A stretch of DNA of 64,000 bases. It comes from Cunninghamella blakesleeana. Taxonomy: Eukaryota; Mucoromycota; Mucoromycetes; Mucorales; Cunninghamellaceae. Within the stretch, counting starts at the first letter, position 1, and every line of letters starts with the position of its first letter. The stretch covers positions 2,709,501-2,773,500 of the forward strand of contig JAFCIZ010000001.1 of NCBI GenBank assembly GCA_017871115.1, read 5' to 3'. The notes beneath the pieces are model-generated. The model saw only the letters and a program-made list of their open reading frames with translations. It ran no database searches and was not told the origin of the DNA. Made by a program: the position numbers and the translations under genes. Below are positions 1-64,000 of this stretch, in pieces.

Positions 1-3000
1 AAAAGCCAAGCCCTTTCTTTACTTTTTCTTCCTCTATTTGTTCTTGTTTTTCTATTTCTTCTTTGTGCTGTTGTTGTAACTGAAACTGTCGATTTTCTTC
101 CTTCAATGGAGATGGGGCAATTATTGAATCGGATACAGTTTGTGGTAATGGTGGAAGAGATGGTGTGGATGATGGCCATATTGAAGTAGTGATTGCTCCA
201 GAAACAGTCTTTGTTGAAGAAGAGGGTGTCATGGATACAATAGGCGTTTTACTATTGTTTGTTGTTGGTGTATTAGTTTCTTTGGAAGAAGTAGATAATG
301 GTAGAGAGCGACAATCAGGCGTAGATAAAGAACGAGTACGTTTATGGTGGGGTTTAGTAGGTGACGGTGAACTAGTTGTATTTGCTGGAAGTGTTGAAAA
401 ATTATTTTTTATTGGTGTTTGCAATGTTGGACGTGATAATTCATTCAATTGTTGATCCAAATACTGTTGTTGCTGTTGTTGCATATCTACAGAAAGTCTA
501 TTATTATTATTTATTGCCGATGATGTAGATTGAGAAGCTGATAGTTGTGAAGGATGAACAATAGGTACATTAGGTGTACCAGGAATAGAGGAAGAGGAGC
601 CCGCTGTTGATGTATAAGATTGTATTAGTTTGGATGGATTTGATACGGTGTTCATACCACTACTATTTTTACTACTATTACTACTACTTGATTCAGCCGC
701 CAGTGTATCATGACGGATTTTTCGGATGGTATCTTCGTTTGCTCTTTCGAGGACTGGTAAATTTTTATAAACAAACGTTCCGAAATCAGCTCCATTTTCT
801 ATTTCATCAGTAGTTCCAGATTGTTTAGATGTTGTTTTATTAGCCTTTTGGTATGAAGTAGATGTTGCCGAATTATCATTTTGTTTTTTTGAAGAGGATT
901 GTGATGAAATTGAAACATTAACAGGATGCTGTTCTTGAATAATAGCGTTAGCAAGCTCTACTTTAGCTTTAGCATCAGAGTCCAATTGAATATGCTCTAA
1001 TTTATCTTTTTCATTGTTGACTTTTTTAGATGATTGACCATCTTCTTTTATTTTCTCTCCTTTAGCTGGTGCATTTTTTGATGCTGAGGCTGAAGAAGAA
1101 GAGGATGAGGATGAGGTTGGCATCATACTAGCACCACGGTTATCAAAATAATCAGTATCTTCCATATCCTCAGGGTTTGGTACAAAGGATGGCTGCTCTA
1201 CTAATAATGTATCCCAATTAATATCCTTGAAAAATGGATGATCTTTAACGGACTGTGCACCTTTACTTCCCAATCGTTTAGAAGGATCTAATGTCATAAG
1301 TTGTTCCATAAAATCTCTTGCTTCCTTTGACACTTCTACATCACCTTCATGCCAATCAATACGTCTAGAAAGAATGTTTTCAAACACTTTATCAGGAGTA
1401 TCTGCATGGAAAGGTGGATAACCATAAAGAAATTCATAGCATATAACACCAAGGGCCCACTATGGTTAAATATATATTATTAGTATATTTTTTTTTAATT
1501 AAATTTAATGGAAGCAATTTTCTTTTTTTTTTATATATATTTTTATTTATTGTTTTTTTTTATATATGATTATTATTATAATAACACTATACCCAATCAA
1601 CCATGGAATCTTGTCCAGTACCCAATATACTTTCAGGAGCTAAATAATCAGGTGTACCAACAGCATGTTTAATAGGTATATCTTTTGCTTGTTCACGATG
1701 ACGATATCCAGGTGTCTTTGAACGATTACTTGGTGAAGATGTATCATATACATTAGTTAATCCATTTGATGTTTTTCTGGTTGAAGAAGGTAATGTGGTG
1801 GCACCTTTTGATAAATTTGAGGTTCGAGATATATTACTTGTACTAGATTCATTGACTTTATTCTTATTACTGTTATTATTATTATTATTATTCACTGGAA
1901 GACAAATCTTACTAGAGTAGGATTGGTCGCTATGAACACTTGCCATTCCTTCTGATGTTGGACTTGTTGTTGATTCACGACGTCTGTTGTTAAATAAAAG
2001 GCTAAAGTAAGAGTGGCGATAAATACCATCATTTTGTGGTGTATTATCATTAGCAACTGATAAAGATTCTGGTGTGTGTGGTGGTGTTTCCGTTGGAGAT
2101 GGCATAGGTGATATAGGTTGTTCTTGTTGATCACTATCCGATTTACTAGCATCATCATTTTGTGTTTTACTATTCGTGTTATTTTTATCACTTGGTAAAG
2201 AACGAACTGTTAATTCATCTTGAACACGTCTATCCAAGAAACCAATACGAGATAAACCAAAATCTGTCAACTTTAAGTGTCCATTATGGTCAATTAAAAG
2301 ATTATCAGGTTTTAAATCACTATATCAAAACATTAATATATATAGTACAATAATAAAATGAGTAATACAATTTTGATAATACAGTTTTTTTTTCTTATTT
2401 TTTTTTTTTTTCCATCTTTTATTCTTTTTATTATTTTCATAATTATTTTATTCTTTTTTTACACTTTTTTTAATTACTTACCGATGAATGATATTTTTAC
2501 TTTGTAAATATTCCAAACCTAGAGTAACTTCTGCAAGATAATTTCTAGCCCAATCTTCTGGCAAACGACCAAGTACCTTTACTAAAGCAGAACAATCTCC
2601 ACCATTTAAATATTCCATAACAAGATAAAGATAATCTTTTGATTGAAAGGTATAGTATAATTTGGTAACAAAAGGACTATCCGTTTGTGTCATCAAAATC
2701 ATCCTTTCCGCTTTCACATTGGTTACTTGATTTTTTGCTATCATATCTGATTTCTTTAAAAATTTAATGGCATAATAATCACCGGTTGTTCGTTTTTTAG
2801 CTAAAAAGACAGATCCAAAAGCACCTTTACTAATAGGTTTGATGATATCAAAATCTTTAATACTTGGTACAGTTGCCCTTGTAGCTGGAATAGAAGATTG
2901 TAATGGTGAAAGTGGTGATTTCCCTTCGGGTTGCTGTTGTTGTTGATGCGATAATTGTGTAGATGGAATATGAGATGATGATAATGAAGTAGAACTAGAA

Positions 3001-6000
3001 ATTGCTGGTACAGGTGGTATAGGTTTATTGATAGATGAAGCATTATTTATACTGTAAGTTGATAATGGCCTACTTGGTCTTAATGCTGGTGATCCTATAG
3101 GTGTATCAATTGTTTCCATTTCCACAATATTCATAGTTGATGGAGTTAAAGCCGACGAGATTGGTTCCAAAGCCGTTGCCCATTTTCTACTATATGCACG
3201 ACGTCGTTTAGCTAGTTTACTTGCACCTTTTGATTTCCATGATTTGATTCGACTAAGTATCGACTTCTTTCCTGAACAATCAGAATCACTTTTAGTGGAA
3301 GAAGAATTTTCTTTTGCTTCATTATTTATTTTTTCCAAATTCTTTTTATCATTTATATCATGTTTGTCATTAAAAACAGTTTGTTGATTAGATGAAGGAA
3401 GTGGCTTTTCTAGAGTTTCATTTGCTTCTGTTGCCTTTGCTGCTGTTGATGGTGGTGATGATGTTGGTATAGGTGTTGACTTTGATGAATTATTATTATC
3501 CACTTGATTGTCATTATTATTTTTATTAACAAATTCTGTCCATCCATTTTCTTGTTGAGTTGCTTTTTGAAATTCAATCCTGACACGCTCGTTGTATTCC
3601 AATCGATCACGCATTCTATTCACAGCTGCTACTTTATTTTGAGAAATTTCTTCCACATCACGAATTAAAGAAGTAAGATTAGGATTTTCAGAAGCGGGAG
3701 GGCGCCAATAAAGGACTTGAATCATTTTATCTTTAGAACGAGGTGATTGTAAAGACTTCAATGTCATCCTATCATCATTATCAGAAGATTCATCATCGGT
3801 AACTTCACCAGGCACACCAATACCAAGAGCAACATCAATAATCTCTAACAAATCTTCGTAAATATTTAATTCTTCAGTGAGAGATTCCACTGGATCTGGT
3901 GCTTCTTCTGTAGGTAATTCGAAACCAAATATAGAATCTTCTTCATCCTGTTCTTTGGATGCTTTTACTTTTTCTTGATGCTCCGCTTTCATTGCACGAC
4001 GTTCTTCAGGCGTTTGGTTATTATAAACTTCTAATTCATTACGAGCTTCATCACGCATTTCATGGATATGATGTCTTAATTCACGAAGATTATCATTACA
4101 CATTGTAATGTCCATTTCACTTTGGTGTATTTCCACACACAGTTCAGAATGCTGTTCAAAGAAGGCAGCTACTACCCAACGTTCACATACACGGCAAACT
4201 GCTGGAGGAAGTGATAAAATTTTGTTTAATGTATTTGGTGTTCCTAAATCAGTGCTACTTATGGATTGGTATCTTTGAATAGTTGGTAGGGACATGGAGC
4301 GATGACGCAGTTGATTATTAACCATATCGATTGCATTTTGTTCTTCTATTGAAACTTCATCTGTGCCTGCTTTTTCTATTTCTTTGTTGTTGCCGGCAGG
4401 TGTAAATGCTCTATCTACCCATGATCTTGTTGATAATGGTTTAATGACCCACATAGTATGACTTGGTTCAGTAGTAACACGATCATACATTAACATACCC
4501 TTACCTTCTAATTCAAGCAATGTTCCATCACTTTTAATTGCATTGAACTGTACTTCCATTGTTTGAGAATCATCAGCTAATAATTTTTCTGTTGCTATTG
4601 TAAATACGTTTCGATCATCAGGCGATAGAAATTTAGAGATATTTTGTTGTAATATTGTAACAGGATTTGACCTATTTGTAAAAAAATGAAATAAAATAAT
4701 TAGTAAAAAAGAGAGTGACATATAAATACATCACTTTTATGAGTAGCATTACTTTTTTATAAAAATTTGCGACATTTTTATATCTATTTATTTTTTTAAT
4801 ATGTATATAAATATTAACTTACCCAATAACATCCAACCAAACAGGGCTAACATATTGAACAGTAGTAGTTCCAAGACTAAGTTCTAATAAAATTGTTGTA
4901 TTTTGACTTCTATCAGCTGCACGTTGTAAAACATCTTGATAAGTATCATATTGAGAAGTAGATATATTAGCATAACCAGAATGAACGTCGAGTGATTTTT
5001 GTTTTTTAGGTAGATTCACCATTAAACTACTATTGCTTTTATTGATAGGATCATTTTCTAGTTTGCGTTGTTTATTGAATGGAGGTGTTGCTTTTGCTGA
5101 TCCAACTGAATGAGATGGAGGAAGTGAAGGAGTGGTTTCTTCTGTATCGCTTGTAGCCGCTGTAGTTGTAGATGTAGGTGTGGGAACAATAGAAGAAGCA
5201 GCAGGCGAAACAGATGTCCAAGCTTGTAACCAAAACCCACGTTCTTCTTCCCACCATTCCAAAACACGATTTAAAGCTGCTAAACTAAGTAATAGGCGTA
5301 CATACCATTCACGACAAGGCCATTCAGGATGAATATCCCATTGATTTCCAATAGATTGTACTTTATAAACAATATCAGCACAAGTTCCACTATGTTCTAA
5401 AAGAGCATCTAAAGATGTATCCATTACATTTTGAGCCATAGAAATCAATTCTTGTAAGGTTAAAATAAATGGAGTAGGTAAATAAGAATCTTCAGTGATT
5501 AAGGTTACCATATCGTTGCCAGTATCGATCGAAGCAGCTTGTTGTTGTTGCAGTTGAATAGATGATCTGTTTATTTGTAAAGGTGTATTACTTTTACCTT
5601 CGTTTATGTCATTTCGATCTCCATCATCTTCATTTGATATTGAATTAGTTTCCTCAGAAGATAATCCTTCTTCTTGTTCTTCAATATCGTCTAATTCCAA
5701 TCCAATATGGCTTCTACGACTACGGATAGATTCATTATAATGCCTTGGTGGCGTATCTGACCCTTCATCTACTGTTGCTGTAGATTTAATATAATTCAAA
5801 GTATCATGATGAGCGGTTTGCATACGGTTTCTATTCACATCGGTATCAACATCATATTCACCATAATCTTCTACCTCTACTTCTTCTATATCGCTTTCAT
5901 TATCTATATCATCATCATCTTCATCATCTACATTATGTTCCATACCACCTTTTTCAATGAACCCATCCATATCTTCTACATACTGTAATCCACGTTCTAC

Positions 6001-9000
6001 ATATTCATTTAATCCATCGATAATATCCCTTAATTCAGAATCACAGGCCTTTTTTGCAAATTGGAGCCGTGATCGAATAGTCAATTGTACTTGTGAAGCT
6101 TGATTATGATGATTTTCCTCTTCTCCGCCACTATTGTAATCTTTACTTTGTTGAATAGAATGGTTACTATTATTTTGATATCGATGTGTTGAAAAGAAAT
6201 GCATCATAGGTCTAGCGATCATATTGCCAAAGGCACCCATACGATTTCCGGTATTATAAAACTGATAACCAATTCTTTCACTTTTAGTTGATGAGGAGGA
6301 GGTAGGAGTAGATGCTTGTTGTTGAGAGGGTTGAGGAGGACGAACAGAAGATGTACTTTGAGAAGGTATTATCACATTGGCAAGCCGTTGGCTATTTTGG
6401 TGCTGTAATATACTATTATTTGCTGAAGGTAAACGAAGCGTCTTATGAGGATGATTAATCCCAGGTGTTGAAGCAAGTGAACTAAGCGAAACACCAGATG
6501 TTGATGGACTATCGATTGAAGGTGAATAGTAAGATGATATAGTTGTTGTTGTTGTAGTTGAAGGTGGAGGAGCTTCTGGAGCATATCTTTCTTCCAATCC
6601 ATTATTACTATTGTTATTACTATATAAATAATTAGCTAATAACTTACCAACACTATCAAGTTTAATGAGTTTATTATGACTATCGTTTGAATTAACGCCA
6701 TAATTATCAGTATTATCCATAAATTTATTTGGTATGAATGGTTTAGAAGGTGTATTAGGATGAGTAGGAAGTTTCTCTTTATGTGAATCAATAATGGTTG
6801 CATGTTCATTTTGAAACGGTAATTTTTTTAAATGCTGAAGATTCAGAGATAGAGCTGGTCTATGTCTACCAGTTGGTGATGTATCTACTGTTTCCGATAT
6901 GGATATAATTTCATTAGGCACTGTAATTGGCTGTTGCTGTTGTTGAAGATCATTGATTTTTAAATTATTACGTGCAAATAGACGATCAGCTGCTATACCA
7001 TGTCCACCTCTTTTTTTAACATATGCCACTCTTTTAGCTAAAGGATATTGTTCAGCATTATTCTTTACATTATTCCACCAACTTGATAACATACTTTGTA
7101 TAAGGATAGAATTATTATTATTCAAATCCTCTTGCTTAGGTTGATCTATTAACGTTTTATCATGTTGATCACCATCTTCCTCTTCTTCCTTTAGTATTTT
7201 AGATGGTTGTTGTTGTTGCGTTTGAGATAATGGTGTTGGTGTTGTTATTGCTAATTCATTTACATTATGTTGACTAGACGAAGGACATTCAGAGGTTCTA
7301 CGCCGCATTTCCGATTGTTTTAAAACATTATATTCTTCTAACCAATCTACCCAAGGTATAGCATTAATCAACTGTCCTGTTGCCGACATAGGTGTATGAT
7401 TTCCACTATCCATCATTGATTCGTTTCCTTTCATACTGTTTGGTAATTCTTCATTATCAAATATTAAACTGTTCAAGATACGTTCATCATGTGCTGTTAC
7501 AGTAATGGTTGGCATACGATAGCCATCTTTTGTATTACGTCTACTAATTCTTGCCTCAGGTGAACGAAGGCCCAGAGGAGAATGGCCACTATAATAGGGG
7601 CTAAAACTACTATTACGCCTACTTCCACCACCGCTGCTATTGCTTCCAGATAAACTACTTTGAATACTAATGCTACTACTTTGACGTCGATTTTGTCGTC
7701 TAATTCTTGCTGCTACACTTGAACGTCTACGTCCATCTTGTCCTTCAATTTTAAGTGTACACCATCGTCTTACTTTAGCTGACCTTGACATAAATAATCG
7801 TTTACCATATTCTTCATCAGAATTTAATTGATGTCTCATTGATGATAAAGAAGATGACCTTACTAATGGTTTATATGTCCATTCATCTTGGGGTGTATCT
7901 ACATGTTAAAATAAAATAATAAAAATAAAAATAAAAATAAAAAATAAAAAGGTTTATATATTAATAATTGAATATTTTTCTTATCCTTCTGTTCATTGTT
8001 ATTACCGTTAATATCATTTACTTACTTTCATCATCGTTTATTAATTTATTTGGTGGATTAAAATAATCATATTCTTTATTTTCTTCCCAACGAGTAAGCT
8101 CTGGTGCTGAAGTTACAAAATTAATCGGTTGAGGTAATCCAGTATTAGCTGCAGCTGATGTTGTTGAAGTTGATGTTTCTGGTGGTGTAGATAGATGTGT
8201 GTAATTTTGTAATTGTGACAATCCGCCAAACATGGCACTATTATTAAAAGAATCCATAGAAACATCATGAATAGGTGTATCTAATAATAATGCAGGGTAA
8301 AGTGAACTTCTGTTGGTGTTGCTGTTGTTGCTGTTGCTGATAGCAGTAATGTTAGTAGGGGTGGGTGTAACGGATTCATTTAATTGTTCATTATATAATA
8401 TATCAGATTTTGATGAAGGCGATGATAATTTTTGATGTGATTCCATACGATGTCTTGTTTTTTCTCCATCATCCAAATCGATTTCCACAATATCTTTATC
8501 GGCATCTAAACCATGAGAAGATGTAGATGAAGAAGCTGAAGGTTGAAATGGATCAACACTAACTGTACTACTTGATCGTGGCCGCCTTGATTTACGTTTA
8601 CTAGATAATTGACGTCTTAAAAATGATTGCAAAGAATGCTGATAGGCTGCAGTATTTGTAATGGAAGGATCAACTGAAGAAGGCCCAATGGATTCCATTG
8701 AATCTGATATCAATGCTGCAGAGGAAGAAGTTAATAACGGTGTTGTGATAGGTGAATGAGTAGATGGTGGTGCATCGAGAATAGGGTTTGGTGAATTCCC
8801 ACTGACAATATTAGCTAATTCAGAACTAGGTATGTTTCGCAGTACTGTCATAGATGAACGTCTTTTAGCTTGTTGTGGATCTATCGATGGTATACTTTCT
8901 GTTGATGTAGATGGCATTGCATTATTTCTTGAAGGTGAGGATGATGCTGAAGTAGTGTTTGTAAGTTTAGCTTTTCCTATTTTCATTCATTTTATAAAAA

Positions 9001-10588
9001 ATAAAGTAGTAAAAATTAAAATTAAAAAGAATATTAATAATCTAGTTTGATATTAAAAAAGAATTATATTATCAAAAAAAAAAAAAAAAAGTTTACCTTT
9101 ATCAATAATAACAGCAGATTGGAAAGGGCTAGCATTTAAAGGTGATTGAATAGCTTGAGGAGAAGAACCAGGAGAATAAAAAAAATCTTCATTACTTGAC
9201 TCCGTAACAATAGAAGAAAGAGATGATAATCTTTCGTGATAATTTTGACGAGAATTTCTATTAGATGACGGAGATGACGCCGATCTTAAAGATGGTAAAA
9301 TAGCCGCTTGCACTTTACTAATATTCTCATCGCTTCCACTTTCGATATTTAAATCATCCATTTCACCTGTTGTCCCATCCGAATAAGAATCTAAAGAGCT
9401 TTGTCGTTGTTGTGTTGGTGTAAATATATTATTATTTATATTGTTTGCATCTTGATCAGATATAGAAAAAGAAGATAAACGACGACGGTCTGGAGATATA
9501 GGAGAGGATGAAGATATATTAGATGTAGTTGCTGTTGTAGTAACAATAGATGCTACTGCCGCCGCTGATGCCCTTTGTTGTTCCCGTAGCTGTGACAAAG
9601 ATCCGCTTTTATGCCCAGGCATTGTCTCCTGTGTATTATCTTGTTCCGTTTTATTTGTAAGCGACCCATTTCTGCTCTTTGATGAAGATGAAGATAATGG
9701 CTTTGTATCAATAAATATATCATTCATCGTTGCTGATGTAGGTGTAAGAGGTGAATTCATATTATTATTATTATTATAGGATGATGTAGATGGTACTTGT
9801 TGTTGAAGAAGGCCCTGTGAGGCACTAGCATCGATCCAACTAGCTCGTTTTGATTTTACCATGTATTTACCACCGCTTCCAGCTGGGGGACTTGCATACT
9901 TTGGGGAATAAGACCCAGCTTGCTGTTGTTGTTGTTGTAATGGAGGTGTAATTGAGGTTTCAGCAGCAGGAGAAGAAATATTATTAGAAGTAGACAGAGA
10001 GGAAAGAGGCAAGGAAAAACTACCTAAAGGATGCTGACCAAGTGTATTTTCATTTAAATCATTATTGATCGTATTGTTATTATTATTATTAATACTATTA
10101 TTAAAATCAACTTGATTTAATAAAGATTTTCTCTTTGTTGGCGTAGTAATTGTAGTGTTATCCATAACTGTACGAGTAGGCGAACCCGTAGCAATAGAGC
10201 TATTACTGTTTGAGGAGGAAGTACAGGCTGATGATTTTTGATTAATAGATTTATGCTTAGAACTGAGTGTTGAATCTAAAGTTTCATCGTTAGAAGAAGA
10301 AAACGAAGAACGACTATGCCTATTTTTTAATAAAAGTGGTTGGGGTATAGGTACACTTTTTACTTTGACACCAGATACATTATTATTATTTGTCGAATCA
10401 GCTTCTGTATTGGAAGTTGAAGTTGAGGGTGGTGGTGATAGTGAGGGTGGTATGTTTTCATTATTATTATTATTGTTATTATTACTATTGTTGTTTGTTT
10501 GTGAAGAAAAAGTAGAAGTTGACATTTCTGTTTGAGAAAGTGGCGAAATAAAAGCTTCCCCAGTATAATCAGCTTTTTTATTGTACAT
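1..10588 (-). CDS. RIM15: RIM15/Greatwall-type serine/threonine kinase, C-terminus beyond window
   Basis: Six exons (minus): 10588-9097, 8976-8026, 7898-4823, 4671-2482, 2319-1593, 1459-<1. All junctions keep frame, giving at least 3298 residues. A Ser/Asn/Gln-rich N-terminus is followed by a conserved helical region before residue 1810, a PAS domain at about 1810-1930, a C2HC-like zinc motif starting CRVC near 1999, and an AGC kinase domain at about 2446-2920. Visible kinase landmarks are the GAFGSV loop, AIK lysine (about 2476), HRD, DFG (about 2589) and APE (about 2798). An insertion of roughly 190 residues separates DFG from APE, as in Rim15, Cek1 and Greatwall kinases. Known family members act below TORC1/PKA and drive quiescence by phosphorylating endosulfines. 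The response-regulator-like C-terminus expected in the family would lie left of position 1. The start at 10588 is the first in-frame ATG; a tiny upstream ORF overlaps it. Confidence 0.93.
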
Positions 10589-10602
10589 TACATCAACGTC
10601 AT
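10588..10602 (-). promoter_or_regulatory. Minimal upstream ORF overlapping the RIM15 start
   Basis: Reading the minus strand, ATG at 10602 opens a four-codon ORF (Met-Thr-Leu-Met) whose TAA stop at 10590-10588 shares its last A with the RIM15 ATG at 10588-10586. The TAATG overlap is the arrangement used for termination-reinitiation. Whether the transcript includes this ATG is not shown, so a regulatory role is inference. Confidence 0.45.
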
Positions 10603-10857
10603 TTAATAAGGACGATTTAAAAATATATTAATAATTATATATTTATCGATGTATATATATATATAGTAACACAATTTATTAACAAAATAATAATATAAAT
10701 GTATTAATAAAAATATATGAGAGAAAAAAAAGATAGAAGGAAAGAAAAGCAAAGAAAGAAAGAAAAAATGTGCAAGATTCAAAAAATAAAAAAAATTAAA
10801 CCCCGCACTTTTTTTTCGTTATGGTATACATTTAAAATATGTTTTTTAAAACTATGT

Positions 10858-12623
10858 TTATCGAAATTCAAAGCTAGAAAATTGGCGATTTGGTACATAT
10901 TTAAGTGATAATTCTTGGTACCTATATTTTTTTAAAAAATAAATTTATGAAAATGAATAAAAAATAAAATGAGTAATAAGATAATATGAGGTATTTATTA
11001 TTATAAATAAAACATATATAGAAATTACCATTCAATATTTCTGTGATAATAATAAAACCTAAAATAAAAAAGGATGAAACAATAAAAAATGATGATGATA
11101 GTGAGTACATATAAATATATTTCGATAATGCATTATATAATTAATTATTACCCTGTTATATTGCTAGTCGATTTTTCATAACAAATATAATAAAATCCGG
11201 AATAGCTTGCCCCATCAATATCTTTGACTTGATGGTCGGGTACTAAAAACTTTTCTTTCCAACGCATATATATATAATCATGTTCCATTGGATCATAATG
11301 ATACCCATCCTTATTAAATATATCTATAAGTGGTGTAAAAGAAGGAAAGCGTTTCTATTAAAAAAAATATCCAAGTACAAATAAAAAGGGCACATGAGTA
11401 CTCACATATATATATACTTTATTATTATTGTTCTCTAGCCCTCTCTCTTTCTATATATATATATTATATTATATAATGTTACCCAATGTTTTGCATCCAC
11501 AGAAAGGTCAGCTAACCATTTTCTTGTTAAGAATGAATGTTTTGGTCCTATGATTTCTCCTTCAAAAAAAGTCTCATCAAATTTAAAAAAAAAATAGTTT
11601 AATTAATTGAGTCATCACACGCACAAATATATATATATATATATTTATATATAATTATTTATTTATTTTATCCTTTTTTTCCCAATGTATATATATATAT
11701 ACATATACAGACTTACTGTTATATCAGGATGTGAAGCCGTAAGACCAGATATATGAAGATATCCGCTTAATAAATGATCCTTCAAGTCAACATTCTATTT
11801 CATTTTATTTTATTTAAAAAAAAAAGAGTAATAGAAAAATATATGAGATCTTTCTATTTCTTTTTGTACTTTTTATTTATACTATTTTTATTATAACCCT
11901 ATATGGTGATGATGATGACGATTTTTTTTATTTTTTTTTATATTTTACTTGAATATTCACCGTAACTTCATACTGATTAGAATTTCCTTTTTGTATACCA
12001 ATAAATTGAGAACCATTAAAAAGATTTCCTAATCTTCCAGGTTTCAACCGTTCTTTGGTAAGGTCCACCCATCGTTCATTTTCACTTCTATTTGATAATA
12101 ACGTTGTTTTTTTTATTTTTCCTTTTCCTAATGCTGCATTATCCAATTCGGACATTGAATCATCCCCATCATAATCATCTTCCTGCTCTTCTACAGTTGT
12201 CGTTGATGAGGGGTCCTCTTTGTTTTTATTTTTATTTTTATTTTTATGTTGGTTGTATTGGCTTTGATAGTTTTGATTATTGTTTAGAAGCATATTTGAC
12301 TTGGAATAAGATTTAATATAGCTATGTTTACTACATCTTGAGGTATTGGTACATTCTAAACAACTACTATCCTCATTATTATTGTTGTTATTATCACTTT
12401 GATTATTATTACTGGAAGCAGAACTGTTTTCGGATGTATGGTGGTGTGAGGTAAGCGTAGTAGTGGTAGTGGTAGTAGTGGTGGTAGTAGTAGTGGTAGT
12501 GGTAGTTGCCTCAAAAGGTGGATTAGATGTAGTAGGATTCGTTAGAAAACGAATTCTTGATGTTGTTGGTCTGATAGGAGTTGTATTTCTGGTTATGCTT
12601 ATATCATTTATTGGTATAGGCAT
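10858..12623 (-). CDS. GID4: GID4/VID24 substrate receptor of the GID (CTLH) E3 ligase
   Basis: Six exons: 12623-11949, 11794-11717, 11572-11483, 11354-11152, 11058-11029 and 10921-10858, giving 379 residues. The first about 190 residues are low complexity, with a run of Thr, a Cys-containing patch and Asn/Lys repeats. The beta-barrel domain follows, with [45 protein letters not shown] and [15 protein letters not shown], which match the Vid24/GID4 family closely. This receptor recognises N-terminal proline degrons on gluconeogenic enzymes after glucose returns. Exon 5 is only 30 nt, and the last exon ends FEFR like animal GID4. Without these two exons the protein would stop early in the conserved C-terminus. 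The promoter lies in about 170 bp after the F-box gene. Confidence 0.92.
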
Positions 12624-12766
12624 GTTAATTTATTTATTTTTTTAAAAAAAAAAAGATACAACAATAATACGTAGAGAAATTATAAGAGAGAAAAAAAAAA
12701 ATAGGGAAAAGTGAGAGAAAAAAATGGATGAGAATTAAAAAAAGCTAAAAAAATGATCTTTTATTT

Positions 12767-12774
12767 TAAAACCC
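12767..12774 (-). promoter_or_regulatory. GGGTTTTA element upstream of GID4
   Basis: The plus strand reads TAAAACCC, about 145 bp before the GID4 ATG. The same octamer in the same orientation lies about 100-115 bp before NUP42 (33905-33912) and HAP3 (46783-46790), and TTAAACCCC precedes RIM15 near 10797. The function is inferred only from recurrence. Confidence 0.3.
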
Positions 12775-12796
12775 AGAAGTTATCTAAATTAAGTAA

Positions 12797-13853
12797 TTAA
12801 TTTGTATAGATAATGCTTAAATTTTCAACCCCAAAAAATATATCGTGTAGCCTAGATTGCACTTGTTTACATTGGAAACCAGGAAGATCTTCTAAAATAA
12901 AAGTATTTAATTGACATTTATCTGAAATAGACTGAAGTTTTGACCAAATATCCATATCAATTGGATTTGTTGACTTGGATAAATTAAAACAAGATGACGG
13001 CGATGATGAAGATAAAGAGGATGAATTGACATTACCGTGAATAATTAATTTTTTTAAAGAAGACATTGGGTATATCAAGTCATAAATTTGTCTAAAAGTG
13101 ACCATTAAATTCATGGAATAATCCTGGTCATCATCATCACTGTTATTATTATAATTATCCTTTTGTAAATAAATTTCTAATGTTTCGATATGATGGAATA
13201 AATGAATGGGTATACGAGGTGGCGAAGAAATGGTAGCTCCATGTCTAGCTAATCGAGATAATTGGATTAAAACATTACCGCGAATAATAAGAGTATGAAT
13301 AGGAGAAGAAATATCATGTTGTTGGTAATCGGCAAGATGTTCTAATACCGTCCGTGACGGTAAAACTTGATCCAACTCTAATATGGTAATAGGTAGTGCT
13401 TTTAAAATTGGACTTAAAAAGTGATCCCAGCCTTTTCCAATACAACATGGGCATTTTTGAGTTTGTTCATTTGATTTTAAAATTAAATGATTTAAATAGA
13501 TACAATGATATTTTGATGTTTTTGTTGTTGGTGATGACGATAATTTCCTATTAGAGAGATAATGGTAATGCTTGGCATGCTTAGTTAATGCTGTTGTTAT
13601 AGTTTTTGATAATTCTCTAAATAGTGATATTGATTCATCATCTTTCTTTTCTATTCTTGGTGTAAACTTTGTATCATATATAATTTCTACTTTATTGATA
13701 TTTGGACACGTTTCAAATAAACTAGTAGTTGTTTTTAATAATGAGTCTAAATAATAATATATTTAATAATAAATAAATAAAAAAATAAAAAAGAGATGCG
13801 CATTAATATTATTTCATTATCCGACTTTTTTTTTTTTTTTTAATATTATTATG

Positions 13854-13887
<34 letters not shown>

Positions 13888-14357
13888 CCTTCTAGTAACG
13901 GATTTCTTCCTTTTTTGGCCACGGTTTTTTTTCTTCTAATAGATGTTGTTAATGAGACTTGGTTAAATAATAAAGATAAATTTAAAATCATTTTACGAAC
14001 ATGAAGATGAAAATCTAATTGATTTTGTTGAGAAGATGATAATAGGCTTATCCAATTTGGCTGTTGTTGTTGTGAGGCTGCGCCGTTGGTAATATTATGC
14101 TTTTGATAATAAGAAGGTGTTTCAATAGTTTGTAGTAAATAATGTAAAGATTCATAATGTGTAAAAGATAACCTTTTTGATATATAATAAGTACCAACAT
14201 TATACCACGATCGACTTATAATACATACTGTTAATATATTTAAGACCCAATCTCTTTGTCCATGTACATTGTTTTGTAATTCAGTAACTGAAATAGAATC
14301 AAATAACCATTTATATACTTCTAAGATTAATTCAGGAGGAAGATCTGATAGAATCAT
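12797..14357 (-). CDS. F-box domain protein
   Basis: Two exons (14357-13889, 13746-12797) joined in frame give 472 residues. The N-terminus has an F-box core (ILSDLPPELILEVYKWLF), the Skp1-binding motif of SCF ubiquitin ligase adaptors. The rest has no Kelch, WD or obvious LRR signature. It is mixed Leu/Ile-rich sequence with short Gln, Asn/Asp and Ser runs, plus a KCPCCIGKGW cysteine patch in the middle that could be structural. The C-terminal half carries spaced segments such as HTLIIRGN and KLIIHGN that resemble irregular LRR-like repeats. The ATG at 14357 starts directly at the F-box. The substrate is unknown. Confidence 0.8.
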
Positions 14358-15216
14358 ATAAAAAATAAAATAAAATAAATATGAATAAATAAAATAATAA
14401 ATAGGTAGATATATATTAATATATAAAATATAAAGCGTAGAAAAAGAAAAAAAAAATTAAAAAGTGAAAAAGCTATAAAAAATTAAAAATTAAAAAATTC
14501 CAAAAATTTAAAGATTTTATTTATGGTCCGGTGAGTTTTTTTTTAAAAAAAATGCTTCAACATCTCTCCCCTAATTCATTTGGGTTGCACTTAATCATCA
14601 CTAGAGATAGTCTGTGTAATAAAAAAAATCATGTTATCACATTACCTATAATATTATAACTCACACGAAAAAATACAGTTTTATATATATATATATATAT
14701 ATAAATATTTATATATATATATAATAAACAAAAAAGTAAATATGTACCCGAGTTTAGATTTTCTTTGTGTAGTTATATAGTTAAAACCGAATAAATGGTT
14801 CATATAAAGGTAAAAAAAAAAAGGATCTTTTAAATCTCAATTTTTATTTTTATTGGCTATTACTTCAACCTCTTCCATTAAAATCTACTTCTTCTAATTT
14901 TATTATCTTTTATTTTCTTATATTAAATTTAAAAAATAATAATAGTAAACATAATAATAATAATAATAAATTATTCTCCATTAAATATAGCAATAAGGTA
15001 TAATAAAATAACAAAGAATCGTTTCTTTTTGTAAGGTAGTAATAAAATTTAATATAAAAAAAGAAAGTAGATGGTTTTATTTTGTTCTATTCACTTCCCA
15101 AAAAAAGTGATCATTTTTGAATCCCGCTATAATTTTTTTTTAAAAAATTTTTTTGTTTACCACTCTTTCTTTTTTTTTTCTCTATACTTTTTAAATAAAA
15201 TAAATTATAATAAAAG
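14358..15216. other. Divergent intergenic region, F-box / zinc-finger genes
   Basis: About 860 bp of AT-rich DNA separates two divergently transcribed genes. It contains (AT)n runs near 14680-14730, TAA/AAT triplets near 14950-14970 and T-tract/A-tract junctions near 14530 and 15135. I see no coding exon or RNA gene. Confidence 0.5.
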
Positions 15217-15901
15217 ATGGGTAACGTAAGTGATACGTTTTTTTTTTAATTATATTTACAGCTAAATAAACTATATGAGATAGATATAAAAAGAAAAATA
15301 AACTAATTGAATTATCAAAATATATAGGGACAAAAAGCACAAATGAGACGGGACCGTGCCGCTAAAGATAATAAAAAAGCTGCTTCACAATTAAAAGTTG
15401 TAAGTTTATAGTTTATTATATGAATATTTTGAACAGAGATGGATAGATGGATAAACTCTTTTATTTATATATTTTCTTCTTTTTCATAGAATGCTGCTGC
15501 TAAAAATATCATTTGTAAAAAGTGCTTTCAAACTTTCCTTTGTACTAGTCGAGAAAAGGCGTAAGTTTATTTTTTATATTTATTAAAAAATAAAATAAAG
15601 CAATAAAGGGCAGTAAAAACGATATGATCTATTATACTTTTTTATTTATTTATTTATTTTATATTTCTATATAAATTCCCTTTTTTTTATTATTATTTAT
15701 TAGTTTAACCGAACATGCTGAAAATAAGCACAACCTCACCTTAAAAGATTGTTTCCCAGGTAAATGGATATAATTTATATATTTTTTCAAAAAATGAAAA
15801 AGACATGTATAAATAGGAGTATTAATTTTGCGTTCAAATTCATATGACTGACTGATCTACCTGTATTTCTTTATTTTTAAATAGACTTTACTAGTTCCTA
15901 G
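15217..15901 (+). CDS. 4F5/zf-met2 small zinc-finger protein (At2g23090-like)
   Basis: Five tiny exons (15217-15225, 15328-15399, 15490-15560, 15704-15759, 15885-15901) encode 74 residues; the first has only three codons. The N-terminus (MGNGQKAQMRRDRAAKDNKK) is the basic 4F5/SERF-type segment. It is followed by a C2H2-type finger, ICKKCFQTFLCTS then EHAENKH, and the ending LKDCFPDFTSS. This matches the small conserved eukaryotic family that includes Arabidopsis At2g23090, whose function is poorly known; nucleic-acid or zinc binding is likely. The exons are too short to appear as ordinary ORFs, but every junction is GT-AG and in phase. Confidence 0.85.
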
Positions 15902-16316
15902 ATCCCAGAGAGTTGCTTCATTTTATTATTTTTATTTATTATTTAACTTTAATAACGTCATCTTTTAATTATATCATCATCATTTAATTTAATATATACT
16001 CTGGCAAGCTCTTTATTAAAATAAAGGAATTAGAATACTTTTTATAAATATATACTTTTCTTTTTTTTAAAAAAAAAAAAAGAAAACAAAAACAAAAACA
16101 AAATAATAATATTAGTAATAGTAATTTATATGGGGATTAGAATAACTCTAATAATTTTTATTGAATGATTATATAATTTAAGGAATCATAGAAAAAAAGA
16201 AGAATAAATAAAATAGTGTACATAATAAACTATTGTAGATGATATTTTTTGATAATACAATTTTTTTTAAAAAAATGAAAAAAAAAATAATTAAATAAGT
16301 ACGTAAATTAAATAAA
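15902..16316. other. Convergent 3' intergenic region
   Basis: About 415 bp between the 3' ends of the zinc-finger and chitin deacetylase genes. It holds an A-run near 16070, CAAAAA repeats and AT-rich 3'UTR-like sequence. No gene seen. Confidence 0.5.
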
Positions 16317-17844
16317 TTAAGATAAGAAGGCAGCAGCAACAACAGAGAGACCTAAAGCCAAAGAGCTAGTAGTTAAAGATACGGCAGCACTTTGACCATT
16401 TTGGTTGGAGGCATTACCAGGTTTAGTAGCATCATTAGTGGGCTTAGTATCTGGTTTAGCAACGGGAGTGGAAGGAGTAGGGGAGGCAGTGGTGGTAGGG
16501 TTAGAGTTAGGACCGTTACCTTCTTTATAAGAAGCTTGGGCATTACAGGTACCGACAGTGGTAACTTTCCAATTGTTCTAGATTCATTTAAATAATAATA
16601 AAAAGGAAAAAAAAGAAAGAGTTAAAAATAGGCAAAGCAATAATATTAATTATACCACACAAAAAAAAGCTTATTTTAAATGAAAAAAATAAAAAAATAA
16701 AAATAAAATAAAAAAAGTTTATGTTTTTTTTTTAATTACCAAGAAGAGAGGTAAGATATCAATAGCAGCCTTAACAGTAACATCATATAAATCATGTTCT
16801 AAAGAAACACCACCAACTTGAGAAGTAGCAGATTCCTTAACCCATTGAGTGACATTACCAGAAATATATTCAGGTTTGAAGGCCTTGTTTTCGGTTAAAG
16901 ACCAATCATTAGTATCGTGAGTCCAGATAACGGCTAATCATAATAATAAAAAATAAAGTTAATAAATGTTTATATTTACATTTTATATTTATATATAAAT
17001 ATTTATAAACACATACGGGTGAAGCCGAGAGCTTTAGCAACATCTCTAACACGATTATCAATATCACCATAGGGCTAAAAAGAAAAAAGAAGTAAAAAAA
17101 AAAAAATTAATAAATAATGTTACAAAACGATGCTAAAATAAAGAAACTAAAAAAGTCTATGATAACGAACAAACAACTTACAGGTCTAAAGAAACGAGGA
17201 GAGAAACCGGTAGCTTCCTTGATAACAAGTTCATTCCATTTTAATTCAGCAACGATTTGTTCGTTGGTTAAAGAAGTCATGTAGTTATGAGACCAGGTAT
17301 GCATAGCCAATTCATGACCATCCTTGAAGGCTCTTAAAGTTTCATTAGGGAATTTACGAACTTGACCACCAACCATGAAGAAAGTAGCCTTGGTCTTGGT
17401 TTTGGCTAATTCGTCGTATAAAGCAGTACTGAATTCAGATGGGCCATCATCGTAAGTAGGGGCCCATTGACCTTTAGGACATTGGTAAAGATCTTCTTTA
17501 GCAAGACAATTGGTTAAAGTCCAATCACAATGATCAGTCTTGCTAGTAGGGGCTATATAAAATAAAATAGAGATGATCAGTAAAAAATAAATAACACGAC
17601 AGTAATTCTTTTCTATTTCTAAATAAAACAAATAGAATGAAAAATCCGTTTATTAAAACCTACTTTTAACACCACCAGTGACCTTATAAACGGGAGCATC
17701 GGCAATAGGAACGTTTTTAATAAGTTCTAACCATTCAGGTTTAGCAGTAGGAATAACGCCAGGTTGAGGATATTCTTGGGTGAAAGTTTGAGCGTTGATA
17801 GCTGATAAAGCAACAGTGGCGAGGACGAGAAGTTGAGAATACAT
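16317..17844 (-). CDS. Chitin deacetylase, polysaccharide deacetylase (NodB) family
   Basis: Five exons (17844-17664, 17552-17182, 17074-17017, 16933-16740, 16577-16317) encode 354 residues. A signal peptide of about 18 residues is followed by the NodB domain with all five motifs: TYDDGPSEFS (catalytic base and metal Asp), HTWSHNYMTSL (metal His pair), RFFRPPYGD, WTHDTNDW and SLEHDL. A Ser/Thr/Pro-rich stretch and a hydrophobic C-terminal tail after an Asn/Ser region suggest GPI anchoring. Enzymes of this family remove acetyl groups from nascent chitin to make chitosan, the main wall polymer of Mucorales. Motif 1 has Tyr where most members have Phe (TFDDGP). The gene is convergent with the zinc-finger gene. 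Confidence 0.93.
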
Positions 17845-18791
17845 CTTTATTTATTATATGCTTTTCTACTTAAAATAAGGAGAGGTATGGAGGGAAAAAA
17901 AAAAAAATGAAAGTTTTTGATAAAGGAAAGGAGCTGCGAAAAGAAAAAAAAAAAAAGTAAAAGAAAAAGGATTAAATAATAAAAAGAATAAATAATAAAA
18001 AATAAGGGTGTTTATATAGTAAAAATGTATATATATTTAAATTTTAAATGATTGAGAAAAAAACATCTAAATTGGCACAGTTCGTGTAACTGTATATGTA
18101 TTAACTTAACTGGACTGAGGTTGAACAAAAAAAAAAAAAAAAGTTAAAAGATATTAATATATTCCGCCTCATCATATTATTATTATTTAATATTTTTTAT
18201 TTTTCATTATGTAAAAAAAGATATATATAGTTTTTTTTTTTTACATTTCAACTAGAAAATAAAGAATATGATATTAAAAACTAAAAAATAGCACAGAAAA
18301 TAAAAAATAACCATATAAAGTGGTAAAAAAGGATAAAAATACAAATAATAAGAATTATTAGAATACTATAATATATTTGGAAACCCGTGGTGATATATTA
18401 TATTATGAATAGCACAGAACAGAAAATTAGGAATTTGTCGACGACTTCCAAAAATTCCATATCTTATATTTTTTATATGATGTTCAACTTAATTAAATCA
18501 AGATAAATTGAGTTTATTTTTATATTTATATATCTTTTTTTATTATTATTTATGGTTATTTTTATATTTTATTTTTACCTTTTTCTTATTGCTTTTTTTT
18601 ATTTCATTTCCTTTTTTTTTCAATTTTATATAATGGATAATACTATATTCGGACATCAAAATCATTCTTAAGTAACTAAAATAAAAAATCTTTCTATCAT
18701 CGAAAAAACCAAACTTATTCTTAGTATCATCGTCGTCATTATTATCGATGTCATTTTTTTATTTGACATTTAGGATCCGGTTTATTGTGGA

Positions 18792-18829
<38 letters not shown>

Positions 18830-19083
18830 AATTAATAGGTAATGGCCATTTCCCTCCAATAACTAAAAAAAATTATACTGATCTCCTTAATTTATATGGA
18901 GTACAAAAAAAAAACATGTTTTAAAGTTTATAAATGGTCTACATATCTCTCTCTTTTTTTTTTTTTTTTTATTATTATTATATATTTTTTTATTTTTTTT
19001 ATTTTTTAAAATAACAATACATACATATATATATATACATATACGTACACATATACATATACTTATATACATGTATATAATTA
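17845..19083. other. Long AT-rich intergenic region with microsatellite
   Basis: About 1.24 kb upstream of chitin deacetylase and downstream of the J-protein gene. It contains homopolymer A/T runs, a (TA)17-like microsatellite at about 18793-18826 and many short ATA repeats near 19015-19080. I find no exon supported by splice sites on either strand and no RNA gene. Confidence 0.5.
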
Positions 19084-20519
19084 CTAATAAATATAATCTG
19101 GATCAAATCCTAATCTACGCATTTCATCACAGTTCTTCATAGGCATTTTCAAAGCTTTTTTATATTTCACTTCATCATAACCTATACCAAAAAGAGATCC
19201 TCTAGCTTGTGATAATCGATAAGAACGAGATCTTTTTTCATTTTGACATCGACTATTGACATTATTCACATATTCTTGTTCTACTTGACGTTCCACACGA
19301 TTCAATTTATACCCTCCTGTTTCAGCAATAGGTTGGAAAGTTGATGGGTTAACATAATAAGGAATGTTTAAGTTTGTAGTTGTTCGAGCCTGCGAAAAAT
19401 CGTTAGATGGTTGGAATTTATAAAGTGGTGGTGTTTCGGTTGTAAAGAGATTGGATAATATAGCATATAAAAATAAAACTAAAACTGGTAATACTTGTAA
19501 CCACCATAATGGTGTATTAGCTGCTGCTTGACGTTCTTGCTGTTGATAAAATCGTTGGTTTTGTTGTTGTCGAACATTAAAAAACGGATGTCGGAACTGT
19601 GCATTATGTCGTCGGTAAGTTGGTTGTCGTAACCCCCCTCCTCCAAAAAACATATCAAATAGTTCATCAGGTGACATTTCATTACCTCTGTAAAATTGTT
19701 GTTGTTGTTGATAGGAATTCGATGTGGATCTCATTTCAGGATCTCCTCCACTAGAATCATGTATGGCCCGTTTTTGTGGATCTGATAATACTGTAAATGC
19801 TTTGGATATTACTATAAAATAATTTGAAAAATAATGATATGAATATTTTTAATTGTCATTATTTTATACCTTTAATTATTTTTATTTTATTTTTTTTAAA
19901 AAAAAAAAAAATCATCCTATATTTTATATCTCATATCCTATATATATATATATATACATCACTTACACTTGAATGCTTCATCTGCTCCAGGGGCGCTGTT
20001 TTTATCAGGATGAAACTGTAAAGCCAGCTATATCCATATGAAATGAAATTTAAATATATCGCTTTAATCATTTTAATCTTATTGATAAATATATGATACT
20101 CTTTATCCTATTATTTTTACCTTTCTATATGATTTTTTTATTTCCACTTCAGTACAATTTTTATCAAGGGATAATACTTTATAATAATCTGTTCCACATG
20201 ATAATATAGTTTTACAAGCCTTGACTTGTTCAGGTGTATATTTTTTTTCTGCTGAGGGAGTAGTACTAGAAGAAGAAGAAGTAGACGAATGACTAGTTTT
20301 AGATTGGGCTTGACTATGATGATGTTGAGCTCCTGTTGTTTTGCCTGTTGAAGACGATTCAGTAGCTTGTATTTCCTCTAATAACGTTTTTCCTTGTGTA
20401 GTTGGGTATAATTCTATAGATTTTTTTGCAAACTTGAGTGCACCAGCTTTATTACCATTAGATAAATGTTTTTTAGCAATAGTTATGCAACGAAGTGCTT
20501 CATCTTTATTTACTTCCAT
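19084..20519 (-). CDS. ER membrane J-protein, DNAJB12/HLJ1 type with DUF1977
   Basis: Three exons (20519-20121, 20027-19967, 19811-19084) give 395 residues. The N-terminal region (NKDEALRCITIAKKHLSNGN) is a helical repeat typical of DNAJB12/14. The J domain follows from about residue 112, with YYKVLSL and the HPD triad at 139-141. Next come a Gly/Gln/Phe-rich linker and one membrane segment at about 256-276, then a C-terminal DUF1977-like domain. In known members the J domain faces the cytosol on the ER and recruits Hsp70 for ER-associated degradation. The gene shares a 268-bp divergent promoter with the INTS2-like gene. Confidence 0.9.
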
Positions 20520-20787
20520 TACAAAAATAATAAAGAGTTATAATAGTAAAAACAACAGTAGTAATAAAGAAATAAGAAATAAACTATATACACATAAATA
20601 ATAAAAAAAAAAAATAGAGAGAGAGGGAAAAAACCAAGTTAAAAAAAAAGACGAATTAATTTTTTATTGGATAAAATTTTAAACCTCGAAGTTTAAATTT
20701 TTTTATTTTTGATCGCCTGAATTTTTTATTTTTTTTCTTTCTCCTAATTCATTATTATTATTTTTATTATTATTATTTTAAAAAATT
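20520..20787. promoter_or_regulatory. Divergent promoter, J-protein / INTS2-like genes
   Basis: Only 268 bp separates the two start codons, so the control region is shared. It contains an inverted repeat TTTAAAC (20678-20684), a 6-nt spacer and GTTTAAA (20691-20697). The palindrome could bind a dimeric factor; that is inference. Confidence 0.4.
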
Positions 20788-23452
20788 ATGCATGTTGTAA
20801 ATAAAATAGAATCTGAATTTGTACCTTCCAATACACATAAAAGAGCCAGAAATATAGATAATTTATACCAACTATTAAAAAGCCGCGTATTTTATAAAAC
20901 GGATTATGCTACTTGGTTATTTGAATGTATTGTTAACGTTTCAGTACCTATTCACCCAAAGTTTAGTACACTTATTAAAGAATATGTTTACTGGTAAATT
21001 CAATCTTGAATTATATATATAAAGAAAACGAGGAAAATACTATTTTATTAACTTGAATAATGGATTGATTTTCTTTTATCTTCATTTAGTATATTTTTAG
21101 AAAACAAAATGGAAAAGATCCCTGAAAGCTGGATTCAGCCTTATTTACAAGACGTATACCTTTTAACTCCTACTCATATCTTATTAACACTTTATATGTT
21201 ACAATACAATGATGCTATGATTGCTTTCCGTACCGATCCAAAATACGTCTCTTTATTAGCAAATGAAACGGTATCTGGGCAACATGCTCCTTATGCCATA
21301 TTGGACATTGTACAAACTATTCCTTTACAAGCCATGTTAAATCACATTGATACACAAAATCATAAATCAACATCTTCCTATTATAAAGCCATCTATCCTG
21401 ATATGATATCATTGACAGCCAATTTATTTCCTGAACTTTTGGATACCGTTAGCTTTTTATTAACTAATGAAAAAGAATATACTACCAATTTATCACAACA
21501 ACATAAAAAAATAAATTTGGACATGTTGGATACACTATTATTATCCTATAAAGACCAACCTCATATTACACTGAAAGGTAATATAGATATACAAATAGAT
21601 AATTGGTGATTTTTTTATTTTTTCTTGCTGTTGATCAATTATTTTTGATAATTTTAATATATATAGCTTTATCAAGTTTACACACCGTCGAGTTAAAAGA
21701 TATGAAAGATTGCTCTAAAAAATTAATTGATATTCTCTTACTGCCCTGTTTAGAAAAGTAAATAAATATTAGTATATGTACATTCTGTTTTTTAAGATAA
21801 ATAAAAAAATGAACAAAAAAGAATATAGCAATAATTATTTGTATTAACTTTATCTTATTTTAGGAATATAGATTCTCGTATCATTGACGGGTTTATTTCG
21901 GCTTGTAAATACTTTCATCAATCAATACCTCACCAAGTATGGTTATGTACTATCAATGCACTCATCTCAAATAAAGCTACCGACTATACATTTGATGATT
22001 TAATTAAAACACCAACAATATTATTTAAGTGTGATAAACGCATTTTTAGATCTAAAAAACTACTACCGCTTTGGCTACATGTAAATAAGATTAAGTATAA
22101 CTAAACTAAAAAATGAAAATAACACTCAATAATTCGTATTACTTTTTTATTTTTCTTATTTATTATTTATCTAGATATTATCATGTTTAAGAACGTGTTC
22201 AAAACATCGAATTTGGCAGAGATTTCATTTAACATTTAATAGAAATGATGTAATTTTTTTTTTTCTTAAAAAAAAACTATAATATATTGAAATAAAACTA
22301 TATAAAACTCACTATTTATTTTTTTAACTAAACCATTAATAAATTTCATAGACACGCATCAATGGACGAAATGTAATGGCGTTAATTAATGCTCAAGAAT
22401 CAATCATGTTGCAATTATTATTGGAATTGTGTCATCAACAGAAAGGAGATGATGAAAATAAAGGTAAATTAAAAATAACATTATTAATAATAATAAAAAA
22501 GGTATAGTATAACAAGTATGCAGTAACATCTGTTTTTTCTAATAAATTGTTATATTATTTTTATTTAGATTCACTAATAGAAGCACAACATTTAATATGT
22601 AATTTTATTCATGGTGTATTTATTGATGATAGGGACGGTTTATTAGCAAAAACACTTCATTTTCAAACATATTCTACCGATTTAGTTCCAATGATGGTTG
22701 AGTTAGTACCCTCAATGTGTAAGTAGCATAAATAGATAGGTCAAGAGAAGGAAGGGGGAAAATAGAACAATTATTAATTTCGTTTATTCATGTCATCTTA
22801 TTCTATTTTATTTTTCTTTATTTATTTACATATTTAATGAATAGATATTGTTTCTAATTTTTTACCTGAATTAATAAGACAGCCACAAATTGAAAAACAA
22901 GTATTTGGGATAATACTAGCTTGTCATCTTTGTGAAAAATATCCTATGGAAAGTTAGTAAGTTTAAAACGATTTTTGATATTTTTAATAGTATATATGAA
23001 CGGTCAAATTATCAATAGCAAGAATAAGAAATATTGTCTCATTTTTTTTTCTCTTTTTTTTAAAAAAAAAAATAAAATACAAAAATAGTCTTGCTTTGGC
23101 TGAAAAGTGTGCTATGACTAGATTATTAAAAATTGCATACCCAACACAACCGCCATCATCAGGGTCAGAAGCTCAATGTGTACCATCAGAATATCTCATT
23201 CAAGCTATTCCTGCGTTAGTTCACTTGGCTCGTGCATTCCCATTTTACAGTCCTCAAATATTAAAAGCATTAGATGATATTCAACAAGGTTTACCTACCA
23301 TGCCAAACACTTTACTTGGTGAAGAAAAAAGTCATACAAGGATTATTTTAATTTTACAATTACATAAAGTATTAAAAGATACCCGTGATTTAGTACAAAA
23401 GGAATCGGAGCAAATGGATCAAGTCAATAAACCTGTTCAATTGGAATTATAA
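20788..23452 (+). CDS. Integrator complex subunit 2-like protein (compact)
   Basis: Nine exons (20788-20993, 21090-21577, 21667-21757, 21864-22080, 22175-22249, 22352-22463, 22569-22718, 22845-22956, 23089-23452) give 604 residues of alpha-helical repeat-like sequence. The best landmark is [19 protein letters not shown] followed by a short helical C-terminal domain, which resembles the end of animal INTS2. The segment [20 protein letters not shown] is another conserved-looking block. Animal INTS2 is about 1200 residues, so this is about half size; the missing part would be N-terminal. Integrator cleaves nascent RNA at snRNA genes and at paused polymerase II. The complex is absent from most Dikarya. 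The assignment rests on remembered family similarity and needs a profile search. Confidence 0.65.
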
Positions 23453-23647
23453 TAATGACATCTACTCTTATATTATTCCTATTTTTTATTTTTATTTTTA
23501 TCATTATTATTATTATTATTTTAATCAATTGATTTATTTTTAAAATAGTAAGGGTATAACGATTGAATAATAATTATGATAATAAAAATAATTATGGCCA
23601 ACATAAAATAAAAAAAAATAGAGTCCTATAATGCATTTACCGAGATT

Positions 23648-24335
23648 CTAATATTTTATAACATAGTTCTTAAAAGATATATTATTTGATGTGTCCACTT
23701 TATCTTCACTGTCATCACATATAGATATATCCTTTTGATCACTTAACACTAGCCGTAAAGAGCCATCTATTAATTGTGTGTAAGCATTATTTAATGATAT
23801 CCACTTCCCAATATCCAAATCTATGTATAGAAAAAATGAAAAAATAAAAATAAACTAAATGTCAGCTATATTTTTATCTCAACTACATCATATCTTATTA
23901 TATTACATCAATTTTTATATTAATATACCTTTGGCAACAGTTTTTAACATAACACAGCCAGAGTGATCCCCAACTAAATATTCTTGAACCTGTACAGTTT
24001 TATCTATTTATTTGTAAATTAAGTAGTTGTTGGTTACTATTATTATTATTATTACTTTGCTATTCGCTTTTATTTATTTGTTTTTTTTCTTCTACTTTGA
24101 TATTATATATGTATGTACCGTTATAAGTAGTTTCTACAGTAACCAACCATTCTATTATTTTTACTCGTAAATGAATTCCATATTGATTTGGTAAAAGTGA
24201 ACTTACTGAATTGATAACACCTTAATAAAACAATAATTATAAAATAAAAAAATCAAGAAATAAATATTACATTTTCCTTATTAAAAAATGTTATAATATT
24301 ATTATATGTATATATATTTTATTACCAATTGGCAT
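23648..24335 (-). CDS. Small OB-fold nucleic-acid-binding protein (SOSS-B/At4g28440-like)
   Basis: Four short exons (24335-24326, 24220-24119, 24003-23929, 23820-23648) give 119 residues. The sequence reads as a single OB fold: VKIIEWLVTVET, then QEYLVGDHSGCVMLKT, IGKWISLNNAYTQLIDGSLRLVL. The VGD-G pattern and the GS-RL strand resemble plant At4g28440-like proteins and SOSS-B single-stranded-DNA-binding proteins. The acidic tail is short. Exon 1 has only ten coding bases; an in-frame stop lies upstream of its ATG. It converges on the INTS2-like gene with 195 bp between stops. RNA versus DNA binding cannot be told from sequence. Confidence 0.72.
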
Positions 24336-24700
24336 ATTATATGATTGTAGCTATAAAAATAATTCTAAAGTAGAGAAAGAACAAAAAAATAGCCAGTTGA
24401 CCGTGGAAAGGGAAAAAAAAATTGAGCTGGCGCTATTTTTTTTTCGCGCCCTCATTTTTTTTTAAGATAATTATATTTTTATATTGGTAGGATTAAAAGT
24501 TGTAACACAAAATAGCTACTGTAGTGTGTATGGTCAAGTATATCACAGTAGATTACTGTAGCATTTCAGCAAGGCTTGCTGGATTTTGGAAATATCATAT
24601 TATATATTGCAAGTGATATTCTATATATTCAATATTATTAGTATTATTTCTACTGTAGTTAAAATTTATTTATTTATTAAAAATATGTAGCACTTACTGA
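24336..24700. promoter_or_regulatory. OB-fold gene upstream region: CGCGAAA box and TACTGTAG repeats
   Basis: This 365-bp region has unusually GC-rich islands for the window. TTTCGCGC at 24442-24449 (CGCGAAA on the gene strand) matches E2F/SBF/MBF-type cell-cycle sites and sits in an inverted repeat, GGCGC (24429-24433) with GCGCC (24446-24450). TACTGTAG occurs three times (24517, 24554, 24651), with a reverse copy at 24134 inside exon 2. Confidence 0.4.
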
Positions 24701-25109
24701 CTAGATTTTTAACGTGTGGTTGACTATAACACAAAAATAAGATATGAAAAAAATATACATTATTAAAAACCACAAGAATAAAATAATAAATAATAGTAAA
24801 AGAGGCGGATAAAGGAAATGTAAAATTATAAAAGTACCAAATTTTAATTGGATATACCAATGTGATTTGTTTAGGATGGGGAAAATATCCTCCGGATTAG
24901 GTTTATCAGAAAGTATGTCATGTAGATTTGAATGTTTATTAATTTTGAAAGAAGCTTCAGCATTAAAAGCCAAATGTGAACCCCGTGATGATTTGATATA
25001 CTGATAAATGAGAGTGAAAGATTATTTGATTGTGTATCAATTATGTTGATTAGTGGGTTTGATATCTTACCACTACACGTACCACATCCATGATGGTTGA
25101 ATGAGGCAT
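24701..25109 (-). CDS. Small hypothetical protein, 74 residues
   Basis: Three exons (25109-25071, 25000-24838, 24723-24701) joined by GT-AG introns of 70 and 114 nt encode 74 residues beginning MPHSTIMDVVRVVYIKSSRG. A second Met at residue 7 could also start it. The middle exon carries most of the protein (KHSNLHDILSDKPNPEDIF). I do not recognise a family. There is no signal peptide or clear membrane segment. The last exon adds only seven codons and is the least certain part, because a strong GTAAGT donor lies just beyond its stop in another phase. The evidence is open phase across introns and codon-like composition, not homology. Confidence 0.45.
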
Positions 25110-25469
25110 AATGGAATCCCAATTGCAAATTATATATAATAAATAAATAATTATTTATCTTTTATCCTTCTAGTGTTTTTAATGGTTTAACGTAAAAAAA
25201 AAGACTATATATGAAAAAATATATATTTAAAACTAATGTTACATGATAAATAAATAAATAATTTGCCTTTTATTCCTTTTCTTACTATTTTCATTTATTT
25301 GTTTTAAGAAAATCAATAAATTATGTATAAAAAAATATAAATATTACAAGATGATTGCTTTTAAAAATCAATATACCTTTCCCTTTTGTGTGTGTGTGTT
25401 TTATTAATTTTTCAAAAAAAAAAAAACACTATATTCAAATATAAGTGATTCCTTTATTTATTTACTAAT
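25110..25469. other. Intergenic region, no gene seen
   Basis: About 360 bp between the small hypothetical gene and the 3' end of the membrane-protein gene. It is AT-rich with A-runs and a short GT repeat near 25388. Nothing coding is supported. Confidence 0.45.
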
Positions 25470-26889
25470 TTACTTATTTTTATGCTCCATAACAGGATGA
25501 ATGTATTCATCCATAGCAAAATAAAGAGGGAGTGTAACTGCTGGTGATAATAAAGGTGTAAGAGTAATTAAGATAGCAGACCAGAACTTATATGTATTGT
25601 GTTGCTTTGCTTTAGAGTCAATCATCATCCATGTTATTGAAATAATATATACGCATACAACGTCAAAACTGATACTTGATTGAGCAGGGTGATTGAAAAA
25701 TATTTGAATCAATTGAATAAAAATAACATATGGTGTTACTAAAGGAGTTGTGGCAATTAAATTAAATATCGCTTGGTACCATTGTTGGCCGATAAGGATT
25801 AAATTTACTAAACTTCCAATACCGTAAAGAGCTATGATACTGGTACGTGGTGATCCATTACTGCTATTATCTCGACTGTCTGCGGCTTCTTTTACTGGTG
25901 ATGATACGTCTTGAGAGGTAAAAAAACACATATAAAATAATGGAATTAAAGTAAAAACATGAACTGATAAAAGTGTAGGTAAAAATGAAGCAGAATCAGT
26001 AACATAAGGTATATATGCGGTTGAAACCAATCCACCAAAACTGGCAATACCAAGTAAACCTATTAAAGTGTTGGAAGGTAATCGACTTGATTTTTGTGAA
26101 TAGATTAACATGGCACCAAAAAATAATGATAAAAATACAGATATAGCTACAACTTGACCAGCCAACATATATGCCCATACAAAAGGAATTTTTCGACGTG
26201 AACCTGTATATCGTAATCATTATCATTTAAAACAAATAAAATAACAATAATTATTATAATAATAATAAATAGTCAGTATTTATATATTTGTATTAGAATT
26301 GAATAATATTAATTAAGAATATATATACTACGCATACCTTCAATAGCCAGAATAGGAGTCCATACACTTACAGTAAAAGTACATAATTGAATACTCCATA
26401 ACCATTGCCAATCACCTGAACACACTGTTCTCCAAGCATCATCAAATAAACTAACATTGTGTAACCATTGGGACATCGTATAAATAGAAAAGTCTTCTTC
26501 TACCCCATAAAATGTTTTCCATGATAGATAGTTGTATTTAAAGAAAGCAAACATATAAGTCCAAGTACCTATTTAATATTATCATTAATATAAATATAAA
26601 TATAAATATAAAAAAATAACTTGTATTCTTAATATTATTTATTTTTTATTCATTCGTTATATTCATTTTATATATACAATATATTTAATCTTTTATTTTT
26701 ATTTTTATTTTTCCTCTTATTTTTATAATTACAAATAAATGAGACAACCCCAAATCCCATAAACAATACTGAACCAAAATTAGATTGTTGTAAGCTTGTT
26801 TTTATTTGTGGGTAAATCTTCCATACTAAATATCCAATAAGTATAAAATATGATGCTAAAATACTAAGGTCAAGGGTATAGATTGTCAT
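25470..26889 (-). CDS. Multipass membrane protein of unknown function
   Basis: Three exons (26889-26733, 26568-26338, 26203-25470) give 373 residues. About eight hydrophobic segments are visible: near the N-terminus (ASYFILIGYLVW), VLFMGFGVVSFICTW, the WSIQLCTFTVSVWTPILAI block, VVAISVFLSLFFGAML, TLIGLLGIASFGGLV, LLSVHVFTLIPLFYMCFF, IIALYGIGSLVNLILIG and the C-terminal segments. The short motif DDAWRTVCSGDWQWLWS with an acidic EGSRRK loop looks like a fungal family of uncharacterised integral membrane proteins. A polar, Asp/Ser-rich loop sits in the middle. No transporter signature is visible, so I assign no function. A CGCGAAA box lies about 65 bp upstream (26952-26958). Confidence 0.75.
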
Positions 26890-26951
26890 ATTAAATAAAA
26901 TATTATTTTATTTTTAAGAAAGAAAAGAAGCAAGAAAAAAAAAAGAAAATT

Positions 26952-26958
26952 TTTCGCG
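26952..26958 (-). promoter_or_regulatory. CGCGAAA (SCB/MCB-like) box
   Basis: The plus strand reads TTTCGCG within TTTTCGCGTTTT. On the gene strand this is AACGCGAAAA, about 65 bp before the membrane-protein ATG. It resembles SBF/MBF cell-cycle sites; a function is inferred. Confidence 0.3.
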
Positions 26959-27128
26959 TTTTAAAAAAAAATCAATTATTTTTTTTATCTGAAAAAAAAA
27001 AAAAAGAAAAGCAATACTATATAATAATAAAAATAAAATAATGATAATGATAATGATAATAACACACTATAAAATACAGTACAATTTAGTAATATATAAA
27101 AAATAAAAAAAAATAAAAATGGTGATAT

Positions 27129-30100
27129 TTATATTTCTACAAGAATAACTGTGCAATCGTCATAATCTTGTAATTTTGATGAAAAAAATCCGTTTGAACC
27201 TTCACGATTTGCAAAAAAACGAGCTGCTAATACTAATGTTTTTTCTTTTGTGTTACGTACTTTTGCTTCTTTATCGTTAAGTGCTCGGTATAATAATGGT
27301 TTACGTTCTACTTTGCTTGTATTATTTTCATCACAATCCTTACTATCTTTTGTATTTGACTCATTTTTTGTAATATCACCATTGGTAAGTTTTATTTTAT
27401 CTGTATTCGTTTTTAATTCATTTATATTATGATCACTGTCGTCTTTTGCTATTGATTTTGAATCAATTTCCATTTCATGTGAATCGTCGTCCGTTTTATT
27501 TTCAAGATCTTTTTCTTCTTTTTCTTTTTTATCCAATTGTATAGGTTGATTTTTTTCATCCATTACTGAGTGTTGTTGTCCATGTTCAATAGTTTGACTT
27601 CTTTCAGCTTCTTCTAAAAGATATTTTCCAATTTTTTCACCATCCTCTATCATAGGCCCCAATACTTTAGAAATGGCTCTATTTTGTCTTTCAGGTGTTT
27701 CCTCATACATATAGTCGAAAGTGCCATCCGTACTCATGAATAAAAAGTTCCTTCGTAGTTTTTTATCAGTCTCTGTAGTGACGAATGTACGTGGTGCTAA
27801 GGAAGATAGGGCAGAGTCGTCATCATCCGAAGAAGGTAAAGTGTCTGAAATGCGAATGAATGTTACGTCAGGTTCACAGGAGATGATTTTTTTATTAGGG
27901 TTCATTTTAAAATCTAAATCACCACAAGATCGCGCTACATTAAGGGAAGGTACATATCCATTACGAGATCTTCCACGTCCATTTTGTGTTGCTCGGGTAT
28001 CTGTTGAAGTATGTTGTTGTAATGGTGGTGGTTGTGATGGTTGTGATGGCTGATTATTACTTTCATTATTATTATTTTCATTAATATTATTATTATTTAA
28101 TACTGTAGTACGAACTGCACTTTGAGCTGTGAAACTTGAAGATGAAGAGTCACCACCATTTGAATAATCCTGGCCAGCCTGATATCCTTTTGGTCGAATC
28201 CGAGCATTTTTTAAAGCATAACGTTTAGCCTGTCGATTACCATCTTCACGTAATTTGTCTAATTCTACCTTGATAACACGGTTTTGTACAGAATCTACAA
28301 ATTCGCCTCCATTTTCTATAATTTCACGAACAAGATGTTCCAAATAAGGCTTATGATCTTGTGAGGCAAATGCAACTTCCATGATATAATCTTTATCAAA
28401 GCCACCAGGCGGTATAACATAAGGACTAGTGGATGCTGAACTTCCTCCATGTGAGTTTGAATGAGTGGTTGGCGGTGATGATGAGCCAGGTGTGGGTGCT
28501 GAAATTAAAACAGATCGTGAATCTCCAACATTAACATTTATTAACCAATTGCCAAAGAATATGTTGAGAATAAGTGTACATCCATCATTATCTACTTTAT
28601 CTTTATCTCTAGTTCTTATATCTTCATCATTATCCTCATCAATGGTCTTATCATTTTCATTACCATCCTTATTATCAATGTCCAGTACTTTTTCATTATT
28701 ATTATTATTGTTGGTATTATTTTCTTTGGAATGGTTGGCTTCAATTTGTGATTGTCGTCCAAGCTGCACCCTTTTGATATCTAAATATTTTTCATCTAAT
28801 GTATTCACAAGTTGTATAATATCCTTTTTGAATTGCTGTTGAATTTTTTCATCATCAAAACGTTGAACATCATAATTTTCACATAGTTGTTGAATGGCTA
28901 ATGGTGTGTTGCGTACAAAATATTCTGAACAACCTGATCCACCATGTCCATCAGCAAGTATAAATACACGACCTACTACACGTTTTTTTCCATTTTCAGT
29001 ATCTTTACTAGATATATCTGCAACTCTGAATTTATCTTCACATCGGATTTTGGGAATTTTAATTTTTTCTTGCGATCTAAACCTTGGGTAAGAATATCCT
29101 TTTTGTTGTACAATTGCAAAATGAGAAGCTATAGGATAGGATGAAAAATCAATAGCATCAATATAATGTTGATCAACTGGTGGTGGTGAATATAATAGTG
29201 AATAATCAAATATAGTGTCTTCTTCAGGTAAAAGTACCATTTTTGTTTCATCATCAGAGGCGCCAAATCTAATTGGAAAAAAGCGTAAATAAATAAATAA
29301 ATAAAAGGTAAATAAATAAATAAAAACAAAACAACAATAATAACAAAAATCTATTTTCTATATTCTTTTTTTTTTCTAAAAAAATAATAAAAAAAAATAA
29401 AAAACTCACCCATACCCGTCTTCTTCTGAATCAATATCAATATCCGAGCCATTATCGTCCGAGTCTCCACCGTTATTTTTTCTACGTTTTGCTTTGGCAA
29501 TCCTATATATTATATTTTTTCCAATATACCAAAGTATTAAAATAAAAAGTTTGATAATTTCGTTTTTAAAATAGCTGTTACTGTTTGAATGGAAATAGAA
29601 GAAGAAAACATACGTACTTTAACAAACTTCGATGTCTTTTGCCATATTGATTAGTTAAATTATATTGAGAAGAGCCATTTTCTACTGGTTTTATAATAAT
29701 TGGTTCTTCAGGAATTTGCTGAATTTCAGGAACAGTGGCACCATTAAGAACTTCGTCAGAAATACAATATCTTGCCTGTCTACCAGCTCCGTCTTTTTCA
29801 ATTTTAAAAGGATCGGGTTCATGTAATTCTCTAGCTATTTTACGTGAAGTTGATATAATTCCTTGGATAGTACTTTTTGGAGTTTCACCTCTATTTTATT
29901 TATAGAAGGAAAAAAAAAAAAAAAGAGTATAAATAGATTAGTGAATTTTTACTTTTTAAAAGAAATCGTACATATTTTTCTTTAATGACTTCATACAATA
30001 CATCCAAAGGAAGTACATATGCATTATAATAATAAAAAAAGGTTCACATGAGGTTGTTCAATTTACCTAAGTGGAAGTAAATCAAGAGCTCTGACAGCTA

Positions 30101-30233
30101 CAACTAATTGTGCAGCATTCATAGTTTGGTTGCCATAATAATATAATGTTGCCATAACTTTCATAAATGAAGAAGTGGATCGTAATTGATCACATAAATT
30201 TAAATGAGTAAGTTCTGTATCTATTGAATCCAT
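27129..30233 (-). CDS. Winged-helix (HARE/Gds1-type) plus PP2C-type phosphatase, probable fusion
   Basis: Four exons (30233-30067, 29890-29618, 29502-29410, 29268-27129) keep frame for 890 residues. Residues about 1-105 look like a winged helix: a helical start, then RGETPKSTIQGIISTSRKIA and a strand pair ending RQARYCIS. A basic then Asp/Glu-rich linker follows. The PP2C domain begins near 190 and shows ADGHGGSG (about 282-289), DGCTLILN, VGDSRSV, LNVARSCGDLDFK, MSTDGTFDYM and the final DDCTVILVEI. These are the metal-binding motifs of PPM phosphatases. Long Asn/Ser/Asp/Lys-rich loops interrupt it. Caution: the exon 3 donor reads GGGTGAGT, so reading through gives an immediate TGA. Two separate genes (a 178-residue winged helix, and a phosphatase starting at 29240) remain possible. 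Confidence 0.7.
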
Positions 30234-30468
30234 AAGTATATATTAAAATGTTTTTTTTTTTTAAAAAAAAAAAGGGTAATTAATTATAAAGAGATGGGAG
30301 GGAAATGAAAAATAAGTGGGGGAGGAAGAAAAAGAAAAGAACCATTTGGGAATTTTTTTAAAAAAAATCAGGTCGGTATCTAAAAAAATTGGACCGTGAC
30401 GTATAAAATAAATGTGCCTTTATCTCTTTTCTCTACCTCTTTCTTTTTCTTCCTCACTTTTTTTAATC
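30234..30468. promoter_or_regulatory. Divergent promoter, phosphatase / CUE1-like genes
   Basis: The two start codons are only 235 bp apart. The stretch holds two T-tract-to-A-tract junctions (about 30250-30272 and 30353-30368), which are stiff sequences expected to exclude nucleosomes, and a TTGGACCGTGACG segment between them. No TATA box is clear. Confidence 0.4.
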
Positions 30469-31731
30469 ATGAATGACGGTATATCTATCTTAGTGGCCGT
30501 ATTCTTAATACTTATTGCATTAAGATGGATGCTCGGTATGCTTAGAAAATATTTTATTTTATAAAATAAATAAAGAAATAATAAAAATACTGAAATATTT
30601 TTTTTTCTTTTTTTCGTTTTGTTCTTTTATATTAAATAGGAAGACAACCACAAAACCAACAACAACGACAAAGAAGAGCCCCTACAAGAAGAGTTCATCG
30701 AGTAACACCACAAATGGTATGTTTATCAATTCTTTATAAAAAAAATTATTTTTATTATTATTATTATTAATATATATATATATATATTATAACCTAAATG
30801 TATTTACCTTTTTAATATTTACTCTTTTATTATTATTTATATAGATTGAAATGGTTCGTGCTATGTTCCCCGATATTCCAATAGCTGCTATTCAAGCTGA
30901 TTTACAAAGAACAGGTTCTGTAGAAACAACTGTTGATAATGCACTTCGTGATGGTGGTTTACCTATGGTAAAATAATTTTTATACCAATTATTTTTTCTA
31001 TGATAAACATATATTTATATATATATGTTATACTTATACGATATGTTATATATTTATATATGTATGTATGTATGTATTTAGCCTGCTATACCAACTCCTC
31101 CTAGTCAACCTGGATCACCTTCTCTTAACAATAATACCTCATCCTCTTCCTCTTCTTCATCAAGAAAACTAACCAACCACGGAAGTTTGCTTCAACGTTA
31201 TAAGATAGATTCACAAAGTTTAAATGAAGAATCTTTGAAGGAACCACCAAGAGTATGGGAATCAAGCGCTGAAAAACGTCAGGAAATGTTAAAAAAGAGA
31301 AAGGAATTTATGGTTCTTCAAGCTAGAAAGTAAGTATAAATTTCTATTTTTTAAAAAAATTAAAAAAGGGAAGGATGAAAAAAATCATAGGATGTTTTTA
31401 AATAGTGATGGTTAATAATTTTATTGATATAATTACTATTATGATTATTTTATAAAGGAAACTTTTAGAAAAACAACAAGAAACAAAAACACCTAGTGAT
31501 GAAAATACCTCTACCAACCCTACTATTATCACTAACACTGATTCAATTAATAATGATATAATTGCGAATAATACTGAAGATAATAATAACGCTGCCACTT
31601 CATCCAATTCCAAAACTGACAATTTGAAAGATTTATCAGTAGATGAATTAAATGCCTTATCACCTGAAGAACGTCGTAAACATATGTTACAAGCATATGA
31701 AAAAAAGCAAACCACAGAAAATCACATTTAA
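30469..31731 (+). CDS. CUE1: CUE1-like ER membrane CUE-domain protein
   Basis: Five exons (30469-30535, 30640-30716, 30845-30967, 31082-31329, 31458-31731) give 262 residues. An N-terminal membrane anchor (ISILVAVFLILIALRWML) is followed by an Arg/Gln-rich stretch. The CUE ubiquitin-binding domain at about residues 48-89 has MVRAMFPDIPIAAIQADL and the closing TVDNALRDGGLP. A Ser run, a conserved RYKIDSQSL-PPRVWESSAEKRQEML region and an Asn-rich tail complete the protein. In yeast, Cue1 tethers and activates the E2 Ubc7 on the ER for protein degradation; the region after the CUE domain here could be the E2-binding part. With the adjacent-block J-protein, the window has two ER quality-control genes. 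Confidence 0.85.
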
Positions 31732-32222
31732 ATAATTTTCTTTTTTAATTATAATCATTATTTTAATTTTTTTTTTTTTTTTTTTTACTACTACTATTAT
31801 TATTATTTATATGATATCAACGACATTGATTTGTTTTTTGGTTTTTATTTTTATTTTTATTTTTTTTTGGTTTTTCAACATGAAATAAAAAAGAATTGTA
31901 TATTATTGAGCACTTAAATTTTTTATAGGTGAACATAACTTGTAAAAAATCGCTTTCATCATTATTAGATTTTATATCATTGATAAAAACTTTAATAGGC
32001 AAATCAAATTTTTTAATAAAATATATTTTAACATGGAAAAAAAAAAGAAAATAGTTAAAATGGATATGTGTTTTTTTTAAGAAAAAAAGGGATGTAAATG
32101 TTATACAGAGTATAAACAATGTAAAATGCTGTAAATAATAAATCGAACATTGGTGAATATTTGTAAATAAAATAAAATAAAATAAAAAATGAATATATAT
32201 ATATATAATAAAAATTAATTTG
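31732..32222. other. Convergent 3' intergenic region
   Basis: About 490 bp between the CUE1-like and nucleoporin stop codons. It contains T-runs near 31770 and 31860, AAAATA-type repeats and a short (AT)n at about 32190-32207. A 139-codon reverse ORF here is AT-composition noise. No gene supported. Confidence 0.5.
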
Positions 32223-33807
32223 TTAGCGAATTTCAATGGGTGGTTCTATTTCAGGAATCTTTTGTAATTCAAAAGCGCTTGCATTAAATGCTTTCATATC
32301 ATCATCATCTGTTTGTTGAGTTGTTCCATTAGTAGTCGATACTGTTGGTGTATTTGTTATTCCAAAACCTTGGTTTGATGATGATGCCAATCCCCCTACT
32401 CCACCTCCACCTCCACCTCCGAATGCATTTCCTGTATTACCTAACGCTGATGTTTGTCCAAAGCTTGATCCAGATCCTCCTAAAGATGATGTTTGACCGA
32501 ATGCCGAACCAGTATTACCAAGTGACGACGTTTGTCCAAAAGCTGATCCTCCTCCTAAGGTTGATGTTTGCCCAAAGGCTGATCCCCCTCCTAAGGTTGA
32601 TGTTTGACCAAAAGCTGACCCTCCTGAACCTAGTGATGACGTTTGGCCAAAGGCTGATCCAGTATTACCAAGTGACGACGTTTGTCCAAAAGCTGATCCA
32701 GTATTGCCTAAAGAAGATGTTTGCCCAAAAGCTGATCCTCCTGAACCTAATGAAGATGTTTGTCCAAATCCAGATCCTCCAGTCCCAAAAGTTGATGTTT
32801 GTCCAAATGCTGATCCAGTAGAACCTAATGCTGATGGTTGACCAAAAGCTGATCCAGTAGAACCTAATGTTGAAGGCTTTCCAAATGCTGAGCCGGTGGA
32901 TCCTAATGTTGATGTTTGACCAAAACCAGAAGATTGACCAAAAGCACTTGTTGATGAACCAAAACTAGACGTTTGAACGCCAGCACCACCAAAAGCTGAT
33001 CCACTACTACTATTACCAAATGCTGATGGTTTTCCAAATGCTGACGTTGTATTATTATTACTAGAATTAAAAGCTGTTTGGCCAAATACATTATTGTTAT
33101 TATTATTCGTTCCAAAACCTCCTCCTGATCCAAATCCCTTATTGGCTACAAAAGGTGCAAAAGGTGTATTCATTGCTGTAGTGTTTCCGAAACCGCCTGC
33201 TGTTTGATGACTTGATTTTTCATTTTCATAATGTTTTATTGCTGCTGCAGTGTTTCCATTAATTGCATCCACTTGATTTTCCATTTCTTGACTCTTTTGC
33301 TGATAACTAGACATCTTAAATTATATTTTATGATTTAGTATTGTTATTACTTGATACTTTATATTAATGTTACTTATATTAATGATAAAAAAAAAAAAAA
33401 GGCTTACATATTGACTATCATTTCCAGTAGTTTGCATACTAAGATAATAAGCTAATCTATCTTCTTCAGGACTACGATCTGTGCCAACAATTATATTAGG
33501 TTCTGATTTTGCAGGAGCATAAACTGAAAATGGCCACATAGGCCTATCAGTTTTAATGTCATTACGTATAGATGTTTCGCTGTTATGTTAATAATAAAAA
33601 TAATAATAATAATAGTAAACCTGCGGTTAGTATATCAAATAATAAGTATACATTGTAATAACAATAAATATCTATAAAATAAATATGACTACTTTACTGG
33701 TATTTTTCAGTAGAAGCAGCTTGTTGTCCGCCGGTTTTTATATGTTGAAATCTACAGTTGTTTCCATTATTACATGAACCATTTTGAAAGAATTTACAAA
33801 TAGCCAT
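32223..33807 (-). CDS. NUP42: CCCH zinc-finger FG nucleoporin (NUP42/hCG1-like)
   Basis: Three exons (33807-33698, 33579-33408, 33314-32223) give 457 residues. Residues 1-22 form a CCCH zinc finger with Cys4, Cys12, Cys18 and His22. A short linker (IRNDIKTDRPMWPFSVYAP) leads into a helix, then about 270 residues of Gly/Asn-rich FG repeats, mainly SAFGQTSSLG-type units, and the ending EIPEIEPPIEI. This order (CCCH, conserved linker, FG domain) is that of NUP42/Rip1, S. pombe Amo1 and human NUPL2, which sit on the cytoplasmic face of the pore and help Dbp5-Gle1 mRNA export. A GGGTTTTA element lies about 100 bp upstream. Confidence 0.9.
32440..32960 (-). repeat. Degenerate tandem repeat encoding FG units
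   Basis: Within the NUP42-like exon 3, units of about 33-39 bp encode Gly/Ser-Ala-Phe-Gly-Gln-Thr-Ser-x-Leu-Gly with small variations, roughly a dozen copies. Neighbouring copies are most alike, as expected from unequal crossing-over. Confidence 0.8.
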
Positions 33808-34807
33808 AATTTAAGCAATATAAATATAGAAAAAAGAAAAAGAAAAAAAAGCGTGAAAAAAAAATTCACCAGCCAGAATTTTTTATAAATAAAAGGGCGG
33901 AGTGTAAAACCCAAATAGGAAATCATGACAAAAAATTAAACTTTTAAAAGTAGGTAAAATATTATTATTTCTTTATAAATATGAAGTAAAGAAAAGTAGT
34001 TTTATATATACAAGCGTTTTTTTTTTTAATTATATGTTTATACTCCAACTATTTTAATATAAAAACTATTAATAAATATGAGTGAACTCCCATAGATCAA
34101 ATTTACAAAAGCACTTTATACTATGCCACTTTTGGGTGTCACAATTATATATTCTGGCTGTATTTGTATATCAATTATTATTATTATTTTACAAGTATAT
34201 ACCATTTACCTATTTTTTGACTTTTGCTACGCAAGTATTTTAGAAAAATAGATAAAAATATTTTGAAAATCAGATTTCTATTAATAAAAATATAAATGTA
34301 CATTCATAACGAATTAAAAAAATAAAATAAAGATTAAAAAATCTAGCCTGTAAATGAAAATGTTTTGAACAAACACAAGATGACTGATTTTCATTAATTG
34401 AATTTTTATCAGATCAAGCACGTTTTTATACTGGCAAATAATAAGTCAATGACTTGAAATTTTAATATACCAATAGTACAATTGTTGCTTATATACTGGT
34501 TAGCTTTTCCTAGAATAATCTCAACTGTAGGATGCTTCAATAAAAGACTTGTATACAAACTGAATATTGATTTATCTTCACAGATAATAGGTCATTTGTA
34601 GTAAAATTTAACGTATAATTAACGCACTCATTCTCTCAATACTGGTTAATTTTCATAATGATTCCAAATATTAATGGATTAATTTAATGATTTTAATATC
34701 AGTATAAAAAACATCATTTTTTAAGAAAAAATCATCTGATTCTGAAAATAATGATTTAAAAAAAAAAAAAAAGAAAAGGAACCTCTTGGATCTACAATTA
34801 TATTTTT

Positions 34808-34841
<34 letters not shown>

Positions 34842-34933
34842 AATATACAAGTATATATATATTGATTCCAAATTCTTAGCTTAGTTACCACCTAGAAAAG
34901 GAATAAATAATTTATATTCATTCATCTGACCAA

Positions 34934-34965
<32 letters not shown>

Positions 34966-35880
34966 CAAAAAAAAGAAAAAAATATTTTTTTAGGCATATT
35001 TATGCTCATATATCATAAAAATATCATAATATATATAATTATCTCAGGAACACCACTCTAAGAATGGAAAATAAATAAATTCATTGATGCTCATTTCGTA
35101 AAAAGAAAGAGAAGAAAATTTTTAATCGCGGTAGTTAAACTTTTTTTTCAACTAACTAAAAAAAAAAACTTGTGTGGAATTGAAATTAAACCTACCCTTT
35201 TGAAAATACAAATTACCAGGAAACAGTAGTACAACAAAGAGTTCCTCGCTTTTTTATTATTATTTTTAAAATAAAGGTATTAATATATTTATATTTTTTA
35301 TATATAGAATATTTTTAACTATTTATAAAAATAAAATAAAATAATGGCTTTATTATATAGTAGATAATTAGTTAGTACATATATTCAAAAAAAAAAAAAA
35401 AAAACGAACAATAAAAATATCTAAAAGGTAAAGGAACTAAACATATTTGTATTGTTTTTCATTTTAAGAAAGAAAACGAAGGACGCATCAGCTTGCATTA
35501 ATAAAGTTTAACTATAGTTGGTATCTTCCTGTACAGTACATGATAAAGTTTAAAACTAATATTGATAAAGTATACCTTTTTTATACAGGCGAAAGAATAA
35601 TGTAATATCCAACGCTCATTATAATTGATGACGATCTAGAATTTCATATCTTTTTATATACAAGAAAAAATCAATGTTACACAAAAGTCTATTTTTTTAT
35701 TATTGGAGAGAGATTATTTTTAACTCCTTTATATCAAAAAAAAAATATTAGTTTTTTATTTTTTTCTTTATTTTTTTTCTCTTTCTCTCTCTTTTTTTTT
35801 TTTTTTTCTTTAAAAAAATTGTATTTATATATATATAACCCTTTCCTTTCCTTAATTATTTGATATAATTTATTTTTAAA
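33808..35880. other. 2-kb intergenic region without recognisable genes
   Basis: This is the longest gene-free stretch (2073 bp), the shared upstream region of NUP42 and the Mid2-like gene. It has a (TAA)n run at about 34811-34839, an uninterrupted run of 30 T at 34936-34965 and many smaller A/T tracts. I found no multi-exon coding model, tRNA or transposon remnant. Confidence 0.5.
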
Positions 35881-37101
35881 ATGGCTGGTCCTAATGAAAG
35901 TTCAGCAGCAGCTGCACCACCACCTGATGATAAAGATCCCGTAACACCTACTCCATCAAAGGGACCTACTGAATCAAAAGATCCAAAACCTGAACCAACA
36001 CCAACAAAAGACCCCACTCCTGACAAACCCAATCCAACAACCAATACACCTAAAACTAATACACCTGCTCCTACTACAGCCGCCCCTACTACTACTACTC
36101 CTGTTGTAACACCAAAGCAACCTGTAGCAACTACCACAACAAATAATATATTGACGACACAAACAACTTTATTCTCATCTACTACACTTACAAGTAATAG
36201 CTTATCCACCACCATATCACCTACTGCTACATCAACCGGTTCTGATAAAAATAGCAATGATAATTCAGCAATGATAGGAGGTATTGTTGGCGGTATTATA
36301 GGTGCTATCGCTCTTATTGGACTTGTGTTTGGATTAATTAGAAGACAAAAAAGAAGAGCCAATAGGAATAAACGTAATATGGATGATATATTTAATTCGG
36401 ATAAACATGGGTTTGCTCCAATGGATGATTATCATACAAGTGCAAACAATAGTACAAGACAAATTGACCAACAACAAATGGCTTCTTCACCTACTTCTCC
36501 TTTCCAACCAGCACTTTCTTCTCCCCTTCAACAACAACAAATGGCTTACACTGCTTCCACAGCCCAAAGATCGGTTCCTATGCAACATTATGCTCCCCAA
36601 TTAAGCGGGGACGCTTTCCAAGATCTTACTTCGCCTGTTATGAATTATCAAGATATAAGCATGGCTCCTGTCAGTAATGTTGGATATAATAATGATCCTC
36701 ATAAATATGAAATTCCTTCTCAAGGTCAATATTATCCTGCTGAACCACTACAACAACAACAATATTATGATGATAGTAACGCTGCTGGTGGTGGTGCTTA
36801 TTATCCTTATGATCCCCAGCAGCAACAACCCTATTATGATCCTAATGTACAATATGATCCTAATCAATACGATCAATACAATCAATACAATCAAAATCAA
36901 CAACATTATGATCCCAATCATTACGATCCTAATTTACAGTATGATCAACAATATCAACAATATGATCAACATCATCAACAACCTCCTCAACAACCATACT
37001 ATGACACTCATGTATTACAACCACTTGATCAAGGACAACAACAACCTCATGTAACACCAAACGATTCCACATTAAAGGATGTACATTCTACACAAAAATA
37101 A
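35881..37101 (+). CDS. Mid2-like single-pass membrane protein with Thr/Pro-rich ectodomain
   Basis: One exon encodes 406 residues. Residues 1-125 are rich in Pro, Thr, Ser and Lys, suited to O-mannosylation. A Gly-rich membrane segment at about 131-151 (GGIVGGIIGAIALIGLVFGL) is followed by a basic RRQKRRANRNKR stop-transfer. The 230-residue tail is dominated by Gln, Tyr, Asp and Pro, with repeated YDPN and QQY units. The design resembles fungal wall-stress sensors (Mid2/Wsc type) or Msb2-like proteins. There is no N-terminal signal peptide (it starts MAGPNESS), so the first Met may be wrong or the protein may insert by its membrane segment alone. The long T-rich leader upstream fits a promoter. 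Confidence 0.72.
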   Translation: MAGPNESSAAAAPPPDDKDPVTPTPSKGPTESKDPKPEPTPTKDPTPDKPNPTTNTPKTNTPAPTTAAPTTTTPVVTPKQPVATTTTNNILTTQTTLFSSTTLTSNSLSTTISPTATSTGSDKNSNDNSAMIGGIVGGIIGAIALIGLVFGLIRRQKRRANRNKRNMDDIFNSDKHGFAPMDDYHTSANNSTRQIDQQQMASSPTSPFQPALSSPLQQQQMAYTASTAQRSVPMQHYAPQLSGDAFQDLTSPVMNYQDISMAPVSNVGYNNDPHKYEIPSQGQYYPAEPLQQQQYYDDSNAAGGGAYYPYDPQQQQPYYDPNVQYDPNQYDQYNQYNQNQQHYDPNHYDPNLQYDQQYQQYDQHHQQPPQQPYYDTHVLQPLDQGQQQPHVTPNDSTLKDVHSTQK

Positions 37102-37417
37102 AAATAAAAAAAAAATAAAAAATGCATATTTACCATATATATATATCTTTGTACTCTTTTTTTTTTTTTTTTTTTTTTCTTCTCTTAATTGTTTCATAGC
37201 CTCATTTAAATTATATAATAACAAAACCTTAATTTTTATTAATGGTTTATTTTATTTTTTTGTAATAAACGAAAAAAAAAAGAATAGAAATATACTAAAT
37301 AAAATATTAATATATATTATAAACACATATTAAATGATAATAAATGATAATAAATGATAAAAAAATAAAAAAAATATTCAAGTATTTCTACGTAGGTACG
37401 ATTTTTTTTTCTTTGTT
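37102..37417. other. Convergent 3' intergenic region
   Basis: 316 bp between the Mid2-like and sphingomyelinase stop codons. It holds a run of about 20 T near 37158-37178 and three tandem AAATGATAAT-like units near 37332-37360. No gene seen. Confidence 0.45.
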
Positions 37418-38577
37418 TTATGAGGAAGGAGAATGGATACCTTCCAAATTCCAACCACATGAATGAGTTTCAGCATATGTACTACTACGAGAAATAGAAC
37501 CACCACCGAATAAAACATCAGGATCATAATCACATCGAAGTTCGGATTTACCAGCACGTATACCACAGATGATATTTCTACGACAATCTTCATCACATTC
37601 AGGTGTTTGAGGTGCTAATTTTGTACGATAATACCAATACTTATCAAACGTACTGTAATTGTTCTCCATATCTATTGTCACATTATGCCACCATTCTGCT
37701 GTTAATGGCTGTTTTTCTGAAGATAAAGTTGCATTGGTTGAACTATAGGCTTCTCTAGCTGAATATTCCACGTGCCAATTCTAAAATAGATACATATATT
37801 TATTTATTTATTTAGCACCATTTATTTATAGCTTTTTTTTAATTGTTTATTTATTTATTTTTTTTAGAAAAAATTACTTACAGGACCATCTAACCAAGTA
37901 TTTGCTTTATCAAGATCTGCAATATAAGTAATTGAATCTACGACTTCAAATGTATTTTTATCCACTTTATATGTTCTATTTAGAAAATGGTCATCACAAT
38001 AAACATTAATATTAATAACAGATCAAAACTCTCTTTATTTTTTATTGTTTATTAGTTACCTAAATCCGGGATTAACATTTAAATAAGGAGTAATGGAAGG
38101 TGCTATATAGGCTACAGAAATGGCTTCAGATGCGTTTTGTTGACCATTTTTATAAAATATTTGCAATTCATCTCTAAATAAAATAAAATAAATAATGAAA
38201 CGTGAATTAGAGTTAATAAAATTAATCTATAAATATTTGTATTTCGTTATATTATCATTATTGCTGCTGTTGAAAAGCAAATCTCAAGTGATATTTTATC
38301 TTTTTATTCATTACTTATGAGTATGGCCAAAAAATTGACCTGTAATAACATGGGGAGCATATCTTTCAACAATTTGATAATAATAATTTGAATAATCATG
38401 AAAACAGGTAGAATCACCGGGAGCAATGTGCCCAATAATCCATACACGTTCACCTATATCTTCAGATTCTTGTAATTGTTCCACAAGCCATTTCAAAATA
38501 CCATTTGGATCCTGAAAAAGGTGAATATATACAAATATATATCACTATTCTTTCTTTATTCATCTTTTTTTTTTTAA

Positions 38578-38617
<40 letters not shown>

Positions 38618-40216
38618 TAATTATAATCTTACCCTTTCATTAGGTTGTTGATATAGCCACCAATTTAAAGTATAACAAAAATTTGTATTCAAACTAATTA
38701 ATTTTAATCCATGTACTGGTCTTGCAATATAACTTCCTGTATTATCTTCGATATCCTTTGTTGGATCATCACCATCAGTATCATTATTATTATGAGAAAG
38801 CCATCCATTCCAACTTTTTGCTAAACTTTTATATAACCAACCCAAAGAAAGAAAATCATGTTCCATATCATCTGGCAATTGATTTGTTTTCAAAGGAAAA
38901 TTATTGGTAGGTGCTGATTCGTGATTCCCAACAGATGGATATAACACTGCATTGATTTTGGATGGTGCATCGAAATGAGCATGTAGTAATCGATAGCTTG
39001 CATCTTGAATGAATTGTGTTTTTAAAAAGGGTAATGTGTGCCATACTTCATGAGGTGGAACGTCGCCAGTCATTAATCCAAAGGAAATATCATCTTCAAT
39101 AGTTGGTATAAAATCTAACATAGATTTAATTAATAGTAAAGGTGTATCACATGAATACTCACCTATATATATACATATTAAATAAAAATATGATAAGGAA
39201 TAACTGAGTCACTTATTTTCTATTATTATTATTATCATTATTATTTATTTATATTATGGTGATGATTACCCCAAGGAGATGATGGCTTTGTTATATTAGA
39301 ATAATCAGTAGAAGAAGCTCGACAGCAAATTGGTTTATCACAAACTGCATCAGAAAAAGCCTTATCAAACAAACAAAAAAACAAATAAATAAATAAAATG
39401 ATTTTCCGTTATGTACATATTATCTAATTTTTATGTTTTATATTTTTTTTTGTTTTACTTGATATTCAGGATCTATATGCCAATCACTTAATTGAAGAAC
39501 TGTAAATGTTTCACCTGATGGCTGATTAGTGGGTATATTAGTTGGTTTTGGTTTTGGAAACTTGATTTCCCATTTTTCAATATCAGGATAAGGACAAGAA
39601 TTGGCAATAGCAGCACACATAAGGTGACCATCTCTACCAGATACTGTCATTGTCTACAGTATATACATATATATTAAAAAAAATGGATATACTAGAAATT
39701 AGTTTTCGATAATCCTATTCAATATCTATCTATCAATCTATGTGTTTGTTTCCATTTACCTTTATCACTTTACGAAAAATAGGTACTTGTTCTTTCATGA
39801 CACCGGCACACTATAAAACAAAATTAATAATAATAATATATAATGAGATATATCCATTGATAACATTTATTTTATTATTATTATAAGATAAAGAAACTTA
39901 CAACTTCCGGAGAAACTCTTCCCGTTCGTATACACACTTTAGTTAACGTTCTTATAAGAAAACCTTCGGTTGTATATGATAAACTTTTTATCATTTGAAG
40001 TAAGGAAATACAACTACTACAAGAAGTATAAATAGAGTTTGCATTTAACCATTCATTAGTTGTATGTAATACTAAATCTTCTACTAAAGGCGATTCAAGT
40101 GTATGTAGTGATGGCTGTTGTTGTTTAAAAGGTAATTGTTGTAGTAGTTGAGGAAGTGCATTAATATAAGTGAATAAAAATGTTATTTTTAAAAAGAGTA
40201 ATATTATTTTATTCAT
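37418..40216 (-). CDS. Acid sphingomyelinase-like phosphodiesterase
   Basis: Nine exons (40216-39902, 39810-39760, 39653-39459, 39360-39270, 39162-38633, 38511-38315, 38173-38060, 37975-37882, 37780-37418) give 649 residues. A signal peptide is followed by a saposin-B-like Cys region (SCSSCISLL, KVCIRTG, CAGVM), then a calcineurin-like metallophosphoesterase domain. The metal-binding motifs are all visible: QLSDWHIDPEY, LMTGDVPPHEVW, YPSVGNHES, WIIGHIAPGD and GQFFGHTHKDE. The Cys-rich C-terminal domain is present (DEDCRRNIICGIR). Family members hydrolyse sphingomyelin or related phosphodiesters to ceramide-type products in an acidic compartment or outside the cell. Fungi lack abundant sphingomyelin, so the natural substrate may differ. 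Confidence 0.92.
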
Positions 40217-41029
40217 TATTATTATTAATAATAATGTTATGTATCAATTCTATTTATGTTGTAAAGATTTATATATATTTATATATGTAGCAAAAAAAAA
40301 AAAATGATAAGAAAAAGAGAGCGAGAAAAGAAATTGAAATAATGCTGTACCATATAAATTGCGACATTGAGTGCACTAAAATATCGGAATTTTAAAAAAA
40401 TCATTTGACTTGAATTTACTAATCATGCCAGAGGTCTACCTATCTTCATTATTTGCCATGTGTTGCCAGTAATGATTAACTATTCGATATATAACATTCT
40501 TATTGTAATAATGGTCCTTTTTTATTTATTTATTTATACGTAAAAAGAATAACACTAGTCTTCTATTACTTATCATGTGGTTATCTGTTTCTTGATTTTA
40601 CTAAAAACTTTTTATATAAAAAATTCAATTGGTTAATTCATCATGTGATATATATATATATTTCCTACTCTTTTTAGTTAATTAGATTCAAATTTTTCTT
40701 GCATTATAAATGAATAAACACATACCATTTAATATATTGTTTCTAATGTTGATCATTTTATTATTTATACGATTTGAAGCTTGTTTATGCTTTTATTATT
40801 ATTTATTTTCTTCATTGTGTGAAGAATAAAATAAGGTTAATTAAGGTTATCAATCTTAATGTGTAACTATAATACTTGATTCACTATTCGGTGATTGAAT
40901 GACACGATGAGAGCTTGTCTATTTTTTGATTTAAAAAGCCTTTTTTTTTTTATTTTTTCATTTTTTATCTTTTTACTTTACATTTGCTTTATTTTATTTT
41001 AATCTATTTTAAATATATACATATATATA
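40217..41029. other. Divergent promoter region, sphingomyelinase / antiporter genes
   Basis: 813 bp of AT-rich DNA between two divergent start codons. No exon is supported on either strand. Short AT repeats near 40650 and a pyrimidine-rich leader before 41030 are the only structure I see. Confidence 0.45.
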
Positions 41030-42558
41030 ATGGTAGCGACCCCTCAAGCTGGTGTATTTTCTGGATTAAATCCAGCAGCTTTTAATGCAAGTGATCCTAT
41101 TGTACTTTTTATCATTCAGGTAGCTAAAAAAATGAATATAAAAAAAATTGAGTTTGATCAGAGTGATTGATTGATTATTATTATTATTATTCTAGTGCAC
41201 TATTATCCTTGTTTTTTGTAGAATACTAGCTATTCCATTAGGGTATTTTCGACAACCTAAAGTAATTTCTGAAGGTAAAATATTAAAAAAAAAATTAAGA
41301 GTATAAGAAAAAAAATTGACACATTCCAATGAATTTTTTTTTAAATAAACAAAAATAGTTATTGCCGGAATTATATTAGGACCTTCAGTAATGGGACGTA
41401 TTCCAGGTTATATGGATCATATATTTCCTGCACGTTCTTTACCATTCATTAATTTAATAGCTACTATTGGTTTAGTTTTCTTTTTATTTCAAGTGGGTTT
41501 AGAAGTCGATGTCAAAATTATTCGTGCAGATTGGAAAAAAAGTGTTTCTGTGGCTGTAGCCGGAATGGCTCTTCCATTTGCATTAGGTATAGCTGTTTCC
41601 CTTGGTTTGTATAGATTGCAAAACGATCCTTCCGTTTCTTTTAGTAGTTTTTTACTGTTCTTAGGAGTTGCCGTTTCTATCACGGTAAAAAAAAATAGAA
41701 TTTTTGATTTTTTGTATATATACAATTATATATAAACTTTAATTTTTAACTCTTTTACAACATATTCACTTTATTATATGTATTACAATGAAAGGCCTTT
41801 CCAGTATTAGCACGTATTCTTGCCGAGTTGAAACTTTTAGGAACAAAAGTTGGGGCCATCACTATGGCCGCTGGTTTAATCAACGATTGTACTGCCTGGG
41901 TTTTATTAGCTTTAGTAGTATCGTTATTAAATGCAAGTGGGGGATTAGAAGCTTTGTACGTATTTTTAACCACAGTAGCATTTGCCTTATTTTTAATTTT
42001 CCTTATCCGGCCATTATATTATCGATTATGCATTTACACAAATTCTTTTGAAAATGGTCCCACCCATTTATTAATGACAGTAACTTTATTAATGGTCTTA
42101 ATATCTGCTTTTATTACTAACATTATCGGTGTACATGCTATTTTTGGCGGTTTTTTAGCTGGTGTGATTATTCCTCATGAAAATAATTTACCTATCCGTA
42201 TCACTGAAAAAATTGAAGATATCATGAATATTGTTTTTCTACCTTTAGTAAGTTTATTTAAATATTATATAAATAATTATATAATTATGAAAAATTTAAT
42301 TGTTTAAAATTCCGATTTTTACCTTTTTTTTTATTTGATTTTTTTTAAAAAATGTATAGTATTTTACACTCTCTGGATTAAAAACTCAAATAGGATTATT
42401 AAATTCTGGTTTAGTATGGGGTTATGTTGTTCTTGTTATTGTTGTAGCTTGCTTTGGTAAAATAGCTGGCTGTACTGCTGCCGCTAAATTAAGTGGTTTA
42501 TCAGTACGCGAATCTTTTGCTATTGGTTTTTTAATGAACTGTAAAGGGTAAGGAAGTA

Positions 42559-42590
<32 letters not shown>

Positions 42591-44280
42591 ATAAAATGTA
42601 TATAAATACTTTATCTAATTAACTTCTTTTTCATTTATATACCTGTTTATATCATAATTAGTTTAGTTGAACTCATTGTTTTAAATATTGGTCTAGACGC
42701 GGGCGTATTAAACGATCAAGGTAATAATATAAAATTTACAATAATTATAATCGACCATTTAATAATATTCAAAACTTTTTCACATATATAATTTTATGTT
42801 ATATTATATAGTGTTTGTAATATTAGTTGTAATGGCATTAATTACCACTATTATGACAACTCCACTTGTATTAAAAGTATATCCACCTTCAGTAAGAGAC
42901 AATAAACCTTTAACACAAGTCGTACAAGATCAAATCGGTGGTGAAAAAGCAGCCGTAGGATCAGAAGAAAAAGAAGATAATGAAGGTGGTGATGATGAAG
43001 ATAAAAAAGAAGATGTCATACAAGATATTAGTACAAAAAAGGATCCTTCACTTTCAATGGTAGTAGATAATGATGCTTTTACAATGATTACAGTGCTGAA
43101 TAAATTGGAAACAGTACCAGCAGTAATGGCATTGATTAGATTATTAAAACGTGACGATGATATTATCAAATCCTCCCCTCATATTCATGCAATCCGATTA
43201 TTAGAATTAACACAACGTCCTTCTGATGTCATGAAAATTCAAGATATTCAAGAAACGCTTCGTATTGATCCTGTTTTAAGTGTAATACGCACGTTTGGTA
43301 GTTTGATTGGAATTCGATTATCCACCCATTTGGATTTCGCTGCACCTCTTGATTTTGTCGAGCGAATTGGAAATCATTACTCAATGGTCGATGCAAACAT
43401 GATTTTATTACCTTGGAAAAGTAAACAATCAATCAATAATAATATAAGTACACCACGTGAACAAGAAATCAATCCTTTTGATCACTCCTTCTTACCTACT
43501 TCATCCACTACTTCCTCACCTACAACACCAATGACGAGAATAAATGGAATGTATCAATTATCGGATGCGGAATTTGCTAAACAGGCATTTACTTTAAATA
43601 AATGCACTATTGGATTATTTTTGGATCGTGGATTTGGAAATATTAATGATGGGGATCATGTTCAACTTCAAAAAGTATCTACTTTTCAAATCATTGTTCC
43701 TTTCTTTGGTGGTAAAGATGACCGGGCAGCATTATTATTTGCTCTTCGTTTGCAAATGTATCGTCATGCCGATGTATTGATCTTGCATAAAAAAAAATCT
43801 TCATCAACCAACGATAATAATGATAATAATGATAATAAGAATCGATTATATGCCAATTCAGAATCAGTAAAAACTTGCTTAGCTTCTTCTACTTTACATA
43901 ACCATGATGATGATAATGATGACGATAAAGATCAAAATTTATTAGCAACCTTATTTGATGATACATATCCCACTTTTAATGTTTCTTATCAACCTGTAGA
44001 TGAAATCACCCCCTATACCATATCTCAACAAGCAGCTTCTACTTCTTCACCTTTAGGAAAACATGATCTTATCGTTTTAGGAAGACGTATAGAAGAAAAT
44101 AATAATAATAATAAACTCACTCATCATTCTACTGTGGAAACACCTGGCACTTTATATAGCAAAGAGTTTAAAGTGGCTTTAGGTTATTTGGCTTATGATC
44201 TTATTTCATCTGGTATAAAATCAAGTCTTATTGTTATTCAAGCTCAATCCAACAAAAATAACCATCGCTCTCAAGTGTAA
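41030..44280 (+). CDS. KHA1: KHA1-type K+/H+ antiporter (CPA2 family)
   Basis: Seven exons (41030-41119, 41196-41274, 41359-41684, 41795-42247, 42360-42547, 42662-42720, 42812-44280) give 887 residues. The N-terminal about 425 residues form a Na+/H+-exchanger domain with about 12 membrane segments, including IAGIILGPSVMGRIPG, FFLFQVGLEVDVKI, LINDCTAWVLLAL and LNIGLDAGVLNDQ. The pattern FPVLARILAELKLLGTKVG matches fungal Kha1. The long cytosolic C-terminus has an acidic Glu/Asp patch, then blocks such as VPFFGGKDDRAALLFALRL that look like a universal-stress-protein-type fold, broken by Asn/Asp insertions. In yeast Kha1 acts in the Golgi on K+ and pH balance. It shares a divergent promoter with the sphingomyelinase gene. 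Confidence 0.92.
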
Positions 44281-44645
44281 TTATATTTTTTTGTATACTT
44301 CTTTTCCTTTTTAGTTTTTAATTTTAGTTTTGATTTTTGATTTTTGATTATTATTATTTTTAAAAAAAAAACAATATATAATAATTTCTTTATCTTTTTA
44401 TAAATATCAATATTTATTTTTTTACATAACGATCATAATATATATTGGTGAAATAAAAGTAGAGATGTCAAAAAAAAGAGGTGACTGGGTTGAGTTTGAA
44501 TTACCTCTTTTAAAAAAAAATTCATTTTCCATTTTTATTTTACCCTTTCTTTCTTCCTTTTTTTTTTTTATTATTATTCTTTATTATTATACCAAATAAA
44601 AAAATATTCATTTATTTTTTTTTTTACTTTATTAAATAATTAAAT
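44281..44645. other. Intergenic region upstream of URA5
   Basis: 365 bp between the antiporter stop and the URA5 start, same strand. T/A junction tracts lie near 44355-44372 and long pyrimidine-rich stretches at 44535-44630 precede the ATG. No gene seen. Confidence 0.45.
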
Positions 44646-45299
44646 ATGAAGGCTTATCAAAAAGAATTTATTGAATTTGCTCTTGCCAATGACGTACTCA
44701 AGTTTGGCTCTTTCGTCTTAAAATCTGGAAGAACGTCACCTTATTTCTTCAATGCTGGATTATTCAACAGTGGCAAGACCTTGGGAGCCATTGGTCGCTT
44801 TTATGCCGCTGCTTTGGTTGATGCTGGATTCAAGTATGATGTCTTATTTGGCCCTGCTTACAAAGGAATTCCTTTAGTTTGTGCCACTGCTTTATCATTA
44901 GCCAATGATCATAATCTTGAAGCACCCTATGCATTTAATCGCAAAGAAAAAAAGGATCACGGAGAAGGAGGAAACATTGTTGGAACACCTTTAAAGGGCG
45001 ATATCTTGGTAGTGGATGATGTGATTACTGCTGGAACAGCTATTAACGAATCTATTGAAATTATTCGTGCTAATCAATGTCAAATAAGTGGTGTCTTGGT
45101 TGCTGTGGATCGTGCTGAAGTTGCTCCTGATGGCTCTGGTAAATCTGCTATTCAATCCGTTCAAGAAAAAAATAATATTCCTGTTCGTGCTATTATTACA
45201 ATGGATCATATTATGGAATTCATGGAAGAAAAAGGTACCTATGAAAAGGAACTTGCTCTTATGAAAGAATATAAAGCCCAATATGGTATTAAACAATAA
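44646..45299 (+). CDS. URA5: Orotate phosphoribosyltransferase
   Basis: An intronless ORF of 217 residues, one of the few here without introns. It transfers ribose phosphate from PRPP to orotate, making OMP in pyrimidine synthesis. The PRPP-binding signature DILVVDDVITAGTAINE is at about residues 118-134. KSGRTSPYFFNAGLF, FGPAYKGIPLV and YAFNRKEKKDHGEGG (flexible catalytic loop with the conserved Lys and Asp-His) are also present. The length fits fungal Ura5 and bacterial PyrE. Codon use is less AT-biased than in neighbours, consistent with good expression. Confidence 0.97.
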   Translation: MKAYQKEFIEFALANDVLKFGSFVLKSGRTSPYFFNAGLFNSGKTLGAIGRFYAAALVDAGFKYDVLFGPAYKGIPLVCATALSLANDHNLEAPYAFNRKEKKDHGEGGNIVGTPLKGDILVVDDVITAGTAINESIEIIRANQCQISGVLVAVDRAEVAPDGSGKSAIQSVQEKNNIPVRAIITMDHIMEFMEEKGTYEKELALMKEYKAQYGIKQ

Positions 45300-45661
45300 A
45301 TATATAAATAAAATTAGAATTTTTATTTTATTCAGTGCATTAAAAATTAATATTTAATAAAGATAATAATTATAATAATAAAAAAATATATGAGAGAGAA
45401 TAAAAGAAAGAATTATATATTTATTTTTTAAATATATATGTATACAAAATATTTATTTTCTTTTGGTGATAAAAAAAAATGATATTGTCAGTATAAAATG
45501 AAACCAACTTTATAATAGTAAAAAAAAAATCATCAAATAAATGATTGTAAAATGTAAAAAGGATAAAAAACGATATATATATATGTATATATGTATATAT
45601 TTATATTAAAACAAAAAAAAGAAAAAATTTAATGTAATGGGAACGCATCAAGGTTCTTTTT
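45300..45661. other. Convergent 3' intergenic region
   Basis: About 360 bp between the URA5 and HAP3 stop codons. It is A/T-rich with ATGTATAT repeats near 45580-45605 and no supported gene. Confidence 0.45.
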
Positions 45662-46675
45662 TTAATTTTTTTGATCCATATATGGGTGTCCAGCCATAGC
45701 TATATTTGTTTTTGTTTATAGTTTTTCAAAAGAAAAAAAAAAGGATTAAAAAAATTAAAATCCACTGTCCAATTGAAACATTTGCTTGAAACAAAATAAA
45801 AAATAAAAAAAAATGTATTGTTTTTTACCATTATAATAATTAGCTTGTGGTATTGAACCAGGTAATGATACAGATTGGCCAGGATGTTCACTAGGTTGTT
45901 GTACACCATATATTTGATGTTGTGATTGCTGTACTTCATCTTCTTTATCTTTAACAACAGCGTTTCTATCGATTTTTGTTGTCTAAAATATAAATATATA
46001 TAAGAATATGATTAACACTGCTACTATACCTATCTTAATCATATACATCAACAACACCACCATTTATTCCTCTGTCCATTTTCTATCATTTTCCATCGCT
46101 ATCATTTTATACTATTCTATCTTTTCTTCTTTACTTCGCGATATTTTCCAAGATAAATTTTTAAAGCTTCTGCGTAATTTTCAAATCCAAGAGATTGCAT
46201 AGCCCATAAAATGTCTTCCCCATTAATAGTTTTTCTTTTTTCTTGTTGACAACGATCACTAGCTGTATTAGAAAAAAACAAAAAATAACAAAATAATCAT
46301 AATAATAAAAGTTAAGGATAATAGAATAGTTTTGTTATTGGTTGCATTCTAAAAGAGTTAGTAGTAATATATTATATTATATATGTCTAGTAAAAAGGAT
46401 ATTCGCTAGTGATAAAGGAAATAAATTCTGATACACATTCTTGTACACATTCTTTAGCTTCCTTAGCTATCTTTGCATTGTCAGGTAAAGATTTCTTCAT
46501 AATACGTGCAACACTATTATAAAAACATGTGTTATTATTATTATTTATCGTCTCAATTATTATTAATACTGCATATTATATACTATGTAAAGTTTTCTTC
46601 TTACTTTGCAATAGGAAGGAAACGATCTTGCTCCTTTAAATCAAATTCAGCTTCGTCACCAGAATTATTAGACAT
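45662..46675 (-). CDS. HAP3: CCAAT-binding factor subunit HAP3/NF-YB
   Basis: Five exons (46675-46605, 46513-46403, 46264-46135, 45982-45829, 45699-45662) give 167 residues. The histone-fold domain covers about residues 18-105: [58 protein letters not shown] and [20 protein letters not shown]. It pairs with HAP5/NF-YC and HAP2/NF-YA to bind CCAAT boxes. A Gln/Ser-rich tail follows. The intron between exons 2 and 3 has no GT or AG that works; only an AT-AC intron restores the invariant SEASDRC. The last exon is 38 nt. A CCAAT box lies upstream. Confidence 0.95.
46265..46402 (-). other. AT-AC intron with U12-type donor in HAP3
   Basis: On the gene strand this 138-nt intron starts ATATCCTTTT, a match to the U12 donor consensus ATATCCTT, and ends TAATAC. 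A branch-like ATCCTTAAC lies at 46319-46311, about 47 nt before the acceptor, farther than usual. Splicing here joins GA to A-GCT-AGT and gives the conserved SEASDR sequence. Confidence 0.85.
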
Positions 46676-47474
46676 ATTTATTTATTATTACTAAAAGTAT
46701 AACGAAAGGAAAAAAAACGCAAGTAAATAAAAGTATGAAAATGAAAAATTTATATTATAGAAAAAAAAATTAGTGAAAAATTTAAAACCCCGTATTTTCA
46801 AAATTGGCCCAAGATTTTCTTTTTTTCTCTATTTTAATTTTATTACTATTTTTTAACCTTAACAATAAAAACCCATAAGATTAAAAAAATAGAACAAAAA
46901 CAAAAAAAAATAAAAATAAACGAAATGCATACATATTTTAAATAAATGAGTAATAATATATTAAACATTTGGGAATTTTATATAATGAATCTCATCGTAT
47001 AAATATTTTTAATGAAAAACTTTATATATACAAATAGCAAATAAAAATGAGATATTTTACTACTATTATATTTTAATATATTTAAAGAGTAGATGGATAA
47101 CGAATAAGTGATAAAAGATAAACTCAAAAGGTGCATTTTATTATATTATACAATACAATATAAATATATATATAACTGAATAGACGAAGGTATAGAAAAA
47201 CAAGAAATTAAAAAGTATTTGATCATTAGATTTATATAAAAAAACTTTAAAATAATTTTGGTTTTATTCGGATTTTCATATTTATATACAACACGACACA
47301 ATAATCAACAAGAATACTATTATTACTATTATTATTATGAAGGAGCTATTTATTAAATATATAAAAATATGATGATTAAATAGTAATAAATAAATAAATA
47401 AAAGCTATGAATGAATAAAATGAATGAAAATATAATAAATAAATTAATAAATAAATAAAAAAACTGATTCTAAA
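46676..47474. promoter_or_regulatory. HAP3 upstream region with CCAAT box and GGGTTTTA
   Basis: About 800 bp between HAP3 and the 3' end of the first MBOAT gene. On the gene strand GGGTTTTA (46790-46783) and GGCCAATTT (CCAAT at 46807-46803) lie about 110 and 130 bp before the HAP3 ATG. The remainder is AT-rich with no gene seen. Confidence 0.4.
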
Positions 47475-49077
47475 TTAAATATTGCTACCAAAATAAGGAA
47501 GCAATTGAGGATGAGATTTGGCAAATGCATAAATATAAGGTCTAGAGAATTGGAAAGGATGATCATTATAAACACCCCAATAAGAGAATCCTTCCATGAA
47601 TTTAGTAAAGAAAGCGATGCCAAAGGCTAAGACCCAAAGATGTTGAAGGGCACGTACAGCCATAGAATTGTAAATATGAGAAGGTAAATAACGTTGACTT
47701 AAAGCTTTGACAATCTTTTCAAAAATGACACCACAACCATGAATAGTAAAGAAAAACATTTGTTGGCCTATGAATAAACGGCGGTAGACTGGTAATCCTA
47801 CATTACAAAGTAACATATATTCATGCATTAATCCAGAAACAGCAAAGACAGCGACACTAGCCATGAAAAGAGAGATTCCTACATAGTATTTGGTACGTTT
47901 TGCTAAGAGACGTTGACTAACAATGAAAACAGGACGGAAAGGAAGTGCTAACCATGAAGATTTGAATAATTGATGCCATCTATAAGACCATACTTGATCC
48001 AAGGATGAGGATAAAATAGGGTCTTCCATTAATTTTCTCCATTGTTCTGTTAATATAATTAATATAAAAATAAGAATGTAAATATAAATGTCCCTTTTTT
48101 ATTCGATTTTTATTCTTCAGCTCATGTATACTTTCAAGCATTTACCTGAAGAATAAGACCCTTTATCAACAACAATACAATGGAATAAATGTAAACCAAA
48201 GCCAAGAGCATTAAAACCACATGTGATGAATAATCCTGTGATGATGAAATAAATGAATAAAAAGACTGGTTGTTGTTTTTCCATAGTCATAATATCATAG
48301 GTTGTAAAAGTAGAAACCCAAGCACTTAAAACGTCCATAATCATTACTGTTAATAACCAATATGATAATACATGATAAAATTTCTAAATAAAATAAAATA
48401 ATAAAAGTAAATAAAAAGGAGCTTAATGTTTTTTTTTTTTTTTTGATCGACATCGTACCCATCTATTTCTATTATATTTTCTTTCTCTTTATTTTCTTCC
48501 CCCTCTTTATTAAATATATATATATATATATTAAATAAAATACTTACTCTATCATTTTTATATACTTTGATTTCACCTTTTTTGACATCCTTTGTAGTTT
48601 CTTTTGCTGGTTTTGGGAATGTTTTAAGACAAGACCAAAAATCAACCCAAAGGCTATATAAAGAGGTATAAACAGGACGGTCTTGTACTAAAGGACCAAT
48701 ATAAAAAAGTTCAAGGAATCGAAGGTTAGCAGTAAAACAGAATGGACTACCAACAAGATCCAATACTATATTTTCATATTAATAATAATAAACAAATAAG
48801 TATATAATAAAAGGAAAGTATAATTTTTGACTATATAAATGAGCATATTTTATTATCATTCAATATATTTCTTACTGGGGTCACTTGAAAATATAAGAGG
48901 ATAAAGAATGTTTGCAGCAAGTAAAGGAATGGCAAGAAACTGTTTTATAATTCCAGGTATATTAGGTATAGCAATAAGTAAAGCTAAAGCGCCAGCAGGT
49001 ATAGCAAAAGTAGCAGCATAGATTGGAAAATCTAAAGTGATTCGCTCACCACTTTTTATTAATTGTAGGTATTCCAT
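47475..49077 (-). CDS. Wax-synthase-like MBOAT acyltransferase, copy A
   Basis: Four exons (49077-48876, 48765-48548, 48383-48146, 48046-47475) give 409 residues. Eight or so hydrophobic segments surround two family landmarks: SLDQVWSYRWHQLFKSSW (the wax-synthase/MBOAT_2 W-R-H-Q-F block) and SGLMHEYM, which carries the likely catalytic His. This family moves acyl chains from acyl-CoA to alcohols or diacylglycerol in the ER membrane, making wax or neutral lipids; the acceptor is not evident. The exon structure and all exon lengths equal those of copy B immediately downstream on the chromosome (upstream in transcription), so the two are tandem duplicates. Confidence 0.87.
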
Positions 49078-49104
49078 TATACTATGTATGTGTATTTACA
49101 AAAA
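48883..49104 (-). repeat. Near-identical tract shared with copy B (51715-51936)
   Basis: These 222 bp cover almost all of exon 1 plus about 27 bp of leader of MBOAT copy A. They match 51715-51936 with one mismatch that I can see (CGCTC versus CTCTC). The following introns and exons 3-4 are much more diverged. Confidence 0.9.
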
Positions 49105-50215
49105 AAAAAAAAAAAAAAAAACTTAAAAAATATGGAGAGAGAGAGGAAAAAGAAGTAGAAAAATGAAAGATAAAAAAAATATATTTATACAAAAAAAGCA
49201 TGAGCTTTTTATAAAAAGGCGGAAACCGAAAATATTTTTTTGAAATTTGTATCACGTTTTTTATACATTTTATCGATAAAACCATATAAAATCATATGAA
49301 AGTTATAATAATGCGACCGTGCGTTAATAACGTTATGTAAATAATAACTAAAGTTTGACTATCATTTTCCTTTTATAAATAATAGACATAACATAATTAA
49401 CTTTGCCTAATATACTCTGTTATGTACATTTATAATAGAATAGGTGTAATAGAACATATATAAAATAGAATAGAATAGATGTACATAAAGATTAATAGTG
49501 ACGATAATTATTTTTATTATTTTATATGTAAATTTTATACACTTTTTAAAAAAATAAGAAACTCTGGGCAAATGAATTTTATTTTTTATTTACGATTTTC
49601 TAATTTTGTGAAACCAAGGAAGGTTGTTTTGATAATGACAAATATATAAAACAAGATACGATTTTTTTTTAAAAAAAAAAAAATAATTCTTTTTTATACT
49701 CATTTAGAAAAAAAAAAAAGTGCGACTTAGCCTATTTTATTTTATTACCAAAAAACAAATAAAAAATATTAAATCAGCTTCAATTGACTTTTAGTATTTA
49801 CACACACATATATATATGTTACTATTAGCATTAAGAGGAACTCCTTATGCAAATATTACTATTATCTCACGAATAAAATAATAAATCATGCTATTTTTTT
49901 TAATCAATCATTCATATATTTAAATTTATTTTGACTTGATAAAGAAAAGATTTTTTTATATTTACATAGAAATAAAAATAAAACTACTTTCACAAATCAA
50001 CCGTATAACCATATAAGGATATAAGATCGTCAACATCACTACTTTGGTGAAAGCGCACCAGTAAATCAAAAATATAATAATGGTAAAAATTACATAAATA
50101 TACTATTATTAGCATTATTTTTATGGAGTGATTTATTAAATAAATATAGCCGTCTAACTGATAATGATTAAATAAATAAGTGAAAATGATAAATATGTTA
50201 ATAAAGTTAAATAAA
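49105..50215. other. Intergenic region between the MBOAT duplicates
   Basis: About 1.1 kb containing the copy A promoter and the copy B 3' flank. A-runs lie near 49672-49682 and TATA-like repeats near 49805. A 124-codon reverse ORF at 49990-50364 is a shadow across the copy B stop. No gene supported. Confidence 0.45.
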
Positions 50216-51309
50216 TTAAATATTACTACCAAAGTAGGAAAGTAATTGAGGATGAGACTTAACAAAAGTATGAATATAAGGTTTAGAGAATTGGAAAGGG
50301 TGGTGGTTAATAACGCCCCAGTATAAGAACCCTTCAAAGAAGATAGAAAAGAAAATGGCACCAAACATCATAAGCCAAATACCTTTCAAAATACGTACTG
50401 GGAATGAATTATAAATATGAGAAGGCAAGTAATGTTGACTTTGAGATTTTACAATTTTTTCAAATACTACACCACAACCATGAAGAACAAAGAAAACAGT
50501 TTGTTTACCGATAAATAATTGACGATATACGGGCCATCCAGTATTACAAAAGATCATATATTCATGCATAAATCCAGACATAGCAAATACGGCAATTGTA
50601 GCCATATAAATAGAAATATCTACATAATGCTTTGTGCTTTTAACTAAAAGACGTTGGGTGAGATCACGAACTGGACGGAAAGGGAATGGTAACCAAGTTG
50701 ATTTAAATAATGCATGCCATTTAACAGACCATAATTGATCCAAGGAAGAAGAGAAGATGGGATCTTTCATCAATTTTCTCCATTGTCCTATTTATATTTT
50801 TAAAAAATAAAATGAAAACAAAAAATAGAATGAATATTAATATATAATTACCATTCTTTTTATTTATTTTTTTGCCCTATATCAATATTGTCCTTATTTA
50901 TATTATCTATTGTTATTTCTCTTGATTTCCAATTATTTTATTTATTTACCCGAAGAATAGGATCCTTTATCGATGATAACACAGTGAAGTAATTGTAAAC
51001 TATAACCAGCAACATTGAAACCACAAGTGAGGAATAATATAACGAATATGAAGAAACCAAGGTATAATACTGGTTGTTCTTTTTCCAAGGCTAGCATATC
51101 GTAAGGGGTAAAAGAAGAAAGCCAAGCAGTTAAAATATCAAATAATATTATTGTTATTAACAAAGATGCTAATATATGGTAAAATTTCTAATGTAATAAC
51201 AATAAAAATATAAAATATAAAAAAAGAAATGAGAATCAGAATGGTCGTTTCATTCTATCTATATATTTTCTTTTTCTATTTATCTTTTTATCACTTTATT
51301 TTATACATG

Positions 51310-51358
<49 letters not shown>

Positions 51359-51909
51359 ATGTATGTTTAATATATTAAAATAAATACTTACTTTATCATT
51401 TTTATATATTTTGATTTCACTTTTTTTATCATCCTTTTTTGTATTATTTTCTGATTTTGGAAATGTTTTAAGACAAGACCAAAAATCAACCCAAAGGCTA
51501 TATAAAGAGGTATAAACAGGACGGTCTTGCAGTAAAGGACCAACATAAAAAAGCTCGAGGAATCGAAGGTTAACAGTAAAACAGAATGGAGCAGCAAGAA
51601 AGTTCAATACTATTTTGTTATTATTATTATTAATAAAAATTTACAATAAATTTGATACACTGCTCTTTTATTACTATTTTTACTATTATTATTAATTATT
51701 TATTTACCAGCATAACTTGAAAATATAAGAGGATAAAGAATGTTTGCAGCAAGTAAAGGAATGGCAAGAAACTGTTTTATAATTCCAGGTATATTAGGTA
51801 TAGCAATAAGTAAAGCTAAAGCGCCAGCAGGTATAGCAAAAGTAGCAGCATAGATTGGAAAATCTAAAGTGATTCTCTCACCACTTTTTATTAATTGTAG
51901 GTATTCCAT
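50216..51909 (-). CDS. Wax-synthase-like MBOAT acyltransferase, copy B
   Basis: Four exons (51909-51708, 51609-51392, 51187-50950, 50787-50216), each the same length as in copy A, give 409 residues. It has the SLDQLWSVKWHALFKSTW and SGFMHEYM landmarks, so the family His and the membrane topology are kept. In the first landmark copy B has Ala where copy A has Gln (WHALF versus WHQLF), a possible change in acceptor preference. Exon 1 is almost identical to copy A, exon 2 is close, and exons 3 and 4 differ at many residues. Intron 2 has gained an (AT)n(GT)n microsatellite (about 51315-51358). Confidence 0.87.
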
Positions 51910-51936
51910 TATACTATGTATGTGTATTTACAAAAA
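51715..51936 (-). repeat. Near-identical tract shared with copy A (48883-49104)
   Basis: Partner of the 222-bp tract in copy A; it includes nearly all of exon 1 and the immediate leader. Identity ends sharply at a poly-A run on one side and at the intron 1 donor on the other. Confidence 0.9.
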
Positions 51937-53200
51937 TCAAGAAAATAAAAAACTTATGAACGAGAAAAAGAAGTAAAAAATGAAGGTTATATAAAGCATT
52001 TTTTTAATAACGGAAATTGAATTTTTTTTTAACTTTGTCATTCTTTATATTCATATGATAGAGTTATTTGACAACAGTTATGCGTTCATATAAATCAAAT
52101 CATAATTACCATTATTTTTTTATAACTAATAGTCATAATTAAAAAAAAATTGTATATAATACTCATTGCTATATAAATATTTACACATACACACACACAT
52201 ATATATATATATAATGATCTTCATTATTGATAGTATTTTTAAACATTTGTATATTAATAAAAACCCCAACATTTTTTAATTTTTTTTTAGAAGACTAATA
52301 CTTTTTATGCTACTTTAGAAAAACAGAACGTTTACAAAATAACCAATTTTATATAAATATATAATAGAATGCTAAGTAACTGACATTTAAAATGGGAGGT
52401 AATGTTTGGGGTGTTTCTTCTTTACTTATCTCCCCATTTTATAATAAATCGCCTCATAATGTAATAAAACCTTTTCTATTTTTGTTATTCATTATATTTT
52501 TCTCAACCATCCATTCATTATTTTGATGAAAACTTATTTTTATTATACATAAGCATTGAGATTATTTTTTCTTTGAATTATTAACGTAAAAAATAACCAA
52601 TATATAAAAAATATCATATGCATTTGATCGAATATTATGTATATACACTTTTACATAAATGCAACTATTAGCAGTAGATTTTATTATATAAATTACAATA
52701 TAAAATTTTTTTTCTGAAAATAAATATTTTCAATATTTTGCTAACTAGTTAATTTTCACTCTCTTTTCCCAAAGCCTTTTTTACATTTGTAATGGCTAAT
52801 ATTGTTACACAACTAATCTACTTGATAGCTTTTTTTAAACTTGACAGGTATTTTACTGAATTAATGCTTGATTAGCTTATTCATTCTTTTTTATAATATT
52901 GCAGATTCATATATATGTATATATATATATAAAAAGCTAATTAAATAAACTATTGTGTTTTACGAAGCTTTTTTTTAAAAAATACATAATAATTTTTTTT
53001 TGTATTAATATATAATATAATAAAAGGTACAAAGTAATAAAAAAAAATAGCGGTATTTGAATGTTTTAAATTTACAATGATTTTTAAGTTTTTTTTTTTT
53101 CTCTCTTTCTCCTTTATTATTTATTACCAATTATTTATTTATATATTTTTTTTTAAAGAACTTTCTTTTTCTTTCTTTTTTTATTATTCTTTCTAATGCT
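51937..53200. other. Divergent intergenic region, MBOAT copy B / SLM-like genes
   Basis: About 1.26 kb of AT-rich DNA. A short stretch just upstream of copy B resembles the copy A upstream region. T/A junctions occur near 52972 and 53145. No exon or RNA gene is supported. Confidence 0.45.
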
Positions 53201-56200
53201 ATGATAAATTCAACAGAATATAATAATAAAAACCCACCTCCTCCTCGTCCTCAAAAAAGTAATTTAAGAGGTGTCGGTACTAATAAAACAATAAAAAAAC
53301 CAGCCAATAATATCAAAAAACAAGGTAGATTTATTGAACAGTTTGATCAACTTCCACCACAAGAACTTTTAGACTTTATTAGCGATGCAAAACCTACAAA
53401 ACAACAACGTCAAAGAACAATTAGTGCTCCTAATATAGAAAGATCTTTATCTTTTAAAAAAAATAAAAATACTATGACTAAATTGGATGAAAGCTATTTC
53501 CCTTCTCCTTCGCCAATTCCAACTTTAAAACAATCGTCTTCTTCACTTACAAGAAATCTAAGTACTACTTCACGTCGTTCTATTACACCTACTTTATCTA
53601 CCCCACCGCAACCTAGACGTTCTTTATCAACTAATACAATATCAAATAAAAATAATAAAAATGTATATCGCCGTCCACCTTCTTCTACTATAGCAAGCAC
53701 AGTAGCTCGATCAACAGGGACTGGAAAGCTTGTCTTATCGCTGAACCGTGCCAGTGTGATTGTGATTCGTCTAGAACAATGGCTACAATTGATTAAATGT
53801 TTAATACAATGGTTAGAAGAAACTTCAAAGCTTCATTTACAATTAAGTCGAGGATATGCCAATCGTCATGGATCTTTATTTCAAATGGAACTTCAACCGG
53901 ATCAAACACCTGCTGCTTCTACTTTATATGCTGGCTTTCGTCTCATTACTACAAGCGTAGCTGATAGTCATCATAAATTTGGATCTACTATTCAACTTAA
54001 TTATATCCCTACATTACTTCGCTTTAAAAAGGAATGTAAAGAAAAAATAAAAGTTTTAAGAAATGATCCCAAGTTATTATTGGATGAATTATTAAGAAGG
54101 GCTGAACAAACAAAAAAATCAATGGATTTATTAAATAAAGCTTGCCAATTAGCCGATTCATCTTCACAACAACATGGTAAAAATGATCCTTGGTTGGCTA
54201 ATTTATGTAAGTTTTTTCAATTTAAAAAAATAAAAATGCTTTAATGCTAATAGTGAGCAAAAATACAAATATACAATAAAGATGGATGAAAGATACTAAC
54301 CGAAATTTTTATTATATATACATATGCATATATATATTGTATGTAGACGTGTTAAGACAACTAAAACGAGAAGTGGATGAAGAAAATAGATTAAGATTAC
54401 TGATGGTGCCAATTCAAAAAGAAACAGCTGAATTTGAAAAACAGTTATTAGAAGCATTAAAACCAATTGTACAATATTGTTGTGAATATTTGGCACCAGG
54501 TATATGGGATGGATCAGCAGATGAAGAAACAGCACCTTTTCAATTATTAATGGAGCGGATTGTACCACAGCACGAATGGGAGCATTTTTATGCAAAGGAA
54601 GAAAAAGAATTAGTAGATGAGGAAAACCCAAAGAAAGATTATTTAAAAATACTCTATCCAAATAAATTGCATACTAAGGTAGTGACATTAAAAAAGGGAA
54701 ACATGGATCGATATATTGGTGGTATCAAGGTTAGATTTAGTGAACGGCTTTATGTGCTTGCACAAAGTGGATATCTACATCAGTTTAGCTTGGATGATAA
54801 ATTAGTACCTGAACGATCAATTTATATCCCAGGTGCTCATATCCAACCTATAGATGATTGTACTTTTGAAATTCAACGCCTTACCTCACCATCAGCACCA
54901 TCTACTTCTTCACCCTCTTCCAGTCAATCAAAGCATCAACAGCATTTATCAACGATAACACCAGCATCTGCAGGATCAGATGTTCCTTCTTCTCCTCAAC
55001 ATAAGCAACATCATAAAAAGGTATATATTATCAAGGCAAAAAATAATGAAGAAATGTTATCTTGGTGTAAAATTCTTTCAGAAATGGCAACTGGTAAACT
55101 ACCAATCATTCAACCTCGTTTACCTAATTCATCGACAAATACTACTACAAATATTACAAATACTACTCAATCTTTTCAACTTCAATTTAATGAGGATATT
55201 CAACCATCTGCTCCATCATCATGCTCCTCTTCTATTAACATGATAGATAAGAAAAGTTTATTACTGAATGAAAATAAAAGTCGATCCTCAACTACGTCAT
55301 CCATCTCTTCACCTCCTTCTTCTATTGCCGAATCTCATGTTGATGTTTCACCTTCATTTTCATCTTCATCTTTTTTAGCAAATAATGGAATATCAACAAA
55401 GCAATCAATTGGTAGTGCTAGTCTTGATAGTTTAGAAGAAGAAGAAGAGAGTGATAATATACAACGTCAAACAATGATTAAAATGGTAGATGTCAATAAC
55501 AGCGATAATAATTGTAATAGTGAATCTACGAAAGAAAATGATAAAACAACAACTATTCATGATCATTCTACATTACAACGTATAAAACCATTTTTAATAG
55601 AGGAAAAAGATATAATAGAATCTGAAAAAGAAATTGAAAATTTAGTAATAAAAAAACCAGCAATCACTGATCATTCAAAAATATCTCTTCAAAAGGATAT
55701 ACAAAATGATATTCGGCCTTTATCACCAATTGATATTATTTCTAAAGAAGATACCCTTGGCAATTTGGTAAAAAAGTTTACTACTCTTAAATCCAACATT
55801 AATGATTCTACTATTGTTACTGCTACTACCACTACTACATCATCACCTTTAGAATCAATTCAACAGCAATCTGATATGGATCGTACTACGAATATTAAAT
55901 ATCAAAATAGTAATGATGATGGTGACGATAAAAAGAAAAAGAGAAATGAATACAAGAATATAGATATGGATGAAGAGGATGATGATAATTTCAGTGTAAG
56001 TAGTGGTGAATCTATTTCTACAGTGACAAAACGTTATAGCTTATTACCAACAACATCAAATCAACTAGAAAATTTAAATTTTGATAATAACAATACTAAT
56101 AATAATAATGATGATCAAGAAGGCTATGATTATGATGATGGTATTTCTTTGCATTCTGGATCTACTTTTACACAATATGATGATGCAGCTTCTCATATCT

Positions 56201-56427
56201 CTTCACGACTTTCTTTTGTTAGTACAGATTATGATGATGCTTTTTCTCATATTTCTTCACGATTATCTATGGTTGAATCTCAATATGATGATACTACTTC
56301 TTCATTATATTTATCCTCCATGTCTACTCGATCATCTACACCAACTACTGGTTTATCTCGTTCAAATTCTCTAAGCGATTTTGACCATCATATTAATCTT
56401 CCACATTTAGACGGTAACCATACATAA
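53201..56427 (+). CDS. SLM1/SLM2-like BAR and PH domain protein (TORC2/eisosome)
   Basis: Two exons (53201-54206, 54347-56427) give 1028 residues. After a Pro/Ser-rich start, residues about 180-440 are helical with BAR character (VIVIRLEQWLQLIKCLI, LKREVDEENRLRLL, ETAEFEKQLLEALKPIVQYC). A PH domain follows at about 446-590 with YIGGIKVRFSERLYVLAQSG, YLHQFSLDDKLVPERSIYIP and a final helix NEEMLSWCKILSEMA; a Ser-rich loop splits it. The tail is long, Ser/Asn/Asp-rich and disordered. Fungal Slm proteins bind PI(4,5)P2, sit at eisosomes and pass plasma-membrane stress to TORC2. The tail carries repeats of the type YDDAxSHISSRLS near its end. Slm is the best fit; another BAR-PH family is possible. 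Confidence 0.78.
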
Positions 56428-56992
56428 TAATTAATTTTTTATCAACTTAATTTATATTTACATTATATTATTTATTTATTTTATTATTACTATTTATTTT
56501 ATTGAACATTGAATGTTTAAAAATATAAATATCATATTTTATTTTATTTATTTTAAAAATAAACTTAATAAAAAAATTATAACACAAACTATATACGTAC
56601 ATACTTTTCTGTAATTCATTCTTCATTCGTATGTTGAGTATTGCTTTATATACCAATCTGTAGTTCAATTTTCATCACTTAAGTAATAATGTTATATAAA
56701 TAAATTAAGTAATTTATTATAAGATAGAGAATAGAATAAAGTTTATATTTATTATTATTGGAATATTATATAGTATTATTTAATGAGTGCAAAATTAGTT
56801 ATTGATCTATACTAATAGTAAAATTCTATTGAATGATTATATTGTATTATTTGTTGGGAATATATTAATATATAATTATCCATCATAATGATGATTGTAT
56901 TATATTATGGTGTATATTATCTCGTTGGTTATCATTTGCAAAAGTATATAGTGTTGTTGGAAAAAAGAAAAAAGAAGAAGAAAAAAGAGAAA
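56428..56992. other. Convergent 3' intergenic region
   Basis: About 565 bp between the SLM-like and OSH3 stop codons; AT-rich with TTATTT and ATATAT repeats. No gene seen. Confidence 0.45.
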
Positions 56993-59900
56993 TTACCATA
57001 ATACGGTCATATCTTTTGGCCAATTTCCTGTATGTCTTGCTTCAAAATAACCACCTTTGTATTCCCATTGCGATGGATCGTTGGCACTACGTTGGAACCA
57101 AAGTGGCTGAGGCGCTTCTCCATGTGTTTCATACTGTGCTCTACGTTCACGTTGACTTATTTCTACTCTTTCTTTCTCTTTTTCTGCTTCATCCACTTTA
57201 CCTAATTATTTGTTCAATATACATATAATAATTTAATTAATCATATCTATTCTTGTTATTGCTATTATTATAACTATTATTATAACTATTATTATAACTA
57301 TTACTCCTTTTATATATATATTACCAAGTTCAAATAAGCGTTGGTCTGGTCGATAGCGTGTATCAGTAATAGGTAATTTATCTTTTTCAATATCAGTAAT
57401 TTCATTCAGCTCCATACAAAATTGAGTAAACCCATAATAATCCATAGGACGATCGACAGTAGGCGGTTTGACTTGCCATAATATTTTAAATTGATTGTCA
57501 CCAAGGTCTTGTGATAAAGATTGACTCCATTTACCAACGACTTTTCTAATTGGTTTTTCTTCTTTTTTGGACGAATAAAATAGAGCTTCAATTACATTTC
57601 TTTCCCAGTCTCCTCCTCCAAAATAAAAACTACCTCCACCATTCTTTTGCGCCTCTTTAAATGTAACAATGGCATAATCTCCTGTTGTATGATTCATCAC
57701 TTTGATCTGTCCAACATGTTCTAAATATCGCTGTCCTAAGATCATGTTCCGCATATGGCTGCTTGGTTTTGTATAAGTAAAATGATCTTGATGATTAGGC
57801 AATTTAACATGAATTGTTCCTTCAGAAATAAATTCCATTGATTTTCCTATGATAAAAAATAAAATAAAAACAATAAAAATAAAATTAATAATTCAAATTA
57901 AAAAGTATAATTAATAAATTTTATGAAAAGAAAATAAAAAAAAGTAAAAAAAAATTACCCCAAAACTTGGTACTTCCTTCAGTTGATTGCCAGAAATTAA
58001 AATTTTTTGATTCAGCATAGCACTATTATATAAAAATTAAATAGATAAAAAAAATGATAAATAAATAAAGATACATATATATATATAATAATAAACACAT
58101 ATAAAAAAAACTTACAGCCATAACATTAGGTCGATGAGATACTTTTTCAGATATAAATTTAAAACCTTTATCAGGACGTATACATTCGTAAGTTTCAAAT
58201 AGTAATGGATTCCAAAATTTACGGCCAATTCTATATTGGCTGGAGGCATACCCAGTAACAGCAAACACAGTAACATACATTAAACGGTCAATAGAGTTCT
58301 CCATGGCATTAGCTTGATCTAACAATTCTGAATATTCCAATTCTTCGCATAATCGTTGTAATAAATTGAGTGGTTCGTTAAGGCTAACAGGCATGGTAAT
58401 GGTTGATAAATCTTTTCCAATATTTTTTCGCAAGAGACCTAATATATTGACGTTTTCCCCTGCTACTGGATGCGGTAAAATAGTTCTACGTTTAAGAAAA
58501 GGTGCTGAATACTGTACAATATCGCTGATTGATGCTTTTAGCGTATCATCATTTGGAACTATATAATGATATAAAAATAATGATGATAATATAAATTGGT
58601 ATAAATAAAAAATATCTATTCATTTTTTTTATTCTATTTCCTATTATTAATATTATCATTCTATCTCTCTTTTTTTTACTTTTTATTATTAATAAATTTC
58701 CTTCGTTTTTTTACTGTATATTATCATCCCATTCCTCTCCTTCTTTTCTTTTTACCTTCTAATGAGCTATCACCGTCATCTTCATCATCTTCATTATTTT
58801 CTTGTACCAAGTCAGTATCATCATCCTCATCATCTGATAATTCAAATTCTTCTGCTTCATAGTACATATCTGAATGATTAGAAGAATGGTAAGAATAAAA
58901 ACTACTTGTCCTTGGTGTACCAAATTCAGATCCTTGCTGATAGATAGAACCATATGGATAAGGTTTTTTAAATTTTGACCAAATATTTTCTTGTTGACAA
59001 TATTTCCTTTCAATGGTATTACGAAGGTGAATCATACGTTGGATCGATTGCATCCATTGATCTAATGTGTTTGATTGTATAGAAAGTACATCAGAGCTAT
59101 TTTCATTGGATTGTGTTGAATTAAGTGATAAAGGTGTAAGAGGATGTTGTTGATCGGGTTGAGAAGAGCCACGTCGAAATGGGAATTTCCGTTTACTATT
59201 TACGGTGGGTGTTGTAGAAGATGTTGTATAAGAGGAAGAAGAATGTGATGAAGAATGGCTCACATTTTCCATTGATTTATTTGCTTTTTTATAGAATAAA
59301 TCCATTTCAGATTGTAACATATCCAACTCTTCTGCTAAATTTTTAAAATCCTTATTGATATTATGTTCAAGCGAAAAATAATCTTCATTTTCGTCATCAT
59401 CAGCACCTTCTTTTTCCTCATAAATATCCAATTTACTTCCATTGCTATCAATATTTTTAGAATGATAGGGCTGAATGGTTGGGTTGGGTGTTAATCTGTA
59501 TCTATTATCAGGTAACAACCACGCCCCATCAACTAGAATACCAGCATCCTTATTTCGTTGTCCCAAAGCCCTTTGTCTTCTAAATACATCCACCCAGTTA
59601 TCAAAATGTTCTTTTGTTAAGGCTTTTAAATGATAGACGGTTGTTCCTGTATCAAGATGAATCGTACGTTGTTTTGGATAAATGGAGATCATTGTCATTA
59701 ATATTTGAATAGAGCCACGTTTTATACCTCCAGGATTGACCGAATAAGACAATACTCCATTAGTTGATAATTCAAACCACCTTCGACACCAGCCTAATAA
59801 AAATAAAAATAAAAAATAAAATAAACATGTACATGTACATGAGTTGGTGATTCAATTATTGGCAATATTATTACTATTTTAGTATATAGTGAAATAGATA

Positions 59901-60657
59901 TATTGGATGGGTAACGTGCCTTGCATTCTTTTTCTTCGCTTTTTTAATAAATATCCAGAAATATCACGATCACCTTCTAGCGTTGCATTTTCTTGAATTG
60001 GTTCATCACTTGTTACCTCAAACCTTAATACCTTCGAAGTATTAATGGATGTTGTATTATCTAGGTATGAATATATAATTATTATAAATCGACAACCATT
60101 TAGAAATGAATTTCTTTTTATTATCATTTTTTATCTCTTGTATTTTATCCTTAATATATACATAAAATAAAATAAAAAATTTTACCAAATATCAATATAC
60201 AGTTTCCTGGTTCTGTTAGTGTATAAGTTCCTTGAATATGATCTTCTGATGAGTTTACGTGACTAATAGGAATAATTTCTTGAAAATCATGTTCAAGCAA
60301 GTGTAAGGAAGCTAAAGATTTCCTACGTAAATGGTTGATTGAGTTACCATGAGTTAATGAGGTTTTTCTACTATTACTGCTATTGTTTTCCCCAGTAAAA
60401 GTATTTAAACTGGTAGTAACTGATACAGATTTTAAACCACTTCCATTTTGGTCTATTGTACTGCTATTATTATTATTATTATTATTATTATTTGAAGTAT
60501 GGTCTACAAAAGCTATAGGCGATCCAGGTCTATAAAAAAGACCAAAATGTATATTTTTCTTTTTTGTATTAAAATTCCACTTTAGTGTTGTTCCAGGGTG
60601 TTTTACATATACATAGTGTTCATAAGCATCTCTAGGTTGGATTTGTATCTCCTGCAT
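56993..60657 (-). CDS. OSH3: OSH3-type oxysterol-binding protein (GOLD, PH, ORD)
   Basis: Seven exons (60657-60186, 60060-59920, 59793-58756, 58558-58116, 58022-57959, 57846-57325, 57201-56993) give 962 residues. An N-terminal GOLD-like domain (residues about 1-175, with an Asn/Ser insertion) is followed by a PH domain at about 189-290 (RDISGYLLKKRRKRMQGWCR, then DNWVDVFRRQ). A long acidic linker leads to the ORD lipid-transfer domain from about 555, whose signature here is ISEKVSHRPNVMACY (the family usually has EQVSHHPP). Osh3 moves phosphoinositide or sterol at ER-plasma membrane contacts and activates Sac1. Intron 2 appears to use a GC donor. The FFAT motif expected in the linker was not identified with certainty. 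Confidence 0.92.
59794..59919 (-). other. GC-AG intron in OSH3
   Basis: On the gene strand the exon ends CAAG and the intron starts GCACGT, ending TTAG. Using GC joins RMQ-G-WCRRW without a stop; the nearby GT (five bases later) shifts frame into a stop. The length is 126 nt. Confidence 0.7.
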
Positions 60658-61744
60658 CTTTTTGTTTATTTTTAATACAGTAAAGTGAGTAAGTATATGA
60701 TATTGTAATTATATCAATCTAATAACAATAATAATAAACAAATAATGACTTGGTTATAAATAAATAAATAAAAAGAAAAAGGAAAAGAAAAAAAGGGGAC
60801 GAGAAAAAAAATTACTTGAATTTAAAAAGGTGAAAAAAATCTTATGTGGGCATGTGATCGGGGATTCTATTTAAGTACAGAATGCATGATTCGTTTTTTA
60901 ATTTTTTTTTTACTGTTATCTTTGACGAGTTAAATGAGAGAATGTTATGTCCTATATCAATAATAAAAAACTAATAAAAAATGTAGAAGGTTATTAAAAT
61001 ATATAAAGTACTATATTAATTCAGAATTATTTTTAATATGTAAAAATTACCTTTATATTAAAAAACTTCATTCTTAATTCAATATAGGTTGTCATGGTTT
61101 ATAAAAAAATATGAATATCCTTTTTTGTTCAACTTATATCAATATAGCAGTATAACATAATAATGTTCATAACCCAAAACACTCTCTTCCCGAAAACAAA
61201 CTTTCCATGGTTAGTTTCTCCTTCTCTTTTTATTTTTAAATATATAAATAAAAGAATATGATGATAGTTTAAATCTGTTACATGTAAACAAAAACAAATT
61301 TATTTACCAGAAGATTATAAACTTTATATAAAACGAGAAGAAACATCAACATTAATAATAATGTATGAGGTATATTTATATTAAATTAGAAAAAACGAAA
61401 AAGAAAGAAAAAAGGAACAACTAAAAAAGAATATTAATCATTGAACCATTCTATGTTTATAGTTTGATTTTTACCTATCACATTATAATTAATACTCTTT
61501 TTTCCTTTTTTTAATATATTTTTTCAAAATTTTTGATCTGACTGGCTTTCAATTACATGAATTTAAGAAACTGTAACTGACATTTATTAGTTTTTCCTTT
61601 TCACTAGGCATAATTTTTTTTGGATTGATATTTATTTAAAATGCCGCATTTTTTTTTCTTTTCCTTCTTTTTCATTTTATTTTATTGTTTTCACCTTTTA
61701 CTCTATTCTTTTATATATCTTTTTTATTTTATAAATGATATTCA
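60658..61744. other. Divergent promoter region, OSH3 / WDR59 genes
   Basis: About 1.09 kb between two divergent start codons. It is AT-rich with a pyrimidine-rich leader before 61745 and a GTGGGCATGTGATCGGGG segment near 60846. No gene seen. Confidence 0.45.
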
Positions 61745-64000
61745 ATGGAATTATCACCTAATAATGGAGCAACAGGGACTGAAAATAATGATATAAGTTC
61801 TTATATATCAAACTTATCAAATAATAACAATAATAATAATAATAAAAATAATAATAATGAAACAACTGTAAATAATTTAGATCAACAACAATATAATATT
61901 CAAAATATTTCAAGTACTATTCAACAACAAAAAGATTTATATAATAATAATCGAATTCCTACTTTTAATTCAACCAATATAAATGCTAATAAAGATCCAC
62001 AACAACAACAACAACAGCCGGTCAAAGCTATTACCGAACAGCGTAAAGAAGATACTTTTTATCAGTCGTTACAAATACGTCTTCATCATTCAGTTGGTAG
62101 TTTAAGTATAAGTCCTGCCTCTCGCGATGTCGTCTTAGCTGGGTAAATACATATAAAAATATTTTTTTCAGTATTGGTTATTTGTTAATAATAATAAAAA
62201 CTAATGAATATTACTGCTATTATTATAACTATCTGTTTTTATATATTAAAAGCCGACAAGGTCTTGTTATCATCGATTTAGAAAATCCTTGGTTAATACC
62301 ACGTATCTTACCACATATGTCAAAATGGGAAGTAGCTGATGTACAATGGAGTCCTTATGTAAGCCGTGAAGCTTGGGTAGCATCGACTGTAAGTAAATAA
62401 AACCATAAGTAATAGAGTTTATTAAAAAAAAAAAAGCTATATTCACCATAATTATAAAATAAAAAATATATTTATATTTATTATATATATACATTGGATT
62501 TAAAATAGTCAAATCAAAAATTATTGATATGGAATTTAAATTCAAGCTCGCAAGTGATTGAGCATACTATTCATGCTCATGCACGAGCTATATCCGATAT
62601 AAACTGGTCTCCACATCATCCTGATATTGTAGCTACCTGTTCTGTTGATACTTATGTTTGCGTATGGGATCTTCGTTGTGCTGGAAATAGTCACCAAAGA
62701 CGAGAAGATGATCTTTATTATAGACCCGCAAATTCTTTTACACCATGGAATGGTAATAAGATAGCTGCATATATATATATATATAGAAAATATAAAAATT
62801 ACAAAGAATATTCTATTTTAATATAATATATATATTCCTTTTCTTTTTTTCATCTTAGCTGCTGCTACCCAGGTCAAATTTAACTTTAAAAATGAGTATT
62901 TAGTTGCTTCCGCCCATGATAAAGATGTGAAAATATGGGATATGCGTGTAAATAATAATAGTATATTTATATATATGAACATGGTCCCATGGTAGTATGT
63001 TTAATAAAAATATTTTTTCCATTGCTATTTTTATTACTAAATTTTAAAATAGAAAGGAGCCGTCCCTATGACAAGTATTACTGCCCATTCAAAAAAAATA
63101 TACGGTATCGATTGGAGTAGACAAAACGATCATGATATTGTTACGTGTAGTTTAGATAAATTAGTTAAGGTAATTGAATTATATCTAATTATTAAAGGAG
63201 AAAAAATATAAAAATATAAAAAAATAAAATGATATTTATTGGCCTAATTTTTATTTTTATTCTTTAAAATGGCAGTATTGGAATATACATTCACCAGAAA
63301 AAGAAGAAGAAACCATTACAACTAATTCCCCTGTTTGGCGTGCAAGAAATACTCCTTTTGGCAACGGAGTACTTACAATGCCTCAACGTTCAGAATCAAC
63401 TCTTTATTTATATAATCGTGCAACACCAGAAAAACCAGTTCATTTATTTGAAGGTCATACTGATACAGTAAAAGAATTTGTTTGGAGATGGAAAGGCGGC
63501 CAAGCTAATGATGCGGGTAATAATATTTTATAATGACGACAATAATAAAGAATAAAAAATAAAACAAACATTAAATATAGAAATCAATAAATAGATTAAT
63601 TTATATATACTATTTAATTATAGATGATCGTGAGTTCCAATTAGTAACATGGTCTAAAGATCAAAATTTAAGGCTCTGGCCAGTATCTGAAGATATAATG
63701 AAGGTAAAAAAATAAAAATAAAAAAATAAAAAAAAACTTGGTATGATTAATTATATTAATTGTAAGTATATAATATTCATTATAGTCTGTTGGCCACTGT
63801 CCAAGTTCAAAAAAAACATGCTATAGGGTTCCTTCAAAAGCACTTGGTTCAAATGGTATCTACCACTCGCATTCTTTTCAAGAAACACCAGTAGAGGATG
63901 AAAAAACTGATGAACGCTCGCTCTCAGTAGCAGCAGCTATAGCACCTATCAAATTGATACCTTCTAATACATCAGCTTTCAATGGATCTATTGGGAATTA
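61745..64000 (+). CDS. SEA3: WDR59/SEA3 WD40 protein of GATOR2 (SEACAT), C-terminus beyond window
   Basis: Eight exons are visible (61745-62142, 62253-62388, 62509-62752, 62859-62947, 63053-63169, 63276-63516, 63624-63703, 63786->64000), giving at least 506 residues. An Asn/Gln-rich start is followed by WD repeats in the WDR59 order: SNQKLLIWNL, HARAISDINWSPHHPDIVAT, CSVDTYVCVWDLR, VASAHDKDVKIWDMR, CSLDKLVKYWNIH, the insert VWRARNTPFGNGVLTMP, HTDTVKEFVWRW and LVTWSKDQNLRLWPV. In yeast and animals this subunit of GATOR2 opposes GATOR1, so that TORC1 stays active when amino acids are plentiful. The RWD and RING-like parts would lie past the right edge. Confidence 0.9.

Follow-up and report, generated by a model that had tools for sequence, protein, structure and literature searches.

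A predicted U12-type AT-AC intron in the HAP3 gene of Cunninghamella blakesleeana and the long branch-to-acceptor distances of candidate minor introns in its genome

Introduction

The closest described systems are animal and plant introns of the U12-type AT-AC class and the minor introns of early-diverging fungi. One review gives the 5′ site and the branch site as the defining features of U12-type introns, with an optimum of 11-13 nt between branch and acceptor and no distinct polypyrimidine tract (PMC3584512), and another describes a functional constraint that sets the U12 branch 10-20 nt from the acceptor (PMC8199999). Intron classifiers limit their search for the branch to 55 nt (PMC7367187) or 40 nt (PMC2846911) before the acceptor. 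Minor introns are reported to be lost in Ascomycota and Basidiomycota, while Rhizophagus has 205, Basidiobolus 249, Phycomyces about 20 and Rhizopus about 4 of them (PMC10639083); fungal minor introns are also known from PMC2846911. An initial sequence-only reading of the DNA analysed here had stated that U12 introns are lost in most fungi, which holds for Ascomycota and Basidiomycota but not for early-diverging fungi (PMC10639083).

The introns described below share with those of animals and plants the 5′ site ATATCCTT, the branch motif TCCTTRAC, the AT-AC ends and U11/U12/U6atac-like snRNAs. With Rhizopus, Phycomyces, Rhizophagus and Basidiobolus the genome shares the occurrence of minor introns and minor snRNAs outside Ascomycota and Basidiomycota. 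They differ from animal and plant introns in a gap between branch and acceptor that is mostly 21-50 nt long (published 10-20), in a T-rich stretch within this gap (published: no polypyrimidine tract) and in a branch consensus, TATCCTTAAC, which matches a base change in the U12 candidate. Candidate major (U2-type) introns of this genome resemble them in the T-richness of the last 35 nt and have a different 5′ site and branch motif. As a class, the minor introns of early-diverging fungi had been described before; it is the spacing that looks new. Titles and abstract openings, in a coverage that leaves most subscription journals outside, contained no report of fungal minor introns with extended gaps or with T-rich tracts.

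Results

The AT-AC intron of HAP3

The window, which is the whole stretch of 64,000 nucleotides that was analysed, carries a HAP3/NF-YB gene on its minus strand. Its features are as follows (window positions).

45662..46675, minus strand: HAP3/NF-YB gene with five exons, open frame checked, match to Aspergillus HapC (4g91) with E 9.2e-49
46675-46605, 46513-46403, 46264-46135, 45982-45829 and 45699-45662, minus strand: exons, by frame check
46514..46604, minus strand: intron 1, GT-AG, 91 nt, by frame check
46265..46402, minus strand: intron 2, AT-AC, 138 nt, phase 2, top among 530 splice choices
45983..46134, minus strand: intron 3, GT-AG, 152 nt, by frame check
45700..45828, minus strand: intron 4, GT-AG, 129 nt, by frame check
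46391..46402, minus strand: U12-type 5′ splice site ATATCCTTTTTA, agreeing with RTATCCTT, a motif counted genome-wide
46357..46363, minus strand: TACTAAC, matching a U2-type branch motif and lying upstream of the U12 branch site
46311..46318, minus strand: U12-type branch site TCCTTAAC, agreeing with TCCTTRAC, predicted branch A at 46312
46265..46310, minus strand: T-rich spacer from the branch site to the acceptor TAATAC, free of AC and AG up to the acceptor

Exon 2 ends with ACTAGCGA, intron 2 starts with ATATCCTTTTTA and ends with TAATAC, and exon 3 starts with AGCTAGTGATCG. Excision of 46402-46265 brings the residues E-A-S-D-R back into the HAP3 frame in phase 2. The spliced protein contains the NF-YB histone fold, its ungapped alignment with HapC extends over 92 residues (E 9.2e-49), and the NF-YB proteins of human and plant match it likewise. 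The HapC match, the gene content and the low G+C are in keeping with a fungal source. We scored 530 splice combinations (GT-AG, GC-AG, AT-AC, AT-AG and GT-AC) against HapC, and AT-AC 46402-46265 obtained the top score of 362. It is followed by AT-AG 46400-46263, which is shifted by two bases, alters one residue and lacks the U12 5′ consensus (score 359), and by the top GC-AG choice 46406-46263, which has the non-consensus donor GCGAAT and costs two residues (338). The top GT-AG choice deletes part of the histone fold (277), and retention of the intron leads to an early stop (166). The sequence-only reading had claimed an AT-AC intron with a U12-type donor inside the HAP3 histone fold, ending in TAATAC, whose removal restores an NF-YB protein where no GT donor gives a sensible product, and it was right on each of these points.

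Intron 2 has the 5′ site, the branch site and the AT-AC ends of a U12-type intron and, judged by these signals, is almost certainly one. Among the 11 RTATCCTT sites in the 64-kb window, that of HAP3 is the only one with an exact TCCTTRAC within 400 nt. The intron departs both from the typical 10-20 nt gap, with branch A 46312 lying 47 nt from the last intron base, and from the typical absence of a polypyrimidine tract.

Several neighbouring reading frames were noted. Two clearly similar frames on the minus strand (47475-48029 and 50216-50773), both ending in ...SHPQLL.YFGSNI, suggest a tandem duplication beside HAP3; we take them to be acyltransferase-like. A minus-strand frame at 32223-33314 is rich in FG-type repeats (SAFGQTSSLG) and is presumably nucleoporin-like, and the frame convergent with HAP3 (44646-45299, plus strand) presumably resembles orotate phosphoribosyltransferase.

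Components of the minor spliceosome

Component searches covered the whole genome (31.9 Mb, 12 contigs). Rfam models identified a U11 snRNA with 70 bits (cut-off 39) and a U6atac snRNA with 54.5 bits (cut-off 33), while the one full-length U12 candidate, at 38.2 bits, is under the Rfam cut-off of 53. The protein U11/U12-25K (PF18036) was found with 50.7 bits against a cut-off of 22.8. The 5′ start of U11, AAAAAGGG, is complementary to CCTTTTT of the donor, U6atac contains GAAAGGAGAGAA, and the U12 candidate contains GAGUAAGGAUAA plus an Sm-like AAUUUUUUG.

Loose first-look searches of the whole genome gave no Rfam match for U4atac, and the zinc finger of U11-48K, represented by a short model, was not found in the genome. 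Two patterns for U4atac were built from the complement of the U6atac of this genome and the layout of U4atac/U6atac pairing; the second had 6 matches compared to 4 for the control, one of them being the opposite strand of U6atac itself. Rfam assigns nothing convincing to the U4atac candidates L126-L130, and L130 appears by eye to be part of a repeat.

A minor spliceosome had been implied from the HAP3 intron, and the total absence of its components had been named as grounds for giving up that intron. The absence is not total: the genome has U11, U6atac and U11/U12-25K above cut-off and a U12 candidate below it. U4atac and the U11-48K finger did not turn up in the loose first-look searches. From these matches it is nearly certain that a minor spliceosome exists in this genome.

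Other U12-type introns in the genome

The motif RTATCCTT followed after 21-81 nt by TCCTTRAC has 19 matches in the genome compared to 1 for a reversed control, and a spacing of 81-141 nt gives 16 matches compared to 2. The bare donor RTATCCTTTTTW occurs at 581 sites; this is weaker evidence, because the control already reaches 138. On the basis of reading frames and homology, 13 of the 19 short-range and 8 of the 16 long-range matches were judged to be introns in genes. Rejected were six short-range matches (L015, L016, L024-L027) and six long-range ones after inspection (L132, L134, L135, L141-L143), two more on contig 9 being set aside. Among the 100 donor sites listed (of 581; first 4.5 Mb of contig 1), which were scored in a common pool of which the best 45 were inspected, there are 8 U12-type introns, and L029, L082 and L111 were newly added from this source. 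By rough extrapolation the genome would contain about 46 introns carrying this donor motif. Two loci, L073 and L083, were not accepted as U12-type introns.

The total is 24 U12-type candidates including HAP3 (19 AT-AC, 4 GT-AG and one with odd ends), thus at least 23 besides HAP3. The affected genes are varied (CLP1, importin, Gaa1, CDK and others).

At L021, perfect U12 donor and branch sites precede a FancD2-like exon, and the frame is kept only if the intron ends in CA, or if it starts one base earlier and ends in AC. This locus is counted among the 24 but excluded from every AT-AC count.

Nine of the 24 introns (HAP3, L013, L018, L020, L021, L082, L111, L138, L140) contain a U2-type branch motif, ACTAAC or ACTAAT, in the segment that separates the donor from the U12 branch site. 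In shuffled sequences the mean is 2.35 and nine was reached in 0 of 500 trials, in a test that is post hoc, the pattern having first been seen by eye.

Distance from branch to acceptor

The motif searches constrained the distance from donor to branch and left that from branch to acceptor free. Counted from the branch A to the last intron base, the gaps of the 19 AT-AC introns are 11, 12, 14, 21, 24, 27, 30, 32, 35, 35, 35, 35, 36, 37, 37, 38, 47, 47 and 50 nt, with a median of 35 nt; 16 of them exceed 20 nt, and three keep the classic 11-14 nt. The four GT-AG introns have gaps of 36, 50, 66 and 74 nt. The branch site at 47 nt, to which the sequence-only reading had drawn attention as unusual, is present and exact but is not an oddity of HAP3, since such gaps are typical of the genome.

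Eight AT-AC junctions are spanned by a Pfam match over cut-off or by a match to a solved structure. Homology-spanned gaps are listed here.

AT-AC: HAP3, 47 nt; importin-beta N-terminal domain, 37 nt; Npa1, 35 nt; DNA-PKcs CC3, 32 nt
AT-AC: CLP1, 30 nt; Brr6-like, 24 nt; Gaa1, 14 nt; CDK, 11 nt
GT-AG: dynactin p22, 50 nt; WAC, 74 nt

Matches to a GTF3C4-like zinc finger (gap 12), a cullin (66) and a TBC domain (50) are weak at the junction. By locus, cross-junction matches are weak for L022 and L133 and very weak for L028. For L137 the Pfam match begins just beyond the junction while the structure match extends to three residues before it, and for L023 the match is confined to the downstream exon; a cross-junction match is uninformative or absent for L010, L013, L017, L020, L110, L136, L139 and L140. 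Most acceptors lacking a homology match were set by eye from the reading frame. At six loci (L020, L022, L029, L082, L110, L111) the acceptor suggested by the coding score was shifted nearer after the frame had been read, which biases the data against long gaps. Long branch-to-acceptor gaps seem to be the rule in this genome, and we consider it very likely that this rule would survive RNA data.

Predicted folding provides no general answer to the long gaps, although it may do so for a few introns. In the 24 introns it shortens the branch-to-acceptor path in six, to 20 nt or less in L013, L023 and L133, and the median falls only from 35 to 33. None of 200 shuffles folds as well as HAP3 intron 2 is predicted to do (z -2.75), and the predicted fold of this intron places the U12 branch site within a hairpin. 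This hairpin was rejected as a bridge across the gap, the predicted path from branch to acceptor falling merely from 47 to 44.

Spacer composition and acceptor choice

In 18 AT-AC introns, the spacer between branch site and acceptor is 65% T and 75% pyrimidine, compared to 43% T between donor and branch. AC or AG occurs at 5 of 356 spacer positions compared to 79 of 1298 positions between donor and branch. This depletion is mostly compositional, because shuffling the spacer letters leaves a mean of 10.9 introns free of AC and AG, and 14 or more are reached at P 0.0585. Counting from 8 nt past the branch motif, the first AC or AG to be met is the used AC in 14 of the 18 introns; in the remaining four the used AC sits 2-7 nt after an earlier one.

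The last 35 nt have a T fraction of 0.57-0.58 in 32 major-intron candidates and of 0.54-0.70 in 22 U12-type introns. The two kinds of 3′ end look alike here because both are T-rich, in a comparison with a weak control: a branch-like motif is in range in only 10 of the 32 major-intron candidates (median gap 29.5), and all three control sets, of 2, 23 and 32 candidates with progressively looser filters, are weak.

A matched base change in U12 and the branch sites

Where the Rfam consensus of U12 has AAGGAAAA, the candidate of this genome has AAGGAUAA, and this base change is matched by the branch consensus TATCCTTAAC. In 16 of the 24 introns the branch site has an A opposite the altered base of U12 (P 0.01 compared to local A content), and TATCC is present in 13 of 24 branch sites, in a set for which the branch motif was a search requirement in 21 of 24 cases. 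The predicted pairing energy averages -8.18 kcal/mol with the genome's own U12 and -6.55 kcal/mol with the consensus base; the own U12 is better in 18 introns, equal in one and worse in five. The match is modest evidence, in favour of the U12 candidate and the branch sites jointly.

Discussion

Our main reading, to which we assign a probability of about 0.8, is that the AT-AC intron of HAP3 is removed by the genome's own minor spliceosome, which probably tolerates a long T-rich stretch between branch and acceptor. U11 would pair with CCTTTTT of the donor, and the U12 candidate with its GAGUAAGGAUAA would pair with TATCCTTAAC by way of the matched base change. U6atac would next take over the donor, and the second step would use the AC 47 nt downstream of the branch. 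As a guess, a factor resembling U2AF or ZRSR2 might bind the T-rich stretch, as happens in major introns. The layout would then characterise minor splicing in this lineage and not HAP3.

In our reading the data point to a minor spliceosome with 3′-end requirements that are relaxed and U2-like, and we infer that either scanning or a tract-binding factor may lead to the acceptor. The human U12 spliceosome, in work by Dietrich and others (2001), reportedly failed to scan to a distal acceptor. A broader and more tentative proposal, which we hold slightly less probable than its opposite, is that the minor spliceosome of this lineage has lost a fixed branch-to-acceptor ruler. It would have a U2-like 3′ end with a T-rich tract and an acceptor mostly 21-74 nt away, located either through scanning or through a tract-binding factor that the major spliceosome also uses, while U12 and the branch consensus would have changed together; the U2-type ACTAAY in 9 of 24 introns would belong to this picture.

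One alternative is an ordinary U12-type intron, in which a degenerate branch 8-20 nt from the acceptor is used and the perfect TCCTTAAC is idle or one of two. Published U12 introns, with 10-20 nt and an optimum of 11-13 (PMC3584512, PMC8199999), would fit this, as would the gaps of 11, 12 and 14 nt in three AT-AC introns of this genome. Yet where the gap exceeds 21 nt, the closest approach to a branch motif at 8-21 nt before the acceptor agrees at only 4-5 of 8 positions, compared to 7-8 of 8 at the distant site; the exception is a GT-AG intron (L133) with a 6 of 8 site at 21 nt. The exact branch motif, moreover, trails the donor far above control and fits the genome's own U12, and we regard this alternative as unlikely.

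The sequence-only reading had also seen in HAP3 a regulatory choke point, where slow minor splicing limits HAP3 and hence many genes. This is an additional claim, compatible with removal by the minor spliceosome, and it has no support yet. Retention would halt translation when little more than half of the histone fold has been made, and U12-type introns are reportedly spliced less efficiently in flies (PMC2952598). The U12-type introns elsewhere in the genome, however, hit a mixture of genes (CLP1, importin, Gaa1, CDK, others), and in Rhizophagus minor splicing showed no link to proliferation (PMC10639083); we think a choke point improbable.

That the major spliceosome removes a non-consensus intron (GC-AG 46406-46263 or AT-AG 46400-46263) which looks U12-like by chance is highly improbable: both choices preserve the frame with scores of 338 and 359 compared to 362, and intron 2 does contain TACTAAC, but neither has a consensus donor, and exact U12 donor and branch motifs recur genome-wide together with matching snRNAs.

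If removal by a minor spliceosome tolerant of such spacing is true, this genome, with its two dozen candidates that mostly depart from both the 10-20 nt spacing and the missing polypyrimidine tract of the reviews, would show that the constraint is not built into the minor spliceosome. Long-gap introns could be overlooked by surveys whose search for the branch stops 40 or 55 nt from the acceptor. The organism would then offer a system for asking what sets the branch-to-acceptor ruler.
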